From assembly GCA_017465505.1 (NCBI GenBank), contig JAFTWB010000004.1, positions 1 to 64,000 of the forward strand: DNA of 64,000 nucleotides, read 5' to 3'. Source of the stretch: Clostridia bacterium. Lineage in GTDB: Bacteria > Bacillota > Clostridia > Oscillospirales > Acutalibacteraceae. The notes under the pieces are model-generated. The model made no database searches. It was not told the DNA's origin and saw nothing but the letters and a program-made list of their open reading frames with translations. Position numbers and translations under genes: made by a program. Below are positions 1 to 64,000 of the stretch, piece after piece; position 1 is the stretch's first letter, and each line of letters begins with the position of its first letter.

Positions 1-2040
1 AGGAGCTGTTGTTGTAATAGGAGCTGCTGTTGTACCGGGCTGAGTTGTGGGAGCTGTTTCAGAGGGGTCAGGAGCTACAGTTGTAACAGGTGCTGTAGGA
101 GCTGTTGTAACAATTTCTGTAGGCTTAACTGTTGTTGTGGGAACCTCTGTGGGAGCCTGAGTAGTTGTAGGAGCTACTGTTGTTGTGGGAACCACAGGCT
201 CAGCGTCCTTCTCAATGAGGATTGTGCCCTGAGCACCGCTGTTGAATGTAACCTTGCCGCCTGCAACTGTTGCTGTGTCACCTGTGTAGGTGTTTACAAC
301 CTTTGTGCCGTCAGCAAATGCATTGTTAAGTGTAATTGTTGTGCTTACGTTCTTGTTTGCACCAATTACGCAAACTACTACATCGTTAACGCCGTTCTTG
401 TTGTAAGTACGGCTGAAAGCTGTACCGCTTGTAGCAGAGAGGCTCTGGTGAGAACCGGCACCAACTGCAACGTGGTTGTTACGGAAAGTACCAACCTTCT
501 GCCAATGAGCAAGAATATTCTTGTCCATAGAGTTCCAGTTCATAAAGCTTCTGTTCTCGTGGTCGTGGATAGAACAGGTTACATAAGGTCTGTTTGTTTC
601 GTCGCCGTAGTAAATCTGAACACCACCGGGTAAGAGGAGAAGTGCAGAACCCTGATAATAGAGGTCGTTACGGCAAAGACCTGTATCGTGAGAAGAAATG
701 TATGTAAGTGCGTTGAAGTTTGCGTCGCTGTTGATTCTGTTGGCATAATCAGTGTAAGTCTGATTGAGGTTGCCTGCCTTCTTCATACCATCGCAGCCGC
801 TGCCTGTGCTTGAGCCGGAGAAGGAGAAGTTAATCATAGAATCGAAGCCGTTGGAGTAGTAACCGTTTTTGTCAAGACCCTGACCGAAGTTTTCACCTGT
901 CATCCAGAAGTCTTCGTCCCAATCAGCACCAACGGCACCGGAGTTGGCAGTTCTCCAGTTCTGGAGAGCCTTTGTACAAGTGTCGGAGAGCTTCTTCCAA
1001 GTGGACTGCTCAACGTGCTTTGCAGTATCACAACGGAAACCGTCGATACCATACTCCTCAACCCACTGTGCATACCAGGAAACAAGGTAGTTGGAAACTG
1101 TCTTGCCGCCGAGGTTGTACTTCTGGATTGTCTGGTTAACTTCGTTTGTCTTAGCAGAGAGAGTGCCCTCTTTGCCCCATTTTGTCTTAAGAATCTGAGG
1201 AATATCAACTGTGCTGCCTGACTCTGTTCTGAAGTCGGGAAGGTAGTTAACTTCGCCCTTTAAGTCAGAGCCGTCGCCGCCCTGGTAACCTGCAAGACCT
1301 GCACGAATCCAGTTAGTACCCCACCATTTGCCCCAGGCATTTGAGTCGCCATTGTAGTCGATTTTGCCATGGTAGTTGGTCTGGTTGGGAGAGCCGTAGT
1401 TGTAGTAAACATCCTGCCAGCCGCTCTTAAGTGTACCGAAGCCGTACTCGTTCATATCGTACATTGTGTTGTAGCCGGGGTGATTGAGAACAACGTCAAG
1501 AACGATACGGATACCGTGCTTATGAGCTGTGTCAATCATCTCTTTGAACTCGGCCTCTGTACCGTAGTTCTTGTCAAGTTCGGAGAAGTCAAGGCCATAG
1601 TAGCCGTGGTAAGCAAAGTGAGGGAAGCTCTTCTTGCCGTCGCCGCCTACTGCGTAGCCGTGAACCTGCTCGAACCAGCCTGCAACCCAGATTGCATTAA
1701 CACCGAGGTCATCGAAATAGCCCTCGTTAATCTTCTTGGTAATACCCTTGAAGTCACCGCCCTGGAAGGAAGCTACTGTATCGAAGCTTGCTTTAGAGCC
1801 GTTCTGGTTAAGACCTCTGCCATAACTGTTATCGTTGCTTGTGTTACCGTTTTCGAAACGGTCAGTAAGCAAGAAATAAACAGTTGCATTGTCCCAAGTA
1901 AAGTCATCAGCAGATGTGGGATTGGCAGAAACCTCTGCAACCTCAACAACTGCAGCACTTGCTGTGAAGCCTACTGCACAGATAGAAAGAACTGTGGCAA
2001 GTGTAAGCAATAAGCACAGCAGCTTTTTGCATTTGTTCAT
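1..2040 (-). CDS. Secreted alpha-amylase (GH13), 3' end cut by window edge
   Basis: Extracellular starch/maltodextrin endo-hydrolase of glycoside hydrolase family 13. The frame is open from an ATG at 2040, behind an AAAGGAT-like site, to the left edge (680 codons seen, no stop). A signal peptide of about 29 residues (Cys-Lys-Lys start, Leu-rich core, ASA-A cleavage) comes first. All GH13 landmarks are visible: DVVLNHP (region I), GFRCDTAKHVE with nucleophile Asp338, WMTGENFG with the acid/base Glu, and ISSHDTG with the third acid. After a beta-sandwich C-domain comes a Thr/Pro/Val-rich linker (about positions 1-200) that probably leads to a carbohydrate-binding, dockerin or anchoring module outside the window. 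Family assignment is secure; exact substrate and C-terminal module are unknown. Confidence 0.95.
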   Translation of the reverse strand, partial: MNKCKKLLCLLLTLATVLSICAVGFTASAAVVEVAEVSANPTSADDFTWDNATVYFLLTDRFENGNTSNDNSYGRGLNQNGSKASFDTVASFQGGDFKGITKKINEGYFDDLGVNAIWVAGWFEQVHGYAVGGDGKKSFPHFAYHGYYGLDFSELDKNYGTEAEFKEMIDTAHKHGIRIVLDVVLNHPGYNTMYDMNEYGFGTLKSGWQDVYYNYGSPNQTNYHGKIDYNGDSNAWGKWWGTNWIRAGLAGYQGGDGSDLKGEVNYLPDFRTESGSTVDIPQILKTKWGKEGTLSAKTNEVNQTIQKYNLGGKTVSNYLVSWYAQWVEEYGIDGFRCDTAKHVEQSTWKKLSDTCTKALQNWRTANSGAVGADWDEDFWMTGENFGQGLDKNGYYSNGFDSMINFSFSGSSTGSGCDGMKKAGNLNQTYTDYANRINSDANFNALTYISSHDTGLCRNDLYYQGSALLLLPGGVQIYYGDETNRPYVTCSIHDHENRSFMNWNSMDKNILAHWQKVGTFRNNHVAVGAGSHQSLSATSGTAFSRTYNKNGVNDVVVCVIGANKNVSTTITLNNAFADGTKVVNTYTGDTATVAGGKVTFNSGAQGTILIEKDAEPVVPTTTVAPTTTQAPTEVPTTTVKPTEIVTTAPTAPVTTVAPDPSETAPTTQPGTTAAPITTTAP

Positions 2041-2233
2041 TTAAAACCATCCTTTCGTTTATCACAAAAATGTGAAAATCCTACTAATACATTATATCAA
2101 AATCAGCGGTTTTTACAATGGGTGAAATACACATAATTATGGCTGATTTTTGACATATATTACAAAATCTTAAATTTTTGATTATTTTTAATGGAAAAAC
2201 AGGCGACAGAAAAATTATAAATTTCCAAAATAA

Positions 2234-2262
2234 TTGACAAATCTCTTATAACATAATATAAT
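2234..2262 (+). promoter_or_regulatory. Promoter of the pot operon
   Basis: Perfect sigma-A type promoter: TTGACA at 2234-2239, 17-bp spacer, TATAAT at 2257-2262. It lies about 70 bp before potA, and the expected start near 2269 places the inverted repeat at 2270-2298 at the very 5' end of the transcript. Confidence 0.85.
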
Positions 2263-2269
2263 TTGATTT

Positions 2270-2298
2270 TAATAATAGGGTAATATGCCCTATTATTA
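2270..2298 (+). promoter_or_regulatory. 11-bp inverted repeat at the potA transcript start
   Basis: TAATAATAGGG (2270-2280) and its exact reverse complement CCCTATTATTA (2288-2298) surround a 7-nt loop. It starts at the predicted +1. It could be an operator for an unlinked repressor or a 5'-stabilising hairpin. No run of U follows, so it is not a terminator. No potR-like regulator gene adjoins the operon. Confidence 0.55.
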
Positions 2299-2332
2299 TC
2301 ATTTCAGATTATGATTTTGGGGGTGGCTTTTT

Positions 2333-3751
2333 ATGAAGGACAGCACCATTATCTCCCTTAAAGATATAAATGTAAGCTTTAACGGCGAGGTAATAATCAA
2401 CAACATCAGCCTTGATATTAAGGACGAGGAGTTTATCACCTTCTTAGGTCCGTCAGGCTGCGGTAAAACCACAACTCTCAGGATTATAGGCGGATTTCTT
2501 GAACCCGATAGCGGCGACCTTTTCTACGAAGGCAAGCGTATCAACGGTACACCGCCCCACAAGAGAAACATTAACACGGTATTTCAGAAGTACGCACTTT
2601 TCCCTCACTTAAACGTTTTTGACAACGTTGCTTTCGGCTTAAAGCTTAAGAAGCTTCCAAAAGCAGAGATTAAGCAGAAGGTAAAGCATATGCTTTCTGT
2701 TGTAGACCTTAAGGGTTACGAAAAGCGTAGTGTGAGCCAGCTTTCAGGCGGTCAGCAGCAGCGAGTTGCTATTGCAAGGGCCCTTGTGTGCGACCCTGAC
2801 GTGCTTTTACTTGACGAGCCTTTAGGTGCTCTTGACTTAAAGCTCAGGAAGGATATGCAGATTGAATTAAAGCGTATTCAGAAAATGACAAAGAAAACCT
2901 TTGTATATGTAACTCACGACCAGGAAGAAGCACTTACAATGAGCGACAGGGTTGTGGTTATGAACAACGGTGTTATTGAGCAGATTGGTACACCTACCGA
3001 TATATATAACGAGCCTTCAAACGCCTTTGTTGCCGACTTTATCGGCGAGGCTAACATCCTTAATGCGACTATGGTTGAGGATTATAAGGTAAATATACTG
3101 GGCACAGAATTCAAGTGCACCGACTCGGGCTTTGGCAAAAACAAGCCTGTGGATGTGGTTATCAGACCTGAGGACATTCTGGTAGTGCCTGTGGAAAACG
3201 GCATTATCTCAGGTAAGGTTATAAACACTGTTTTCAAAGGCGTTCACTACGAAATGGAAGTAAAGTGCAAAAACTGCACTCTGCTGATTCACTCAACTGT
3301 AAGCCAGAGCGTTGGCGAGACCATCGGAATGTATGTGACTCCCGACAATATTCATATTATGAACAAGCTCTTCCCCACTCCTTACAACGAGTTTGAGGCT
3401 GTGGTCACTTCTTCAGACGAAGAAGAAAACACCACAACCATCACCATTGAGGGCAAAGAGGTTGAGATTAAGGACAGATACTTTGAGAAAGACTCAAGGC
3501 TTCACATTATTCTTCCGCCCACGGGTATCCACGTTGCAGGCGACGGTGTAGGTCAGATTGACGACGTTTACATCGAGTCTGTAATCTGGAAAGGAGAGTA
3601 CAACGAGATTATCGTTGAGGCTAACGAGAGAAAGTGGCTTATGCACAGTGCTCAGGACGAGCAGGTTGCTACCTACGCTCCGATTTGTTTTGACTTTACT
3701 GACGCAGTAATCACTCTCTGTGAAAATACGGAGGGCGAAAATGAAGTCTAA
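2333..3751 (+). CDS. potA: Spermidine/putrescine ABC importer ATPase with extended C-terminus
   Basis: Energises polyamine uptake by PotBC at the inner face of the membrane. Walker [10 protein letters not shown] (about 39-47), signature LSGGQQQR, Walker [13 protein letters not shown] and the THDQEEA switch are intact, followed by a TOBE regulatory region. At 472 residues it is about 100 longer than usual PotA (350-375). The surplus is an extra beta-rich, acidic segment from about residue 350 on that resembles a second OB/TOBE-like unit. The ATG follows a G-rich site (GGGGGTGG). Its end overlaps potB by 11 bp, so the two are translationally coupled. Confidence 0.95.
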
Positions 3752-4535
3752 AAAGTTAGCTCTGCCCTATATCCTGTGGATGTTGGTGTTTGTGCTTGTG
3801 CCTCTGGGTATGGTTATTGCCTTTGCAATACGGGACGACGCAGGACACTTCACCTTTGAGTTTATCAGCAAAGCCTGGGGATACAGGGATGTTTTCCTTC
3901 ATTCTTTATGGGTTGCACTTTTATCTACTGCAATCTGTCTTTTGCTGGCTTACCCTCTGAGCTATATAATCTCAAGGGCAAAGGCAAGGACTCAACGTAC
4001 AGTTATTATGCTTGTAATGGTGCCTATGTGGATGAACTTCCTTCTTCGCATTTATGCTTGGGTTGTTCTTCTGTCAAAAGGCGGTCCCATTGATTCCATT
4101 CTGGGGCTTTTGGGAATTCATGTTCCTCTCATCGGCAACACAGGTGCCGTTGTGCTGGGTATGGTTTATGAATTTCTACCCTTTATGATTTTACCTCTTT
4201 ATACCGTTATGGGTAAAATCGACAAGAGCCTTATTGAAGCCGCTCAGGACTTAGGAAGCAACGGTTTCAACGTTTTCAGCAAGGTTGTGCTTCCTCTATC
4301 TGTTCCCGGTATTGTTTCGGGCGTTACAATGGTTTTTGTACCCACTGCAAGTACCTTCCTGGTTTCCCAGTACTTAGGCGGCACTGATGACATTATGATT
4401 GGTGACGTTATTGAAAAGGTGTTCCAGACAGACAGGCACACAGGCTCTGCACTTTCCCTCTGCCTTATGGTTATAATTCTGCTGTTCATTATTGTTATGA
4501 ACCGCTTTGGTGACGAGGAGGCAGTAGGAGTATGA
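3741..4535 (+). CDS. potB: Spermidine/putrescine ABC importer permease PotB
   Basis: Integral membrane half of the polyamine channel (264 residues), with about six hydrophobic segments and the cytoplasmic EAA loop ([20 protein letters not shown]) that docks on PotA. I chose the ATG at 3741 because GGAGGG ends six bases upstream; a GTG at 3720 in the same frame would lie further inside potA without a good site. The stop overlaps the potC start (ATGA), which fits one polycistronic potABCD message. Confidence 0.95.
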
Positions 4536-5335
4536 AAAAAATGAAAATCGGCAGTAAGCTTTACATACTGCTTATTATGATGTTCCTCTATGCACCTATT
4601 GCGGTGCTTATTGCCTACTCTTTCAACGACGGCAAAACAATGGTCTGGAAAGGCTTTACCTTTGACTGGTATATTGAGCTTTTCAAGGACTCCTCTATTA
4701 TGACATCTCTGTATAATACCCTCAGCGTTGCACTTTTAGCGGCTATCGCCTCAACACTTCTCGGCACACTGGCGGCTATCGGTATGTATAATTTCAGAGG
4801 CACTCCCAGAAAGATTTTTCAGACTGTTTCAAACATTCCCATTATCAACCCCGAAATTGTAACAGGTGTTTCCTTAATGCTTTTCTTTACATTTCTGGGC
4901 AGGATGTTTGACTTTGAAATGGGCTTTGTGACAGTACTTCTTGCTCACATAGGCTTCTGTACTCCTTACGTTATCCTCTCTGTTGCTCCCAAAATCCGCC
5001 AGATGGACAAAAACATCTATGAGGCGGCTCTGGACCTTGGCTGCAATCAGATTCAGGCTTTCTTCAAGGTGGTATTTTTTGAGCTTCTGCCCGGTATTCT
5101 CTCGGGCTTTCTCATAAGCTTTACCTATTCTCTGGACGACTTCGTTATTACCTACTTTACACGAGGCAGCAAATTCCAGACTCTTCCCATTGAGATATAC
5201 ACAATGATCAGAAAGCGTATATCTCCGAAAATCAATGCACTTTCAACAATACTGTTCTTAGTTGTTTTCACGGTTCTTATAATCACAAATATCAGAGATT
5301 ACAAAGCCGAGAAAAAAATCCAAAATTCTAAATAA
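4532..5335 (+). CDS. potC: Spermidine/putrescine ABC importer permease PotC
   Basis: Second permease subunit (267 residues), with hydrophobic segments from residue 8 on and its own EAA loop (EAALDLGCNQIQAFFKVVFFE). It pairs with PotB to form the translocation path. The start is coupled to potB through an ATGA overlap behind GGAGGCAGTAGGAG. The gene order A-B-C-D is the classical arrangement of the operon. Confidence 0.95.
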   Translation: MKKMKIGSKLYILLIMMFLYAPIAVLIAYSFNDGKTMVWKGFTFDWYIELFKDSSIMTSLYNTLSVALLAAIASTLLGTLAAIGMYNFRGTPRKIFQTVSNIPIINPEIVTGVSLMLFFTFLGRMFDFEMGFVTVLLAHIGFCTPYVILSVAPKIRQMDKNIYEAALDLGCNQIQAFFKVVFFELLPGILSGFLISFTYSLDDFVITYFTRGSKFQTLPIEIYTMIRKRISPKINALSTILFLVVFTVLIITNIRDYKAEKKIQNSK

Positions 5336-5348
5336 GGGAGATAGATAA

Positions 5349-6419
5349 ATGAAAAAACTCATCTGCATTTTAATGGTACTTGTTCTCACAGTTGGAGCTA
5401 TGGCAACTCTCAGCGGTTGCGGTAAGTCCTATGACAGCGAAATCAACGTTTTTAACTGGGGCGAGAACATCAGCGACGGCACCGACGGCTCTATGGATGT
5501 TATCAAAGAGTTCGAAGACAAGTTCAACATCAAGGTTAACTACACAACCTACGAAACAAACGAAGAGCTTTACTCAATTTTAAGTTCCTCAAATTCAAGC
5601 TACGACATCGTAATTCCTTCTGACTATATGATTGAAAAGCTTATCTCTGAGGATTTACTTACAGAGATTGACTTTGAGAACATTCCCAACTACAAGAACA
5701 TCGCTGAAACCTACAAAAACCTGCCCTTTGACCCTGAAAACAAGTACTCTGTTCCCTACACCTGGGGTGTGGTTGCACTTGGATATAACACCACAATGGT
5801 AAATGGCGTTGAAATCAAGGGCTTTGCAGATTTATGGAACGAGAACCTCAAGGGCAACATCCTTATGATTGACAACAGCCGTGACGCAATGGCAATTGCA
5901 ATGCAGCTTTCAGGTATTTCACCCACAAAGTTCACAAAGGCTGACGTTGACAAGGCAGCACAGAAGCTCTCTGAGCAGAAGCCCCTTCTCAAAAAGTACG
6001 TTATGGATATGGTGTTCACCGAGATGGAGGGTGCACAGGCTGCTATCGCTCCCTACTATGCAGGCGATATTTACTCTATGATTCAGAACAACCCCGACCT
6101 CACTTACTGCTTACCCGAGGAAGGCTCAAACTTCTTTGTTGACTCAATGTGTATTCCCAAATCCACACAGAACAAAGAGGGTGCAGAGCTTTTCATCAAC
6201 TTTATGTTAGAGGCTGAGGTTGGCGCTGCAAACGCTGAGTACATCGGCTACTCCACTCCTAACAGTGAAGCCTTCAAGCTTCTTCCCGAGGAAATTCAGA
6301 GCTCCGAGCTTATTTATCCCTCTGAGGAATACCTGAAGAAGTGCTACTCCTTCGCAGACCTTGACAAAGATGTTTACTCCTATATGCAGGAGAAATTCAT
6401 TGAAGTTAAGGCTGAGTAA
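5349..6419 (+). CDS. potD: Polyamine-binding lipoprotein PotD
   Basis: Extracytoplasmic receptor that delivers spermidine/putrescine to PotBC. The N-terminus is a lipoprotein signal with lipobox LSGC (Cys24). The mature part begins EINVFNWGENIS, typical of PotD/PotF, and carries aromatic and acidic residues of the family's ligand cleft (for example YTWGVVALGYN and the late DSMCIPKS strand). Length of 356 residues is normal. It lies 13 bp after potC behind AAGGGAGAT and ends the operon; the array at 6430-6595 and a terminator follow. Confidence 0.95.
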   Translation: MKKLICILMVLVLTVGAMATLSGCGKSYDSEINVFNWGENISDGTDGSMDVIKEFEDKFNIKVNYTTYETNEELYSILSSSNSSYDIVIPSDYMIEKLISEDLLTEIDFENIPNYKNIAETYKNLPFDPENKYSVPYTWGVVALGYNTTMVNGVEIKGFADLWNENLKGNILMIDNSRDAMAIAMQLSGISPTKFTKADVDKAAQKLSEQKPLLKKYVMDMVFTEMEGAQAAIAPYYAGDIYSMIQNNPDLTYCLPEEGSNFFVDSMCIPKSTQNKEGAELFINFMLEAEVGAANAEYIGYSTPNSEAFKLLPEEIQSSELIYPSEEYLKKCYSFADLDKDVYSYMQEKFIEVKAE

Positions 6420-6429
6420 TATAAAACTA

Positions 6430-6595
6430 AGTTTGCACAAGTGCAAGTGAAGTTGCCAATGTCAGTGAAGTTACTTCGTAGTTAAGTTTGCTTCGCAAAT
6501 GTTTTTAAAGCAAACTTAACTTCACTTTTAGTAAAACAAAAACTTCACTGTAATTTATTACAACTTCACTTCAAACTAAATGTTTGAAATTTCAC
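6430..6595. repeat. Palindromic hairpin array, linker AGTGAAGTT (copy 1)
   Basis: A 9-nt linker alternates with short hairpins. AGTGAAGTT occurs at 6446-6454 and 6464-6472 (AGTTAAGTT at 6480-6488). The polarity then flips to AACTTCACT at 6518-6526, 6541-6549 and 6562-6570. Between linkers lie GTAATTTATTAC (6550-6561) and TCAAACTAAATGTTTGA (6571-6587). The centre 6480-6523 forms a long stem (AGTTAAGTTTGC with GCAAACTTAACT). The whole element is thus an imperfect inverted repeat about 165 bp long. A second copy lies at 49118-49288. No reading frame is conserved between the copies. Confidence 0.85.
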
Positions 6596-6604
6596 CAAAA
6601 TATT

Positions 6605-6639
6605 AAAGGCGATTGACCGTAAAAAGTCAATCGCCTTTT
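6605..6639. terminator. Bidirectional terminator after potD
   Basis: AAAGGCGATTGAC (6605-6617) pairs with GTCAATCGCCTTTT (6626-6639). T-runs suit ends of both the pot operon and the minus-strand gene whose stop is at 6641. Confidence 0.85.
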
Positions 6640-6640
6640 G

Positions 6641-7396
6641 TTATGCTTTATTCTTTTTTTCTTTGTAGGATTTGCGTTTGTCCACAAATTTGTTGTAAGC
6701 AACAACGCCCATAAGTCCCAAGGCGGCAGTTGCACCGAAAATAAGAATTGAGGTAACAAAATTGCCTTCGCTCAGCTTATCTCCCACCAGAATGGAAGAA
6801 ATTACCGAGGGGATTCTCGCCACTGTGGAGATTATGAGAAACTCATAAAGCTTTATATTGGTAAGCCCTACAAAGTAGGTAAGCAAATCCTTGGGTGTGC
6901 CTATGGTAAAAAACACCAGAAAGATTATGCTTTTAAGCTTTCGCTCATTGCTTAAGAATTTCAGACTGTTAATCTTTTCTCGGGACACAAAAACCTCAAC
7001 AAGCTTTACGCCGAATTTCCTTACTAAAAGAAAAATCACCGTTGAGCCCAAGGCTGAGCCCGCAAGGCAGATAAGAAGTCCGCCCCAAGTGCCAAAGGCA
7101 AGACCACAGCCTACCTCTACCACTTCTCCCGGGATAAGTGCAACAATAACCTGAAGCACCTGAATACCCAAGGCAACAAGCCAACCCCACGCACCGAAAG
7201 ACTCTATGCGGGTCTGAAACTCTGTGATATTTGAAAGCTCAAATATTCCTACCTTTTTCCAGAGAAACCAGGTAAGCCAAACGCTTAATCCCAGAAGGGC
7301 AACAATTGAGGCACCTGCAAAAATCCGTCTTTTCAGAATATATTTTTTATCAGCACTGTGCTGATTTTCATTTCCTTTTTCCATTCCCTTTTCCAC
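6641..7396 (-). CDS. TVP38/TMEM64-family membrane protein (VTT domain)
   Basis: Polytopic membrane protein of 251 residues of the DedA/VTT superfamily, members of which are linked to lipid scrambling or flipping and membrane homeostasis. It shows a hydrophobic segment near residue 30, then the VTT region with LIPGEVVEVGCGLAFGTWGG and the later FTIGTPKDLLTYFVGL, the usual family hallmarks. The reading frame begins with GTG at 7396, directly after the stop of the upstream HAD gene; an in-frame ATG five codons in is possible. It probably shares a transcript with the HAD and cyclophilin genes. Substrate is unknown. Confidence 0.85.
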   Translation of the reverse strand: MEKGMEKGNENQHSADKKYILKRRIFAGASIVALLGLSVWLTWFLWKKVGIFELSNITEFQTRIESFGAWGWLVALGIQVLQVIVALIPGEVVEVGCGLAFGTWGGLLICLAGSALGSTVIFLLVRKFGVKLVEVFVSREKINSLKFLSNERKLKSIIFLVFFTIGTPKDLLTYFVGLTNIKLYEFLIISTVARIPSVISSILVGDKLSEGNFVTSILIFGATAALGLMGVVAYNKFVDKRKSYKEKKNKA

Positions 7397-7397
7397 T

Positions 7398-8243
7398 TTA
7401 TCCGATTTCCTTTAACTGCTTCTGATTTGTATCTGTAAGAGCTTCGCTGATGACTATTTTCTTGATGATATTCTTCACGGTTTTGTCCAGCTCACCGCCC
7501 TGAGAATAGTCCGCAGGAAAGATAAAGTCTACCCTGTCTTTTAAAAGAAGCTCCTCAACCTTATGCTTTGAGTCCTCCTGATACACGGCAATCGCCTGTC
7601 CCGAGTATGCCTTCATCATCTTCATACAAGGCACGTCGGAAAGACCGTCGCCTATGTAAATCATATTTGTAAAGGGGATACGCTTGGAGTCGTCAGGCAT
7701 TGAGCGGTTAAGGTCAACGTCGTTGGAAACATCCAGCACACCCTTGTTTATGCGATACACAAACTGGGTTTTGTTGGTGTAGTTTACTGCGGTTTTCGGC
7801 CAGGCGGCGTTGCCATCTTCGTCGTAGTAAAACTCGCAGGCAAAAATCTCTGTAAACTTGTCAGCAATAGCCGTGCCCTCGATAATTTCTTTCATACCTG
7901 AAGAAATTACATAGTGCTCGATTTTTGCTCCCTGCTCCTCTCCAAAAGCGTTAATGCGGTCAAACCAGCTCTCAACGCCTTTGTAAAGCTCAACATTTTT
8001 ACCGCTTTGGACAAAGCTTTCTCTCTTTAAAGAAACGCCTTTTTCACGGCAACGTTTTATGCAGGTATACATATATGCAAGGATTCCGTCCATTTTCTGG
8101 GCTCTGCCAAAGTCATTTGCCTCGCTCCAGAAATCAGAAGCGCTCATATCAAGCTTGGGGATAAGGTCGTATTCCTGCATATCACGGGTGCAAAGGGTTT
8201 TATCAAAGTCGTACATAATGGCGATTATAGGCTCAGAATGCAT
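7398..8243 (-). CDS. HAD-superfamily phosphatase, phosphoserine-phosphatase-like
   Basis: Cytosolic HAD hydrolase of 281 residues. Motif I is DFDKT (residues 12-16, nucleophile Asp12 and acid Asp14), motif II is the VISSG serine, and motif IV is YIGDGLSDVPCM. The long cap inserted after motif I is of the C1 type found in phosphoserine phosphatase relatives. Substrate cannot be read from sequence. The start has a strong AAAGGAG site at 8 bases. It sits between the cyclophilin lipoprotein gene (28 bp upstream) and the VTT gene on the same strand. Confidence 0.85.
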   Translation of the reverse strand: MHSEPIIAIMYDFDKTLCTRDMQEYDLIPKLDMSASDFWSEANDFGRAQKMDGILAYMYTCIKRCREKGVSLKRESFVQSGKNVELYKGVESWFDRINAFGEEQGAKIEHYVISSGMKEIIEGTAIADKFTEIFACEFYYDEDGNAAWPKTAVNYTNKTQFVYRINKGVLDVSNDVDLNRSMPDDSKRIPFTNMIYIGDGLSDVPCMKMMKAYSGQAIAVYQEDSKHKVEELLLKDRVDFIFPADYSQGGELDKTVKNIIKKIVISEALTDTNQKQLKEIG

Positions 8244-8271
8244 AAGAAATCTCCTTTGCTTTTTAGATTAT

Positions 8272-9216
8272 TCAGTTTGCTTTGTAAGTTGTGATTTCCA
8301 CAGACTCAATCTTAACGTCGGTCTTGGGCTTGTCGTTTGAGTCAACCTCAACCCCTGCAATTGCGTCAACAACGTCCATACCATCAATAACCTGAGCAAA
8401 TACTGTGTGACCGCCAACTGCTCTTAAAGCACCGTCTAAGTGGATGTTACCGCCGTTAGCCTTGTATAACTCCATAATCTCGTCAGTAACAAGATAGCTT
8501 AAAGGAGAAATAGGATAAGAGCCGGTGTACTGAGTATAAGTCTTGATGTAGTCCTCTACTGTGGGATAAGCTGCCTTGATAGAAGAATCCTGTGCGGCGG
8601 CTGCCTCAAACTCATTTACCAGAGCCTCGTAAGCTGTATCAAAATCCTGAACAATTGAAGGATTGAATGTATCAGCACCTGCCTGGTTGATGAAGAACTG
8701 GCTGCCGTTGGTGTTAACGCCGCTGTTTGCCATTGCAACAGAGCCGCGGATGTTAAAGAGAGTATCTGTAAACTCGTCCTCAAAAGCAGTACCGGAAGCG
8801 CTCTTGCCGCCTGTGCCGTCCTGCTTCTCGTAGTCGCCACCCTGAATCATAAAATTGTCGATTACACGGTGGAAGATAATGCCGTCATACTTGCCGTCCT
8901 TTGCAAGAGTGATGAAGTTTTCAACGGCTTTGGGAGCATTCTCGGGGAAGAATCTCCAGGTGATGTCGCCCATTGTTGTGTGGATAATGGCGATTGTGTC
9001 GCCTTCTTTGGGCATTTCAAGCTGATAGCCAACCTTATTTTTGGTATCAGACTTAAGGGCAGGGTTTGTCTCAGGACGAACTACTGTTACTTTAGAAACC
9101 GCACCTGTTGTGCCTTCTGTATCCCCGGTGCCTGAGTTACAGCAAGCAAGGCTTAAGCCGCAGCAAAGTGTGAGAGATGAGAGTAAAACAGTTTTTAAAA
9201 TAGTTTTGATTTTCAT
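8272..9216 (-). CDS. Lipoprotein peptidyl-prolyl isomerase (cyclophilin type) with large insertion
   Basis: Surface-anchored foldase. Lipobox SLAC places the lipidated Cys at residue 25. A Thr/Gly linker precedes a cyclophilin domain with FHRVIDNFMIQGGDY, GSVAMANSGVNTNGSQFFI and HTVFAQVIDGMDVVD. Roughly 80-90 residues rich in Ala, Glu and Tyr separate SQFFI from the HTVF strand, where typical cyclophilins have a short loop, so this is an insertion subdomain. It probably folds secreted proteins outside the membrane. The start has an AAAGGAT site; gene spacing suggests an operon with the HAD and VTT genes. Confidence 0.9.
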   Translation of the reverse strand: MKIKTILKTVLLSSLTLCCGLSLACCNSGTGDTEGTTGAVSKVTVVRPETNPALKSDTKNKVGYQLEMPKEGDTIAIIHTTMGDITWRFFPENAPKAVENFITLAKDGKYDGIIFHRVIDNFMIQGGDYEKQDGTGGKSASGTAFEDEFTDTLFNIRGSVAMANSGVNTNGSQFFINQAGADTFNPSIVQDFDTAYEALVNEFEAAAAQDSSIKAAYPTVEDYIKTYTQYTGSYPISPLSYLVTDEIMELYKANGGNIHLDGALRAVGGHTVFAQVIDGMDVVDAIAGVEVDSNDKPKTDVKIESVEITTYKAN

Positions 9217-9235
9217 AATTTTTATCCTTTCGGTT

Positions 9236-9922
9236 TTATATTATTTCCTCGGAGTACTGAATATCCCCGACAATTTTGTAGTCACTTACATAGGGCTCGC
9301 TTTTAACAGAATCCATATACTCAAGGGTGGTGGAAATTGCCGTACCGCCTGAATCAAGAACTCTGAAATTAAAAGCCACAAGATAAGAGCTTTGAGTGTA
9401 ATCCATTCCGCTTATTTTAACGGCATTGTATTTAATCACATTGGGCATTTCGCAGTTATAAACCGCACTGTCCCCTGCAAGAGGAAACATCTGTGAAGGT
9501 GTACCTTCAATAAACTCCAGCATACCTGCGTCATAATTGGTGCTTGCCTGAAAATCCTCAAGTGCTTCGGGAGTTTTCAGGTTAAAGACATAAGTCACAA
9601 CATCGCCTATGTAGTGTGTGTAGGCTTTGCCGTCCACGTTTATTGTGCAGGGCTCGTTGTTCACCGCTTCTTCTGTGTAAACAGGCTCGGGAAAACCTTC
9701 AAACTCAGTCTCTGCTTCTGTTGCTTTTGCCACGGTTTCGGCTTCTGTGGCGGCCTGAGTGGTTGCAGGAGCTACTGTCAGAACCTGAGCCGTTGTACCC
9801 TGTTGTGCCTCAGTGGTTTCGGTAGGGATTGTGATTTTTCCCTCACCGCTACAACCTGTAAGCACTAAAGAAAAAGCCATACCAAGTGTTAACGCCGAGG
9901 CTATTATTTTTCGTCTTAACAC
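9236..9922 (-). CDS. Lipoprotein with Thr-rich linker and cohesin-like domain
   Basis: Predicted lipoprotein, 228 residues from a GTG start at 9922. I preferred this because AGGGAGGT precedes it and it begins directly with the signal; a longer frame reaches 9985. Lipobox LTGC puts the lipidated Cys at 24. A Thr/Ala/Glu linker (about 30-85) is followed by a beta-rich domain with GDVVTYVFNLKTPEALEDFQ, NYDAGMLEF and YLVAFNFRVLD. That pattern recalls the cohesin/carbohydrate-binding beta-sandwich (flexible hit, inferred by eye). Together with the amylase it may serve surface polysaccharide binding, but no function is proven. Confidence 0.65.
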   Translation of the reverse strand: MLRRKIIASALTLGMAFSLVLTGCSGEGKITIPTETTEAQQGTTAQVLTVAPATTQAATEAETVAKATEAETEFEGFPEPVYTEEAVNNEPCTINVDGKAYTHYIGDVVTYVFNLKTPEALEDFQASTNYDAGMLEFIEGTPSQMFPLAGDSAVYNCEMPNVIKYNAVKISGMDYTQSSYLVAFNFRVLDSGGTAISTTLEYMDSVKSEPYVSDYKIVGDIQYSEEII

Positions 9923-10075
9923 TATGCCATATACCTCCCTATTATAATCTTTCTTTATTATAGCCGTTATTGACAGTTTTTTCAAGAGCAGGGAAAAATT
10001 TCATTCCTTCAACACATAACTTTTAAAAAGCCCTCATAAGTATGAGTACAAATGAAATATAGCGGAGGTTTATAA

Positions 10076-10999
10076 ATGAGTGAATTTTTACCCGAGGGTT
10101 GCCTTATAGAAGAGAGTGAAAACGCCACTTATATGCAAAGTATCACAAGTCTTACAGAGGCTTACAGAGAGCAGAAAATTCTTGAGGCAAGGGCAACTGT
10201 CTGCGACTCAAGCCACAACCTTACTGTAGATTTGGGCTGCATTAAGGGCATTATCCCCCGTAAAGAGGGTGCAATCGGCATTAAAGAGGGAAAGGTCAGG
10301 GATATTGCGGTTATTTCCAGAGTAAACCGCCCTGTAAGCTTTATTATCACAGGATTTGACAGGGACGCAGGCGGTCAGACCGTAGCGCTTCTTTCCAGAG
10401 AAAAGGCTCAGAGAAGATGTATGGACAGCTTTGTGAGAAATCTTTCTACGGGAGATATTGTTAACGCAAGAATCACACACCTTGAAACCTTCGGGGCTTT
10501 TGCAGACATAGGCTGCGGAATTGTTGCCTTAATGCCTATTGATACAATTTCTGTTTCCAGAATAGAACACCCAAGAGAGCGTTTTGAGGTGGGAATGAAC
10601 ATAAAGGCGGTTATTAAGTCCATTGAAAACGGCAGAATCACCCTGAGCCACAAAGAGCTTCTGGGTACGTGGCAGGAAAACGCCGACAACTTCTCTTCAG
10701 GAGAAACTGTGGCAGGGATTGTCCGCTCGGTAGAAAGCTACGGAGCTTTTGTAGAGCTGAGCCCTAATCTGGCAGGGCTTGCTGAGTGCAAGGACGGAAT
10801 CAAAGTGGGTCAACAGGCAAGCGTTTACATCAAAAGTATTATCCCCCAGAAAATGAAGGTTAAGCTAATTATTGTGGAAACCTTTGATGGAGCTTACGCT
10901 CCTCAGCCCCCGAAGTATTTTTTTGAGGGCAGTCACATTGACGAGTTTATCTACTCTCCCGAAAACTGCGAAAAGTACATTGCCACCCGATTTTCTTAG
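10076..10999 (+). CDS. S1-domain RNA-binding protein (RpsA-like)
   Basis: RNA-binding protein of 307 residues with two clear S1 motifs: about 123-195 (GDIVNARITHLETFGAFADIG ending in RITLSHKELLG) and about 205-270 (GETVAGIVRSVESYGAFVELSPNLAGLAE). A degenerate OB-like region lies at 35-105. This arrangement matches the short RpsA-like proteins of Clostridia, thought to assist translation or RNA turnover. The ATG follows GCGGAGGT. It is monocistronic by spacing. No obvious terminator separates it from the rmuC promoter at 11029. Confidence 0.85.
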   Translation: MSEFLPEGCLIEESENATYMQSITSLTEAYREQKILEARATVCDSSHNLTVDLGCIKGIIPRKEGAIGIKEGKVRDIAVISRVNRPVSFIITGFDRDAGGQTVALLSREKAQRRCMDSFVRNLSTGDIVNARITHLETFGAFADIGCGIVALMPIDTISVSRIEHPRERFEVGMNIKAVIKSIENGRITLSHKELLGTWQENADNFSSGETVAGIVRSVESYGAFVELSPNLAGLAECKDGIKVGQQASVYIKSIIPQKMKVKLIIVETFDGAYAPQPPKYFFEGSHIDEFIYSPENCEKYIATRFS

Positions 11000-11028
11000 C
11001 ACTGTCCGTTTTATAACTCACTGATTAG

Positions 11029-11058
11029 TTGACAAAAAAAGCTCCTTGGTGTTATCAT
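11029..11058 (+). promoter_or_regulatory. Promoter of rmuC
   Basis: TTGACA at 11029-11034, 18-bp spacer, TATCAT at 11053-11058; the start codon is at 11086. Confidence 0.7.
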
Positions 11059-11085
11059 AAGTACATACACAAAGGAGCTGATAAA

Positions 11086-12351
11086 ATGAACGATTATATT
11101 CTTCTCTGCATAATGATTTTGCAGGTAGTTTTTTCACTTGTTCTGCTGATTATGCTCATAAAAATCAGCAAGAATAAAGGTAACGCACAAGACAACTCAG
11201 AGCTGAGATACCAGATTCGCGAGGACGCAAAGGCTGACGCCGCCATCCTCAGACAAGAGCTTGCTTCAACCACTCAGGCTTCCATAAAAAATATGGGTGA
11301 AATCATCAACGCAAGCCAGAGTCAGAATATGGCAAACCTTGAAAACCGCTTTAAAACCTTTTCTCTGGAAAACGAGCAGAAGCTGGACAACATCCGCAAA
11401 ACTGTTTCCACTCAGCTTTCTTACATTCAGGAAGACAACAACAAGAAGCTGGACGAAATGCGTCAGACTGTTGACGAAAAGCTTCAGAAAACTCTGGAAA
11501 GCACTATGCAGCAGTCCTTCGGGCTTGTGAGCAAAAGGCTTGAGGAAGTTTACAAGGGTCTGGGAGAAATGCAGAATCTTGCCACAGGGGTGGGCGACCT
11601 TAAGAAAGTGCTCTCCAACGTAAAGACAAGAGGTATTTTAGGCGAAATCCAGCTTGGAGCAATTCTCAGGGAAATCCTTTCTCCCGAGCAGTTTGACGAA
11701 AACGTTGTGACCAAGTCAAAGGGTGCCGAGAGGGTTGAGTTTGCCGTTAAGCTTCCTGCTGAGGACGACGGATTTATCTATCTGCCTATTGACTCCAAAT
11801 TTCCTGCCGACACATATATGGCTCTACAGAACGCTTACGAAAGCGGTGACGCCGCTCAGGTCGAGGCTGCGGCAAAGCTCCTTCTGAGAACCTTTGAAAA
11901 AGAGGCAAAGGACATCAGCGAGAAATACATAGAAGCTCCCTATACAACCGAATTTGCCATTATGTTCCTGCCTACCGAGGGTCTGTACTGCGAGGCGGTA
12001 AACCGAGGAATGATTGAGGTTTTACAGAGCAAGTACAAGGTAAACCTTGCAGGTCCCAGCACAATGGCGGCACTTCTTAACTCATTGCAGATGGGCTTTA
12101 AGACTCTTGCGGTACAGAAGAGAAGTGCAGAGGTGTGGAAGGTTCTTGGCTCTGTAAAGAACGAGTTTGAGAAGTTTGAAAAGGTTATTACAGACACTCA
12201 GAAGCGTTTAGATCAGGCAAACGACGAGCTTGAAAAGCTTGTTGGCGTAAGAACCCGTGCCATAAACCGCCACCTTAAAGCCGTGGAAAGCAACAACATC
12301 CCCATTGAAAGCTTTTCGGCAAATATTCCCCTTTTAGGCGAAGAAGAATGA
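11086..12351 (+). CDS. rmuC: DNA recombination protein RmuC
   Basis: RmuC-family protein (421 residues) with an N-terminal membrane anchor (residues about 4-26), a long coiled coil (about 30-175) and a PD-(D/E)XK-like nuclease core around GILGEIQLGAILREIL and IYLPIDSKFPADTY. The family is implicated in limiting inverted-repeat recombination. I chose the ATG at 11086 behind AAAGGAG; the frame extends upstream into the promoter. It ends in a bidirectional terminator shared with the Cys-rich gene on the other strand. Confidence 0.92.
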   Translation: MNDYILLCIMILQVVFSLVLLIMLIKISKNKGNAQDNSELRYQIREDAKADAAILRQELASTTQASIKNMGEIINASQSQNMANLENRFKTFSLENEQKLDNIRKTVSTQLSYIQEDNNKKLDEMRQTVDEKLQKTLESTMQQSFGLVSKRLEEVYKGLGEMQNLATGVGDLKKVLSNVKTRGILGEIQLGAILREILSPEQFDENVVTKSKGAERVEFAVKLPAEDDGFIYLPIDSKFPADTYMALQNAYESGDAAQVEAAAKLLLRTFEKEAKDISEKYIEAPYTTEFAIMFLPTEGLYCEAVNRGMIEVLQSKYKVNLAGPSTMAALLNSLQMGFKTLAVQKRSAEVWKVLGSVKNEFEKFEKVITDTQKRLDQANDELEKLVGVRTRAINRHLKAVESNNIPIESFSANIPLLGEEE

Positions 12352-12385
12352 AAAAAGAGAGAACACTTTGGTGTTCTCTTTTTTA
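12352..12385. terminator. Bidirectional terminator
   Basis: AAAAAAGAGAGAACAC and GTGTTCTCTTTTTT form a stem with a TTTG loop. It ends rmuC and reads equally well from the minus strand into the Cys-rich gene's 3' end. Confidence 0.85.
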
Positions 12386-12589
12386 TGCTTTAATATTTTT
12401 TCTTACACAATCAAGCTCTGTACAGTTTTCACAATCTGCTTTTTCTATTGTACAACAAATCAGATAATCACACTCATCGCAACAACACTCAATAAGATTT
12501 CCACAGTTATCAAAATGTTTACCATTTCCTTTGCAATCCTCTCCGTGATTTCCCGGAGTTAACTTTATTCCATTCTTATCTGTAATCAT
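12383..12589 (-). CDS. Small cysteine-rich protein, unknown function
   Basis: 68 residues with 12 cysteines, including ECCCDECDYLICC and DCENCTELDC, and no signal peptide or membrane segment. The spacing suggests binding of metal (zinc or Fe-S), but no family is recognised. Translation start is well supported (GCAGGTGAT then ATG). It is transcribed divergently from a small XRE regulator with a palindromic operator between them, which argues that it is a real regulated gene rather than a chance frame. Confidence 0.75.
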   Translation of the reverse strand: MITDKNGIKLTPGNHGEDCKGNGKHFDNCGNLIECCCDECDYLICCTIEKADCENCTELDCVRKNIKA

Positions 12590-12605
12590 AATATCACCTG
12601 CACTT

Positions 12606-12634
12606 ATTTTAGATAATATCTATCTAAAAGTCAA
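12606..12634 (-). promoter_or_regulatory. Minus-strand promoter overlapping a palindromic operator
   Basis: Reading leftward: TTGACT (12634-12629), 17-bp spacer, TAAAAT (12611-12606), driving the Cys-rich gene. Inside lies the perfect inverted repeat TTTTAGATA (12607-12615) / TATCTAAAA (12621-12629), a typical site for an XRE dimer. On the plus strand TATAAT at 12655-12660 is the likely -10 of the XRE gene. Confidence 0.65.
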
Positions 12635-12675
12635 TAGACAAAATTTATCTATCATATAATACAAACGGTGATTAT

Positions 12676-12870
12676 ATGGATAACAGAATAAAAGACCTTC
12701 GGGAAGACCGTGACCTTACCCAGACACAGGTTGCAAAAGCTATAGGAATTACTCAAAGGAAATACAGTTATATCGAAACAGGAACTCAACAGCTTACGGA
12801 TGAAATCCTTGTTAAGCTGGCAAAATTTTATGGTGTAACGGTGGACTATATATTAAAGCTTTCAGACTAA
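12676..12870 (+). CDS. Small XRE-family transcriptional regulator
   Basis: 64-residue single-domain HTH protein: LREDRDLTQTQVAKAIGITQRKYSYIETG is the helix-turn-helix. It consists of little more than the DNA-binding domain, as in many Clostridial and phage-type Cro/CI proteins. RBS is GGTGAT. It faces away from the Cys-rich gene across an 86-bp control region holding a 9-bp palindrome, so it probably represses both itself and that gene. Confidence 0.85.
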   Translation: MDNRIKDLREDRDLTQTQVAKAIGITQRKYSYIETGTQQLTDEILVKLAKFYGVTVDYILKLSD

Positions 12871-13054
12871 AATATATTTCTCCCTCTTGATGGAATAGAT
12901 TCTGAGGGCAAATCCAATAATCCTCGGACTGGAAAAATGATTTGTTAATTGATATGAATCAAATGTTTTACAACCTATGTGAAAGACATATTGTAAACTA
13001 AACTCTTTGCTCGAACAGTCGGAACGCCTGTCCCTACAAATATATTCTAAAACA

Positions 13055-13094
13055 AAACGAGAGAACATAGTATTGATACCTTGTTCTCTCGTTT
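13055..13094 (-). terminator. Terminator of the radical SAM cluster
   Basis: AAACGAGAGAACA and TGTTCTCTCGTTT (13 bp) enclose a loop; on the minus strand the stem is followed by TTTTG. The rest of 12871-13054 shows no gene, only AT-rich sequence and a half copy of a GTAGGGACAGGC-type dispersed repeat near 13020-13040. Confidence 0.8.
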
Positions 13095-13096
13095 AA

Positions 13097-13933
13097 TTAT
13101 TTAATAAACCTTTTGGCAAAACCGCACCTGCGGCATAAATCTTCGGTGACGTTTCTGCTTTGGAATGACTTTTTCAGGTTTTCGGCTCGCTGACAAGTCA
13201 GGATATCCGAAAGGTCTTTTTCAAAAATATTGCCTAAGCTTATTGTGCCCTCAGCGTCTAAGCAACAAGGTACCACCGTGCCGTCGCAGAGCACTCCCAC
13301 CTGATCTCTCAGGCCGTAGCAGGAATGATTGCTTCCGATGTCATCCGCCTTCAGGTCGGGCCAATCGAAGAACTCACCCCACTCTAAAAAGACGTATTCA
13401 CAGAGTTTGAAACCCGAGCGTTGGGGCTGCCAATCTCCCTTAAAGGCTTTGTGCATTTTCTCAAGAATTTCTGAGTTAAGCTTATCAAAACCGCCTTGAT
13501 TCCAAAGACGCATAACGGCGATTTTTTTATTTTCTGCCGCTTTTTTGCAGAAATCAAAGCACATATTCAAATAAGTCTCAAGGCTGAGATTTATGGAGTT
13601 CACCTCGAAAGAATGCAGAGAAATGCTGACTTTTTTCAGTGCCTTTGCATTAAGCAACGCCTCTTCCCTTTCTTTTAAAAAGGTGCCGTTGGTGGTGATG
13701 TTCACCTTAAAGCCCAAAGAATGGGAGATTTCAAAAAACTCTGCCAAATCTGGATGAAGAAGTGGCTCGCCCAAAAGATGAAAATACAGATACTCGGCAA
13801 AGGGTCTGAGCCTTTTTGCCGCCTGAGAAAATTCTTCTACAGAAATAAATTTAGGCTCACGTTTTGTTCCGTGACAAAAACTGCAGCTGAGGTTGCAGAC
13901 ATTTGTAATTTCAAGATAAGCTTTTCTTGGCAT
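13097..13933 (-). CDS. Radical SAM protein with SPASM-like C-terminus
   Basis: 278-residue radical SAM enzyme: CNLSCSFC (CxxxCxxC) near residue 13 ligates the SAM-cleaving [4Fe-4S] cluster, followed by LLGEPLLHPDL and NITTNGTFL of the TIM barrel. The C-terminal third has cysteines at CDGTVVPCCLDAEG and CRRCGF, as in SPASM auxiliary-cluster domains. Such proteins modify peptides or act as maturases, but no precursor peptide is seen nearby. It is last of four genes (ppa, SPFH, PPase-like, radical SAM); only 4 bp separate it from the PPase-like gene. Confidence 0.88.
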   Translation of the reverse strand: MPRKAYLEITNVCNLSCSFCHGTKREPKFISVEEFSQAAKRLRPFAEYLYFHLLGEPLLHPDLAEFFEISHSLGFKVNITTNGTFLKEREEALLNAKALKKVSISLHSFEVNSINLSLETYLNMCFDFCKKAAENKKIAVMRLWNQGGFDKLNSEILEKMHKAFKGDWQPQRSGFKLCEYVFLEWGEFFDWPDLKADDIGSNHSCYGLRDQVGVLCDGTVVPCCLDAEGTISLGNIFEKDLSDILTCQRAENLKKSFQSRNVTEDLCRRCGFAKRFIK

Positions 13934-13937
13934 AATC

Positions 13938-14285
13938 TCAAACCTCTGTAATAATATTCACCTGAAAGAACTGCTCCTGAAAATAAGTGAGCTTTTCAAT
14001 TTCTTCTTTTGTAAAGCTTACTCCGGCAGGAGCGGCAACAAGCTTGTCTTCATCGTCGTCCGTGCGTTCAATAACACCGATAACACGGCAGGAAAAATCC
14101 CTTACGGGAACACTCACCCCAAGAAGATAAACGTCAATCTCCTCACCGTCGCCACTTTTTGTGTTGGGAATATAGCCGTAATTCACAGGATAAATTATAT
14201 CCTTTTCCTTTGGGTGGGTGCTGCCCAAAGGTCGGTCAATAATAACATAAACCTCTTTATTTAAAAAACTTCTCAGATTTCTCAT
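13938..14285 (-). CDS. Truncated inorganic-pyrophosphatase-like protein
   Basis: 115 residues related to the central part of family I soluble PPases: IDRPLGS, YPVNYGYIP, GDGEEIDV and RTDDDEDKLVA. Against classical PPase the N-terminal strands carrying one set of catalytic Glu/Lys residues and the C-terminal Tyr-Lys are missing, and the DGDPVD motif reads DGEEID. Phosphate chemistry is therefore uncertain. The ATG at 14285 follows AGGTGAG; the frame runs further upstream without a better site. It shares an operon with a bona fide ppa two genes upstream. Confidence 0.75.
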   Translation of the reverse strand: MRNLRSFLNKEVYVIIDRPLGSTHPKEKDIIYPVNYGYIPNTKSGDGEEIDVYLLGVSVPVRDFSCRVIGVIERTDDDEDKLVAAPAGVSFTKEEIEKLTYFQEQFFQVNIITEV

Positions 14286-14302
14286 AATCTCACCTATGAA
14301 AA

Positions 14303-14322
14303 CAGCCCGATTTCTCGGGCTG
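14303..14322 (-). terminator. Hairpin between SPFH and PPase-like genes
   Basis: CAGCCCGA and TCGGGCTG with a TTTC loop, followed on the minus strand by TTTTC. It may partly terminate transcription before the two downstream genes. Confidence 0.5.
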
Positions 14323-14331
14323 AAACAGAAT

Positions 14332-15219
14332 TTACTGTGTAGTTTTTGCGGTTTCGGAGTCAACAAGAAGATTCATAGAATCCTCACCTGCCACAACGTT
14401 AGGAAGCTTGCCGTCCCACTTTTCGATGTAATGCTTCTGCAAAATCTTATCTGTGAGGGATTTTTCCAGAAGCTCGTTTGCCTCTGCGTCTGCCTGAGCA
14501 GCAATAAGCTTTGCCTCAGCCTCAGCCTGTGCCTGAGCGATTTTGGTTTTGTTCTCGTACTCTGCCTTTAACTGCTGCTGTTCAGCAACCATTTTTTCTT
14601 CTACTGCACTTTCAAAAGTGTCGGAGAAGTCGATGTTTGTAAGTACAACAGAAACGATGTTTACATAATAATCCGCACCGATTGCCTCGCGGATATTATC
14701 CTCAACGGCAGGTGACATAGAAGCTCTGTCTGCGATAATGTCCATAGCCTTGTGAGAAGAAAGGATAGCCTTTGTCTTTTCAATAGCGATAGACTGGATA
14801 CGATTCTGGAGGATATCCAGAGTACCATACTGGTTTGTAATTTCTACCACCTTATCAGACATAATCTGATACTGAATTGTAAGGGCGATGTCCATTGTCT
14901 GGGCGTCGCTGGAGTAAGCGGCAGTTGTGATATCAAGATTCTGAACCTTTGCGTCAAACACCTGATACTCCTCAGTAAGCCAGAAATCAAAGTGAGTGCC
15001 TGCTGTGCGTACACCTTTTGCTCTACCAAGGTGCTTTACAACGGCAATTTCACCTGCGTCGATGGTGTGGATTGAGAAGGGCACAACAACAAATAGCACA
15101 GCCATAAATATAGCCACAACAATTGCGCCGATTCTCTTTTTGTCCTTCATAATGCAGGCGAGCACAATAGCACCTATTGCAAGACCTGCGAAAAGAACGC
15201 CTAAAATTGCACTAATCAT
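14332..15219 (-). CDS. SPFH/prohibitin-like membrane protein (HflC-like)
   Basis: 295-residue protein with two hydrophobic N-terminal segments (about 1-60) and an SPFH domain (IDAGEIAVVKHLGRAKGV, later DIALTIQYQIM and ANIDFSD-like strands), then an Ala/Glu/Gln-rich coiled coil (EEKMVAEQQQLKAEYENKTKIAQAQ compared by pattern). Such proteins scaffold membrane microdomains or control FtsH. The region upstream has AAGGAAGG for the ATG at 15219. It is located between two pyrophosphatase-family genes on one strand. Confidence 0.88.
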   Translation of the reverse strand: MISAILGVLFAGLAIGAIVLACIMKDKKRIGAIVVAIFMAVLFVVVPFSIHTIDAGEIAVVKHLGRAKGVRTAGTHFDFWLTEEYQVFDAKVQNLDITTAAYSSDAQTMDIALTIQYQIMSDKVVEITNQYGTLDILQNRIQSIAIEKTKAILSSHKAMDIIADRASMSPAVEDNIREAIGADYYVNIVSVVLTNIDFSDTFESAVEEKMVAEQQQLKAEYENKTKIAQAQAEAEAKLIAAQADAEANELLEKSLTDKILQKHYIEKWDGKLPNVVAGEDSMNLLVDSETAKTTQ

Positions 15220-15255
15220 AATTTTTACCTTCCTTTTAATCTTTTATTTTATGAA

Positions 15256-15792
15256 TCAACCGCCGCAAAAGCACTTTTTGTAGTTCTCAATAGAGCATTT
15301 GATAACTTCAATAGCTTCTGCTCTGCCGCGGATGTTCTCAACCTTTGTGTCCTTGCCTTCAAGGTTTTTGTAAACGGAGAAGAAGTGGGTCATTTCCTGG
15401 AAAACGTGCTTGGGGAGCTCGTCAATCTCAGTATACATATTATAGTTAGGGTCGCCGAAAGGAATAGCAATAATTTTTTCGTCGTGAGCACCACCGTCCA
15501 CCATATCAATAACACCGATGGGGTAAGCCCTTACAAGAGTAAAGGGCTTTATGGACTCAGCACAGATAACAAGAACATCCAGAGGGTCTTTGTCGTCGCC
15601 GTATGTACGAGGAATAAAGCCGTAATTGGCAGGATAGTGAGTGGATGTATAAAGAATACGGTCAAGAGTCAAAAGACCTGTTTCCTTGTCAAGCTCGTAC
15701 TTGTTTTTACTGCCCTTTGCGATTTCAATAACAGCCATAAAATCCTCGGCGGCAATACGCTCCTCGGAAATATCGTGCCATATATTTTTCAT
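15256..15792 (-). CDS. ppa: Inorganic pyrophosphatase, family I
   Basis: Cytosolic PPase (178 residues) that pulls biosynthetic reactions by hydrolysing PPi. Catalytic residues are visible: KGSKNKYELDKETG, DRILYTSTHYPANYGFIP, DDKDPLDVLV (metal-binding Asp triad) and MVDGGAHDEKIIA. The length is normal. The start follows GAGGTGAAAC. It leads the minus-strand cluster with the SPFH, PPase-like and radical SAM genes. Confidence 0.95.
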   Translation of the reverse strand: MKNIWHDISEERIAAEDFMAVIEIAKGSKNKYELDKETGLLTLDRILYTSTHYPANYGFIPRTYGDDKDPLDVLVICAESIKPFTLVRAYPIGVIDMVDGGAHDEKIIAIPFGDPNYNMYTEIDELPKHVFQEMTHFFSVYKNLEGKDTKVENIRGRAEAIEVIKCSIENYKKCFCGG

Positions 15793-15907
15793 TGTTTCAC
15801 CTCAAGACATAATTGATTAACTTATTCTACCACACCATATATTAAAAATCAACAAAAATTGCCGAAAGAAAAAAGCGAAAAACTCCGAATTTTATCACAA
15901 AAAAACA

Positions 15908-15936
15908 TTGCAAATAGTAATTTTTTATTTTATAAT
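15908..15936 (+). promoter_or_regulatory. Promoter of the GMP synthase gene
   Basis: TTGCAA at 15908-15913, 17-bp spacer, TATAAT at 15931-15936. The leader to the ATG at 15980 is too short for a purine riboswitch. Confidence 0.7.
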
Positions 15937-15979
15937 ATTTTTTATAATTCTGTTTATAATTTACTGTGAGGTGTTCTAT

Positions 15980-16981
15980 ATGGATCAAAACAAAAGACCC
16001 GAAACAATGCAGCGTATTACCACCAAAGAGCTTGCAGAGGCATTTATTGCCGAGCAGATTGAGGCAGTAAGAGCTCAGGTAGGCGACAAAAAGGTGCTTC
16101 TGGCACTTTCAGGCGGCGTTGACTCTTCTGTTGTAGCCGCTCTGCTTATTAAAGCAATCGGCAAGCAGCTTGTTTGCGTACACGTTAACCACGGTCTTAT
16201 GAGAAAGGGCGAAAGCGAAGCAGTTATTGATATGTTTGGCAAGCAGCTTGACGCAAACCTTGTTTACGTTGACGCAACAGACAGATTCCTTGACCTTCTC
16301 AAAGATGTCGCTGACCCCGAAAGAAAGAGAAAGATTATCGGCGCAGAGTTTATAAATGTTTTTGCTGACGAAGCAAGAAAGCTCGAGGGCATTGAGTTCC
16401 TCGCTCAGGGTACAATCTACCCCGATATTTTAGAGAGCATTAAAGCAGCTGAAGGCAAAAAGGCTGTTAAGTCCCACCACAACGTTGGCGGCTTGCCCGA
16501 GGACCTTAACTTTGAGCTTGTTGAGCCTATTAAGCTTCTTTTCAAGGACGAGGTAAGAGTTGTGGGCGAGGCTCTCGGTCTTCCCCACGCTATGGTTTAC
16601 CGTCAGCCCTTCCCCGGTCCCGGTCTTGGCGTAAGATGTTTAGGTGCTATTACAAGGGACAGACTTGAGGCTTTAAGAGAAGCTGACGCAATCCTCAGAG
16701 AAGAGTTTGCAATTGCCGGTTTAGAGGGCAAGGTTTGGCAGTACTTCATTGCAGTGCCCGACATCAAAAGCGTTGGTGTTAAGAACGAAAGCCGTTACGA
16801 AGGCTGGCCTGCAATTATCCGTGCTATTAACACAACAGACGCTATGAGTGCTACAATTGAGGAAATCCCCTATGCACTCCTTCACAAGATTACTTCAAGA
16901 ATCACAAACGAAGTAGAAGGCATTAACCGTGTTCTCTACGACCTCACTCCCAAGCCTATAGGCACAATTGAATGGGAATAA
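15980..16981 (+). CDS. guaA: GMP synthase, ATP-pyrophosphatase/dimerisation subunit only (no glutaminase domain)
   Basis: Converts XMP to GMP via adenyl-XMP. SGGVDSS (P-loop of N-type ATP-PPases), QGTIYPDILES, KSHHNVGGLPEDL and FPGPGLGVRCLG are all present and the protein ends with the usual GTIEWE. At 333 residues it lacks the roughly 190-residue N-terminal glutamine amidotransferase of common bacterial GuaA (about 510-525), so ammonia must come from a separate GATase subunit or free NH3, as in the archaeal two-subunit enzyme. ATG at 15980 follows GAGGTG; nothing GATase-like lies in this window. The 3' end of guaA is a known integration hot spot and here adjoins mobile-element debris. Confidence 0.92.
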   Translation: MDQNKRPETMQRITTKELAEAFIAEQIEAVRAQVGDKKVLLALSGGVDSSVVAALLIKAIGKQLVCVHVNHGLMRKGESEAVIDMFGKQLDANLVYVDATDRFLDLLKDVADPERKRKIIGAEFINVFADEARKLEGIEFLAQGTIYPDILESIKAAEGKKAVKSHHNVGGLPEDLNFELVEPIKLLFKDEVRVVGEALGLPHAMVYRQPFPGPGLGVRCLGAITRDRLEALREADAILREEFAIAGLEGKVWQYFIAVPDIKSVGVKNESRYEGWPAIIRAINTTDAMSATIEEIPYALLHKITSRITNEVEGINRVLYDLTPKPIGTIEWE

Positions 16982-16987
16982 TAACCA
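16970..16987 (+). repeat. Possible attL core at the guaA 3' end
   Basis: GAATGGGAATAATAACCA spans the last guaA codons. A near copy, GAGTGGGAATAATACCA, is at 18876-18892 (11-bp identical core TGGGAATAATA). The roughly 1.9 kb between holds a broken tnpV and a VanZ-like gene. The repeat pair may be the attachment scar of a small integrated element; no integrase remains. Confidence 0.4.
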
Positions 16988-16997
16988 CTGGCTATCA

Positions 16998-17039
16998 AGT
17001 GCCCGGAAACCCTTGGAAACGAAGGGCTTTCGGGCACTT
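16998..17039 (+). terminator. Long hairpin after guaA
   Basis: AAGTGCCCG and CGGGCACTT form the outer stem; CCCTT and AAGGG form an inner stem. A weak T-rich tract (TCTGCTTTC) follows. It probably terminates guaA, or is an end structure of the inserted element. Confidence 0.6.
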
Positions 17040-17060
17040 CTGCTTTCAAAAAAATACTTC

Positions 17061-17076
17061 TGCAACACTTTGCAAC
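17061..17076 (+). repeat. Paired TGCAAC motif, possible integrase arm site
   Basis: TGCAAC at 17061-17066 and 17071-17076. Related pairs TGGCAAC (18757-18763, 18768-18774) and TGACAAC (18947-18953, 18958-18964) flank the other end of the region. Spaced direct repeats of this kind are typical arm-type sites of Tn916-like integrases; assignment is inference. Confidence 0.4.
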
Positions 17077-17078
17077 AC

Positions 17079-17325
17079 GCAAACTATCTGAAACAAAAGC
17101 GAAAAGTTGTTTACTACAATTTGCTCGCAAGCAACAAGCTCATATCTCACTGACATAAACAAACGAGCAGAAAACGGGTTCCAACAGTTAGCAAAAGAAC
17201 TTGCCGAAAGAGAAAATGTAACCGAGCAATTTAAAGTAAATGCCCCTGGGGTGTGGGTGTAGAAGAATAATAATATCCGTAATCGTGCAACGGAGATTGT
17301 AAATGTAGAGTTGATTTATACCTAA
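17079..17325 (+). pseudogene. tnpV: tnpV remnant, truncated and frameshifted
   Basis: Remains of TnpV, a protein carried by Clostridial mobilisable and conjugative transposons. The first frame reads ANYLKQKRKVVYYNLLASNKLIS; after a frameshift near 17141 a second frame gives SYLTDINKRAENGFQQLA, then LAERENVTEQFKVNA and, past an in-frame TAG at 17260, NNNIRNRATEIVNVELIYT ending at 17323-17325. These pieces line up in order with the C-terminal half of TnpV as I remember the family. The N-terminal half is absent. A hairpin ACCGCCAAG / CTTGGCGGT (17334-17366) follows. Confidence 0.7.
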
Positions 17326-17333
17326 TCTGCAAC

Positions 17334-17366
17334 ACCGCCAAGTGGGATAATCTCCTGCTTGGCGGT
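17334..17366 (+). terminator. Hairpin after the tnpV remnant
   Basis: ACCGCCAAG and CTTGGCGGT with a 15-nt loop, then ACTTTCT. Probably the relic terminator of tnpV. From 17367 to 17474 I see only AT-rich sequence and the RBS of the next gene. Confidence 0.65.
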
Positions 17367-17474
17367 ACTTTCTATTGCCATATTTTCGGATTCGTGATAG
17401 AATAATATGGGTAAATAAAAAACAGCATCTGCAGTTTATGCTTTCGAAATCTGTAGTTGACGGAGGAATTAGAA

Positions 17475-18563
17475 ATGAGAATGTATTTAATTGAGGGTGC
17501 TTTTAGTTTCTTGCATATTCTGCCGATTGCCGCAGTTTGTTATACTATTGTCTTTATGATGATCTGGTTAATTGGTAAGCGAAAACCTTCTGTAAAACTA
17601 ATACCGAGCTATATAATGGAATTTGTTCTAATCTGTTGCACTTGTACTATCTTGAATATAACAGGTTTATTGAATACAAACCACGGACTTTTTCCGCATT
17701 TTATGCTTCCGAATTGGCAGGAAACGATTCATTTTCCTTTTGCAAGTGCGTCTTTTCAAATGGTGATGTTGAACTTTTTAATGTTTGTTCCTTTGGGTTT
17801 CTTATTACCTTTGGTGTTGCATTTTAAAAAGCAGCGGATATTTAAAGCAATTATTATAGCATTTGCGTTTTCAGCTTTCATAGAGATTCTACAAATCTTT
17901 ATCGGACGCTTTTTTGAAATTGATGACATTATTTCTAATACGCTTGGCGCTGTTGTGGGAGCCTTTTTATGGCAAAGTACATATTGGATCAAAGCAAAAC
18001 GATATAGGAAAGGTATTATCGGAATTTGTTCAACTATTGTTGTAGCTGGTGTAATTCTTTTTGGTATTTCATTTATAGCTAATGGTGACCGCTTACAGGA
18101 CGATATTTCAAAAATGTATTCTGAACTTCCCAATGATATGGAGTTGGAAGATAATCTCAATTACATTGAAATTTCCTTCGGTTTTGATAGCAATACCAAA
18201 ATCAAAAGAATAACGCTTTTTGACGATATGCGTTTTGCAAATGTGTATTCACAAATGGAGACCGATATTTCTACTGATATTTCACAGTATGAAATATCAT
18301 CAACAAAGGAGATTATAGAAAAGTCTAATGACATCATCATTTCGGTTTATCTAAATGAACCACAAACATTTACTTTTTATAATAATCCCGACATTGTTAT
18401 GAGCAACGTCGTTTCCTTTTCATATGATGTTATCGATGGTACACTGTGGTATACTGATGATGCTGAAAGTGCGTTTAAGATATCATTTATCGGCAAAGAC
18501 TACGCCTTTATTAAAAACGAGGAGTTGATTGCTGATACTACAGAAATCATACAAAACCCGTAA
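17475..18563 (+). CDS. VanZ-like family membrane protein
   Basis: 362 residues; five hydrophobic segments in the first 200 and a soluble, acidic C-terminal part (about 205-362). The VanZ-like signature is clear: MLNFLMFVPLGFLLPLV, AFIEILQIFIGRFFEIDD and IISNTLGAVVGAFLW. VanZ of Tn1546 gives low-level teicoplanin resistance; most homologues are uncharacterised. ATG at 17475 is spaced 9 bases after GGAGG. The gene is visibly more AT-rich than its neighbours and lies inside the putative integrated segment, so horizontal acquisition is likely. The C-terminal domain is not one I recognise. Confidence 0.85.
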   Translation: MRMYLIEGAFSFLHILPIAAVCYTIVFMMIWLIGKRKPSVKLIPSYIMEFVLICCTCTILNITGLLNTNHGLFPHFMLPNWQETIHFPFASASFQMVMLNFLMFVPLGFLLPLVLHFKKQRIFKAIIIAFAFSAFIEILQIFIGRFFEIDDIISNTLGAVVGAFLWQSTYWIKAKRYRKGIIGICSTIVVAGVILFGISFIANGDRLQDDISKMYSELPNDMELEDNLNYIEISFGFDSNTKIKRITLFDDMRFANVYSQMETDISTDISQYEISSTKEIIEKSNDIIISVYLNEPQTFTFYNNPDIVMSNVVSFSYDVIDGTLWYTDDAESAFKISFIGKDYAFIKNEELIADTTEIIQNP

Positions 18564-18875
18564 TGCCCAAACTCGCAAGGTAATGATATTACTCTAATAA
18601 TCAATTTTTTATCCCAAAAGGGTAAATAAACCGTGCGTTTTGAAACCTAAAAGCGTGACACTTTTTCGATACGGATTAGTAGATATATTTAATTGCAATT
18701 TATCACTTTAAAGTGTTGATTTTATCGTATACTTCTGCTATAATAATCTTGTATCGTGGCAACAAAATGGCAACAGAATATTTGATAGCCTGTATTTTAT
18801 TTACAATACAAATAATAGAAATACTCCGTGCTAAAATCCTTAAACAAATACTGTTAAGATTATTTTGCAGGGAGC

Positions 18876-18892
18876 GAGTGGGAATAATACCA
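18876..18892 (+). repeat. Possible attR core
   Basis: GAGTGGGAATAATACCA; see 16970-16987. One substitution and one deletion relative to the guaA end. Confidence 0.4.
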
Positions 18893-18980
18893 AAAACGCT
18901 GAAAACCCGCATAAATACTGGGTTTTTGAGGTTTGAAAAAGCCTCGTGACAACGTTTTGACAACATCTGAAATTATTCAT

Positions 18981-19014
18981 AAAGGTCCATCGGCTATGTC
19001 GGTGGACTTTTTTT
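18981..19014 (+). terminator. Intrinsic terminator upstream of sanA-like gene
   Basis: GTCCATCG and CGGTGGAC (one G:U) with a short loop, then seven T. Confidence 0.8.
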
Positions 19015-19024
19015 ATTTCAGGTA

Positions 19025-19065
19025 TTGACAAAATGCGACAACTGTATTATTATGATAATACAGTT
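19025..19065 (+). promoter_or_regulatory. Promoter and overlapping palindromic operator of the SanA-like gene
   Basis: TTGACA (19025-19030), 17-bp spacer, TATTAT (19048-19053). The -10 is covered by an 11-bp inverted repeat, AACTGTATTAT (19040-19050) and ATAATACAGTT (19055-19065), a probable repressor site. The motif resembles TGTATTA-N6-TAATACA at 63432-63451. Confidence 0.65.
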
Positions 19066-19077
19066 TAGGAGGTTATT

Positions 19078-19767
19078 ATGAAAAATAAAAAGGTTAAAAA
19101 GATATTGATTATTCTTCTTATTGTGGTTCTTTCCTGCTCTGTTGTTGGAGCAGGTCTGGTTTTCGGAATAAACGCTTATGTTAAGAGCGTTGGCGGTAAA
19201 AATATTATTACTTCGGAACAGGCGGCCGAGCTTCAGGGATATGACTGTATTATGGTGCTGGGGTGCGGAGTTCGGGATGACGGCTCTCCCAGTGCAATGC
19301 TTCTTGACAGGCTGATGTGCGGTGTTGAGCTTTACGAGGCAGGGGTTGCTCCCAAGCTTCTTATGAGTGGAGACCACGGAAGAGCCGAGTACGACGAAGT
19401 CAACGTTATGAAAACCTACGCAACAGACTGCGGTGTGCCTTCTCAGGATGTTTTTATGGACCACGCAGGCTTTTCTACCTACGAGAGTATGTACCGTGCC
19501 AAAGAGATTTTCGGTGTTAAAAAGATGGTGATTGTTACTCAGGAGTATCACCTTTACCGTGCCCTTTACACTGCCGAAAAGCTTGGCATTGAAGTAAAAG
19601 GCGTTGCCTGTGACCGCTATATTTATGAGGGTCAGATTTACCGTGAAATCAGAGAAATTCTTGCAAGAGACAAAGACTTTTTGTACTGTATTTTCAAGCC
19701 CACTCCTACATATCTGGGAGAGGCTATCCCTGTCAGCGGTGACGGCAACCTTACAAACGACAAATAA
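19078..19767 (+). CDS. SanA/YdcF-like DUF218 membrane-anchored protein
   Basis: 229 residues; one N-terminal transmembrane segment (about 9-32) and a DUF218 domain (DCIMVLGCGVRDDG, KLLMSGDHG, STYESMYRAKEIFGVKKMVIVTQEYHLYRALY). SanA of enterobacteria limits vancomycin entry at high temperature; biochemical activity is unknown, and an envelope role is inferred. The site AGGAGGTT precedes the ATG. It stands directly next to a VanZ-like gene. Its original terminator was split by the IS at 19786. Confidence 0.88.
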   Translation: MKNKKVKKILIILLIVVLSCSVVGAGLVFGINAYVKSVGGKNIITSEQAAELQGYDCIMVLGCGVRDDGSPSAMLLDRLMCGVELYEAGVAPKLLMSGDHGRAEYDEVNVMKTYATDCGVPSQDVFMDHAGFSTYESMYRAKEIFGVKKMVIVTQEYHLYRALYTAEKLGIEVKGVACDRYIYEGQIYREIREILARDKDFLYCIFKPTPTYLGEAIPVSGDGNLTNDK

Positions 19768-19773
19768 CGTTAT

Positions 19774-19781
19774 GCCGACGG
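19774..19781 (+). terminator. Left half of sanA terminator, separated by the IS
   Basis: GCCGACGG here matches CCGTCGGC followed by six T at 21507-21520, on the far side of the insertion element. Joined, they would form an 8-bp GC-rich intrinsic terminator directly after the stop at 19767. Confidence 0.75.
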
Positions 19782-19875
19782 TTTTTGAAGTGCCCCCTGT
19801 CAAGTAGACAAACAAAATAACAAAAAGAATGTTTGGTTGAATGATTCCACCCTACCAATTGGTAGGGTGGAATTT

Positions 19876-20772
19876 TTACGCAGCTTTTGCGTAATGAAAC
19901 TCCATCGGTGTCATACATTTTAGCTTTAGCTGAAAACACTTTGTGTTGTAGAAATCTATGTAGTTGACAATAGCTTCTGTCAGTTCATCTTTTGAGGTGA
20001 ATTTTTTGAGGTAATACATCTCCGATTTAAGAATGCCCCAATATCCCTCCATTGGTCCGTTATCAATACATCTTCCGACTCTTGACATACTCTGACGCAT
20101 ACCTGCTCTCATAAGTTTGTCATGAAATACTTTACTTGTATATTGGTAACCTCTATCGCTGTGAAATAGCGGATGTGCAGTCGGATTGCTTTCAACTGCT
20201 TCATCAAAGGTATCAAATACAAGCTGATTGTTGTTGCTTGACCCAATTTTGTATGCGACTATTCTTCTGTCGCATATATCAAGAATTGCACTCAAATACA
20301 ATTTTTTGACATCATCACCAACATAGTATTTGAATTCTGTAACATCTGTTAACCACTTTTCGTTTGGTGCATCTGCATAGAACTCTCTGTTAAGGATGTT
20401 TTCTGCCGTTACTTCCGGGGTTGATTTTACATAGCTGTTTTTCTTCCTTCTGCAAACGGATTTTAAATGAAGTATCTGCATAAGTCTGCGGATTCGCTTC
20501 TTGTTATACTTGACTTTATGTACTCTGTTAACTGTAATTGTCATCTGTCGATAGCCTAATATTCCATTTTGTTCTTCGTACAGTTCCTTTATCCACTCTA
20601 TTAACTGTTCATTAATCTGCTGACTTTTGCTTGGTTCTCTCTTTAACCATTTGTAGTAGGCACTACGGCAGATATGCAATTTCTCACACAGTTTTTCTAT
20701 GGGATATCCTTCTGTTTTGTTCAGGTACTGTATTGCTATGTATGAATCCTCATTCCTTACTCCGCTTACCAA
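19876..20772 (-). CDS. IS3-family transposase OrfB (DDE integrase core)
   Basis: 298 residues from a TTG near 20772. N-terminal HTH_21-like part (CEKLHICRSAYYKWLKRE), then the rve core with WLTDVTEFKY (first Asp), FHSDRGYQYTS (second Asp) and DNGPMEGYWGILKSE (catalytic Glu about 35 residues later). It is probably made mainly as an OrfAB fusion by -1 frameshifting, because it has no convincing own start and its frame is open back to the slippery A7 in orfA. Confidence 0.92.
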   Translation of the reverse strand: MVSGVRNEDSYIAIQYLNKTEGYPIEKLCEKLHICRSAYYKWLKREPSKSQQINEQLIEWIKELYEEQNGILGYRQMTITVNRVHKVKYNKKRIRRLMQILHLKSVCRRKKNSYVKSTPEVTAENILNREFYADAPNEKWLTDVTEFKYYVGDDVKKLYLSAILDICDRRIVAYKIGSSNNNQLVFDTFDEAVESNPTAHPLFHSDRGYQYTSKVFHDKLMRAGMRQSMSRVGRCIDNGPMEGYWGILKSEMYYLKKFTSKDELTEAIVNYIDFYNTKCFQLKLKCMTPMEFHYAKAA

Positions 20773-21431
20773 CCGCCTCCTCTCAGCTCCCTCAATTTTT
20801 TTAGCAAAGCTATCTCCATTTCCTGATCTTTAATCTTTGATTGTAATATCCTGTTTTCCTGTCGAAGTATTTCAGCTTCGCTTAATTCGCTTTCGGGTTT
20901 TGCTTTACCTCGGCGGTCTGTTAAACCTTCTACTCCTTTTTCTTCGTATTTCTTTACCCAAGAGTAGATTTGTTGGTAACTCACCTCGTAGGTCTCTGCA
21001 GTTAATCTGTAATCTTTTCCATGTTCTATACAATAAGCTACAATTTTTACTCTCTCTTCCTGTGTGGTCTTTCTTCCTTTGGTCATATATATTTCTCCTT
21101 TGGCTGAACTTAACTTATGACGCTCAGTATGACCATTATACCACATTACCCACTCTCTGAGCTGAGTTCTGCTTCTGATTTTATACTTTTTACATATATC
21201 TTCTTGACTTCCTTTTCCAGACAGATATTCTTTTACCGCTTCTGCTTTCATTTCTTCGCTATACGTTTTTCTTCCGCTTTTTCTTAACCCTTGTGATTCA
21301 TACTGCCCTACCATATCTCTTAATGTCGTTGTACCTATTCCGTATTTCTTCGCTATTTTGGCATAGCTTCCTTTTCCTGCTTGGTATTCTTTTATTGCTG
21401 CTATTTTCTCTTCATATCTTATTTTTGGCAT
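20766..21431 (-). CDS. IS3-family OrfA, two HTH domains
   Basis: 221 residues with three helix-turn-helix-like repeats (near 20-45 KIAKKYGIGTTTLRDMV, 70-100 DICKKYKIRSRTQLREW, 125-160 LTAETYEVSYQQIYSWVKKY) and a C-terminal leucine-zipper-like coiled coil (LRQENRILQSKIKDQEMEIAL). It binds the IS ends. In frame 0 the sequence CTA-AAA-AAA-TTG (A7 at 20802-20796) is a canonical A-AAA-AAA slippery heptamer located 30 nt before the stop. Confidence 0.9.
   Translation of the reverse strand: MPKIRYEEKIAAIKEYQAGKGSYAKIAKKYGIGTTTLRDMVGQYESQGLRKSGRKTYSEEMKAEAVKEYLSGKGSQEDICKKYKIRSRTQLREWVMWYNGHTERHKLSSAKGEIYMTKGRKTTQEERVKIVAYCIEHGKDYRLTAETYEVSYQQIYSWVKKYEEKGVEGLTDRRGKAKPESELSEAEILRQENRILQSKIKDQEMEIALLKKLRELRGGGW
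20796..20802 (-). promoter_or_regulatory. Programmed -1 frameshift site between orfA and orfB
   Basis: Seven A on the minus strand in phase A-AAA-AAA. A -1 slip leads without a stop into OrfB. GAGGGAG and GAGGAGG just downstream may act as pausing or anti-SD-binding stimulators, though those usually lie upstream. Confidence 0.7.
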
Positions 21432-21506
21432 AACAAAATCCCCTTAAAACTTCCTTGAAATCTTTTTGTTTTTTCAAGTGTCTACTTTAAGGGGATTATA
21501 TCATTT

Positions 21507-21520
21507 CCGTCGGCTTTTTT
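21507..21520 (+). terminator. Right half of the split sanA terminator
   Basis: CCGTCGGC plus six T; partner of 19774-19781. Confidence 0.75.
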
Positions 21521-21527
21521 ATTGGTA

Positions 21528-21556
21528 TTGAATTAGGCTTCGGCTTGTGGTAGAAT
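21528..21556 (+). promoter_or_regulatory. Promoter of azlCD
   Basis: TTGAAT (21528-21533), 17-bp spacer, TAGAAT (21551-21556); ATG at 21588. Confidence 0.65.
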
Positions 21557-21587
21557 ATGGAGAGATTTCAGGAAATAAGGTTTTAAA

Positions 21588-22286
21588 ATGAAAGATTTTT
21601 TAAAAGGACTTAAGGGCGGTATACCCATAGGGCTTGGGTATCTTTCCGTATCCTTTGCCTTTGGAATTATGGCAATAAGCCTTGGCTTTGAGTGGTGGCA
21701 GGCGGTGCTTATTTCTATGACAAACCTGACCTCGGCAGGTCAGCTTGCAGGCATAGGCATTATGATTCACCCTGCTCAATATCTGGATATGCTCCTAAGC
21801 CAGCTTACCATTAACATAAGATATTCTTTTATGTCGGTATCTCTTTCTCAGAAGGTTACGCCTCAGTTTTCAGGCATAAAAAGATGGATTCTGGGCTTTT
21901 TTATGACAGACGAAATTTTCGCCGTTGCTTCAAACGAAAAGGAAGTCAGCGTGAAATTTTTCTCGGGGCTGACGATTTTCCCCTATATAGGCTGGACCTT
22001 GGGCACACTTCTGGGAAGTGTTCTGGGGAACGTGCTTCCTGCTGTAATTATGAATGCACTCTGTATTGCTATTTACGGAATGTTTGTGGCAATTGTGGTG
22101 CCCTCTGCAAAGGAGTCAAAAAGTCTGCTTCTGGTGGTGGGTGTTGCTATCTTACTTAGCTGTCTTTTCTACTATCTGCCTGTTTTAAATACCATTTCAA
22201 GCGGAATTGCAGTTTGTATCTGTGCCATTGTTTCAGCGGTTTTGGGAGCAATCTTCTTCCCTGTAAAGGAGGAAGAAAATGGATAA
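21588..22286 (+). CDS. azlC: Branched-chain amino acid exporter large subunit AzlC
   Basis: Inner-membrane protein (232 residues) of the LIV-E family, exporting branched-chain amino acids or analogues together with AzlD. The start has GIPIGLGYLSVSFAFGIMA, the usual first segment, and TNLTSAGQLAGI and FFMTDEIFAV follow; about seven hydrophobic segments. It overlaps azlD by 8 bp. Confidence 0.92.
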   Translation: MKDFLKGLKGGIPIGLGYLSVSFAFGIMAISLGFEWWQAVLISMTNLTSAGQLAGIGIMIHPAQYLDMLLSQLTINIRYSFMSVSLSQKVTPQFSGIKRWILGFFMTDEIFAVASNEKEVSVKFFSGLTIFPYIGWTLGTLLGSVLGNVLPAVIMNALCIAIYGMFVAIVVPSAKESKSLLLVVGVAILLSCLFYYLPVLNTISSGIAVCICAIVSAVLGAIFFPVKEEENG

Positions 22287-22599
22287 CAAAAGCTTTTTTA
22301 TTTACCTGCTTATAATGGCAGGCTCAACCTATCTTATAAGGGCTATCCCCTTTGGGGCAATGAGAAAAAAGATTGAAAACAAATTCATCCGCTCGTTTCT
22401 TTACTACATCCCCTACACCGTTTTGTCGGCTATGACTTTTCCTGCCGCACTTTACGCCACAGGCAACATAATTGCGGCATCTTTTGGGCTTGTGGTAGCA
22501 ATTCTCTTTGCCATAAAGGGCAAAGGACTCACCGTTGTGGCGGTGGCCGCCTGTGTTACGGTTTTACTTGTTGAAATTGTTATGACTTATATTTTTTAA
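22279..22599 (+). CDS. azlD: Branched-chain amino acid exporter small subunit AzlD
   Basis: 106-residue membrane partner of AzlC with four hydrophobic segments and the family features TYLIRAIPF near the start and FLYYIPYTVLSAMTFPA. RBS AAAGGAGGAAG lies inside azlC; the overlap signals translational coupling. The threonine aldolase gene follows 20 bp on and may be co-transcribed. Confidence 0.92.
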   Translation: MDNKSFFIYLLIMAGSTYLIRAIPFGAMRKKIENKFIRSFLYYIPYTVLSAMTFPAALYATGNIIAASFGLVVAILFAIKGKGLTVVAVAACVTVLLVEIVMTYIF

Positions 22600-22619
22600 A
22601 ATAAGAAAGGATTTTGACT

Positions 22620-23645
22620 ATGTTTTCTTTTGAAAGTGACTACACCGAGGGTGCACACCCTGCTATACTTGACGCTTTGGTGCGTACTAATTTTGAGCAG
22701 TTAAGCGGTTACGGCTTTGACAAATACTGCGACTCTGCAAAGGAGAAAATCAAAAAAGCCTGTGGCACTGATGAGGCAGAGGTCTTTTTTATCTCAGGCG
22801 GCACACAGACAAATCAGCTTGTTATTGACACTGTGCTTTCTCCTTACGAGGGTGTTGTGAGCACTGTTTCAGGTCATATTGAAGGGCACGAAGCAGGAGC
22901 TGTGGAGTTTACAGGTCACAAGGTGCTCACTGTACCCCATCACCTCGGCAAAATGAACGCTTCGGACCTTAAAAATTTACTTGAGGTTTTCTACGCTGAT
23001 GATAATCACGACCATATGGTCTTCCCCGGTATGGTTTACATTTCTCATCCCAGTGAGTACGGCACACTCTACACTCTTGCAGAGTTAACTGCAATTTCCG
23101 ACATTTGCAGAAAATATGAAATTCCTCTTTTCCTGGACGGTGCAAGACTGGGCTATGGTCTTATGAGCAACGGCACTGACGTAACCCTTCAGGATATTGC
23201 AAGGCTTTGCGATGTTTTCTACATTGGCGGTACAAAGGTTGGTGCTTTGTGCGGTGAGGCGGTTGTGTTTACCCACAACAATGCTCCCAAGCACTTCTTT
23301 ACAAGCATTAAGCAACACGGTGCTTTGCTTGCAAAGGGCAGACTTTTGGGCGTTCAGTTTGACACACTTTTCACCGATGATTTGTACTTTAAGATTGCCA
23401 AAAACGCCATTGACAAGGCTGACAGAATGAGAGCCGCTTTCATAGAAAAGGGCTACAAAATCTTTATCGAAACCATTACAAACCAGATTTTCATCGTTCT
23501 TGAAAACACAAAAATGCAGGAGCTTAAGAAGTCTGTTTCCTTTGGTTTCTGGGAAAAATTTGATCACAACCACACTGTTGTTCGTTTTGCCTCAAGCTGG
23601 GCAACTACTGATGAAGCAGTGGACAAGCTTATTGAATTACTGTAA
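22620..23645 (+). CDS. ltaE: Low-specificity L-threonine aldolase
   Basis: PLP enzyme (341 residues) cleaving threonine/allo-threonine to glycine and acetaldehyde. FSFESDYTEGAHP opens the protein as in the beta-eliminating lyase family; GGTQTNQ binds phosphate, FLDGARLGYGL carries the PLP Asp-Arg and YIGGTKVGALCGEA the Schiff-base lysine. ATG at 22620 is 8 bases after AAAGGA. Downstream of azlCD it fits a set for handling threonine and branched-chain amino acids. Confidence 0.92.
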   Translation: MFSFESDYTEGAHPAILDALVRTNFEQLSGYGFDKYCDSAKEKIKKACGTDEAEVFFISGGTQTNQLVIDTVLSPYEGVVSTVSGHIEGHEAGAVEFTGHKVLTVPHHLGKMNASDLKNLLEVFYADDNHDHMVFPGMVYISHPSEYGTLYTLAELTAISDICRKYEIPLFLDGARLGYGLMSNGTDVTLQDIARLCDVFYIGGTKVGALCGEAVVFTHNNAPKHFFTSIKQHGALLAKGRLLGVQFDTLFTDDLYFKIAKNAIDKADRMRAAFIEKGYKIFIETITNQIFIVLENTKMQELKKSVSFGFWEKFDHNHTVVRFASSWATTDEAVDKLIELL

Positions 23646-23654
23646 TTACTGCAA

Positions 23655-23690
23655 AAAAACTCTCGGATTTTTACGTCCGAGAGTTTTCTT
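23655..23690. terminator. Bidirectional terminator between ltaE and gltS
   Basis: ACTCTCGGA (23659-23667) with TCCGAGAGT (23676-23684); T-rich or A-rich flanks on both sides. Confidence 0.85.
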
Positions 23691-23691
23691 T

Positions 23692-25074
23692 TTATTTCTT
23701 CTTTTTCTTTTTTCCTGCAAGAAGCATAAAGAGGGTAAGTGCCACCAGATAAAGGCTTGCTAAAGCAAGAGTAATCCACACGGCAGTGTCACCGTTGGCG
23801 GCGTATTTTACAAGAATAAGCACAGGAAAGCCGAAAGCTATACCGAAGGAGCTGCCCACAACAAGCTGGTTTGAGGCAGGGGTTTCAAACTCGGGGTCAA
23901 CCTCTCTTAAAAGAAGTATACCTGAGCTGATTGTGCCTGTAAGCATACCAAACATACCGAGGAAAGCCTCGTATTTATAATCGGGATAGATTTTGTCACA
24001 CAAAAACTTAAGGTACAGGAAGGTAACCACGCCACCCACAACAGAAAGCAGGATAAAGGGCACCCAATAGCCCTGAAGGTCTGAAATATCTATGCTTGCA
24101 ATACCTGTAATAATCATAAGGTCAAAGGCAAGACCTGAGATTCTGCTTAAGAGGTAGTTGTTCTGATACTGACGGGTCATAAGCTTTGTTTTTCTCAGCC
24201 CTGTAATACAGCTGCGGACAATAATGGCCACAAGAGAGCCTAAAATGAAGTTAAAGCCCCACACAAAGGAAGATACTGTATTTTTAAGGCCATCTGAGAT
24301 AAGCCCTGCCAAAGACTCTATGCCCAGAGTAAGAAGGAATGTGAGCAGATAAACCATTCCCACAAGAGCAACCTGAATACTGAACTTATCGATGGATTCT
24401 GCAATGGGGATTTCGTTTTCGTGCTGATAGGTGTCAACAGTAACCGAGCCTGAGATAACACGCTTTTCGGTTACTCTCTTAAGCTTATTCTTTTTGCTTA
24501 GGACGTTGAGATAAATCACACCCACAATGCAGGCACACAAGAAGCCTGCCGCCGCAAGAGAAAGGCCGAAGGTTTTGCCGCCAATCATTCCCGACTGCTC
24601 GTAAAGGGTGCCGATGTTATTTGCCTGACCGGGGCCCTGACCGTAAGCCATAGGAAGAAGTACGCCGCTGGCTTTGAAAAGCTCTGGCATAAAGGTATAG
24701 GCAAGGGTAAGGGTAATTACAAGGCCTGCTACCGCCTGCACAAGATATGTGCCAACTATGAGAGCGCCGCTTTTTGCTCCCACAAGAGGGGTGTCTGAGG
24801 TATCTTTCTCGGGGACTTTCAAAGAAAGGGCAATAAAGCCGAAGCCCAGAGAATGATATGTAACTTTCTCAAGGAATACAGGGTCAATATGAACTAAGCC
24901 TGTGGTTTTGATTATAAGAAGAATAAAGCCTGCAATAACCGCAGTGGGCATAAGGCTTTGTCTGATAAACTTAACCTTTCGCCTTAAGACATTTGCCAGA
25001 ATAATCAGGGCCGCCATAATTCCCATCTGGATAATGGGATTCCACAGCGACGTATTGGCTGCTGAATAATCCAT
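23692..25074 (-). CDS. gltS: Sodium/glutamate symporter family protein (GltS-like)
   Basis: 460-residue polytopic transporter. WNPIIQMGIMAALIILANVLRR at the start, GLVITLTLAYTF, LLPMAYGQGPGQANNIG and the second-half LLPTAV/FGMLTGTISSGILLLREVDPEFETPASN reflect the inverted two-fold repeat of GltS. It is longer than E. coli GltS (401) because of a polar central loop (about 185-225) and a Lys-rich tail. Na+-coupled glutamate uptake is inferred from family. Its start lies 1 bp after the acyltransferase gene on the minus strand. Confidence 0.85.
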   Translation of the reverse strand: MDYSAANTSLWNPIIQMGIMAALIILANVLRRKVKFIRQSLMPTAVIAGFILLIIKTTGLVHIDPVFLEKVTYHSLGFGFIALSLKVPEKDTSDTPLVGAKSGALIVGTYLVQAVAGLVITLTLAYTFMPELFKASGVLLPMAYGQGPGQANNIGTLYEQSGMIGGKTFGLSLAAAGFLCACIVGVIYLNVLSKKNKLKRVTEKRVISGSVTVDTYQHENEIPIAESIDKFSIQVALVGMVYLLTFLLTLGIESLAGLISDGLKNTVSSFVWGFNFILGSLVAIIVRSCITGLRKTKLMTRQYQNNYLLSRISGLAFDLMIITGIASIDISDLQGYWVPFILLSVVGGVVTFLYLKFLCDKIYPDYKYEAFLGMFGMLTGTISSGILLLREVDPEFETPASNQLVVGSSFGIAFGFPVLILVKYAANGDTAVWITLALASLYLVALTLFMLLAGKKKKKK

Positions 25075-25075
25075 A

Positions 25076-26221
25076 TTACTTTACCGCCTCCGCTAATGAA
25101 TTTTTCTCTATCGCCTTATAGTAAAGCATAAATTTAAGAGCGTTGGTTTCTTCGGGGATGATGGTTTCGTAGTAATCCTTGCCTACTGAGAAAACCAAGG
25201 CTTTTTGTCCGTGCATAGCCAAATCGGAAATATCCTTTACGGGGATACTCAAAGAGCCACAGGTAAGGCTATGAGGAGTAAGTGTAATAGTAGCCTTGGA
25301 GAGCTCTGTTTGCTGATGATTTTTAACTGTAAAAAGGCTGACATTTTCAGCAGTATAGGCTTTTTCTTTGAGCACATCCTCTTCAATACAGGATTTCTGC
25401 CAATCTGAAAGCTCTTTTACGGTTTTATGGCTGATACCCTCAAGAAAACCATACTGAGTGTATCTGAAGGTCAAATTGCACTTTGAACAGGTGACAGTGT
25501 CCTTATGGGTGCTGATGGTTTCATAAGCTTTGCACTTGGGGCAGATAAAGAGAAGCTCCTCCATACCTGCGGCAAGGTTTTTGCCCTTGTACTTCTGAGG
25601 ATTTTCAAGCTGACGGGCGTAAGCGTCTTCGTAAAGGTCGTCACAAATAAGCTTATAAATCTCATCTGTGCTCATTTTTGAAAGCTCATCGGCGGTGTAG
25701 ATATTTTTCACTCCGCCTTTAAGATAACCTTTTCTCAGGCTTTTGCTCCACATAGGGCTGACAAAATATCCGCCCTCGATTTTATAGGTGACAAGTCCGC
25801 ATTTTGAGCTTTGGATAAGCTTTGCGGTAGCAGGAGCAATGGGATTTGTAATGCCGTCCCAGCTTCTGACGCCTTCGGCAAACATACACACGTTTTTGCC
25901 CTTTCGGCAATGCCTTATAATATCCATAACCGTACCTGAAGCAAGAGCACCCTTGGGTCTGAGAATAGGCTCAAAGCCCCATTTGAGAAGCTTATAGGCA
26001 AACTTCCAACGGGAGATGTGCTCACTTCCCACAAGGTACATATTCTTTTTGAAGCTTACGCCTACAAGCACAGGGTCCCAGTCAGTAACGTGATTTGAAA
26101 GGACTATGTAATTATGGGGCAAATTCTTTGCCACTTCGTACTTATAACCGAATTTCAGTCTGAGGAAAAGTCCCACAGGAGGACGTAAAATTGACCAGAC
26201 TATTTTATGACGTTTCTTCAC
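25076..26221 (-). CDS. PlsC-type acyltransferase with a zinc-ribbon segment
   Basis: 381 residues from GTG at 26221, chosen for AAAGGAGTGG just upstream. The 1-acylglycerol-3-phosphate acyltransferase motifs SNHVTDWDP (H-x4-D) and MFAEGVRSWDG are present near 50 and 130. A treble-clef or zinc-ribbon with two CPKC/CSKC pairs (FICPKCKAYE and TVTCSKCNLTF) sits around 235-265, followed by a beta-rich C-terminal domain, an architecture seen in Clostridia. It likely acts in phospholipid synthesis at the membrane. It is co-directional with gltS. Confidence 0.85.
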   Translation of the reverse strand: MKKRHKIVWSILRPPVGLFLRLKFGYKYEVAKNLPHNYIVLSNHVTDWDPVLVGVSFKKNMYLVGSEHISRWKFAYKLLKWGFEPILRPKGALASGTVMDIIRHCRKGKNVCMFAEGVRSWDGITNPIAPATAKLIQSSKCGLVTYKIEGGYFVSPMWSKSLRKGYLKGGVKNIYTADELSKMSTDEIYKLICDDLYEDAYARQLENPQKYKGKNLAAGMEELLFICPKCKAYETISTHKDTVTCSKCNLTFRYTQYGFLEGISHKTVKELSDWQKSCIEEDVLKEKAYTAENVSLFTVKNHQQTELSKATITLTPHSLTCGSLSIPVKDISDLAMHGQKALVFSVGKDYYETIIPEETNALKFMLYYKAIEKNSLAEAVK

Positions 26222-26344
26222 TAAACCACTCCTTTCAGCGAAGCACAACATATATAGTACATTTTATCACAAAGTAAAAATAAAATCCATATCTTTTTGT
26301 AAAACTTTTTCAAAATTTGCCAAGGCAATTTCTATATAATAAAA

Positions 26345-26373
26345 TTGACAGGCTTTTGGCTCTGTGATAATAT
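26345..26373 (+). promoter_or_regulatory. Promoter of cysK
   Basis: TTGACA (26345-26350), 17-bp spacer, TAATAT (26368-26373). Confidence 0.75.
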
Positions 26374-26398
26374 ACTTATATAAAAGGAGATGTCAGTT

Positions 26399-27328
26399 AT
26401 GAATATATATACCTCTGCCGATATGCTTATTGGCAAAACCCCTCTGCTAAAGCTTACAAACATTGAGAAAAGCCTTGACCTTAAGGCAAATCTTCTGGCA
26501 AAGCTTGAGTTTTTCAATCCCGGCGGCTCTGTAAAAGACAGGGTGGCAAAGACTATGCTGGATGAGTATGAGGCTCAGGGACTTCTTAAGGAAGGCTCTG
26601 TGATTATTGAGCCTACCTCGGGCAATACGGGTATCGGGCTTTCTCTGGTGGCCGCCGCAAGAGGCTACAAGGCGATTATTGTTATGCCTGATTCTATGAG
26701 CGTTGAGCGTAGGATTTTAATGAAGGCTTATGGTGCCGAGCTTGTGCTCACTGACGGAAAGCTTGGTATGGCAGGAGCTATCCAAAAAGCTCAGGAGCTT
26801 AAGGAGAGTATCCCCCAGAGCATTATTGCGGGTCAGTTTACAAATCCCTCAAACCCTCAGGCACACTACAACACCACTGGTCCCGAAATTTACGAGGATA
26901 CTGACGGTCTGGTGGATATTTTTGTGGCAGGAGTAGGCACAGGTGGCACAATAACAGGCACAGGAAGATACCTTAAAGAGAAAAACAAGGATATAAAAAT
27001 TGTGGGTATTGAGCCTGATAACTCGGCAGTACTTTCAGGCAAAGAGGCAGGAAGCCACAAGCTGCAAGGTATCGGTGCAGGTTTTATACCCGAGGTACTG
27101 GACGTAAACGTCCTTGACGAAATAGTCACTGTTTCAGCTGACGAAGCTTTTAATGCAAGCAGACTTATAGGCAAAAGCGAGGGTATTCTGGTGGGTATTT
27201 CCTCAGGTGCGGCACTTTCTGCGGCAATAGAGCTTGCCAAAAAGCAGGAAAATGAGGGCAAAAACATTGTGGTGCTTTTACCCGACACAGGCGACAGATA
27301 CCTCTCCACCGAGCTTTTTGAAGAATAA
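26399..27328 (+). CDS. cysK: Cysteine synthase (O-acetylserine sulfhydrylase)
   Basis: PLP enzyme making cysteine from O-acetylserine and sulfide (309 residues). IGKTPLLKL, FFNPGGSVKDRVA (PLP lysine), EPTSGNTGIGL, GVGTGGTITGTGRYL and GISSGAALSAAI are diagnostic. ATG at 26399 was preferred to the one at 26390, which abuts the AAAGGAG site. The following gene starts 1 bp after its stop, so they are probably co-transcribed although functionally unrelated. Confidence 0.95.
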   Translation: MNIYTSADMLIGKTPLLKLTNIEKSLDLKANLLAKLEFFNPGGSVKDRVAKTMLDEYEAQGLLKEGSVIIEPTSGNTGIGLSLVAAARGYKAIIVMPDSMSVERRILMKAYGAELVLTDGKLGMAGAIQKAQELKESIPQSIIAGQFTNPSNPQAHYNTTGPEIYEDTDGLVDIFVAGVGTGGTITGTGRYLKEKNKDIKIVGIEPDNSAVLSGKEAGSHKLQGIGAGFIPEVLDVNVLDEIVTVSADEAFNASRLIGKSEGILVGISSGAALSAAIELAKKQENEGKNIVVLLPDTGDRYLSTELFEE

Positions 27329-27329
27329 A

Positions 27330-28481
27330 ATGAACAGAAACGATTTTTTAAAGCACTCAAGGTACTTATCGCACCTTATGTCTGCCGCCATAAAGCAGAC
27401 TGAACCAAGCACTCCCTTTGAAGGGATAAACTGGGAGTTTCTCATAGCTCTTGCGAAGAAGCACGACTCTCTGCTTATGATTGAGCCTGCTCTTAATAAG
27501 CTCAGCTTACCTGATGAAGTAAGAAAAGCCTTCAATGAACTTAAGAATTTTTATCTTGCAAGGATTATCAGGCAAAATATTGAGGCTGAGAATGTACTAT
27601 CACGGCTTGAAAAGCAAAACATAAGATACCTGAAAATGAAAGGCTCTCATATAAAGGATTTTTACCCCGACCCTCTTATGAGAAGCTTTAACGATATTGA
27701 TTTGCTTATAGACAAAGAAAATCTCCTTAAGGCAAAGCCCTTGATGGAAAGCTTAGGCTACACCCTGAAAAATTCTGTGGATTACCACGATGAGTACGAG
27801 AAGGACAGCTTTTATATCTATGAGCTTCACTCAAGCCTTGTTTCGAAAAAAGAAAAATACAGAAAGGTTTTTGAAAATCCCTTTGAAAAGGCTATTCAGG
27901 AGAAGAACTCTCTCGGCTTTAAGCTAAGAAACGAGTACCTTTACCTTCACCTTTTCTTCCATCTTTACAACCACTTCACCAGCACAGGTTGCGGCGTAAG
28001 GCTTTTTGCAGACTTTCTTGTATTCAGAGAATACATCAAGGATATTGACCAAAAATTCATAGATTCGGTTATTGAAAAATATAAGATGACGGAGTTTAAA
28101 GCCACTGTAGACGAGCTGACGGACTACTTTTTCTTTGGTAAAGAAGTCAGCGAAAAAACCGAGAAAATTGCCGAGTACATCTTCACCAACGAAACAACCG
28201 GTGTTTATAAATTTCACGTTGCAAGCTTCGGCTTTTTCGGTAAAATCGGCTTTTTCCTGAGAAACTGGTTTCCAAAAGCAAAAGACCTTGCTTTTCGTTA
28301 TCCTGTCCTTGAAAAACACCCCGTACTTCTCCCTGTATGTTGGATACGCAGGATTTTTTACACCCTGTTTTTCAACCGAAAGGCAATAAAAGAACAGGCA
28401 GAAAGCATTAAAACTGTCAACAGCGAGGAATATAAACAAATCAAAGAAATAAGAGAATCAGCAAAAAACGGTACACCTTAA
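27330..28481 (+). CDS. Nucleotidyltransferase-family protein, unknown substrate
   Basis: 383 residues. The recognisable core is YLKMKGSHIKDFYPDPLMRSFNDIDLLI, where the D-x-D pair is the metal site of the Pol-beta-like fold found in 'nucleotidyltransferase family' proteins of Firmicutes. The C-terminal 200 residues are helical and charged. Substrate is unknown; relatives occur near glycan and peptide-modification genes. ATG immediately follows cysK with a weak GAAGAA site, indicating coupling. Its stop overlaps the end of the opposing ligase gene inside a shared terminator. Confidence 0.75.
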   Translation: MNRNDFLKHSRYLSHLMSAAIKQTEPSTPFEGINWEFLIALAKKHDSLLMIEPALNKLSLPDEVRKAFNELKNFYLARIIRQNIEAENVLSRLEKQNIRYLKMKGSHIKDFYPDPLMRSFNDIDLLIDKENLLKAKPLMESLGYTLKNSVDYHDEYEKDSFYIYELHSSLVSKKEKYRKVFENPFEKAIQEKNSLGFKLRNEYLYLHLFFHLYNHFTSTGCGVRLFADFLVFREYIKDIDQKFIDSVIEKYKMTEFKATVDELTDYFFFGKEVSEKTEKIAEYIFTNETTGVYKFHVASFGFFGKIGFFLRNWFPKAKDLAFRYPVLEKHPVLLPVCWIRRIFYTLFFNRKAIKEQAESIKTVNSEEYKQIKEIRESAKNGTP

Positions 28482-28496
28482 AGGTGTACCGTTTGC
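28467..28496. terminator. Bidirectional terminator overlapping two convergent stop codons
   Basis: AAACGGTACACCTT and AAGGTGTACCGTTT form an almost perfect hairpin spanning both the plus-strand stop (28479-28481) and the minus-strand stop (28478-28480). Confidence 0.85.
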
Positions 28497-30079
28497 TTTT
28501 GGAGTATTTTTTCCTGAAGCAAGCACTGAGCCTCTTTGTAAGAGGTTTTGCCAAGAGGGGTTTTGGGAATTTCATTTGCAAAATAAATGTATTCAGGCAA
28601 TGCTTGCTTTGAAACATAAGCTCTTAAAAAGTCAAGAAGCTCCTGCTTTTTCTCGTTTTCGTCAAAGGAATCAAGGTTCATTTCTATAAGCAAACCCACT
28701 GAGGAGAGCTTTTTCTCATCTCTCAGTCCAACGGCACAACAATCCTTTACGTCCTCTCTGGTGAGAAGAGGCTTTTCAATTTCAGAGGGGTAAACGTTAA
28801 GCCCGTTGGTAACAATCAGGCGCTTGAGTCTGCCTTTAAAATAGAGAAAGCCGTCACCGTCTTTATAGCCTAAATCTCCCGTATGAAGCCAGACTTTGCC
28901 GTCACTGTGCACCTTAAGAGCTTCTTTGGTTTCGTCAGGATTATTGAGATATCCTTTCATAACCATATCTGAGCTTATACAAATCTCCCCCACCTCACTT
29001 TCTTTTGCAGCAAGGCAAGTGTTGACCCTGACGATTTTGCAAAAAGTATCGGGGTAAGGCTTGCCCATACTGTAAGGTCTGGACTGAGTTGCAGGCATAA
29101 GGCAAGCGGCGGCCACGCACTCTGTAAGGCCGTAGCCCTGTCTTACCTTTACAGTTGAGTTGTGAGAAACGAGAAAGTCGTTAAAGCTTTTTTCAAGATT
29201 AAAGCTAAGATAATCTCCCCCTGAAAAAACTCCCGAGAGAAAGCTCAAATCTGCATTTTTCAAGGCTTTACTGCTCATAAATGGTGAAAGCATAGAAGGA
29301 ACACAGGCTATATACTTAGGCTTTTTGTGCTTAATAAGTCGGGCGGTTTTTTCCACATCAAAGCGAGGCACCAAAAGAACATTTCCGCCGAAAAAAAGAG
29401 TAGTGTGAACACAGATTCCCAGACCAAAGCCGTGAAAAACAGGCAAAACCCCCAGCATTTTCACTCCGCTCACTTCACCCTCACACACCGCTTCTGTACC
29501 AAGAGCAAGGGCGTTTAAGTTGCGGTTGCTAAGCTCTACCGCCTTGGGCTCGCCTGTTGTTCCACCGGAAAAAAGAATTACAGCGGTGCCCTCAGGCTTC
29601 TGAGGGGTTAAGAAAATATTCTGCTTCTCTGCTTTAATCAGCAGAGAAAGATAAGAGTTTTTACTTTTTAAAAATGGGAAAAGCTCATCAAAAGGAGAGC
29701 AGGTTATGGCTCTCACCTCTTTAGTTTTAAGCTTGTCCGCCAAAAAATCAAAGGCAAAAACAAATCGGCAGTTGCATATTTTTATATACTTTTCCAGCTC
29801 TTTTTCACTGCAAAGAGGAGATACAAAGGCAGGCACTGCTCCGATTCTGTTAAGGGCATAGAGCAAATAAACGGCTTGTGGAATATTTGAAAGAGCTACC
29901 AGAACACACTCTCCCTCTTTTATTCCCAGTGAAAAAAGACTTAGGGAAAGCTTTTGTATTTTAGAGGAAAACTCTTTGTAGCTTATGCTTTTTCCCATAT
30001 AGGTCAAAGCGGTTTTATTACGGTTTTCCCCTGCTACGCTTAACACTGCCTCGCTGATACTCAAATCGTTCTTGTTCAT
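28478..30079 (-). CDS. AMP-dependent acyl-CoA/acyl-ACP ligase
   Basis: ANL-superfamily adenylating enzyme, 533 residues. P-loop FSGGTTGEPKAVELSNRN (about 175-195), YGLTECVAAA, TGDLGYKDGDGFLYFKGRLK and the C-terminal catalytic lysine in TPLGKTSYKEA. It resembles long/medium-chain fatty acid or aryl acid CoA ligases; no carrier protein is adjacent, so substrate is open. ATG at 30079 follows GGAAG; an upstream in-frame start lacks a site. Confidence 0.88.
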   Translation of the reverse strand: MNKNDLSISEAVLSVAGENRNKTALTYMGKSISYKEFSSKIQKLSLSLFSLGIKEGECVLVALSNIPQAVYLLYALNRIGAVPAFVSPLCSEKELEKYIKICNCRFVFAFDFLADKLKTKEVRAITCSPFDELFPFLKSKNSYLSLLIKAEKQNIFLTPQKPEGTAVILFSGGTTGEPKAVELSNRNLNALALGTEAVCEGEVSGVKMLGVLPVFHGFGLGICVHTTLFFGGNVLLVPRFDVEKTARLIKHKKPKYIACVPSMLSPFMSSKALKNADLSFLSGVFSGGDYLSFNLEKSFNDFLVSHNSTVKVRQGYGLTECVAAACLMPATQSRPYSMGKPYPDTFCKIVRVNTCLAAKESEVGEICISSDMVMKGYLNNPDETKEALKVHSDGKVWLHTGDLGYKDGDGFLYFKGRLKRLIVTNGLNVYPSEIEKPLLTREDVKDCCAVGLRDEKKLSSVGLLIEMNLDSFDENEKKQELLDFLRAYVSKQALPEYIYFANEIPKTPLGKTSYKEAQCLLQEKILQKQTVHL

Positions 30080-30219
30080 ATAATCTTCCTTTTCAAGATA
30101 TAAATAAATTATACCCAAGCACTCCCCTTTTTTATGACGGATTTTGGTGCGAAAAGTTTTTCTTTATTTTTCGCTCTTTTGGTGGTAAAATAAAGAGTAA
30201 TGTAAAGGAAGTTGATAGA

Positions 30220-31122
30220 ATGAAAAAAATATTATGCCTTTTTATGGCTTTGTTTATGATTGTTTCTCTTGCAGGCTGTAGCGAAAGTGCAACAGAAAAT
30301 AATAAGCTGAGCATTGTTACCGCAAGCTTTCCCGAATACGACTTTGCACGTGCTGTAGCAGGAAATCTGGCAGAGATAAAAATGCTGATTCCGCCTGCAG
30401 GTGAGGTTCACGGCTACGAGCCGACTGTTTCAGACGTTAAGGCAGTGGGAAGCTGTGATTTGTTCATTTACACAGGGGGTGAGAGCACCGCTTGGGCAGA
30501 AGATATTCTCAGCTCTGCCAACAAGCCTGAGCTTAGTACCATTGCAACAATTGAGTGTGTAGATAATCTCATTTCCGAAGATGGGCATAAAGCAAAGGCA
30601 GACGAGCATATCTGGACTTCTCCCCAAAATGCGATTTTAATTGTAAAGGCTATTGAAGCAAAGCTTTCAGAAATCAGCCCCGAAAACAAAACTGTCTTTG
30701 AAACCAACTCAAAGGCATATTGCGAAAAGCTTTATGAGCTGGACAAAAACATCCGCACCGTTACCCAAAACACCGACAAGGACACCTTGGTTTTTGGTGA
30801 CCGCTTTCCCCTTGCTTACTTTGCCGAAAGCTTCTCTCTTAAGCACAAATCCGCCTTTTCGGGTTGCAGTGAGGACACCGAGGCAAGTGCTTCCGCCATT
30901 GCAGACCTCATTGATTTTGTGAAGGAGAATAACATCCCCGTTGTCTTTGTAAATGAGCTTTCAAACACCTCAATTGCTGAGCAGATTGCCAATGAAACAG
31001 GTGCACAGGTGATGACATTTTACTCCTGCCACAAAATTTCAAAGGATGATTTTGAAAATAATCAGACCTACGTTGACATTATGAGCAGAAACATCGAAAG
31101 CCTTAAACTTGCACTTAAATGA
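30220..31122 (+). CDS. Orphan metal-ABC substrate-binding lipoprotein (ZnuA-like), one ligand lost
   Basis: Extracytoplasmic receptor of the cluster A-I (Zn/Mn) type, 300 residues; lipobox LAGC with Cys20. Expected His ligands appear in EVHGYEPTVSDV and DEHIWTSP, but where the third His is normal the sequence reads VFGDRFPLAYFAESF, with Asp instead, and VNELSNTSIAEQIANETG supplies the final acidic ligand. No ABC ATPase or permease genes adjoin it. It could deliver a different metal or work with a distant transporter. RBS GGAAG; ends at a terminator. Confidence 0.85.
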   Translation: MKKILCLFMALFMIVSLAGCSESATENNKLSIVTASFPEYDFARAVAGNLAEIKMLIPPAGEVHGYEPTVSDVKAVGSCDLFIYTGGESTAWAEDILSSANKPELSTIATIECVDNLISEDGHKAKADEHIWTSPQNAILIVKAIEAKLSEISPENKTVFETNSKAYCEKLYELDKNIRTVTQNTDKDTLVFGDRFPLAYFAESFSLKHKSAFSGCSEDTEASASAIADLIDFVKENNIPVVFVNELSNTSIAEQIANETGAQVMTFYSCHKISKDDFENNQTYVDIMSRNIESLKLALK

Positions 31123-31152
31123 AAAGAGCCTTCCCAAAAAGGGAAGGCTTTT
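31122..31152. terminator. Bidirectional terminator
   Basis: AAAAGAGCCTTCCC and GGGAAGGCTTTT with an AAAAA loop, between the ZnuA-like gene and ruvX. Confidence 0.85.
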
Positions 31153-31153
31153 G

Positions 31154-31555
31154 CTATTTCAGGCTGTCGATATAACTTTGCAAAATCACTACTGCGGCAA
31201 CAGAATCCACCACGGCTTTGCGTTTTTTGCCTCGGGTGTTGGTTTCGTTTAAGAAGCCGTGAGCCATTACGGTAGTGCTTCGCTCGTCTACCATCACGGT
31301 TTTTATTCCGGTTTTCTCAGTTAAAGAGTCGGCAAAGGCACGGGCATTCTGGGCACTTTCTCCTTCACTGCCGTCCATATTCCTGGGAAGTCCCACAACA
31401 ATAAGGTCAGCTTTTTTTACCTCTTCTGCGACTTTTTCCAGAAGTACTTCCTTGCGTTTTTCTGAAACAACCGTTACGGGATAAGCCAGAAAGCCGTTGT
31501 CGCAGGCGGCTATGCCTGTTCTTGCTTTGCCTAAGTCAACTGCCATAATAAGCAT
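31154..31555 (-). CDS. ruvX: Holliday junction resolvase-like protein / pre-16S rRNA nuclease YqgF
   Basis: RNase H-fold protein of 133 residues with the YqgF pattern: MAVDLGKARTGIA (first Asp), LIVVGLPRNMDGSEG, and MVDERSTTVMA with VDSVAAVVILQSYID carrying the last acidic residue. Roles in 16S rRNA 5' maturation and resolution of recombination intermediates are known for the family. RBS is GAGGTG. It starts 3 bp after the transglutaminase gene. Confidence 0.92.
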   Translation of the reverse strand: MLIMAVDLGKARTGIAACDNGFLAYPVTVVSEKRKEVLLEKVAEEVKKADLIVVGLPRNMDGSEGESAQNARAFADSLTEKTGIKTVMVDERSTTVMAHGFLNETNTRGKKRKAVVDSVAAVVILQSYIDSLK

Positions 31556-31558
31556 AAG

Positions 31559-32923
31559 TTACACCTCGTCAGTATACTGCAAAATTACCGTTACCACCCT
31601 GAGGTGAGGCTTTTTGCTGATAGAAACATTGTTGCGGTCAATAAAGTTTTCCTCAAGCTCTTCGTTAACTGCGTCAAGACATTCAAAGAAAACATAATCT
31701 CCGCTGTAAAAGAGCTCGTCAAGGGTGTCGTCAAAGTCCAGAGATGAGGAAATACTGATGGTGATAATGTCCTTAAGACTGCCCTGGGCAATTCTGAGTC
31801 CTGTTTTGATATTTTCTTTTGAGGTATTGTCCAGATCATTTACAATAATGGAATTTTTTACAAAATAATTCTGAGCGGTGGCAGAGCAAACGGGAACAAT
31901 AAGGTTGAAGCTATCTGCCACGCCGTCGTCAACTCCGCAGACCTGCTCCTCTGTAAGCTGAGAGTAAACAGGCATAATTGTATGGTCGTAAAGAATCTGC
32001 TCCGTGGTTATGTTGAAATAATCGTAACCGCTGCCTTTGCCTGTGTCGTTCCAGGTGGAGTCAACGTAATACCACTCGTTGTCGATTTTCACACAGTTCC
32101 ACATATGCAGACCGTCGTTGCCGTTGCCGATTACAGGAAAGCTTTCAACTCCGGCAGAGGCAAGCATAAGCTGCATTGCACGAGTGTAACCTTCGCAAAC
32201 GCCACGCTGATTAACAAGGGCACCGTAGCTTGTAAAGCTGAGGAAATCGTCGCTGATTTTTACAACGTCCTCGGCATAGTTGCAGTTTTCCCTGAGCCAA
32301 TCGTGGATGTAAAGCTCACGGGAATACTCGCTCATATCTGAAAGGAGTCCAAGGTGAAGCTCCTTGATTTTCGAATGTAAAGCCTGAGAGTATTCTTCTA
32401 TCTCCTCGGCACTTAAGAAAGAATAAAGCTGTAAAATTGTTTTGCCTGTGGTGTTGGAATAACCGAACCTGTTGTCAAGCCAGAAAATGTGGGGCTTGTC
32501 CAGACTGAAAGCAACAATAACCTGTCTGAGCTCTGCTTCTGTAAGCTCAACATCCCACAAGGTCAAGTCAAGAACATCGTAAAGTCCGTCCTCGTGTTCC
32601 TGAGCGATGTAATAAACATTTTCTTCCATCTCTTTATAGAGAGTACGCTGAGCGTCCAGAGTAAGGCTTTTATAGCCCTGAGAAAGCTCTGCACCACCAT
32701 AACGCACAGACACAGGGTATGACTCAACATCTGCCAAATCATAAAGTACACCGTAGGCGTCCTTAACTGCAACAGTTTCCAGAACATAGTCGGAAACAGG
32801 CTGAACAGAGTTTGTATGGTCTACCTCGTTAACGGTATTCTCAGGCGGTTTATCGCCTGCACAGGCGGTAAGTATAACTAATAATGAAAGGAAAATGCAT
32901 ATAAGAGAAAGTCTTGATTTCAC
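31559..32923 (-). CDS. Transglutaminase-like lipoprotein
   Basis: 454 residues; lipobox LTAC with Cys21. The transglutaminase/protease-like core shows the catalytic triad in NQRGVCEGYTRAMQ (Cys243), GLHMWNCVKI (His273) and WYYVDSTWND (Asp288). The C-terminal 130 residues form a beta-rich domain with no motif I know. It is likely a cell-surface peptidase or cross-linking enzyme. It is first of a two-gene unit with ruvX; a terminator-like element for pckG lies upstream. Confidence 0.88.
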   Translation of the reverse strand: MKSRLSLICIFLSLLVILTACAGDKPPENTVNEVDHTNSVQPVSDYVLETVAVKDAYGVLYDLADVESYPVSVRYGGAELSQGYKSLTLDAQRTLYKEMEENVYYIAQEHEDGLYDVLDLTLWDVELTEAELRQVIVAFSLDKPHIFWLDNRFGYSNTTGKTILQLYSFLSAEEIEEYSQALHSKIKELHLGLLSDMSEYSRELYIHDWLRENCNYAEDVVKISDDFLSFTSYGALVNQRGVCEGYTRAMQLMLASAGVESFPVIGNGNDGLHMWNCVKIDNEWYYVDSTWNDTGKGSGYDYFNITTEQILYDHTIMPVYSQLTEEQVCGVDDGVADSFNLIVPVCSATAQNYFVKNSIIVNDLDNTSKENIKTGLRIAQGSLKDIITISISSSLDFDDTLDELFYSGDYVFFECLDAVNEELEENFIDRNNVSISKKPHLRVVTVILQYTDEV

Positions 32924-32985
32924 CTTTTATCTCCTTATATAGGTCAGCCCAATGGGCAATATATACTCTTCCGAAAATTCAAATC

Positions 32986-33011
32986 AAGGGACAGTGAAAG
33001 CACTGTCCCTT
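32986..33011 (-). terminator. Terminator of pckG
   Basis: AAGGGACAGTG and CACTGTCCCTT with an AAAG loop; short T-tract on the minus strand. Confidence 0.7.
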
Positions 33012-33038
33012 AATTCATATAGTTATTACAAAGTCAGA

Positions 33039-34805
33039 TTACTTTGAAAGTCTTTCTTTAAGACCTGCAAGCTGGTTTTTGAGCTCCTCGGGAAGTCTGT
33101 CGCCGAACTTCTGATAGAACTCCTCGATACCCTCTGTTTCCTTGAGCCACTTTGCGTTGTCAACGTAAAGGATATCCTCAAGAACCTTGATGTCCATATC
33201 AAGGCCTTCAAGGTTGATGTCCTTTGCAGAAGGAACGTAACCGATAGCTGTTTCGTTAGCCTCAGCCTCGTTGTTGCAACGAGCAACAATCCACTCAAGA
33301 ACACGGAAGTTGTCGCCGAAACCGGGCCAGAGGAAGTTGCCTTCGTCGTCAAGACGGAACCAGTTAACGTTGAAAATCTTGGGAGCTTTCTCGCCTAAAA
33401 TCTCGCCCATCTCAATCCAGTGTGCGAAGTAGTCACCCATATGGTAACCGCAGAAGGGAAGCATAGCCATGGGGTCACGACGAACAACACCAACTGCACC
33501 TGTTGCAGCAGCTGTTGTTTCGGAAGCCATAATAGAACCTACGAATACACCGTTGTTCCAATCTCTGGACTGGTATACAAGGGGAGTTGTCTGAGCACGT
33601 CTGCCGCCGAAGATAATAGCGGAGATGGGAACGCCCTTTGTGGAGTCAAACTCGGGAGAAATGCAGGGGCAGTTCTTAGCAGGAGCTGTGAAACGGCTGT
33701 TGGGGTGAGCACCCTTCTCAGCGGACTCCTGACCGTTCCAGGGGTTGCCCTTCCAGTCAACTGCATTTGCAGGAGGATTCTTATCTAAGCCTTCCCACCA
33801 AACTGTATTGTCGTCGTTGTTTAATACTACGTTTGTGAAGATTGTGCCCTTCTGAGTAGAAGCAAGAGCGTTGGGGTTGGACTTAACGTTAGTACCGGGA
33901 GCAACGCCGAAGAAGCCGTTCTCGGGGTTGATAGCATAAAGTCTGCCGTCCTCGCCCTTACGCATCCAAGCGATATCGTCACCAACTGTGAATACCTTGT
34001 AACCCTTAGCTCTGTATCCCTCGGGAGGAATAAGCATAGCAAGGTTTGTCTTACCACAAGCAGAGGGGAATGCAGCAGCAACATAAGTTGTGTTACCCTG
34101 AGGATCCTCAATGCCGAGGATGAGCATATGCTCAGCCATCCACTGGTCGTTCTTACCGAGGTAAGAAGCAATACGGAGAGCAAAGCACTTTTTGCCGAGA
34201 AGTACGTTTCCGCCGTAACCGGAGTTTACGGAGATGATGTAGTTATCCTCGGGGAAGTGGCAGATGTATCTCTTCTCCTCGTCGATTTCACAACGGGAGT
34301 GAAGACCCTTGATCCAATCCTCGGAGTCGCCGAGGCAATCGAGAACTGCCTTGCCAACACGAGTCATAATAGCCATATTGAGAACAACGTAGATAGAATC
34401 AGTTACCTCAAGACCAATCTGGGAAAGAGGAGAGCCGATGGGACCCATGGAGTAAGGAATGATGTACATTGTTCTGCCCTTGTAGCTGCCGCGAGCGATA
34501 TCAAAGAGCATTTTGTAAGCCTTCTCGGGATCCATCCAGTTGTTTGTAGGACCTGCGTCCTCTTCGTTCTTTGAGCAGATAAATGTACGACCCTCAACAC
34601 GGGCTACGTCGTTTACTGCTGTTCTGTGGAGGTAGCAGCCGGGGAGCTTCTCCTCATTGAGCTTAATCATTTCGCCTGTTTTGCAAGCCTGAGCTCTTAA
34701 AGCCTCTAACTGCTCCTCAGAACCGTCAATCCATACTACCTCGTCGGGAGTAAGGAGGGACTTCATTTCGTCAAGCCAAGCAAGAACTGATTTGTTATTT
34801 GTCAT
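33039..34805 (-). CDS. pckG: Phosphoenolpyruvate carboxykinase (GTP)
   Basis: Interconverts oxaloacetate + GTP and PEP + CO2 (588 residues). The length and motifs are those of the GTP enzyme: FPSACGKTNLAM (kinase-1a, about 246-256), TVGDDIAWM (kinase-2), GTNVKSNPNALAS and NNWMDP. In fermenters it often runs in the CO2-fixing direction toward succinate/propionate. The ATG at 34805 is preceded by GAAGGAG. A sigma-A promoter lies 60 bp upstream; the gene is monocistronic. Confidence 0.95.
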   Translation of the reverse strand: MTNNKSVLAWLDEMKSLLTPDEVVWIDGSEEQLEALRAQACKTGEMIKLNEEKLPGCYLHRTAVNDVARVEGRTFICSKNEEDAGPTNNWMDPEKAYKMLFDIARGSYKGRTMYIIPYSMGPIGSPLSQIGLEVTDSIYVVLNMAIMTRVGKAVLDCLGDSEDWIKGLHSRCEIDEEKRYICHFPEDNYIISVNSGYGGNVLLGKKCFALRIASYLGKNDQWMAEHMLILGIEDPQGNTTYVAAAFPSACGKTNLAMLIPPEGYRAKGYKVFTVGDDIAWMRKGEDGRLYAINPENGFFGVAPGTNVKSNPNALASTQKGTIFTNVVLNNDDNTVWWEGLDKNPPANAVDWKGNPWNGQESAEKGAHPNSRFTAPAKNCPCISPEFDSTKGVPISAIIFGGRRAQTTPLVYQSRDWNNGVFVGSIMASETTAAATGAVGVVRRDPMAMLPFCGYHMGDYFAHWIEMGEILGEKAPKIFNVNWFRLDDEGNFLWPGFGDNFRVLEWIVARCNNEAEANETAIGYVPSAKDINLEGLDMDIKVLEDILYVDNAKWLKETEGIEEFYQKFGDRLPEELKNQLAGLKERLSK

Positions 34806-34863
34806 ATGAAATCTCCTTCGCATTAAAATCAAATTTACGGATACAAAAAGTATTCCTTATAAA

Positions 34864-34892
34864 ACTATACCATATCGCAGGCATAATATCAA
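34864..34892 (-). promoter_or_regulatory. Promoter of pckG
   Basis: On the minus strand TTGATA (34892-34887), 17-bp spacer, TATAGT (34869-34864). Confidence 0.7.
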
Positions 34893-34922
34893 TGAACAAA
34901 TTGAAAGTTTTTTTAATTTTTA

Positions 34923-35945
34923 TTAAGATTTTTTTGTGGAATAGTCAATGGGTAAGGTTGCGGTGGCGTTAAGGTCAAAGTCAGCTACATTTCCGCTTAA
35001 AAATTCATAATAAGCCTGGGAGCCCACCATAGCCGCGTTATCACCGCAAAGCTTAAGGTCGGGGATGTAAAGAGAATAGCCCTTTTCTTTACAGATTCGT
35101 GTAAGCTCTTTTCTTAGCAGTGAGTTTGCAGACACACCACCTGCGGCTACAATTGTTTTTGCACCCAAATCCTCTGCGGCTTTGAAGAGGTTATCTGTAA
35201 GGCAACCTACCACTGCCTTTCTGAAAGAAGCGCTGACATCTTCCTTTGAAAGCTCGATGCCTTTCTGCTGAGAATTGTGGATTAAGTTTATTACTGCGGT
35301 TTTAAGGCCCGAAAAGCTGAAGTCATAAGCAGAGCCTGCAACTGTGGGACGAGGCAGGGTGAAAGCGTCAGGGTTACCCAGCTCTGCCACCTTGTCCATT
35401 TCAATTCCGCCGGGGTATGGCATACCCAATGTTCTGGCGGCTTTATCAAAAGCCTCGCCTGCGGCGTCATCTCTTGTCTGACCTACAACCACCATTTCCG
35501 TATAATCCTTTACTGCCACAATGTGGCTGTGACCGCCTGAAGCAACAAGGCACAAAAAAGGAGGCTTGAGCTCCTCACTTGTGATATAGTTTGCGGCGAT
35601 GTGGCTTCTTAGGTGGTGCACAGGAATAAGAGGCTTTCCTGTGGCAATTGAAAGGCCCTTTGCAAAGTTAACGCCTACCAGAAGTGCACCGATAAGACCG
35701 GGTGCAAAGGTTACGGCAAAGGCGTCGATATCCTCTAAAGTGCAGGACGCCTGCTTTAAGGCTTCATCCACCACTCCCACAATTGCCTCTGCGTGACGAC
35801 GTGAGGCAATCTCAGGCACAACTCCGCCGTAGATTCTGTGCTCCTCTACCTGAGAAGCAATAACCGAGGACAAAACACGTCTGCCGTCTTCTACCACTGC
35901 GGCAGCGGTTTCGTCACAAGATGATTCTATTGCAAGTATCTTCAT
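34923..35945 (-). CDS. tsaD: tRNA t6A37 threonylcarbamoyltransferase subunit
   Basis: Kae1/TsaD ASKHA-fold enzyme (340 residues) transferring threonylcarbamoyl to A37 of ANN-decoding tRNAs. ILAIESSCDETAAAVV, HHLRSH (metal-binding His pair), GQTRDDAAGEAFDKAAR, AAGGVSANSLLR and LCGDNAAM are diagnostic. ATG at 35945 lies five bases after AGGTGAG. It follows rimI, as is common, but tsaB and tsaE are not in this operon. Confidence 0.95.
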   Translation of the reverse strand: MKILAIESSCDETAAAVVEDGRRVLSSVIASQVEEHRIYGGVVPEIASRRHAEAIVGVVDEALKQASCTLEDIDAFAVTFAPGLIGALLVGVNFAKGLSIATGKPLIPVHHLRSHIAANYITSEELKPPFLCLVASGGHSHIVAVKDYTEMVVVGQTRDDAAGEAFDKAARTLGMPYPGGIEMDKVAELGNPDAFTLPRPTVAGSAYDFSFSGLKTAVINLIHNSQQKGIELSKEDVSASFRKAVVGCLTDNLFKAAEDLGAKTIVAAGGVSANSLLRKELTRICKEKGYSLYIPDLKLCGDNAAMVGSQAYYEFLSGNVADFDLNATATLPIDYSTKKS

Positions 35946-35966
35946 ATATCTCACCTGAATTTCTGT

Positions 35967-36401
35967 TTAGTTGAATTTTGTCAGAAGCAAAGCGTCTTCA
36001 ACGGGGTCTTTGTAGTAATTTTTTCGCCTGCCTGCCTCTTTGAAACCTAAGCTTTCGTAAAGCTTCACGGCAGGGATGTTGGACGATCTGACCTCTAAGG
36101 TGATAAAGGCGAGCTTTTGCTCTTTGCTCCTGTTTATAAGTTCTGTCATCAATGCCCTGCCAACGCCTTGGCGGCGGTACTTTTCAAGCACTGCAAGGTT
36201 TCCCATATAGCCCTCGTCAACAATGACGCTGACGCCTACATAGCCCACAGGCTCTTCACCCTCAAATGCCATAAGGAAAATGGAGTTTTCACCCTGCATT
36301 TCGCTCTCAAGGCTTTGCTCGGACCAAGGATGGACAAAGCATTGTTTCTCTATTTCTGCCGCCGCTTTTATATGTTCGGCGGTCATTTCTTTAATTATCA
36401 T
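35967..36401 (-). CDS. rimI: Ribosomal-protein-alanine N-acetyltransferase RimI-like
   Basis: GNAT acetyltransferase, 144 residues, with acetyl-CoA loop RRQGVGRALM and C-terminal EVRSSNIPAVKLYESLGFKE, the RimI pattern; FVHPWSEQSL is typical at the N-terminus. The start is fixed by an ATGA overlap with the phosphatase gene. Linked to tsaD as in many Firmicutes. Confidence 0.9.
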   Translation of the reverse strand: MIIKEMTAEHIKAAAEIEKQCFVHPWSEQSLESEMQGENSIFLMAFEGEEPVGYVGVSVIVDEGYMGNLAVLEKYRRQGVGRALMTELINRSKEQKLAFITLEVRSSNIPAVKLYESLGFKEAGRRKNYYKDPVEDALLLTKFN

Positions 36402-36826
36402 AACTCGGCTAATATTTCTTCCAAAGCTTTTGTAATTTCGTCTCTGCAAAATTTATAATACTCAAGGCTACTGCCGTAGGGGTCACGGATTCCCCCGTTT
36501 TTTTCACCCAGCATACGGATTTTGCTCTCGTCAATCCCTGCACTTTTAAGCTCGGCAATGTGCTCTGCCGTCATACCTATGAAAAGGTCATAGTCCTTAA
36601 AATCAAGGTCGTAAATATCCGTAGAGCTGAAAAAGTCGGACTCAATGCCGATTTCTCTGAGAGCCGCCTCGGCGTTGTCGTTAATGAGCAACCCTTCAAT
36701 AGTACACAGGCCTGCACTTCGTGCATTGGCGTCAATACCACGCTCTCTGGCGATTTTATTGAAAATAAGCTCTGCCATAGGGCTTCGGCAGGTGTTGCCT
36801 GTGCAAACAAATAAAACTCTTTTCAT
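36398..36826 (-). CDS. Low-molecular-weight protein phosphatase (arginine/tyrosine)
   Basis: 142 residues starting RVLFVCTGNTCRSPMAE, the C-x5-R-S catalytic loop. The Thr in CTGNTCRS is the residue that favours phosphoarginine in YwlE-type enzymes. The general acid lies in IRDPYGSS. ATG at 36826 has AAAGGGG; it starts 4 bp after polA. It presumably reverses McsB-type or tyrosine phosphorylation; no kinase is in the window. Confidence 0.9.
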   Translation of the reverse strand: MKRVLFVCTGNTCRSPMAELIFNKIARERGIDANARSAGLCTIEGLLINDNAEAALREIGIESDFFSSTDIYDLDFKDYDLFIGMTAEHIAELKSAGIDESKIRMLGEKNGGIRDPYGSSLEYYKFCRDEITKALEEILAEL

Positions 36827-36830
36827 TCTC

Positions 36831-39377
36831 TTACCCCTTTGCGTCATACCAGGTTTTGCCTACTGCCGCTTCTGCAACCAATGGCACAGAAAGCTTAACG
36901 GCACTTTCCATTTCTTCCTGCAGAATCATAGCAACCTGCATAGCCTCAAACTGAGGACATTCTACAATAAGTTCGTCGTGAACCTGCAAAATAAGACGGG
37001 CTGAAAGCCCCTCGTCCTTAAGACGCTTGTCCACCTTAATCATAGCGATTTTGATAATGTCTGCCGCAGTGCCCTGAATAGGCATATTTCTTGCCACTCT
37101 CTCACCAAAAGCACGGGTAATGTGGTTACTTGCACTAAGCTCAGGCAAGTATCTGCGTCTGCCGAAAACAGTCTGGACATAGCCTTCGTTTTTTGCTCTT
37201 TCAATAACGTTTTTCATATAGGCGTCAATGCCTGAATAGTGCCTGAGATAATTCTCTATATAAGCCTTGGCTTCCTTGTTGGTAACGCCTATATCTTTGG
37301 CAAGGCTGAAGGCACCGATTCCGTAAACAATACCGAAGTTTACTGCCTTTGCACGACTTCTGTGAATGGGAGTAACCATCTCGGCAGGCAAAGCAAAAAC
37401 CTGAGAAGCGGTGACTGTGTGAATGTCCACATTATCTGTAAAGGCTTTTATCATTTCCTTGTCCTTTGCTATATCAGCAAGGACTCTTAATTCTATCTGA
37501 GAATAATCAGCGTCAACCAGAATACAACCCTCAGCCGCTCTGAAGAACTTTCTCAGTTCTCTGCCCAACTCTGTACGCACAGGAATGTTCTGAAGATTGG
37601 GCTCTGTGGAGCTTATTCTGCCTGTTCGGGTTTCTTTCTGGTTAAAGCTGGAGTGGATTCTGCCGTCCTCGCCAATCACCTTGAGAAGTCCCTCGCAGTA
37701 AGTAGATTTAAGCTTTGCGTAGGTTCTATATTCAAGAACATAGGAAACCACAGGGTATCTGTCTTTAAGGCCTTCCAGCACATCGGCACTGGTGGAATAA
37801 CCGCTTTTGGTTTTCTTTGATGTGGGGATTTCCATTTTTACAAAGAGAGCTTCACCAAGCTGCTTGGGAGAGTTGATGTTAAACTCATAGCCCACTTCTT
37901 CGTAAACCTTTTTCTCCATCTCAGCGATTTTTTCGCTGATAAGTGCACCGTAGTTTTCAATACCCTTTGCGTCTACCTCAAAGCCCAGATTTTCCATTCT
38001 GGCAAGAACTCTTGCAAGGGGAATTTCGATATCGCAAAGAAGCTTTAACTGCTCTTTTTCTTCAATCTGCTTTTTAAGGGCAAGGTAAACTTCCCACAAA
38101 GAGGCTTCAAAAGGAGAAACACCCTCACCCTGTATTTCGGGTAAAGTTACCTGGTACTCACTGCAAAGCCGCTGAGCACTGTAATCTGTTGCCGAGGGGT
38201 TAAGAAGATAGGCACAAAGAGATAAATCAAAAGCGATATTTTCCGCTTCAAAGCCCATTTTATCGGCATAAGCAAACAGGGGCTTTGCGTCATAAATCAC
38301 CTTGGCGATTTTCTTATCCTCAAGGATTTTTTTAAGAAGGTCTTCACTTTCACTAAGGTAAACCTTATCCTCAGTAACGGCAATAAAGCGGCTGAGCTTA
38401 CCTTCCTCAAAGCTCACGTCAAGAACGCAGTCCTTAAGAGGCTTTTCTAGATTTTCCACGGTCTTTACTTTTGCCTTTTCCTGCTCTGAAACAGCTGTTG
38501 TGTCGGCGTCAGCAAGACCTACCTTTTCAATAAGCTTATAAAGCTCAAGAGAAGCCATAAACCTTGCGGCGGCGTCTTTGTCCTCAAGCTCTACTTTGTA
38601 GTTTGAAATATCCGTATCAATGGGAACATCGCAGTAAATCTCACCCAGCATACGGCTTAGAAAGGCGTTTTCTTTATCGGCTTTAAGCTTGTTTCTTACG
38701 CCTTCTTTGATGTCGATTGTGTCGATATTGTCGTAAATATTCTGAAGATTCTCAAAACGGCTGATAAGCTCAGTCGCACCCTTGGGGCCGATTCCTGCAA
38801 CACCGGGGATATTGTCGGAAGTATCCCCCTGAATTGCCTTGATATCAATAAGCTGATGGGGTGTAACGCCGTACTCATCCATAATCCTCTGCTTATCGTA
38901 AATTTCAGCCGAGGGTGAGCCCTGCTTTGTAGCGGCAAATCGCACACTTACAGAATCACTTATAAGCTGGAAAGAGTCCCTGTCCCCTGTTGCAATTACA
39001 CATTCATAATTTTTTACAGAGCTGTTCTTTGCAAAGGTGCCCAAGATATCATCAGCCTCATAGCCTTCAACCGAAACCAGCTTATAGCCAAGAAGCCTTA
39101 AAAGCTCTTTTAAAGGCTCAACCTGACACCTTAATTCCTCGGGCATACCTTTTCTGGTTGCTTTATAGCCCGAATACGCCTTATGGCGGAATGTTGGTGC
39201 GTGTAAATCAAAGGCAATCGCCACAGCGTTGGGGTTAGTGTCTGCCTTGATTTTCAAAAGCATTGTAAGAAAGCCGTAAATTGCGTGGGTATACTGACCG
39301 TCCTTTGTTGTAAGAGGTCTTATGCCGTAATAGGCACGGTTCATAATTGAATTTCCGTCTACTGCCAGAAGTTTCAT
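36831..39377 (-). CDS. polA: DNA polymerase I
   Basis: 848 residues. The N-terminal 5' nuclease (about 1-290) has LLAVDGNSIMNRAYYG, YEADDILGTFA and GDTSDNIPGVAGIGPKGA. The middle exonuclease-like domain has lost the DxE/DY catalytic acids, as in Bacillus-type Pol I, so proofreading is unlikely. Polymerase motifs A (DYSQIELRVLA), B (RSRAKAVNFGIVYG) and C (LQVHDELIVE) are intact. It overlaps alr by ATGA and is followed by the phosphatase, rimI and tsaD genes, forming one housekeeping operon. Confidence 0.96.
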   Translation of the reverse strand: MKLLAVDGNSIMNRAYYGIRPLTTKDGQYTHAIYGFLTMLLKIKADTNPNAVAIAFDLHAPTFRHKAYSGYKATRKGMPEELRCQVEPLKELLRLLGYKLVSVEGYEADDILGTFAKNSSVKNYECVIATGDRDSFQLISDSVSVRFAATKQGSPSAEIYDKQRIMDEYGVTPHQLIDIKAIQGDTSDNIPGVAGIGPKGATELISRFENLQNIYDNIDTIDIKEGVRNKLKADKENAFLSRMLGEIYCDVPIDTDISNYKVELEDKDAAARFMASLELYKLIEKVGLADADTTAVSEQEKAKVKTVENLEKPLKDCVLDVSFEEGKLSRFIAVTEDKVYLSESEDLLKKILEDKKIAKVIYDAKPLFAYADKMGFEAENIAFDLSLCAYLLNPSATDYSAQRLCSEYQVTLPEIQGEGVSPFEASLWEVYLALKKQIEEKEQLKLLCDIEIPLARVLARMENLGFEVDAKGIENYGALISEKIAEMEKKVYEEVGYEFNINSPKQLGEALFVKMEIPTSKKTKSGYSTSADVLEGLKDRYPVVSYVLEYRTYAKLKSTYCEGLLKVIGEDGRIHSSFNQKETRTGRISSTEPNLQNIPVRTELGRELRKFFRAAEGCILVDADYSQIELRVLADIAKDKEMIKAFTDNVDIHTVTASQVFALPAEMVTPIHRSRAKAVNFGIVYGIGAFSLAKDIGVTNKEAKAYIENYLRHYSGIDAYMKNVIERAKNEGYVQTVFGRRRYLPELSASNHITRAFGERVARNMPIQGTAADIIKIAMIKVDKRLKDEGLSARLILQVHDELIVECPQFEAMQVAMILQEEMESAVKLSVPLVAEAAVGKTWYDAKG

Positions 39378-40543
39378 AGCTTATACATCACATCCACTGT
39401 TTTTCCGTTTTTGTTGTAGTATCTGGGCACACGTTTTGAAACGGCACAGATAACTTCGTAGTTTATAGTATCTGCAAATTCTGCAAGTTCATTAACACTT
39501 GGACTGCCCGAAGCTGAGAAAACCACAACCTCGTCGCCGATTTTTACATCCTCAACGTCGCTTATGTCAATAATGGTCTGGTCCATACAGACTCTGCCTA
39601 AAATTCTGCACTTTTTGCCCTTGAGGAGCATATAACCCTTATTGGAAAAATCCCTGAAATACCCGTCGGCATAGCCGATTGTAACTGTGGCAACGGTCAT
39701 ATCCTTATCGGCTTCAAAGGTTCTGCCGTAGCTTACCGTTGTGCCTTTATAAATCTTTTTAACCGAAGCTACTGAAGTTTTAAGAGTCATAAGAGGCTTT
39801 AAAGGCAAAGCACCCTCAAGCTTAGAGGAAGGAGCAAGTCCGTAAAGGATAATTCCTGCTCTGACCATAGTTTTATGGGCGTTTTCATATACCTCTGTGC
39901 CTGCACTGTTGGCGTGATGAATTATGTCAAATTCAACGCCTCTTTCCCTGAGAGCCTTTACTGTGTAATCGAAGTTTTCAAGCTGATTTTCCGTGTAAGC
40001 CTTGCCCTCTTCGCCTTCATCGGCAACGGAAAAATGAGCCATAATGCCTGTTGGGTTCAGCCCTTTTAAGGAGCAAGCCTGAACAATTTCTTCAATGGAA
40101 GAATTGTCCCTTGGAAAGCTCTGACAAAGAAAACCTATGCGGCTCATACCTGTGTCGATTTTAATGTGAACATCCAAAGCTGTGCCCAGCTCCTGACATT
40201 TTTCTGCCAGTGCCTTGGCAAAATCAAGGCAGTAAACTGCCTGAGTAAGCTTGAGTCTTATAAGGCGTTTGGCGTCATTCACAGGGGTATAGCCCAGAAT
40301 GAGAATCGGCAGGCTTATGCCATAGTCTCTGAGCTCCTCTGCCTCGTCAATATTGGACACTGCAAGATAATCCGCTCCAAGGCTTTCGTAAAGCTTTGAA
40401 AGCACCTTTGCACCGTGACCGTAGCCGTCTGCCTTTACAACACAGCAGATTTTACTGCCCTTGGCTTTTTCTCTGATTATATTGAAATTTTCCTCGGCAG
40501 CGGCCAAATCCACCTCTGCCCAGGTGCGTCTTAAAATATGCAT
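39374..40543 (-). CDS. alr: Alanine racemase
   Basis: PLP enzyme (389 residues) providing D-alanine for peptidoglycan. VVKADGYGHGA carries the Schiff-base lysine (Lys37), SRIGF the phosphate-contact strand, GYADGY and RVCMDQTIIDI the second active-site elements. RBS GGAGGAC lies 8 bases before the ATG. It heads the alr-polA-phosphatase-rimI-tsaD operon. Confidence 0.95.
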   Translation of the reverse strand: MHILRRTWAEVDLAAAEENFNIIREKAKGSKICCVVKADGYGHGAKVLSKLYESLGADYLAVSNIDEAEELRDYGISLPILILGYTPVNDAKRLIRLKLTQAVYCLDFAKALAEKCQELGTALDVHIKIDTGMSRIGFLCQSFPRDNSSIEEIVQACSLKGLNPTGIMAHFSVADEGEEGKAYTENQLENFDYTVKALRERGVEFDIIHHANSAGTEVYENAHKTMVRAGIILYGLAPSSKLEGALPLKPLMTLKTSVASVKKIYKGTTVSYGRTFEADKDMTVATVTIGYADGYFRDFSNKGYMLLKGKKCRILGRVCMDQTIIDISDVEDVKIGDEVVVFSASGSPSVNELAEFADTINYEVICAVSKRVPRYYNKNGKTVDVMYKL

Positions 40544-40605
40544 AAATCTGTCCTCCGTAGAGTGAGCAAAGGCTAACCGCCAATACTCAAAATTTACCTA
40601 GTTTA

Positions 40606-40634
40606 ATTATATTACCAAGACAAAAATAAATCAA
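40606..40634 (-). promoter_or_regulatory. Promoter of the alr operon
   Basis: On the minus strand TTGATT (40634-40629), 17-bp spacer, TATAAT (40611-40606). Confidence 0.75.
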
Positions 40635-40892
40635 TATTTTTAGGATAAATAAATATACTTACATAATGTATTTTAACCTTTACTTTTGTGAAGAAGCTCC
40701 AAAAATCCTGCAAAAAGCCGTTTTTTTATGTTAATGGTAAAATTTATGGTAAATTTTCCAAATTTTATTTGAAAAAACATAGCGTAAAATGTAGACAATT
40801 CTAAAACTTTGTGATAAAATTAACACGTATGTATACGGCCTTGAGTCGCAGATATAAACACATACCACATTCTTAATCAGGGAGGATAAAAA
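40635..40892 (+). promoter_or_regulatory. Control region of the hydrogenase operon with Rex-like site
   Basis: AT-rich intergenic region without a gene. TAGACA (40792-40797), 17-bp spacer, TAAAAT (40815-40820) is the likely promoter. Over the -10 lies TTGTGATAAAATTAACAC (40809-40826), matching the Clostridial Rex consensus TTGTTAA-N4-TTAACAA at 11 of 14 positions. A direct repeat ATGGTAAA(A)TTT occurs near 40735-40758. Rex control is an inference from known Rex repression of fermentation and hydrogenase genes. Confidence 0.55.
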
Positions 40893-41390
40893 ATGCGAAA
40901 GAAAATCGGCACATTACCCTTCTCCGGCACAGCGGAGCAGGAAGCAAAGCTCAAGGAAGTAATCGAAGCTCACAAGGGCGACCCCGGTGCAGTAATGCCT
41001 GTTTTACAGGAAGCTCAGGGTATTTACGGTTACCTTCCCATTGAGGTTCAGACAATGATTGCTCAGGGACTTGACGTTCCCGTTGAGGAAGTTTACGGAG
41101 TATCTACTTTCTACTCTCAGTTCTCACTTTCTCCCAAGGGCAAGTACAACATTTCAATCTGTCTTGGTACAGCTTGCTACGTTAAGGGCGCAGGCGACCT
41201 TATGAACAAGTTCAGCGAGCTCTTAGGCATTGGTGCAGAGGAGTGCACAGCCGACGGTAAGTTCTCACTTACAGCCTGCCGTTGTATCGGTGCTTGCGGT
41301 CTTGCACCTGTTCTTACAGTAAACGATGATGTTTACGGACGTCTTGTTGTTGATGACGTTCAGGGCATCCTTGACAAGTACGCAGACTAA
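40893..41390 (+). CDS. hydC: [FeFe]-hydrogenase subunit C (NuoE-like, [2Fe-2S])
   Basis: 165 residues with the thioredoxin-like [2Fe-2S] domain of NuoE/HydC: four cluster cysteines at C90-x4-C95 and C131-x3-C135, after the helical EVYGVSTFYSQFSL. It passes electrons between NADH-dependent HydB and HydA in the bifurcating trimer. RBS GGGAGGA. First gene of the ten-gene operon, separated from hydBA by the signalling-like genes. Confidence 0.92.
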   Translation: MRKKIGTLPFSGTAEQEAKLKEVIEAHKGDPGAVMPVLQEAQGIYGYLPIEVQTMIAQGLDVPVEEVYGVSTFYSQFSLSPKGKYNISICLGTACYVKGAGDLMNKFSELLGIGAEECTADGKFSLTACRCIGACGLAPVLTVNDDVYGRLVVDDVQGILDKYAD

Positions 41391-41413
41391 AACTTAACCA
41401 AAAGGTAATAAGT

Positions 41414-41767
41414 ATGAAAATCAGTATGATTAAAGAGCTGCTTGAGGCAGATGTTATGTGTGGCGAGGAACACCTCCAGCGTCACGTTTACTCAGCCTGC
41501 GGCAGTGATATGATGAGCGATGTTCTGGCTTTCGTAAAAGACCAGGCAGTTTTGCTTACAGGACTTGTTAATTCTCAGGTTATAAGAACCGCCGAAATGA
41601 TGGATATGGTTTGCATTGTTCTGGTGCGTTCCAAGCTGCCAACCCCTGAGATGATTGAACTTGCAGAGGAAAGCGGCATTGTGCTTTTAAGCTCCAAAAA
41701 GCGTATGTACGACGCCTGCGGTATCCTTTACACCAATGGACTTGTAGGTAACAAGCTGAAATCATGA
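41414..41767 (+). CDS. DRTGG-domain protein 1
   Basis: 117 residues with the DRTGG-type alpha/beta fold (VMCGEEHLQRHVYSACGSDMMSDVLAFV, then VLLTGLVNSQVIRTAEM and IVLLSSKKRMYDACGILY). DRTGG domains occur next to CBS and nucleotide-binding domains and are presumed ligand-binding regulators; ligand is unknown. It overlaps the following HATPase gene by ATGA. A second paralogue is at 43491. Confidence 0.85.
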   Translation: MKISMIKELLEADVMCGEEHLQRHVYSACGSDMMSDVLAFVKDQAVLLTGLVNSQVIRTAEMMDMVCIVLVRSKLPTPEMIELAEESGIVLLSSKKRMYDACGILYTNGLVGNKLKS

Positions 41768-42186
41768 GCGACTTACTGACATTCCACTTTGATGTTGACG
41801 GGGACGATTTTACCTCGGCGGGACAGGCTTCCGTCCAGATAAAAAAGAGCTTAAGGCAGCTTGGCATTGCCCCTGAAACAATAAGGCGAGTTTCCATTGC
41901 TATGTACGAGGGTGAAATCAATATGGTTATCCACGCAGGCGGCGGCGAGGCTGACGTCAGCGTAAACGAAAATGAAGTTATTATCACCCTTACAGACCAC
42001 GGCCCCGGTATCCCCAATATTGAGCAGGCTATGCAGGAGGGCTTCTCAACAGCTCCCGACGCTATCCGCTCTCTGGGCTTTGGTGCAGGTATGGGACTTC
42101 CCAATATGAAACGCTACTCAGACTATATGGACATCCAGTCTGAGGTCGGCAAAGGCACAACCATTACTATGAAAGTAAATATCTGA
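41764..42186 (+). CDS. Anti-sigma-factor-like ATP-binding protein (HATPase)
   Basis: 140-residue GHKL ATPase domain: N-box INMVIHAGGG, G1 DHGPGIPN, G2 GFGAGMGLPNM. This is the layout of RsbT/RsbW/SpoIIAB-type serine kinases that control sigma factors by switching partners, but no sigma or anti-anti-sigma gene is nearby. Placed between DRTGG and the sensor-like hydrogenase protein, it may transmit a redox signal (inference). Confidence 0.85.
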   Translation: MSDLLTFHFDVDGDDFTSAGQASVQIKKSLRQLGIAPETIRRVSIAMYEGEINMVIHAGGGEADVSVNENEVIITLTDHGPGIPNIEQAMQEGFSTAPDAIRSLGFGAGMGLPNMKRYSDYMDIQSEVGKGTTITMKVNI

Positions 42187-42208
42187 TTGAAGTACAAGAG
42201 GTGCATTT

Positions 42209-43504
42209 ATGAACACTTATGAGCATTCAGTTTTTTTGGATGTAAGTAAATGTATCGGTTGTACCACCTGTCTGAGACATTGTCCTACTGAAGCAATCCG
42301 CATTAAAGACGGTCACGCCGTTATCAACGAAAAGCGTTGTATCGACTGCGGCGAGTGTATAAGGGTATGTCCCAAAAAGGCCAAAAAGGCAAAGCTCAGT
42401 AAACTGAGTGAGATGGAGAGCTTCAAATATAAAATTGCTCTTCCTGCCCCTACCCTTTACGGTCAGTTTGAAAATCTGGACGATGTCGACTATATCTTAA
42501 ACGGTTTGCTTAATATAGGCTTTGATGATGTTTTTGAGGTTTCCACTGCTGCTGAAATTGTTTCGGCTTACACAAGGATTTTCCTTAAGGACAAAACCCT
42601 TCAGAAACCTGTAATCAGCTCAGCTTGCCCTGTGGTTGTAAGGCTTATCTGCCTTCGTTACCCTTCTCTTGCAGACAATATTATGCCTATGCTTCCGCCT
42701 ATGGAGGTTGCGGCAGGACTGGCAAGAGAAAAAGCCAAAAGGGAACACCCCGAGCTTAAAGATGAAGACATCGGCGTTTGCTTTATTTCACCTTGTCCTG
42801 CAAAGGCAAGCTATGTGAAAAACGGCTTTGGTGATTATAAAAGTCGGGTAGACGCGGTGGTATCAATCAGCGATATTTACTTCCAGCTCATTAACGCAAT
42901 GAGCAGAAACGACGATATTAAAACAATTCTGCATTCCGGTATGATAGGTATCGGTTGGGCTTCCTCTGGCGGCGAGGCTACGGCACTTTTCAACGAAGCT
43001 TACTTAGCCGCTGACGGAATCGAAAATGTAAACCGTGTACTTGACCAGATAGAAAACGGCAACATCCCCGAGCTTGAGTTTGTTGAGCTTAACGCCTGCA
43101 CAGGCGGTTGCGTGGGTGGTGTGCTGACAATGCAGAATCCTTTTATTGCAAAAGCAAAGCTCCAGACCTTAAGGCGATACCTTCCCGTATCCCAGAATTT
43201 TCTCAGCAAAGAAGAGGAGAAGGCAGTTCCCGAAGAAATTCTTTTCAAGGAACTTCCCAGCTACTATCCCATTTCAAGGCTTCATGAGAGCAGAAGCGAG
43301 TCTATGCGTATGCTCTCTGAAATCCAGAAACTGAGAGAATCCTTACCGGGTATTGACTGCGGCTCCTGCGGTGCTCCAAACTGCAGAGCCTTTGCAGAAG
43401 ATGTTGTGAGAGGCACAGCTTCCATTGACGGCTGTATAATTGCTCACAGACAGGAGCTTTTAGATTTCCTTAAATCAAAGGATGAGAGTAATGACTGTAA
43501 ATGA
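42209..43504 (+). CDS. Sensor-like [FeFe]-hydrogenase-domain protein with three Fe-S regions
   Basis: 431 residues. N-terminal 2[4Fe-4S] ferredoxin (CIGCTTCLRHCP, CIDCGECIRVCP), then a small hydrogenase H-domain whose cluster cysteines are kept but whose motifs are altered: SSACPVV (Cys140), ISPCPAKASYV (Cys196) and NACTGGCVGG (Cys297, Cys301). The first Cys of TSCCP is Ala, a loss typical of non-catalytic sensory hydrogenases. A C-terminal CGSCGAPNC [4Fe-4S] domain follows; no PAS domain. I infer a redox or H2 sensor feeding the neighbouring HATPase and DRTGG proteins. Confidence 0.85.
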   Translation: MNTYEHSVFLDVSKCIGCTTCLRHCPTEAIRIKDGHAVINEKRCIDCGECIRVCPKKAKKAKLSKLSEMESFKYKIALPAPTLYGQFENLDDVDYILNGLLNIGFDDVFEVSTAAEIVSAYTRIFLKDKTLQKPVISSACPVVVRLICLRYPSLADNIMPMLPPMEVAAGLAREKAKREHPELKDEDIGVCFISPCPAKASYVKNGFGDYKSRVDAVVSISDIYFQLINAMSRNDDIKTILHSGMIGIGWASSGGEATALFNEAYLAADGIENVNRVLDQIENGNIPELEFVELNACTGGCVGGVLTMQNPFIAKAKLQTLRRYLPVSQNFLSKEEEKAVPEEILFKELPSYYPISRLHESRSESMRMLSEIQKLRESLPGIDCGSCGAPNCRAFAEDVVRGTASIDGCIIAHRQELLDFLKSKDESNDCK

Positions 43505-43820
43505 CCTTTTAGAAAAGGTTAACGACTTCTCAGGCGTGGTTTTAAGTGAGCCCGAAAGAGAAATTCAAGGAGTTTACATAGGTGACCTTTTAAGCTGGGT
43601 TATGGGCAAGGCACAAAGCGGCGACGCCTGGATTACAATTATGTCCAACGTCAACACCCTTGCTGTTGCCACTCTTGCAGACACAGCCTGTATTGTGCTG
43701 GCTGAAGGAGTAAGCCTTGACGACGGCGTCAAGGAAACTGCTGAGGAAAAGGGCATAAATGTTATCTCCACTTCTCTTTCAGCTTATGAAGCCGCAGTAA
43801 AGCTTCACCAAGTGCTTTGA
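43491..43820 (+). CDS. DRTGG-domain protein 2
   Basis: 109 residues, paralogue-like to the gene at 41414: VVLSEPEREIQGVYIGDLLSWVM, VNTLAVATLADTACIVLAEG and EKGINVISTSLSAYEAAV match the DRTGG fold. ATG at 43491 lies behind AAAGGATGAG inside the preceding gene (14-bp overlap). One base separates it from the PHP gene. Role unknown. Confidence 0.85.
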   Translation: MTVNDLLEKVNDFSGVVLSEPEREIQGVYIGDLLSWVMGKAQSGDAWITIMSNVNTLAVATLADTACIVLAEGVSLDDGVKETAEEKGINVISTSLSAYEAAVKLHQVL

Positions 43821-43821
43821 T

Positions 43822-44547
43822 ATGAACAAGTATTATTACGATTTACACGTTCACTCCTGTCTGTCCCCTTGCGGAGATGACGACTCCACACCGGCAAACA
43901 TTGCAGGTATGGCTACCCTTTGCGGACTTAACGTTGTGGCTCTGACGGACCACAACACAACCCGCAACTGCCCCGGTTTTTTTGAGGCAGCAAAACGCCA
44001 CGGTATTATTCCCATTGCAGGAATGGAGCTGACAACGGCTGAGGATATCCACGTTATCTTCCTTTTTGAGAATCTTGACACTGCCCTTGAGTTTGACAAA
44101 GACTTGCAGAAAAGAAGGATTCTCATTGAAAACAGGGTTGATGTTTACGGCGAGCAGATGGTTATGAACGGAAACGACGAGGTGCTGGAAACCGAAAAGT
44201 ATCTGCTTTCCAATGCTACCACGGTTTCGGTTGACGAATGTCCTGCTCTTGCCGAAAAATACGGTGCTATATGCTACCCTGCTCACATTGACAGACAGGC
44301 AAACGGCATTATCGCCACACTTGGTACTTTTCCCGATATAAAGGGCTTTAAATGCTTTGAGCTCAACGACGGCGAAAAGGAAGAAGAACTCCGCAAAACC
44401 TATTCTCTCGGGGACAGAAAGTGTGTTGTCTGTTCGGACGCCCACTATCTGTGGAATATGAGGGATGAAAACAGGTTTTTCCTTATTGACGACGAGCCCT
44501 ACAGCTCAGAACTGGTAAGGCGGAAAATATTTGAGCTTCTGAGGTAA
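43822..44547 (+). CDS. PHP-domain phosphoesterase-like protein
   Basis: 241 residues. PHP metal-site motifs: DLHVHSCLSPCGDDD, ALTDHNTT, GMELTTAEDIHVIFLF, CYPAHIDRQ and VCSDAHYLWNM. The family includes TrpH-type exonucleases and nucleotide phosphatases. The conserved position in hydrogenase operons suggests it processes a small phosphorylated signal or cofactor, but this is unproven. It ends 2 bp before the next HATPase gene. Confidence 0.85.
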   Translation: MNKYYYDLHVHSCLSPCGDDDSTPANIAGMATLCGLNVVALTDHNTTRNCPGFFEAAKRHGIIPIAGMELTTAEDIHVIFLFENLDTALEFDKDLQKRRILIENRVDVYGEQMVMNGNDEVLETEKYLLSNATTVSVDECPALAEKYGAICYPAHIDRQANGIIATLGTFPDIKGFKCFELNDGEKEEELRKTYSLGDRKCVVCSDAHYLWNMRDENRFFLIDDEPYSSELVRRKIFELLR

Positions 44548-44549
44548 GT

Positions 44550-45101
44550 ATGAAAGAACTTTCGCTTAACATTCTGGATATCTCCAAAAACTCCGTAAAG
44601 GCAGGAGCTGAGCTTACCGAAATTTATATTACGGAAGACGCTTCTACCCTGACTCTTGAAATCAAAGATAACGGCTGCGGAATGAAAAAGGAAATGCTGG
44701 ATTCCGTCACCGACCCTTTCACAACCACACGAACAACAAGGCCTGTGGGAATGGGTATTCCCCTTTTAAAGCTTGCGGCTGAAATGACAGAAGGAAGCTT
44801 TAGAATAACTTCAAGAAGCGAGAGCGAGTATCCCGAGAATCACGGCACAGAGGTCACAGCAGTTTTCAATAAAAATCACATTGACTTTACTCCTTTGGGA
44901 GATGTCATCTCTTCCATCACAACTCTTATTCAGGGTAGTCCCAATGCGGACTTTCTCTTTAATCACACCACCGAAAAAGGTGAAGTGACCCTTGACACAA
45001 GAGAGTTGAGAGCTGTTTTGGGTGATGTTTCCCTTGACACCTTCGAGGTTATCCTCTGGATTCAGGATTACCTCAAGGAGCAATACGAGGCGTTAAAATA
45101 A
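44550..45101 (+). CDS. HATPase-domain protein (histidine-kinase-like ATPase)
   Basis: 183 residues: ILDISKNSVKAGAELTEIYI (N-box), DNGCGMKKEML (G1), PVGMGIPLLKLAAEM (G2) and a C-terminal helical tail without a dimerisation-phosphotransfer helix, so it is not a standard sensor kinase. It complements the shorter HATPase at 41764. Function unknown; operon context links it to hydrogenase expression or activity. Confidence 0.85.
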   Translation: MKELSLNILDISKNSVKAGAELTEIYITEDASTLTLEIKDNGCGMKKEMLDSVTDPFTTTRTTRPVGMGIPLLKLAAEMTEGSFRITSRSESEYPENHGTEVTAVFNKNHIDFTPLGDVISSITTLIQGSPNADFLFNHTTEKGEVTLDTRELRAVLGDVSLDTFEVILWIQDYLKEQYEALK

Positions 45102-45138
45102 TTTATATACAATCAAATATCAGAAAGGAAAAAATGAT

Positions 45139-45507
45139 ATGAAATCATTAGCAGAACTCCAGGCAATTAAGGAGAAAATGCAGAACAAAGTCGCTCTCAG
45201 AGATGGCAGCGGCGAAATGAGAGTAGTTGTTGGTATGGCTACCTGCGGTATTGCAGCAGGTGCTCGTCCTGTACTCAGCACATTTGTTGAAGAAATCGCA
45301 AAAGAAAACCTTGCAAACAAGGTTACAATTTCTCAGACAGGTTGTATCGGTATCTGTCAGTTTGAGCCTGTTGTTGAGATTATGGAAGCAGGCAAAGAAA
45401 AGGTTACTTATGTTCAGATGACTCCCGAAAAGGCAAAGAGAGTTGTTGAGGAGCATATTAAGGGTGGCAAGGTAGTAGCTGAGTTTACACTTGCTAACAA
45501 AGCATAA
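45139..45507 (+). CDS. Thioredoxin-like [2Fe-2S] ferredoxin with only three cysteines
   Basis: 122 residues of the NuoE-C/thioredoxin-like ferredoxin fold: VVGMATCGIAAGARPVL and QTGCIGICQFEPVVEI. Canonical domains use C-x4-C...C-x3-C; here the second Cys is Ala, leaving Cys36, Cys69 and Cys73. Either another residue completes the cluster or it binds none. RBS AGAAAGGA. Directly precedes hydB. Confidence 0.85.
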   Translation: MKSLAELQAIKEKMQNKVALRDGSGEMRVVVGMATCGIAAGARPVLSTFVEEIAKENLANKVTISQTGCIGICQFEPVVEIMEAGKEKVTYVQMTPEKAKRVVEEHIKGGKVVAEFTLANKA

Positions 45508-45524
45508 TTCGGAGGTAAGATATT

Positions 45525-47348
45525 ATGATTCGTGCACATGTTCTTATTTGTGGCGGTACAGGTTGTACTTCTTCCGGTAGCCTGAAAATCAACGAGCAGT
45601 TTACAGCTTCTCTTGAAAAGTACGGTCTCACTGAAGAAGTAAAGCTCGTACAGACCGGTTGCTTCGGTCTTTGTGCCCTTGGTCCTGTTGTTATCGTTCA
45701 TCCCGACGGTACATTTTACAGCAGAGTAACACCCGAAGATGTTGATGAAATCGTTTCTGAACATCTCTTAAAGGGTCGTGTTGTTGAGCGTCTTGTATAC
45801 AGTGACACAGGCGAAGAGGCAACTGAGGTTGACGTTGCAAATCTCTCTCTTAACGACACAGCTTTCTATAAAACTCAGAACCGTGTAGTTCTTCGTAACT
45901 GCGGTGTTATCGACCCCGAGGACATCAACGAGTACATTGCTATGGACGGTTATGCTGCTCTTGGTAAGGTTCTTACAGAGATGACTCCTCAGCAGGTTAT
46001 TGACGTTATCTCCGACTCTGGCCTCAGAGGCCGTGGCGGCGGCGGCTTCCCCACAGGCAGAAAGTGGGCTCTTACTGCTCCCAACCAGGCTGACCAGAAG
46101 TACGTTGTATGTAACGCCGACGAAGGTGACCCCGGTGCATTTATGGACCGTTCCATCCTCGAGGGTGACCCCCACGCTCTTATTGAAGCTATGGCTATTG
46201 CAGGTTACGCTATCGGTGCTACTCAGGGTTACGTTTATGTTCGTGCCGAGTACCCCATCGCAGTTAACCGTTTAAGAATTGCTATCAATCAGGCAAGAGA
46301 GATGGGTCTTTTAGGTAAAGACATCTTCGGCTCAGGCTTTGACTTTGACCTTGACATCCGTCTTGGTGCAGGTGCTTTCGTATGTGGTGAGGAAACAGCT
46401 CTTATGACATCTATCGAAGGTAACCGTGGTGAGCCTCGTCCTCGTCCTCCTTATCCTGCAGTTAAGGGTCTTTACGGCAAGCCCACAGTTGAAAACAACG
46501 TTGAAACATTTGCTAACGTTCCCCAGATTATCCTCAAGGGCGCTGACTGGTTCAAGTCTATGGGTACAGAGAGATCCAAGGGTACTAAGGTATTCGCATT
46601 AGGTGGTAAGATTCACAACACAGGTCTTGTTGAAATTCCTATGGGTACAACCCTTCGCGAGATCATCTACGATATCGGTGGCGGTATCCCCAACGGCAAG
46701 AAATTCAAGGCTGCACAGTCCGGCGGTCCTTCCGGCGGTTGTATTCCTGCAAGCCTTATTGATACAGAAGTTGACTACGACAACCTTACAGCTATCGGCT
46801 GTATGATGGGCTCCGGCGGTCTTATCGTTATGGACGAAGACACCTGTATGGTTGATATGGCTAAGTTCTTCCTTGAGTTCACAGTTGACGAGTCCTGCGG
46901 TAAGTGCACACCCTGTAGAATCGGCACAAAGAGACTTCTTGAAATGCTGGATCAGATTACAAAGGGCAACGGCACACTTGAGCTGGTTGACGAGATGGAG
47001 AAGCTCTGCTACTACATCAAGGAGAACTCTCTCTGCGGTCTTGGCCAGACAGCTCCCAACCCCGTTATCTCCACACTTAAGTTCTTCCGTGAGGAGTACG
47101 TTGCTCACTGCGTAGACAAGAAATGTCCTGCAGGCGTATGTAAGGACCTTCTCTCCTACGTTATCAACAAGGATACTTGTATCGGTTGCGGCAGATGTGC
47201 TAAGAACTGTCCTGCTGACGCAATCACCAAGACTGATTATATTGCTCCCGGTCATAAGCTGGCTTCCTACGAAATCGACACTAACAAGTGCGTTAAGTGC
47301 GGTGCTTGTATTGGTTTCTGTAAGCCCGGCGCTATTTACAAAGACTAA
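45525..47348 (+). CDS. hydB: [FeFe]-hydrogenase subunit B (NuoF-like, NAD(H)/FMN)
   Basis: 607 residues: N-terminal [2Fe-2S] thioredoxin-like domain (CGGTGCTSSG, GCFGLCALGP), flavin/NAD fold (GRGGGGFPTGRKW, CNADEGDPGAFMDR, CGEETALMTSIEG), SCGKCTPCRIGTKR binding a [4Fe-4S] cluster, and a C-terminal 2[4Fe-4S] ferredoxin (CIGCGRCAKNCP, CVKCGACIGFCKPG). This is the bifurcation module that couples NADH and reduced ferredoxin to HydA. RBS GGAGGT. Confidence 0.95.
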   Translation: MIRAHVLICGGTGCTSSGSLKINEQFTASLEKYGLTEEVKLVQTGCFGLCALGPVVIVHPDGTFYSRVTPEDVDEIVSEHLLKGRVVERLVYSDTGEEATEVDVANLSLNDTAFYKTQNRVVLRNCGVIDPEDINEYIAMDGYAALGKVLTEMTPQQVIDVISDSGLRGRGGGGFPTGRKWALTAPNQADQKYVVCNADEGDPGAFMDRSILEGDPHALIEAMAIAGYAIGATQGYVYVRAEYPIAVNRLRIAINQAREMGLLGKDIFGSGFDFDLDIRLGAGAFVCGEETALMTSIEGNRGEPRPRPPYPAVKGLYGKPTVENNVETFANVPQIILKGADWFKSMGTERSKGTKVFALGGKIHNTGLVEIPMGTTLREIIYDIGGGIPNGKKFKAAQSGGPSGGCIPASLIDTEVDYDNLTAIGCMMGSGGLIVMDEDTCMVDMAKFFLEFTVDESCGKCTPCRIGTKRLLEMLDQITKGNGTLELVDEMEKLCYYIKENSLCGLGQTAPNPVISTLKFFREEYVAHCVDKKCPAGVCKDLLSYVINKDTCIGCGRCAKNCPADAITKTDYIAPGHKLASYEIDTNKCVKCGACIGFCKPGAIYKD

Positions 47349-47369
47349 GAGAAAGGAGATAAATTTACA

Positions 47370-49112
47370 ATGGAAATGATTAACATTAAAATTAACGGTA
47401 TGCCTTTCTCTGTTGAGAAGAATACAACAATTCTTGATGCATGCCATCAGTTCGGTATTAAAATTCCCACACTCTGCTACCTCCGTGATATGAACGAAAT
47501 CGGTGCTTGCCGTATGTGCGTTTGTGAGGTTGTAGGTGCTCGTTCTTTAGTTGCAGCTTGCGTTTATCCTATTGACCGTGAGGGTACTGAGATTATCACA
47601 AACTCTCCCAAGGTTATGGAGGCAAGAAAGACTACGTTAGAGCTTATTCTTTCCAACCACGAGAAGAAGTGCCTCTCCTGCGAGAGAAGCAACAACTGTG
47701 AGCTCCAGACAATGTGCAAGGAGTTCGGCGTTGACTGTGAGGACAGATTTGCAGGCGAAAACCCTGTTCTTCCCATTGACACATCAACAGCTCACTTAGT
47801 TCGCAACAACAACAAGTGTATCCTTTGCAGACGCTGTATTGCAGCTTGTAAGGAGCAGCACGTTGGCGTTATCGGTGCAAACAACCGTGGTTTTGACACA
47901 GTTGTTGGTTGTGCTTTTGACCAGGATCTTGCAGATGTAGCTTGCGTATCCTGCGGTCAGTGTACAGCAGTATGTCCCACAGGTGCTCTTATCGTTAAGG
48001 ACGAAACAGCAAAGGTTTTCGAGGCTCTTGCAGACCCCGAGAAGATTGTTATCGTTCAGACAGCTCCCGCAGTAAGAGCAGCTCTCGGCGAGGACTTCGG
48101 TATGCCTATCGGCACAAACGTAGAGGGCAAGATGGTTGCTGCTCTCAGACGTCTTGGCTTTGACAAGGTATTTGACACAAACTTCGGTGCAGACCTTACT
48201 ATTATGGAGGAAGGCACAGAGTTTATCGACAGAGTTAAGAACGGCGGCGTTCTTCCTATGATTACTTCCTGCTCACCCGGCTGGGTTAAGTTCTGTGAGC
48301 ACTACTACCCCGACCTTCTCCCCAACCTCTCTACCTGTAAATCTCCTCAGCAGATGACAGGTGCTATGATCAAGTCCTACTATGCTGAGAAGGAAGGCAT
48401 TGACCCCAAGAAGATTGTAAGTGTTTCCGTAATGCCCTGTACTGCTAAGAAGTTCGAGCATAAGCGTGACAACGAGGGTCGTGACGGTATGCAGGATGTT
48501 GATATCGTTATTACAACAAGAGAGCTTGCTGATATGATTAAGAAGGCCGGCTTACAGTTCACAAACCTTCCCGACGAGCAGTACGACCCTGCAATGGGTG
48601 ACTTCACAGGTGCTGCTGTTATCTTCGGTGCAACAGGCGGCGTTATGGAAGCAGCTCTCAGAACAGTTGCTGACGTTCTCACAGGCGAGGACCTTAAGGA
48701 AATCGACTACACAGACGTTCGTGGTACTGAGGGTATCAAGTATGCAGCTTACGAGGTTGCAGGTATGCCCGTTAAGGTTGCTGTTGCAAGTGGTCTTGAG
48801 AACGCTTCCAAGATTCTCGATGACATCCGTGCAGGCAAGGCTGATTATCAGTTCGTTGAGATTATGTGCTGTCCCGGCGGTTGTGTAAACGGCGGCGGTC
48901 AGCCCATCCAGCCTGCTTCTGTTAGAAACTTCGTTGACATCAAGGCAGAACGTGCAAAGGTTCTTTACAACGAGGACGCAGGCCTTCCCAAGAGAAAGTC
49001 TCACGAGTCTCCCCTTATCAAGAAGGTTTACGAGGAGTACCTCGGCGAGCCCGGCGGCCACAAGGCACACGAGCTCTTACACACAACATACGTTGAGCGT
49101 AAAAAGTACTGA
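47370..49112 (+). CDS. hydA: [FeFe]-hydrogenase catalytic subunit A
   Basis: 580 residues: N-terminal plant-type [2Fe-2S] (GACRMCVCEV), His/Cys [4Fe-4S] (HEKKCLSCERSNNC), 2[4Fe-4S] (CILCRRCIAAC, CVSCGQCTAVCP) and the H-cluster domain with L1 TSCSPGW (about 299-305), L2 MPCTAKKFE (about 355-363) and L3 EIMCCPGGCVNGG (about 495-507). L1 has Ser in place of the second Cys of TSCCP; TSCSP enzymes form a known subgroup. Produces H2 within HydABC. RBS AAAGGAG; ends the operon. Confidence 0.95.
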   Translation: MEMINIKINGMPFSVEKNTTILDACHQFGIKIPTLCYLRDMNEIGACRMCVCEVVGARSLVAACVYPIDREGTEIITNSPKVMEARKTTLELILSNHEKKCLSCERSNNCELQTMCKEFGVDCEDRFAGENPVLPIDTSTAHLVRNNNKCILCRRCIAACKEQHVGVIGANNRGFDTVVGCAFDQDLADVACVSCGQCTAVCPTGALIVKDETAKVFEALADPEKIVIVQTAPAVRAALGEDFGMPIGTNVEGKMVAALRRLGFDKVFDTNFGADLTIMEEGTEFIDRVKNGGVLPMITSCSPGWVKFCEHYYPDLLPNLSTCKSPQQMTGAMIKSYYAEKEGIDPKKIVSVSVMPCTAKKFEHKRDNEGRDGMQDVDIVITTRELADMIKKAGLQFTNLPDEQYDPAMGDFTGAAVIFGATGGVMEAALRTVADVLTGEDLKEIDYTDVRGTEGIKYAAYEVAGMPVKVAVASGLENASKILDDIRAGKADYQFVEIMCCPGGCVNGGGQPIQPASVRNFVDIKAERAKVLYNEDAGLPKRKSHESPLIKKVYEEYLGEPGGHKAHELLHTTYVERKKY

Positions 49113-49117
49113 TAATT

Positions 49118-49288
49118 AACTAAGTTTGACGTTGTCAAGTGAAGTTGCGAAACCGCAGTGAAGTTACTGCGTAGTGAAGTTGCTTCGCAATTAGTTTTTG
49201 GACAAACTTAACTTCACTTTTGCTTAACGCAAAAACTTCACTGAAATTTATTTCAACTTCACTTCAAACATAAAGTTTGAAACTTCAC
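49118..49288. repeat. Palindromic hairpin array, linker AGTGAAGTT (copy 2)
   Basis: Same plan as 6430-6595. AGTGAAGTT occurs at 49138-49146, 49157-49165 and 49173-49181; AACTTCACT at 49210-49218, 49234-49242 and 49255-49263. Intervening hairpins are GCGAAACCGC (49147-49156), TTTGCTTAACGCAAA (49219-49233), GAAATTTATTTC (49243-49254) and TCAAACATAAAGTTTGA (49264-49280). Outer ends pair through CTAAGTTTG and CAAACTTA. It follows hydA by a few bases and precedes the terminator. Confidence 0.85.
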
Positions 49289-49294
49289 AAAATT

Positions 49295-49334
49295 CCACCC
49301 GAATGAGTCTTTAAAATCTCATTCGGGTGGTTTT
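49295..49334 (+). terminator. Terminator of the hydrogenase operon
   Basis: CCACCCGAATGAG and CTCATTCGGGTGG (13 bp) then TTTT. Confidence 0.88.
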
Positions 49335-49384
49335 GCTATATTGAAAATAAAATAATTAAGTGATACAATATTATCGGTGATACA

Positions 49385-49825
49385 ATGATCAGAAAAATAA
49401 AATCACAGGATAAACCACAATACATAAAAATGGCTGAGGATTTTTACGCCTCTCCTGCCGTGCTCTCCCCTGTGCCCAAAAGCCATTTTGAGGCTACATT
49501 TGAAGAGCTTATGAAGGGCTCTGCTTATACCGAGGCTTTTATTTTTGAATGTGAAAATCAAATTGCAGGCTACGGACTTATTGCAAAGACATTTTCTCAG
49601 GAAGCAGGCGGCGTTGTTATCTGGATTGAGGAAATTTATGTGAAGAGTGAGTTCAGAAACCAAGGCATTGGCTCTGAATTTATTGAATACATCAAAGAAA
49701 ACATCCCTGCAAAGCGTTACAGACTGGAAACCGAGCCTGAAAACATAAAAGCCCAAGAGCTTTACAAACGCCACGGCTTTAAACATCTTGAGTATATAAA
49801 TTATTCATTGGAGGTAAATTTATGA
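49385..49825 (+). CDS. GNAT-family N-acetyltransferase
   Basis: 146 residues; acetyl-CoA-binding VKSEFRNQGIGSEFIEYI (R-x-x-G-x-G/A type) and EPENIKAQELYKRHGFKHLEY at the C-terminus. Substrate unknown. RBS is weak (GGTGATAC). It overlaps the next gene by ATGA. Confidence 0.85.
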   Translation: MIRKIKSQDKPQYIKMAEDFYASPAVLSPVPKSHFEATFEELMKGSAYTEAFIFECENQIAGYGLIAKTFSQEAGGVVIWIEEIYVKSEFRNQGIGSEFIEYIKENIPAKRYRLETEPENIKAQELYKRHGFKHLEYINYSLEVNL

Positions 49826-50229
49826 GAAAATACAAATTCACACCCTTTGTAGTAACTTCTATGATAATTATGGGTATATCTCTGTTTCTTCCATTTCTCC
49901 CCTGGCTCAGCAATAAAAACGGAAGCTATTCCATTATGTTCATAGGCACATATAACCACAAATTTGATATTGGCCTTGGGCTTAGCGTACTTTTTGTATT
50001 ATTACTCTGGCTTTCGCAGGCGTCAGGTATCCCTTCTTTAATACTATATTTCATAAGAAAACAATATGCTCCCATTATTCTCCCTTTAATTTCGTCAGCT
50101 CTTATGTTGATATCGTCATTGGGTATAATAGTAACACAAACACCACACATCACCATAATCCCATTTGTTTCGGCTTTACTGGCAATAGCTAACTTGATAT
50201 TAGCGGTTGCTATTAAAAAGAAGAGATAA
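49822..50229 (+). CDS. Small membrane protein, unknown function
   Basis: 135 residues with four predicted transmembrane segments (about 8-28, 50-72, 82-104, 110-130) and a basic C-terminus. No family recognised. RBS TGGAGGT, coupled to the GNAT gene by ATGA. It ends just before a strong bidirectional terminator. Confidence 0.7.
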   Translation: MRKYKFTPFVVTSMIIMGISLFLPFLPWLSNKNGSYSIMFIGTYNHKFDIGLGLSVLFVLLLWLSQASGIPSLILYFIRKQYAPIILPLISSALMLISSLGIIVTQTPHITIIPFVSALLAIANLILAVAIKKKR

Positions 50230-50233
50230 AATT

Positions 50234-50270
50234 AGGGGCTGTCTCACTAAATTAAGTGAGACAGCCCCTT
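50234..50270. terminator. Bidirectional terminator
   Basis: AGGGGCTGTCTCACT and AGTGAGACAGCCCCT, 15 bp, with T- or A-rich flanks both ways. Confidence 0.88.
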
Positions 50271-50276
50271 CTAAAA

Positions 50277-50600
50277 TTATCTTAGTAATGTATCGGCATA
50301 AGAAATAATTAGTAAATTGATTCCGAAAACTATAATAGGTATAAACTGCACTATAAAAGCTACTATTCTATGCCTTTTTATTCTGAGCACAACAGACAAT
50401 GCTATGCTTATTATGCATAAAAGAGGAATGAAAAAACACACAGTTGAAAAAATATTAACAAGATTTATGTAAAGTTCATTGGTAGCGTCCATTGTACTTT
50501 CAGTGGTCATTATCAAAAGAAAAGAGAAAAAAGAGAATGGAACATATAATAAAGCCATAACTCCATTAAGTATAAAACATACTATATCAGATTTCTTCAT
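50277..50600 (-). CDS. Small membrane protein, unknown function
   Basis: 107 residues, three hydrophobic segments (about 6-30, 45-70, 78-102). ATG follows GAGGTGATTCT, a good site. No homologous family recognised. Convergent with the GNAT/membrane pair across the shared terminator. Confidence 0.7.
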   Translation of the reverse strand: MKKSDIVCFILNGVMALLYVPFSFFSFLLIMTTESTMDATNELYINLVNIFSTVCFFIPLLCIISIALSVVLRIKRHRIVAFIVQFIPIIVFGINLLIISYADTLLR

Positions 50601-50678
50601 AGAATCACCTCAATAGCATTATATTACAATTCAATTTATTTATCAAGCTTTCGGGAGGGGTAAACCCCTCCCATTTGA

Positions 50679-50882
50679 TTAGAAAACATCAAATCTGTTT
50701 GCGTTTTTGGCAAGCTTTGCGTAGGCACTTGTGCTGTTTTGGACCTGTGCAGGACTATCTGCCTTACCGGGACAACACTCGTGCTTTACTACGTTTACTA
50801 TACTCTGGTCAGCCGGTTTGTTACGCTTTGTAGCTGATTTCTTTACACTTTTATCAGATAAGTTCTGAGCTTTATTTGCCAT
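50679..50882 (-). CDS. Small basic hypothetical protein (67 residues)
   Basis: Starts ANKAQNLSDKSVKK after Met, with GAGGTGAATAAG as RBS. Lys/Ser/Asn-rich N-terminal half, then HECCPGKADSP and a C-terminal YAKLAKNANRFDVF. The frame is open further upstream into rplL, but only the ATG at 50882 has a ribosome site. No family recognised. It lies where rpoB would be expected after rplL. Confidence 0.6.
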   Translation of the reverse strand: MANKAQNLSDKSVKKSATKRNKPADQSIVNVVKHECCPGKADSPAQVQNSTSAYAKLAKNANRFDVF

Positions 50883-50945
50883 CTTATTCACCTCAGAAGT
50901 AGTTTGCCCCACTACACTCAAAGTAAACCTGCCAAATATACGAAA

Positions 50946-50975
50946 AAAGGACAATCCTTGCGGATTGTCCTTAGT
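50946..50975 (-). terminator. Terminator of rplJL
   Basis: AAGGACAATCC and GGATTGTCCTT with TTGC loop; on the minus strand six T follow. Confidence 0.85.
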
Positions 50976-51000
50976 TTCATAAGAAGTAATTAAGATTAAA

Positions 51001-51372
51001 TTACTTAATCTCAACCTCAGCGCCAGCCTCTGTGAGCTTAGCCTTGAGAGCCTCAGCGTCGTCCTTGGAAATAGCCTCTTTGAGAGTCTTGGGAGCGTTG
51101 TCAACAACTTCCTTAGCCTCTTTAAGACCAAGACCTGTTGCCTCACGAACTGCCTTGATAACAGCAATCTTGTTTGCACCAGCAGACTTGAGAACTACGT
51201 CGAACTCTGTCTTCTCTTCCTCAGCTGCAGCAGCAACTGCAGGACCTGCAACTGCAACAGCAGCAGCAGCGGATACGCCGAACTCTTCCTCAACAGCGTG
51301 AACGAGCTCAGAAAGCTCGAGAACTGTGAGGCCCTTAAGTGTTTCAATGATAGAAGTAATCTTCTCTGACAT
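51001..51372 (-). CDS. rplL: 50S ribosomal protein L7/L12
   Basis: 123 residues: N-terminal dimerisation helices ([18 protein letters not shown]), Ala-rich hinge, and the conserved C-terminal domain ([30 protein letters not shown]). Forms the ribosomal stalk with L10. RBS GGAGGTTT. Followed by a terminator rather than rpoB. Confidence 0.97.
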
Positions 51373-51428
51373 TTTAGTAAACCTCCAATATAAATATAAG
51401 TTATTTTTAAAATTTAGTTTGCTGCAGA

Positions 51429-51995
51429 TTATTCTGCTGCAGCCTCAGTAGCAGCTGCTTCCTCTGCAGGAGCCTCTGCCTCAGCCTTAGCGCAGTTCTC
51501 TACGCCGCCTTTGTCAACGATAGCCTGAATAGCACGTGCAAAGCTTGCAACGGGTGCCTGGAATGCACCGAGAACGTTTGCCAGAAGGATATCTCTTGAG
51601 GGTAACTTTGCGAGAGCGTCGATTTTATCCATACCGATAACTTCGCCGTCAAGGTAACCGCCCTTAACCTCAAAAGTCTTGCTCTTATCAGCAAAACCGC
51701 AAAGAATTCTTGCAGCTGCTGCGTAATCCTCGTCACTTGTAGCAAGAGCAGTAGTACCTGCTAAGTGAACGTTGAGCTCATTAAGACCTGCATTCTCAAA
51801 AGCACGCTCTAAGAGAGTGTTCTTGATAACAGTGTACTTAACGCCAGCCTCACGAAGATCTTTTCTGAGCTTTGTGTCGTCTGCTACGTTGATACCCTCA
51901 TAGGAAACGAGAAGACCTGTAACAGAATTTTTAACTCTTTCAGTAACATCAGCAACGAGCTGCTGCTTCTGTTCTAATACTTTCTGACTTGGCAA
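51429..51995 (-). CDS. rplJ: 50S ribosomal protein L10
   Basis: 188 residues: [28 protein letters not shown] and FANAGLNEL-like segments of L10, with an Ala/Glu-rich C-terminal tail that binds L12 dimers. Preceded by an L10 leader with a terminator-like stem, so L10(L12)4 autoregulation is expected. RBS AACGGAGGTG. Confidence 0.97.
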
Positions 51996-52035
51996 CTAAT
52001 TTCACCTCCGTTAAAATGATAACGCAGTTCATAAG

Positions 52036-52180
52036 AGAAAAGCCTCTTTCCTGAGAAAGAGGCTTGAAATTACATTATTCACCCTAAGGTGTGTAATAGC
52101 TTCTTCCTCGGCAGGCGGATATTAAATCCATTATATCTTGAAAAGACACCTGCTGTCTTTAGAACAGCGATTTATATTCA
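52036..52180 (-). promoter_or_regulatory. L10 leader (autoregulatory RNA)
   Basis: Between rplA and rplJ. The minus strand shows a set of stems including a CCTGCCGAGGAAG-type conserved stretch (around 52107-52119) and a final AAGCCTCTTTC / GAAAGAGGCTT hairpin with TTTTCTCTT (52065-52034), an attenuator. This matches the Firmicutes L10 leader, bound by the L10(L12)4 complex. Confidence 0.7.
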
Positions 52181-52205
52181 GGGCAAAAACCCTAAACAGC
52201 TTAAA

Positions 52206-52913
52206 TTATGCCTGTGTACCGGCTGTGAACTTGTTGGGGTTGAGCTTAACGCTGGGGCCCATTGTAGAAGTTACAACGCAGGACTTGATGTACTGACCCT
52301 TTGCAGCAGCAGGCTTAGCCTTAACGATAGCGTCCATAAGAGTCTCGAGGTTAGTCTGGAGCTTCTCTGCGCCGAAGGAAACCTTGCCGATGGGGCAGTG
52401 GATGATGTTTGTTTTGTCAAGACGGTACTCAATCTTACCGGCCTTAGCTTCTTTGATAGCCTTAGCGATATCAGTTGTAACTGTACCTGCCTTGGGGTTA
52501 GGCATAAGACCACGGGGACCGAGGATTTTACCAAGACGACCAACAAGACCCATGCAGTCGGGAGTTGTGATGAGAACGTCGAAGTCCATCCAGCCCTCGT
52601 TCTGAATCTTTGCTGTCATATCCTCAGCACCAACAAAGTCAGCGCCTGCTTCCTGAGCAGCCTTCTCGTTGTCGCCCTTGCAGATAGCAAGAACCTTAAC
52701 GTCTTTACCTGTGCCGTTAGGAAGAACAATAGCACCTCTAACCTGCTGGTCAGCGTGACGGGAGTCAACACCGAGCTTTACGTGAAGCTCAACTGTCTCG
52801 TCAAACTTAGCAGAAGCTGCCTTTACGCAGAGGTCAAGTGCTTCGTTTGTATCATAAAGTTTTGTTCTGTCGATAAGCTTTGCGCTATCAACATATTTCT
52901 TACCGTGTTTCAT
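52206..52913 (-). CDS. rplA: 50S ribosomal protein L1
   Basis: 235 residues beginning [45 protein letters not shown] and [14 protein letters not shown] are conserved L1 segments. Binds 23S rRNA at the L1 stalk. RBS TGGAGGAA. Follows rplK in the standard order. Confidence 0.97.
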
Positions 52914-52978
52914 AAAGATTTTTCCTCCATTGTTAGGTGGTTAAGCGGATAATCCTCCCACCCGGATAATACGAGCTA

Positions 52979-53404
52979 TTAGTCCTCAACAGTAACGCCC
53001 ATACTTCTTGCTGTACCAGCAATCATACTCATAGCAGCCTCTAAAGAAGCAGCGTTTAAGTCGGGCATTTTTGTTTCAGCGATTTTCTTAATCTGCTCGT
53101 TTGAAATCTTTGCAACCTTATTCTTGTTGGGAACACCAGAAGCCTTGTCAAGACCGCAAGCCTTCTTGATGAGCACTGCAGCAGGGGGAGTCTTTGTGAT
53201 AAAGGAGAAAGATCTGTCTGCATATACAGTGATTACAACAGGAATGAGCATTCCGATGTCGTTCTTTGTGCGCTCGTTAAATTCCTTTGTGAACGCAACA
53301 ATGTTAACGCCGTGCTGACCAAGAGCAGGACCAACAGGCGGTGCCGGGGTAGCTTTGCCGGCAGGAATCTGAAGCTTAATAAAGCCTACTACCTTCTGAG
53401 CCAT
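52979..53404 (-). CDS. rplK: 50S ribosomal protein L11
   Basis: 141 residues: [32 protein letters not shown] and [18 protein letters not shown], the thiostrepton-binding region and C-terminal rRNA-binding domain. ATG at 53404 follows TTTGGAGGTGC; the frame extends upstream without a site. Confidence 0.97.
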
Positions 53405-53518
53405 TGTGTTTGCACCTCCAAAATTCGTGGTTAATGGCGGAAACCTTAAAAGATTTTGATTTCCTCCCACAAGGAAGCTCTTGCTTCCTCTTCTGAAAAA
53501 AGCTGTTAGCTAAATTCC

Positions 53519-54043
53519 TTAGTCTAAAATCGGTTCTGCCTGATTCAGCTCAAGCTCAACCGGAGTTTCACGTCCGAACATAGAAACAATAACACGGACG
53601 TAGTTTTTGTCGGTATTGAGTTCTTCTACAGTACCGATAAAGTCCTCCAGAGGACCGTCGATAATGCGGACAGAATCGCCGACTTCGTAAGAAACCTCGA
53701 CAACTCGGGTTTCAACACCCATCCTGTAAACCTCAGCCTCTGTAAGAGGAATGGGCTTTGAGGAGGGACCAACAAAGCCTGTACAGCCACGCACGTTGCG
53801 TACAATATACCAGGTTTCGTCGGTGTAGATCATCTTGACGAAAACATAACCGGGATAAAGCTTACGCTCAACCTCTTTGGTTTTGTCGTCCTTAATCTCG
53901 GTAACTGTTTCGGTGGGAACCTTGACTTCAAGAATCATATCCTGCATACCGCGGTTCTCAGCAGTTGTCATCAAGTTGGACGCAACTTTGTTTTCGTAAC
54001 CTGAGTAGGTATGGATAACATACCATTTTGCCTCACCGGACAC
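53519..54043 (-). CDS. nusG: Transcription termination/antitermination factor NusG
   Basis: 174 residues with the NGN domain (KWYVIHTYSGYENKVASNL, YPGYVFVKM) and the KOW domain (GDSVRIIDGPLEDFIGTVEEL). Binds RNA polymerase and couples to ribosomes. RBS AAAGGACGGG. In the standard secE-nusG-rplK order. Confidence 0.97.
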   Translation of the reverse strand: MSGEAKWYVIHTYSGYENKVASNLMTTAENRGMQDMILEVKVPTETVTEIKDDKTKEVERKLYPGYVFVKMIYTDETWYIVRNVRGCTGFVGPSSKPIPLTEAEVYRMGVETRVVEVSYEVGDSVRIIDGPLEDFIGTVEELNTDKNYVRVIVSMFGRETPVELELNQAEPILD

Positions 54044-54074
54044 AGTACACCCGTCCTTTCAAATCTTGCGTGTC

Positions 54075-54296
54075 TTACTTAGGCATTACACCCATAATCT
54101 TGTTGAGGACAAAGTAAAGTCCCTGATCAAGACCATAGATGAGAGCACCCATAACAAGAACAACTGCAAGAACAATGAGAAAGTTTTTGGTAGTCTGAGA
54201 AAGTGTGGGCCAGGTGATCTTTTTGAGCTCGCCTACGCACTCACGAAAATACTTGGCGATTTTCTGGAAGAAATTCTTCTTTTTCTTTTCTGCCAT
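54075..54296 (-). CDS. secE: Preprotein translocase subunit SecE
   Basis: 73 residues: Lys-rich start, amphipathic helix FFRECVGELKKITWPT-like segment and one transmembrane helix (NFLIVLAVVLVMGALIYGLD). Clamps SecY. RBS GGAGGATACTG. Located between rpmG and nusG. Confidence 0.95.
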   Translation of the reverse strand: MAEKKKKNFFQKIAKYFRECVGELKKITWPTLSQTTKNFLIVLAVVLVMGALIYGLDQGLYFVLNKIMGVMPK

Positions 54297-54313
54297 TTCA
54301 GTATCCTCCGTGA

Positions 54314-54463
54314 TTACTTAGTTTCCTTATGAACAGTGTGCTTTCTGCAGAAGCGGCAGTACTTGTTCATTTCGAGTCTGTCAGGATCATTCTTTTTGTT
54401 CTTCATTGTGTTGTAGTTACGCTGTTTGCACTCTGTGCAAGCAAGAACAATTTTTACTCTCAT
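54314..54463 (-). CDS. rpmG: 50S ribosomal protein L33 (Cys+ form)
   Basis: 49 residues, starting [19 protein letters not shown]. Two CxxC pairs (CTEC and CRFC) bind zinc, so this is the zinc-containing form. RBS GGGAGGTG 6-7 bases before ATG. First gene of the rpmG-secE-nusG-rplKA run. Confidence 0.95.
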
Positions 54464-54551
54464 TTAACGGCACCTCCCGTAGTTTTTCGGAATAATCCGG
54501 CCTCCCTCAAAAAAAGGCACAAAAAAATAAGCCCCCTTATGAGGTAAAGAC

Positions 54552-54580
54552 ATTGTACCACATAAAAGTCAAGCAGTCAA
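54552..54580 (-). promoter_or_regulatory. Promoter of rpmG-secE-nusG
   Basis: On the minus strand TTGACT (54580-54575), 17-bp spacer, TACAAT (54557-54552). Confidence 0.75.
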
Positions 54581-54673
54581 CACCTTTTTTTACAAAAATG
54601 TCATTTTTTCACTTTATGTGACAAAATGCCTCTTTTACCTTGAAGGAAGCTTACATTTTGCATAAATAATATC

Positions 54674-54701
54674 AGTAGGGGCGATTCGTGAATCGCCCCT
54701 A
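54674..54701. repeat. Dispersed palindrome GTAGGGGCGATTC-GT-GAATCGCCCCTAC
   Basis: A perfect 13-bp inverted repeat with a 2-nt centre. The same or near-same palindrome is scattered through many bacterial genomes as a REP-like or MITE-like sequence. Only this full copy is in the window; a weaker GTAGGGACAGGC half is near 13020-13040. Confidence 0.7.
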
Positions 54702-54707
54702 CAATGC

Positions 54708-54742
54708 ACATACCCTCCCTTAAGCATAAGAGAGGGTATATA
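54708..54742 (-). terminator. Terminator of glyS
   Basis: ATACCCTC and GAGGGTAT stem; weak T-tract on the minus strand. Confidence 0.55.
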
Positions 54743-54750
54743 AATGTTAA

Positions 54751-56127
54751 TTAAAACTGAAGCTTATCATTGATATAAGCTACAAGCTCAGAGATAGGCA
54801 TTCTAACCTGCTCCATTGTGTCACGGTCACGAACGGTCACGCAATTGTCCTCTAAAGAATCGAAGTCAAAGCAGATTGAGAAAGGAGTACCGATTTCGTC
54901 CTGACGGCGGTAACGCTTACCGATAGAGCCTGCGTCGTCAAAATCAACCATAAAGTGCTTGGAAAGCTCATCGGCAACCTTCTCTGCCTCAGGAGAAAGC
55001 TTCTTGGAAAGAGGAAGAACTGCTGCCTTGAAGGGAGCAAGTGCGGGATGGAAACGCATAACAACTCTTGTATCCTTTTCATCCACAACTTCCTCGTCAT
55101 AGCCCTCTGTTACAACTGTAAGGAAGAGTCTTTCAACACCGAGAGAAGGCTCGATAACATAAGGAATGTAACGGGAGTTATCTGTGGGGTCGAAATACTC
55201 AAGGGACTTACCGCTTGTGTTCTGGTGCTGAGTAAGGTCGTAGTCTGTTCTGTCAGCAACACCCCAGAGCTCACCCCAACCGAAGGGGAAGAGATACTCA
55301 AAGTCTGTTGTTGCCTTGGAGTAGAAGCAAAGCTCCTCGGGAGAGTGATCTCTCAATCTTAAGTTTTCCTCTTTGATACCCAAGCAGTAGAGGAAGTCAC
55401 GGCAGAAGCCTCTCCAATACTCGAACCACTCAAGGTCTGTACCGGGCTTGCAGAAGAACTCAAGCTCCATCTGCTCAAACTCACGAACACGGAAAATAAA
55501 GTTACCGGGTGTAATCTCGTTACGGAAGGACTTACCAATCTGAGCTACACCGAAGGGAACCTTCTTGCGGCTTGTACGCTGAATGTTAGCGAAGTTTACG
55601 AAAATACCCTGAGCAGTTTCGGGACGGAGGTAAATCTCGCTCTTGCTGTCCTCTGTAACGCCCTGGAAAGTTTTGAACATAAGGTTAAACTGGCGGATAT
55701 CGGTGAAGTTGGACTTACCGCAGTTAGGACAGGGCACATTGTGCTCCTTGATGTAATCTGCCATCTGGTTGTTGTCCCAACCTGTAACGTTTGTACCGTC
55801 GAAATCTTCAATAAGGTTATCTGCTCTGTGACGTGTCTTACACTCCTTACAGTCCATAAGGGGGTCAGAGAAGCCGCCAAGGTGACCTGAAGCAACCCAG
55901 GTCTGGGGATTCATAAGAATTGCGGAGTCAAGGCCAACGTTATATTTGTTCTCCTGAACAAACTTCTTAAGCCAGGCCTTTTTGATGTTGTTCTTAAGCT
56001 CTGCACCCAGAGGGCCGTAGTCCCAGGTGTTTGCAAGACCGCCGTAAATTTCAGAACCGGGGTAAACAAAGCCTCTGCCCTTACAAAGAGCAACGATTTT
56101 TTCCATAGATTTTTCTGTGTTTTTCAT
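54751..56127 (-). CDS. glyS: Glycyl-tRNA synthetase (homodimeric type)
   Basis: Class II synthetase, 458 residues, eukaryote/archaea-like alpha2 form (not alpha2beta2). [30 protein letters not shown] opens it, motif 2 [21 protein letters not shown], motif 3 PSLGVERL, and the anticodon-binding C-terminal domain ([15 protein letters not shown]). The short leader has no T-box. RBS AAGGAGAAC. Confidence 0.96.
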
Positions 56128-56169
56128 AGATGTTCTCCTTATACCTATAATTATACACTATACTCTGTT

Positions 56170-56198
56170 ATTGTAATTCAAATGGAGATTATTGTCAA
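56170..56198 (-). promoter_or_regulatory. Promoter of glyS
   Basis: On the minus strand TTGACA (56198-56193), 17-bp spacer, TACAAT (56175-56170). Confidence 0.75.
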
Positions 56199-56221
56199 TA
56201 TTAAGGTTGAATGTCTTTTCG

Positions 56222-56250
56222 TTGACTATGGGGTTAATTTGTGGTAAAAT
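56222..56250 (+). promoter_or_regulatory. Promoter of pyrR
   Basis: TTGACT (56222-56227), 17-bp spacer, TAAAAT (56245-56250). Confidence 0.7.
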
Positions 56251-56291
56251 ATATACAATATATAGAAGTAATTTTGCTTTACGGTGATATT

Positions 56292-56825
56292 ATGAAATTC
56301 AAGGCTAAAATTTTAGATACAGCGGACATCAGCCGAATACTCACAAGAATGGCTCATCAGATTGTGGAGAAAAACGGCGGAATCGAAAACGTTGTCCTTA
56401 TGGGTATACGTACCCGAGGTGTGCCTCTTGCCCAGAGGCTAAGCGAGATTATCCAGCGTATTGAGGGCAAACGTCCTCTTGTGGGTGCTCTGGACATTAC
56501 TTTACACAGGGACGACAGGCAGGGCTCGGATTTTCCCGTTGTAAGCGACACAAAGGTTGACTTTGATGTTGAAGGCAAGACCGTTGTGCTGGTGGACGAT
56601 GTTATTTTCACCGCTCGTACTGCCCGAGCCGCTCTTGACGCAGTTATGAGTCTTGGAAGAGCTTCGAGGATTCAGCTTGCGGCTTTTATTGACAGAGGTC
56701 ACTCTGAGCTTCCCATCCGTGCAAATTTTGTGGGTAAAAACATACCCACTTCTCTGGAAGAGGTTATCGCCGTACATCTTGAAGAAATTGACGGAGAGGA
56801 TTCGGTTTCTATCTACTCTAAATAA
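56292..56825 (+). CDS. pyrR: Bifunctional pyr operon regulator / uracil phosphoribosyltransferase
   Basis: 177 residues; PRPP-binding motif VVLVDDVIFTARTARAALDA, with LMGIRTRGVPLAQRL and ALDITLHRDD typical of PyrR. It binds pyr mRNA anti-antiterminators with UMP/UTP. ATG at 56292 after GGTGAT. No pyr biosynthetic gene or PyrR attenuator lies in the window, so targets are elsewhere. Confidence 0.95.
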   Translation: MKFKAKILDTADISRILTRMAHQIVEKNGGIENVVLMGIRTRGVPLAQRLSEIIQRIEGKRPLVGALDITLHRDDRQGSDFPVVSDTKVDFDVEGKTVVLVDDVIFTARTARAALDAVMSLGRASRIQLAAFIDRGHSELPIRANFVGKNIPTSLEEVIAVHLEEIDGEDSVSIYSK

Positions 56826-56828
56826 ACC

Positions 56829-56857
56829 TTGACAAACCGAAATTTTGGCTTTACAAT
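56829..56857 (+). promoter_or_regulatory. Promoter of the TPP riboswitch-thiT unit
   Basis: TTGACA (56829-56834), 17-bp spacer, TACAAT (56852-56857), starting 4 bp after the pyrR stop. Confidence 0.8.
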
Positions 56858-56869
56858 TAAATAAAACAA

Positions 56870-56966
56870 AACAGGGGTGCTGACGGCAAGTCGGCTGAGA
56901 TAGAGAATGTATATGCTTCTCTGACCCTATAACCTGATACGGATAATGCCGGCGTAGGAAGTAGAT
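56870..56966 (+). ncRNA. TPP riboswitch
   Basis: Conserved THI-box: AGGGGTGCTGACGGCAAG-like 5' part with GGCTGAGA, then ACCCTATAACCTGATACGG and ATGCCGGCGTAGGAAGT. Followed by an intrinsic terminator, so TPP should shut off thiT by premature termination. Confidence 0.93.
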
Positions 56967-56980
56967 TCACTGTTTTTACC

Positions 56981-57013
56981 AGCACTGCGTAACGGTACGC
57001 AGTGCTTTTTTTA
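56981..57013 (+). terminator. Riboswitch expression-platform terminator
   Basis: GCACTGCGTA and TACGCAGTGC with an ACGG-type loop, then seven T. Confidence 0.9.
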
Positions 57014-57055
57014 TCTTCTGTTTTGTTTTAAATATTTTATGAAAAGGTGATTTAT

Positions 57056-57646
57056 TTGAATCAAACAAAGAAAAAACGCATTTTGATGATTACGGAAAGT
57101 GCCATTATGCTTGCTCTTGCAACAGCACTGAGTATGGTTACTTTTTTCCGTCTGCCTGCTGGAGGAAGTGTTACCCCTTTTTCAATGCTTCCTGTGCTGA
57201 TTATTGCCTACCGATACGGTACGAAGTGGGGCTTTCTTGTAGGAGGAGTTTACGGACTGATTCAGATGGTTTTAGGGCTTTCCGCTCTCTCCTACGCTAC
57301 CAACGCACTTGCTGTAATCTGCATTATTCTTTTTGATTATATAGTAGCTTTCGGTGTATTGGGCTTTGGCGGACTTTTCAGAAAAGTAAAGCTTCAGCCT
57401 TTAGGCTTTACCCTTGGCGTTATTGTTGCGTGTGTACTCAGATTTTTATGTCACTTCATTACAGGCATTACAGTTTGGGCAGATTATGCCGAGGGTATCT
57501 GGCCTGTTATTATTTATTCTCTCAGCTATAACGGTTCTTATATGCTCCCTGAGCTTGTAATCACCGCCGTTGTTGGTTCTGTACTTATGAGCTTTCTTGA
57601 CTTTAAAGACGAAAAACTTCGACCCCTAAGAAAAACAAAAGGATAA
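57056..57646 (+). CDS. thiT: Energy-coupling factor thiamine transporter S component
   Basis: 196-residue integral membrane protein that binds thiamine and partners with a shared EcfAAT module (not in the window). LATALSMVTFFRLPAGGSVTPFSMLPV is the family hallmark; YNGSYMLPELVITAVVG ends the core. I chose TTG at 57056, six bases after AAAGGTG; GTG at 57047 overlaps that site. The TPP riboswitch upstream confirms the substrate class. Confidence 0.93.
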   Translation: MNQTKKKRILMITESAIMLALATALSMVTFFRLPAGGSVTPFSMLPVLIIAYRYGTKWGFLVGGVYGLIQMVLGLSALSYATNALAVICIILFDYIVAFGVLGFGGLFRKVKLQPLGFTLGVIVACVLRFLCHFITGITVWADYAEGIWPVIIYSLSYNGSYMLPELVITAVVGSVLMSFLDFKDEKLRPLRKTKG

Positions 57647-57649
57647 AAA

Positions 57650-57682
57650 ATGCTCCCTCTGCTAAAAAGCAAAGGGAGCTTT
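57650..57682. terminator. Bidirectional terminator after thiT
   Basis: GCTCCCTCTGCT and AGCAAAGGGAGC pair imperfectly around AAAA; T-run on the plus strand, A-run before it. Confidence 0.75.
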
Positions 57683-57695
57683 TCTATTATAAGTA

Positions 57696-58979
57696 TCAGT
57701 CCTCAAGCTTGTTCATAACAAGTCCTGTAATCATCTTGGGATAGAAATAGGTGGATTTCTGAGGCATTTTTTCACCCTGAGAGGCCACATCCCTGATTTC
57801 CTTAACCTTGGTGGGATTAAGCACAAAGGAGCACTGAGCCTTACCCTCATCCACAACCGAGAGAGCTTCCTCAAAGAACTTTGTATAGGTCAGGTTAATC
57901 TGAGCCGCCATATTAGCCTTGTCGATACCGAAGATTTTCTCAAGAATAAGTGTGTGAAGCACTGTTACGTCCAAGCCTCTGGACACTGCACTGAGCTCGG
58001 GCAAAAGCTCATCCATAACAGAAATATCCTTAAGAGTCAGCTTATACCACTCACCTTCGCCAACATAAAAACCGAAAGCCTTTTTGCCCTCTTTATCCTC
58101 AGTCTCAAGCTCTGCTTCCATATTTTCAGCACTTGTAAAGGCTTCAATATCAAAATATTTTGAGCATTTGCAAAGCACCTCATCGCTGTCAAACTCCTCG
58201 AGGTCACGGACAATTCGGTGGGTTGGGAAAACCACCAGACCGGGGTGCTCCATATCCACAAGATAAATCATCTGGAAGTCCTGAGCGTCGCCTTCTTTTG
58301 AAATGCCCTGCTCACGGCAATAGTTGCGGTAATTGAGAGCAGTTTCGTAGCGGTGGTGACCGTCGGCGATGTAAATTTTACGCTCTTTAAAATCTGCCAC
58401 CAGCTTATCTATAACCTCTTCGTCCTTAACAATCCAGAGGCGGTGAGTTACCCCACCCTTGTCGGTAAACTCAATATCGGGCTTTCCTTGTGACACTTTA
58501 TCAATAGTATTTAAAGAGGTGTGCTCTTCGTCCATATAAAGACCGTAAATCTGGCTGAAGTTGCAGTTTGTTGCTTTCATAAGATTCAGGCGGTCTTCCT
58601 TTGCTTTGGAAAGAGTGAACTCGTGAGGCAGGACAACACACTTTTCGAACTCTTCCACCTTAAGTCTTACAATAATACCCTTAACCGCACCGGATTTGCC
58701 GTAAGCGGTGAACTCTTCCTCATAAACATATATAGCAGGTGCGTCCTCGCGGATTAAAACGCCCTTATCTTCCCAGTCTTTAAGAATGGAAGCAGCATCT
58801 TCGTAAGGATTCTCGCCCTTGGGAAGCTCCAGACGGATGATGTTGTTTTCGTTTTCAGCAATAAAGCCAAGACGCTCTTCTTCGCTGATGATATCGTAAG
58901 GAGGACAGCAAAGCTTTTCTATCTCTCCTGCCTTCTTGGTGTCAAAACGCATACCCTTAAACGCCATAATATCTGCCAT
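57696..58979 (-). CDS. DUF1015-family protein
   Basis: 427 residues. FDTKKAGEIEKLCCPPYDIIS at the start and IADGHHRYETALNYR near 220 are signatures of DUF1015 (COG4198). Members are often near serine biosynthesis genes in Clostridia, but biochemical function is unsettled and no such genes are here. ATG at 58979 follows GGAGGTTTGC. Monocistronic by spacing. Confidence 0.88.
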   Translation of the reverse strand: MADIMAFKGMRFDTKKAGEIEKLCCPPYDIISEEERLGFIAENENNIIRLELPKGENPYEDAASILKDWEDKGVLIREDAPAIYVYEEEFTAYGKSGAVKGIIVRLKVEEFEKCVVLPHEFTLSKAKEDRLNLMKATNCNFSQIYGLYMDEEHTSLNTIDKVSQGKPDIEFTDKGGVTHRLWIVKDEEVIDKLVADFKERKIYIADGHHRYETALNYRNYCREQGISKEGDAQDFQMIYLVDMEHPGLVVFPTHRIVRDLEEFDSDEVLCKCSKYFDIEAFTSAENMEAELETEDKEGKKAFGFYVGEGEWYKLTLKDISVMDELLPELSAVSRGLDVTVLHTLILEKIFGIDKANMAAQINLTYTKFFEEALSVVDEGKAQCSFVLNPTKVKEIRDVASQGEKMPQKSTYFYPKMITGLVMNKLED

Positions 58980-59114
58980 AAGCAAACCTCCAAAATAAAT
59001 ATATATTAAGTGTAACATAAAATACCTATGCAGACAAGAGAATTATTTGTTAAATACAGATTAAAATTCCTCTCACCCTCTCAGGGTTCGAGGCCCTGTA
59101 TTTATCTTAAAATT

Positions 59115-59144
59115 AAAAAGCACCCTCTGACGAGGATGCTTTTT
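59115..59144 (-). terminator. Terminator of the tRNA
   Basis: AAAAAGCA-CCTC and GAGG-TGCTTTTT stem, just 3' of the tRNA on the minus strand. Confidence 0.75.
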
Positions 59145-59150
59145 ATTTTC

Positions 59151-59227
59151 TGGTGGGCCAACAGGGACTCGAACCCCGGACCAACCGGTTATGAGCCGGT
59201 TGCTCTAACCAACTGAGCTATTGGCCC
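59151..59227 (-). tRNA. tRNA with CAU anticodon (Met elongator or Ile2)
   Basis: Minus-strand cloverleaf of 77 nt with encoded CCA: acceptor GGGCCAA pairs with TTGGCCC, D-arm GCTC/GAGC, anticodon arm ACCGG-CTCATAA-CCGGT, T-arm with GGTTCGAGTCC. A CAU anticodon fits elongator Met or lysidine-modified Ile2. No GGG/CCC anticodon stem of the initiator type is present, so it is not fMet. Confidence 0.92.
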
Positions 59228-59367
59228 TTATTAAAGACAAAAGTAATTATATCAATGTAAGCGGCGTTTGTCAACAAATTTTCATAATCAATCTGAAATT
59301 TACTTTCAAAATTAAATTAAATAAAAATAACTTTCTTCCTTTTCTTTATCCTTATCCCCAAAAATGC

Positions 59368-59412
59368 TTGACAGGTCAACAAGATTGTATTATGGTGTTA
59401 GTACAGTTAACG
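59368..59412 (+). promoter_or_regulatory. Promoter and likely GntR-type operator of the ABC exporter
   Basis: TTGACA (59368-59373) with TATGGT at 17 bp (59391-59396). The segment ATTGTATTATGGTGTTAGTAC resembles the one at 63422-63442, which contains a cleaner palindrome. YtrA-type GntR regulators bind such sites; no gntR gene is in the window. Confidence 0.55.
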
Positions 59413-59426
59413 GAAGAAGGTATATT

Positions 59427-60131
59427 ATGAAACTGAAAATTGAGAATTTATCAAAGAGCTTCAACAAAAAAGAAGTTCTCAAAAACGTAAGCTTTACCTT
59501 TGAAAGCGGAAAGATTTACGGACTACTGGGTCGAAACGGTGCCGGTAAAACCACACTTTTCAACTGTCTTAACAAGGATATGCGTTTTGACACAGGCTCT
59601 GTTTACATAGAGGAAAGCTCATCCTCACGTCCTGTGGCGGCTGACGATATCGGCTATGTGCTTTCAACTCCTACCGTGCCCGAGTTTCTTACAGGCAGGG
59701 AGTTTCTTAAGTTTTTCCTTGATATTCATCAGAAAAAGCTTAAGGACGTAAAGTCTACCGACGAGTATTTTGATTTTATGAGCATTATGCCCGAGGACAG
59801 AGATAAGCTCCTCAAGGATTACTCTCACGGTATGAAAAACAAAATGCAAATGCTTATAAACATCATCGCCGAGCCTGACATTCTCCTTCTGGACGAGCCT
59901 CTTACCTCTCTGGACGTTGTTGTTGCCGAGGAAATGAAAGAGCTTCTCAGAAATATCAAGGACGGAAGAATCATCATCTTCTCCACTCATATTATGGATT
60001 TGGCTCTTGATTTGTGCGATGAAATCGTGCTTCTTCACAATGGTGAGCTTGAGCTTGTGGACAAAGAAAACCTTGGCAGTGTGGAATTTAAGGAAAAAAT
60101 CATTGCCGCTCTGAGGGAGGATTATCAATGA
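59427..60131 (+). CDS. ABC transporter ATP-binding protein (exporter type)
   Basis: 234 residues: Walker A GRNGAGKTT (about 34-42), a degenerate signature DYSHGMKNKMQM in place of LSGGQ, Walker B ILLLDEPLTSLD and STHIMD. The sequence is of the BcrA/YtrB type that pairs with one large permease. ATG at 59427 follows AGAAGG. Overlaps the permease by ATGA. Cargo unknown; antimicrobial peptide or lipid export is a guess from family. Confidence 0.9.
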   Translation: MKLKIENLSKSFNKKEVLKNVSFTFESGKIYGLLGRNGAGKTTLFNCLNKDMRFDTGSVYIEESSSSRPVAADDIGYVLSTPTVPEFLTGREFLKFFLDIHQKKLKDVKSTDEYFDFMSIMPEDRDKLLKDYSHGMKNKMQMLINIIAEPDILLLDEPLTSLDVVVAEEMKELLRNIKDGRIIIFSTHIMDLALDLCDEIVLLHNGELELVDKENLGSVEFKEKIIAALREDYQ

Positions 60132-61711
60132 GAAACGCCTTCAGAATCTCATTTTCTCTGAAAAACACCTACAGAGTCAACTCAATCCTTTACGCCATAA
60201 AGCAGCTACCTATCCTCAAAAAAGTTCTGCCTGACAGAATTTACGGTATGATAGGCTTTAAAATTGTGGGCCAGATTCTTTCCTGGATGTGGGAAGTGTT
60301 CTCTTCCATTTTCTTAAAAGCACTTTACTTTGGTGCTCTGACAGCCACAACTTTTGCTCTGGTTACAGTGGTAGATAACATAAGCTTGTTTGGCGAAATA
60401 TTTATGCACCTGTTTTTATTCGGTACTTTAATAGGCACTATGAGCAACACCTATATGCTCTCAACCCACCGAAGCAAGCACTACGCAGTTATGCTTCTGA
60501 ATATGAACGCCAAAAAGTACAACATTTCAAACTATATTTTTGAGCTTTCAAAGCTTACTCTCTGCTATGCAGTGGGATTTCTGATTCTGCATTTTACCGC
60601 AGGTGTGCCTTGGTGGCTTTGCATACTTTCTGTTATTTTCCCTGTGTTTATAAAAAGTGCAGTGGTGGGATATCTTTTCTCTGCCTTTGAAAAGGGCAAG
60701 GATGTAGATAACTCTAATCCTTTCGGAAAGCTCACCTTCCCTCTGGTTATTCTTTGCGTGATTTTAGGCGTATTATTGCCCGGACTCAGCTTACCTGTCC
60801 CCTATATTGGTGTTGGCGTTATTATGGCAGCAGGCGTTGTGCTTGGTATCTGCGGTATTGTGAAAATCTGCAAATTTAACAAACACAGAGAAATCAGCCG
60901 CTATACTCTTTTAAAGGCAGAGGCTGTAAGAGCTGACTCCAAGCAGACAGTTGTGAAAAACACTGCAAAGGTTATCAGCGCAGATACAAGTATTCAGAGC
61001 AGCAAGAAGGGCTTTGAATACCTCAACGAGCTTTTTATCAAGCGTCACAAAAAGATTTTGTGGAAGCCTGTGCTTATTATCACTGCAGTTGCTTTTGCTA
61101 TATTTGTTATAGCAAACATCGCTTCTGCCTTCAACACGGAGACGGCTGAAATGTTCAACTCAGCACTTATGAACTCTCTGCCCTATTTTCTCTTTGTTAT
61201 GTACGCCATCAACAGAGGTATGAGCTACTCTCAGGCACTTTTCATCAACTGCGACCACAGTCTGCTCACCTATTCTTTCTACAAGAAGCCTAAGAATATC
61301 CTTAAGCTTTTCACACTCCGCTTAAAAGAAATTGTTATTATGAACCTTCTCCCTGCCTTTATTATCGGCGTGGGTATGGCGGCGCTTCTTTATGTATCGG
61401 GCGGCACAGATACACCTGTTAACTATCTGCTCCTGCTCCTTACACCTATGGCTATGAGCATATTCTTCTCGGTGCACAATCTTACAATTTACTACCTCTT
61501 ACAGCCTTATAATTCCAACACAGAGGTAAAAAGCGGCACTTATTCTCTGATTATGGGTCTTACCTATGCAGTCTGCTATATTTTTATGAATATAGAAATC
61601 CCTACTTTGTATTTCGGTATAGCGGTACTGGGCTTCTCCATTATTTACTGCTTAATCGCTTGCTTACTTGTATACAAAAAGGCTCCCGACACTTTCAGAA
61701 TAAGAGCCTAA
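60128..61711 (+). CDS. ABC transporter permease
   Basis: 527-residue membrane protein with about 11-12 hydrophobic segments and a cytosolic loop near 250-300 (basic, Lys/Ser-rich). Coupled to the ATPase gene by ATGA. No family motif beyond a general ABC-2-like permease is recognised. A large repeat follows immediately after its stop. Confidence 0.85.
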   Translation: MRNAFRISFSLKNTYRVNSILYAIKQLPILKKVLPDRIYGMIGFKIVGQILSWMWEVFSSIFLKALYFGALTATTFALVTVVDNISLFGEIFMHLFLFGTLIGTMSNTYMLSTHRSKHYAVMLLNMNAKKYNISNYIFELSKLTLCYAVGFLILHFTAGVPWWLCILSVIFPVFIKSAVVGYLFSAFEKGKDVDNSNPFGKLTFPLVILCVILGVLLPGLSLPVPYIGVGVIMAAGVVLGICGIVKICKFNKHREISRYTLLKAEAVRADSKQTVVKNTAKVISADTSIQSSKKGFEYLNELFIKRHKKILWKPVLIITAVAFAIFVIANIASAFNTETAEMFNSALMNSLPYFLFVMYAINRGMSYSQALFINCDHSLLTYSFYKKPKNILKLFTLRLKEIVIMNLLPAFIIGVGMAALLYVSGGTDTPVNYLLLLLTPMAMSIFFSVHNLTIYYLLQPYNSNTEVKSGTYSLIMGLTYAVCYIFMNIEIPTLYFGIAVLGFSIIYCLIACLLVYKKAPDTFRIRA

Positions 61712-62110
61712 CCGTTAGCCAGTCGTTAGCCACGACTGGGCAACTCCACCTTTGGAAAGGTTTGATGTAACTTTAACCAGTCATCAACGGTGGGGTTAAA
61801 CGCAAAAACTGTCCGTAAGGACAATACCACTGCGTAGCAATACCACTGGCAAAAGCCAATACCACTCGCCGCAGGCGAATATCACTATCCCTAGCCACGG
61901 CAGGTCGCTTCGCTCCGATTATTAAAAAAATAGGATTGCAGGCAAAGCCTGCCACGCTAACGTTTGCAAAGCAAACATTTCGCACTGCTTGCAGTATATC
62001 GCATTTGCGTGAGCAAATATATCGAATTGACGAAGTCAATATATCGCCTTACCGTTAGCCACGGCGGGCCATTCCGCCTTTTGAAAGGCTAGCGGCAATG
62101 GTTGTGTGTG
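61711..62110. repeat. Composite hairpin repeat: two linker-hairpin arrays inside flanking direct repeats
   Basis: Array A uses AATACCACT as linker (61823-61831, 61839-61847, 61858-61866; AATATCACT 61878-61886) between GTCC-GTAA-GGAC, GC-GTA-GC, GGC-AAAA-GCC and CGCC-GCA-GGCG. Array B uses ATATCG (ATTTCG once) between GTTTGC-AAA-GCAAAC, ACTGC-TT-GCAGT, ATTTGC-GTGA-GCAAAT and ATTGAC-GAA-GTCAAT (61962-62040). Diverged direct copies of CCGTTAGCCACG...CCTTT..GAAAGG flank them (61712-61800 and 62048-62130). No coding potential seen. Confidence 0.8.
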
Positions 62111-62166
62111 CTTAACGGCGGGATCAAAAGTTAAACTGTGTTTAAAAAACAAATATCAAGAATCAA

Positions 62167-62197
62167 CCGTCACGGATTATCCGTGGCGGTTTTTTGT
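62167..62197 (+). terminator. Terminator of the ABC exporter operon
   Basis: CCGTCACGG and CCGTGGCGG (one G:U) with ATTAT loop, then TTTTTTG, 450 bp after the permease stop. Confidence 0.8.
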
Positions 62198-62267
62198 TGC
62201 AGATAAACAAAAAGCATTGGTCTTTTATGTCAATTTGTACCTGATTATCAAATTTTCTAAAAAGATG

Positions 62268-62320
62268 TTGACAAGTTTCCTTGTCATTCGTATAATGCTT
62301 ATTGACAAGAAAACTTGTCA
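62268..62320 (+). promoter_or_regulatory. XRE promoter with twin operators
   Basis: TTGACA (62268-62273), 17-bp spacer, TATAAT (62291-62296). TGACAAG-N4-CTTGTCA occurs twice with identical 7-bp arms: 62269-62286 (over the -35 and spacer) and 62303-62320 (just after +1). Centres are 34 bp apart, about three helical turns. Confidence 0.85.
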
Positions 62321-62343
62321 TTTTAATTGGAAGGAGAAAGAAT

Positions 62344-62562
62344 ATGCCCCTTAACAACAAACTGAAGGAGTATCGCTCGGCTCTTGGGGTTAATCAGGCT
62401 GAGATGGGTGCTTTGGTGGGAACATCCCGTCAGACCATAAGCCAGATAGAGCGTGGGGATTACTCCCCGTCTGTTACCCTTGCACTTAAAATTGCGAAGG
62501 TGTGCAAAGCTACGGTAGAAGACATTTTTATTTATACGGAGGATGAGGAAAATGAAAACTGA
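62344..62562 (+). CDS. XRE-family transcriptional regulator
   Basis: 72 residues: LKEYRSALGVNQAEMGALVGTSRQTISQIERGDYSPS is a full Cro/CI HTH and TVEDIF ends the domain (YgzD/YozG-like small regulators). ATG at 62344 follows GGAAGGAG. It overlaps the DUF3169 gene. Twin palindromes on its own promoter make autorepression very likely. Confidence 0.9.
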   Translation: MPLNNKLKEYRSALGVNQAEMGALVGTSRQTISQIERGDYSPSVTLALKIAKVCKATVEDIFIYTEDEENEN

Positions 62563-63358
62563 CAAAAATATCAAAACCAATAACAAAAAGAAAACACTCA
62601 CAACTGTCTTAGTGTTTGCTGCACTTTGTATTTTGGGCGGATGTTTGGGTGTGTTTATCGGCTATTTTTCAGGTCAGTATGAAAGCTTCGATTTAACTGC
62701 CATAAAAGAAATAATCAAGAATATACTTATTTATGTTACCCCTGTGGCAATACTAGGTGTTTTTGCCTTTGTGCTTATATATTCAATCTTTGGCCACAAC
62801 AAAGCCAAGAAGGCAATTTTAAATTGGGACGGCGAGGACGAAGAGTACATAGAAAAGATTGAGGCTAAACTTGGTGTAATCATTTCAATGCTCACCATTG
62901 GTCTTATCCTTATATACGCTCTTTTTGCGATATATTTCTATGCTTTATTTAATCTTATGAACCCCGAGCAGTTCTTTAATACACTCCCCTTGATGGCACT
63001 TGTGTTTATGGCATTTTTTGCAACTCTTTTCTACAACACCTTTATGCAGAGAGCCTGTGTAGAGCTTGTAAAGAAAATCAATCCCGAGAAAAAGGGCGAC
63101 ACCCTTTCTGTTAACTTCCAGAAAGAATGGGAGCAGAGTATGGACGAAGCCCAGAAGCTTATGCTTTATGAAACAGGATACCGCACATACAAGGTAATGA
63201 ACTATGCTTTAATGATTGCCTGGCTTATCTGCACACTTGGCATTATGTTCGGAATGGGTCTTATGCCTACACTGGTGGTTTCTGCTTTGTGGCTTACTTC
63301 AACCATTACTTACTCGGTTTACGGCTATAAAATAGAGCATAAAAACAAAAAAAGGTAA
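62552..63358 (+). CDS. DUF3169-family membrane protein
   Basis: 268 residues with about six hydrophobic segments: 18-40, 55-80, 112-140, 150-170, 215-240, 242-260. The pairing with a small XRE regulator is typical of DUF3169 in Firmicutes. ATG at 62552 is preferred over 62543, which abuts GGAGG. The start lies within the XRE gene (11-bp overlap). Function unknown. Confidence 0.8.
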   Translation: MKTDKNIKTNNKKKTLTTVLVFAALCILGGCLGVFIGYFSGQYESFDLTAIKEIIKNILIYVTPVAILGVFAFVLIYSIFGHNKAKKAILNWDGEDEEYIEKIEAKLGVIISMLTIGLILIYALFAIYFYALFNLMNPEQFFNTLPLMALVFMAFFATLFYNTFMQRACVELVKKINPEKKGDTLSVNFQKEWEQSMDEAQKLMLYETGYRTYKVMNYALMIAWLICTLGIMFGMGLMPTLVVSALWLTSTITYSVYGYKIEHKNKKR

Positions 63359-63405
63359 CAAATTGTCGGAAATTACACTTGATTTAAAATATTTTCAAAA
63401 ATGTA

Positions 63406-63600
63406 TTGACATTTAATGATAATTGTATTATTGTATTAGTACGGTAATACAGTCCACGGAAGGTATACGGAAAATAGGAAACGGACGATTACCGCAAGGC
63501 GACAGGGAGCTGATTTATCCATCCACTCCTGAATCACTCCCTGACGCGCCTCAGGGTTTAAGGTATATGAAAAATAGAAAATACTTTTTTGGAGGTACAT
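63406..63600 (+). promoter_or_regulatory. Promoter, palindromic operator and long leader
   Basis: TTGACA (63406-63411) with TATTGT at 17 bp (63429-63434). TGTATTA (63432-63438) and TAATACA (63445-63451) form a 7-bp inverted repeat with a 6-nt centre. About 150 nt of leader follow, including CAGGGAG / CTCCCTG (63503-63509, 63536-63542) enclosing a 26-nt loop. No open frame with an RBS is seen in the leader. Confidence 0.6.
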
Positions 63601-64000
63601 ATGAAAAACTGTTTAAAATGTAACGAGCCCTTAGTGGAAGGCTCAAAATTCTGTAACGCCTGCGGCGCTCCTGCAGATATGGCTAAAACCGAAGCCGAGC
63701 TGATTGCTGAGGAACAGGCAGTTCTCAACAGATTCAGTCTTGGACTCAAGCACGAAAGAATGGCTTGGAAATTCGCAAGCATTGCGTGGATAATTTTTTC
63801 GGCATTTTTAATTATTTTCGGCTTAGTCTTCGGTTTACTTGCAGGTGCCGCAGCAATTGCACAGGGCGGCGAACTGATTGCTCTTCTTCCACTGGCTATG
63901 ATGTATTTCTTTATGGGTCTTATGTTCCTGCCCATTGCAATCATCAACCTTTCAATGAAAAACAAGCTTGCAAATTATCGTGAAAAGCTCTTCACTGATT
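63601..64000 (+). CDS. Zinc-ribbon membrane protein, cut by the right edge
   Basis: 133 codons seen. N-terminal zinc ribbon CLKCNEPLVEGSKFCNACGAP, a linker with EEQAVLNRFSLGL, then two transmembrane segments (about 57-80, 90-115) and a basic region. ATG at 63601 lies behind GGAGGTAC. Zinc-ribbon membrane proteins of this shape are common beside GntR-controlled ABC genes in Clostridia. Function unknown. Confidence 0.8.
   Translation, partial: MKNCLKCNEPLVEGSKFCNACGAPADMAKTEAELIAEEQAVLNRFSLGLKHERMAWKFASIAWIIFSAFLIIFGLVFGLLAGAAAIAQGGELIALLPLAMMYFFMGLMFLPIAIINLSMKNKLANYREKLFTD

Follow-up and report, generated by a model that had tools for sequence, protein, structure and literature searches.

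Bacterial genomes hold several kinds of short, repeated sequence. The BIMEs of enterobacteria are mosaics of palindromes and linkers, often located at the 3' ends of operons, and the heptamer repeats (STRR) of cyanobacteria are a further system for comparison. REPIN/RAYT systems, as outlined in PMC3116915, combine REP palindromes with a Y1 transposase: the palindromic units are short, extragenic and present in several copies, and a partner gene family goes with them. For REP sequences, PMC3733652 describes palindromes with a terminal GTAG or CGTC tag. The IVS of 23S rRNA, which PMC4990558 calls a selfish element, carries an S23 ORF together with inverted repeats, and the same source speaks of the S23 (IVP) proteins as having no known function.

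Here we analysed a 64,000-nt stretch of DNA from a Clostridia bacterium (the window), which contains two copies of one array of small hairpins. The original prediction, made from the letters of this stretch, was that a paired base change between the copies indicates selection on structure. The paired change is genuine and part of a pattern across the array family, which has no Rfam match and is linked to S23 (PF05635) genes. Among the open-access papers listed in literature searches, none dealt with these arrays or with S23 together with hairpin arrays.

Array anatomy and covariation

The two copies are each 171 nt long (6425-6595 and 49118-49288) and consist of seven hairpins (h1-h7), with linkers GTGAAG in the 5' half and CTTCAC in the 3' half. 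The order is AACTAAGT, h1, three GTGAAG-hairpin units (h2-h4), a centre, and three hairpin-CTTCAC units (h5-h7). The features are listed below; the module borders of copy 2 were placed by hand, and the basis of each entry is given in brackets.

5349..6419, +, extracellular solute-binding protein, potD-like, the name potD being that of the original prediction (Pfam)
6425..6595, +, array copy 1, following the potD-like gene (own-genome matches, sister genome)
6606..6639, +, terminator hairpin AAAGGCGATTGAC/GTCAATCGCCTTTT, common to the sister genome (sequence, comparison with the sister genome)
47370..49112, +, iron hydrogenase, hydA-like (Pfam)
49118..49288, +, array copy 2, seven hairpins h1-h7, behind the hydrogenase gene (sequence, own-genome matches, alignment)
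49126..49138, +, hairpin h1, TTGAC..GTCAA (borders by hand)
49139..49144, +, 5' linker 1, GTGAAG, predicted partner 49257-49262 (consensus fold)
49145..49157, +, hairpin h2 (module parse, covariation)
49158..49163, +, 5' linker 2, predicted partner 49236-49241 (consensus fold)
49164..49173, +, hairpin h3 (module parse, covariation)
49174..49179, +, 5' linker 3, predicted partner 49212-49217 (consensus fold)
49180..49205, +, hairpin h4 and central A+T-rich stretch (module parse)
49206..49217, +, end of the centre, ACTTAACTTCAC (module parse, alignment)
49218..49235, +, hairpin h5 (module parse, covariation)
49242..49256, +, hairpin h6, site of the paired change (sequence, covariation, alignment)
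49263..49282, +, hairpin h7, TTCAAAC/GTTTGAA (sequence, covariation)
49295..49330, +, terminator-like hairpin CCACCCGAATGAG/CTCATTCGGGTGG behind copy 2 (sequence, comparison with the sister genome)

The 5' arm of h1 could alternatively pair with the centre (about 49202-49209), with one mismatch in copy 2. The paired change reported for h6 is present: 6550-6561 reads GTAATTTATTAC and 49243-49254 reads GAAATTTATTTC, positions 2 and 11 both differ, and the pairing is kept. We also found, as had been described, that the h7 stem is the same in both copies around different loops (TAAAT in copy 1, ATAAA in copy 2), and that each copy lies between the stop codon of the upstream gene and a terminator-like hairpin. 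The linkers had been called fixed, which is mostly correct; copy 1 has GTTAAG as the third 5' linker and TTTCAC as the last linker where copy 2 has GTGAAG and CTTCAC. Stems h1, h2 and h5 differ between the copies as well. RNA folds of the window copies gave z = -4.1 and -5.8 relative to shuffled sequences. Rfam gave no match at either array when the whole window was searched, and only sub-threshold matches to eukaryotic or unrelated families when 49000-49400 was searched in E-value mode. Elsewhere in the window, Rfam matched a TPP riboswitch (56863-56977) and a ribosomal L10 leader (52027-52180).

For covariation analysis, 109 of 151 candidate matches were parsed as copies. Twelve with long or nested modules were dropped, and the 97 kept gave 56 non-redundant copies, 49 of which formed alignment A1 (L022, L058, L066, L067, L103, L123 and L129 were left out by choice). 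A tree-aware null was built on the 56 non-redundant copies with our own script after the R-scape idea, in which substitutions were re-scattered on a FastTree tree (60 simulations, anchored arms). Eighteen column pairs reached E<0.05. Fourteen of them belong to the 36 proposed pairs and are found in h2, h3, h5, h6 and h7; the other four lie within h2. Variation in h1 and in the alternative h1-centre pairing is too small for this test.

RNAalifold on the 49 copies returned 39 pairs, comprising the hairpins and three nested linker helices (alignment columns 27-33/162-168, 47-53/138-144 and 67-73/109-115). Double-sided changes were seen at 16 of the 39 consensus pairs (0/500 shuffles as high). Paired cells made up 97.0% vs 87.3% in shuffles and cells with two-sided changes numbered 195 vs 55.5, neither value being reached in 500 shuffles, a test that ignores the kinship of the copies and takes its structure from the same alignment. 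The comparison over many members that the original prediction had called for was thus strongly positive by both the tree-aware script and the RNAalifold shuffles. The h6 pair of the window belongs to the lineage of L001-L004, L120 and L162, in which one position has either T-A or A-T and the following one A-T, G-T or C-G. Module shuffling was considered as a source of covariation and found to be minor: of 303 distinct modules, 14 were shared between slots (75/540 copies).

These results show that the array structure is real and maintained. In the consensus fold, the complementary 5' and 3' linkers form nested helices, giving a predicted junction ladder with a hairpin on either side. Within the window family the linker helices are nearly invariant; they are supported by the other linker families, where the two halves change jointly.

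Distribution and insertion sites

A search of the genome that contains the window (assembly of 1.9 Mb in 30 contigs, 84% complete) gave matches with E <= 0.001 at six places: four cover almost all of the query (81-100% identity) and two are more diverged. BLAST among 98 relatives detected the repeat in 6, own genome counted. The three-5'-linker pattern occurred in 27/394 genomes of the order and 19/168 genera, vs 0 for the reversed-pattern control; its occurrence is patchy across the families of this one order. Scanning of named genomes gave at least 115 stretches with the pattern. Among the 80 titles listed, all were MAGs of Clostridia, Clostridiales, Oscillospiraceae or Ruminococcus, and the samples, where named, were mostly ruminant hindgut. 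The window-type pattern had 0 matches in viral contigs.

Both window copies are absent from the sister genome G026, the flanks of which are 93% (hydA) and 92% (potD) identical to those of the window; by this comparison the two copies look like insertions. At potD, G026 keeps the shared terminator with about a dozen bases between it and the stop codon. At hydA, another hairpin stands in place of the window's terminator-like hairpin, and CCACCCGAA-type hairpins like the one behind copy 2 were also seen by eye behind copies L003, L004 and L162. The difference at hydA and this recurrence suggest that the terminator-like hairpin may have come with the element.

At the 5' end, a hairpin with 8 or more pairs (H0) adjoins the array in 77/97 copies (a raw count without shuffle baseline). 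Of 273 near-identical array pairs at different places, 70 lose upstream likeness no more than 4 nt from the array, and 109 lose it at 30-34 nt, a distance equal to the length of the H0 hairpin. On the downstream side of the same pairs, likeness is lost within the first 4 nt in 89 and at 150-169 nt in 65; the remaining pairs break off elsewhere. Judged by these breakpoints, hairpin, array and terminator-like hairpin seem to be combined as a mosaic in the mobile unit. Where both neighbours are within 1 kb, the upstream ORF is co-directional in 71/90 copies and the downstream ORF in 41/90. By eye, the array follows apparent tRNA-gene terminators in L025, L043 and L134. Neither a target-site duplication nor array movement was seen.

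Individual loci showed further variation. In L151, the hairpin upstream of the array is the common TTAGCGTGTTATCCTTAACGGAGAACACGCTAA in exactly inverted form. Arrays in L148, L160, L029 and L164 contain a second palindromic repeat (GGGGTTCCCCGAAA...), either within a hairpin or beside h4. At about position 3107 of L138, an array contains the unit GTGAAGTTATCTTCGATA three times, showing that units can expand.

Several S23-bearing copies are located in the last codons of a gene that we take to be rumA from its protein motif HVESVVCL..., and S23-bearing and other arrays have this site in common. Five of 24 rumA 3' ends carry an array: L311, L318 and L327 (linker GTGAAGTT), L316 (ATGAATTG) and L335 (GCGATAT). 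In all five, the outer arm of the hairpin is rumA coding sequence and the inner arm mirrors the sequence of the same genome, perfectly or with small gaps. The array-free rumA 3' end in L315 has no such hairpin; L048 and L133 have little of it. We read the mirror hairpin as a palindrome that was probably made or adapted on insertion, and a use of its mirror arm as a pairing guide is possible. Degenerate rumA 3'-end fragments repeated between small genes in L022, L053, L081 and L129 resemble, by eye, the attachment sites of a cassette row.

Arrays in front of S23 genes

At least 11 of the 109 parsed copies have an S23-type gene of about 120 aa within about 100 bases downstream (L007, L022, L043 (twice), L048, L053, L081, L097, L129, L133 and L137), in the order array, ribosome-binding site, gene. 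The proteins tested, that of L048 and relatives from other linker families, belong to PF05635/TIGR02436, a four-helix-bundle family, and the nearest solved structure to the S23 protein is 2rld. No S23-like ORF is listed alongside either window copy. Arrays of the same design but with other linkers stand directly upstream of many S23 genes:

GTGATGTT/AACATCAC: L226
ATGATG: L213, L224, L257
GTGATATT and relatives: L268, L301, L231, L233
TCGATATG/CATATCGA: L103, L296
ATGAATT: L274, L276
ATGAAAT: L269, L292
GTGATGC: L227
GCTAAATT, by eye, 3' half ambiguous: L210, L217

Using an array detector at score >= 7, 37/90 distinct S23 genes obtained from S23 searches were positive vs 12/238 other ORFs (loci not chosen for arrays). 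The remaining 53/90 S23 genes fail the detector, and 26/90 pass after subtraction of 11 heptamer-type or doubtful cases; among the 90, 38 were drawn from regions of genomes that had been picked for their arrays, and 18 of those are of the hairpin type. The raw count was 49/103 S23 genes vs 10/262 other ORFs, which includes 13 S23 genes from array loci (12 of them at score >= 7) and array loci in the control as well. Shuffled sequences gave 0/103. The first S23 detector had found 25/81 at score >= 5, with 0.0 in shuffles. Among S23 upstream regions with any direct repeat, the region's own motif was found inverted in 55/94, vs 6.4 on average (maximum 13) for the motif of a foreign locus, a comparison in which the inverted half is not assumed beforehand.

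Linker distance and S23 distance are correlated (Mantel r = 0.545, 0/5000 permutations) over 38 arrays, the set left from 49 S23 arrays scoring >= 7 once eleven heptamer-type or doubtful loci had been excluded by name. The correlation comes mostly from close relatives (r = 0.10 beyond an S23 protein distance of 0.35), and linked inheritance alone would also produce one. All three S23 genes found in the window's own genome have arrays, all outside rumA, and the linker GTGAAGTT is absent from all three in this 84% complete assembly. None of five S23 genes examined in the array-rich genome G202 has a GTGAAGTT array either; the cognate S23 is therefore not always found. Presence of S23 is weakly tied to presence of arrays (27/29 array genomes vs 22/31 others). 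A recurrent structured nucleic acid before many S23 genes, with a linker that tracks S23 relatedness, makes the function of S23 testable by binding assays.

Where an S23 gene has no hairpin array, tandem repeats of ~7 nt often stand before it (L265-L267, L270; L207-L209, L216), among them TTAGTGA in Bernardetia, AATTCGT in Nostoc and ATAATGC in a Clostridia genome. In L264 (Monoglobus), the S23 gene is inside a type I restriction operon, at a place where the source collection tabulates no gene, and in L270 (Planktothrix) it is between a DISARM gene and MmeI.

Two other candidate partners were rejected, with array genomes defined in both counts by the GTGAAGTT linker only. The Y1 (IS200-type) transposase (PF01797) occurs in 16/29 array genomes vs 13/31 others, and no PF01797 was found in G202, G225, G162, G256, G367 and G322, each of which has several array matches. 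A resident reverse transcriptase (group II intron, DGR) was sought as RVT_1, which is present in 3/29 array genomes and was not found in the window's own genome (84% complete).

Explanations and comparison with known systems

We give about an even chance (roughly 0.5) to the reading that the window arrays are solitary, non-autonomous members of a selfish-element family that is linked to S23 and occurs in gut Clostridia. The S23 protein would be the cognate partner of the array, binding array RNA or ssDNA and serving its spread or expression, and solitary arrays would be derivatives that lack the S23 gene. The perfection of the stems would come largely from DNA-level copying of one arm off the other (template switching), combined with selection for the shape of the whole. 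H0, which in most copies adjoins the 5' end, may be a palindrome made or adapted at insertion; the mirror arm of H0 in several rumA copies is as expected in that case. More tentatively, S23 (IVP) proteins could pair specifically with inverted hairpin arrays, every clade recognising a linker word of its own. Protein and array together would then form a class of mobile element that depends on no known transposase and on no reverse transcriptase resident in the genome. It would go in next to hairpins and make or adapt a mirror arm of the target, with solitary arrays as its MITE-like parasites.

It is rather unlikely, in our estimate, that the arrays are passive, functionless palindromic DNA (MITE-like) in which template switching keeps the hairpins, host or unrelated enzymes spread them, and S23 hitch-hikes at shared sites such as rumA. 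The state of the stems agrees with such an origin: 518/561 stems in the 97 copies are perfect Watson-Crick (21/582 hairpins without a 3-pair stem omitted, h4 uncounted, and stem ends chosen by best score, so that only inner mismatches register), and changes are two-sided. Template switching has been proposed as an origin of compensatory changes in RNA genes (PMC8794818). It would produce perfect stems along with double changes and leave no lasting intermediate; palindrome repair at the DNA level fits the data as well as selection does. Loop inversion, a sign of template switching, showed no excess inside the arrays (3/714 pairs vs 5 and 2 in controls); the H0 loop was inverted in 3/16 comparisons. 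Use of the rumA site by S23-bearing and other arrays alike would also be consistent with passive DNA, as would a genome that yields no S23 with the window's linker. On the other hand, S23 genes outside rumA, three in that same genome included, also have arrays with other linkers before them, and linker identity tracks S23 relatedness.

We regard as unlikely a structured 3'-UTR RNA in the sense of the original prediction, kept by transcript selection (for mRNA 3'-end stability, or as a decoy for an RNA-binding protein). Strong covariation, the co-directional upstream ORFs (71/90) and the position of both window copies before a terminator are in its favour. Mismatches among 2745 stem pairs were 16 G-T (0.6%), 9 A-C and 23 others (G-T vs A-C, p = 0.23), and the linker helices had 5 G-T vs 7 A-C. 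Copies 90-95% alike gave 151 two-sided and 164 one-sided changes (55 G-T, 34 A-C, 75 others), and copies at least 95% alike gave 40 two-sided and 39 one-sided isolated changes (5 G-T, 11 A-C, 23 others), the copy pairs not being independent in either count. G-T has no clear lead over A-C: its surplus in the stems and at 90-95% identity leans to an RNA role, the one-sided changes at the higher identity lean the other way. G-T is also rarer in the arrays (16/2745) than in 18 tRNA acceptor stems (5/126, p = 0.0018) and in 132 terminator-like hairpins (44/1467, p = 8e-10), sets that were chosen differently from the array copies, which are related to each other; the terminator-like hairpins themselves have 44 G-T vs 32 A-C. 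Many copies, moreover, are directly behind a hairpin, some (by eye) behind terminators and some before an S23 gene, and presence is patchy.

The earlier claim of selection on structure stands in one part: the covariation shows a genuine structure that is being maintained. To take this as selection on the mRNA fold or on the stability of its 3' end goes beyond the evidence, given the scarcity of G-T and the near-equal numbers of two-sided and one-sided changes. Maintenance may act on RNA or on DNA, and the arrays may have a role in the transcript. Two-sided changes in short palindromes, even with strong statistics, need not reflect RNA selection.

Least probable is a toxin-antitoxin-like or self-regulating unit of S23 gene and leader array, with solitary arrays as orphan leaders: type III toxin-antitoxin systems do have a repeat RNA before a small protein gene, much as array, ribosome-binding site and gene of about 120 aa follow each other here, and S23 genes lie amid restriction or DISARM genes in two plasmids, but S23 matched no nuclease family in the libraries searched, PADLOC returned only one marginal match (SspE, E 0.0098) for one of two S23 proteins, and numerous solitary arrays stand behind ordinary genes.

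The proposed S23-linked selfish elements share traits with each of the described systems. Like BIMEs, the arrays are mosaics of palindromes and linkers, but they are unrelated in sequence, larger and more regular. The STRR have their counterpart in the ~7-nt repeats before S23 genes, which run forward and then inverted in Treponema and Planktothrix and are tandem in Bernardetia and Nostoc, at one locus each; these heptamer repeats differ from the arrays in having no hairpins in between. REPIN/RAYT, as far as described in PMC3116915, likewise have short palindromic units in inverted arrangement, extragenic, multicopy and with a partner gene family; the arrays differ in their seven hairpins of varying sequence, their other linkers, and S23 as the candidate partner. 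Instead of the GTAG or CGTC tag given for REP sequences in PMC3733652, the arrays have the linkers GTGAAG/CTTCAC. From the IVS the studied arrays differ in lying outside rRNA, the window copies being behind protein genes, and in the long hairpin array that stands before the S23 gene, many arrays being geneless. What they have in common with the IVS as presented in PMC4990558 is the S23 gene itself, which accompanies at least 11 of the 109 parsed array copies.
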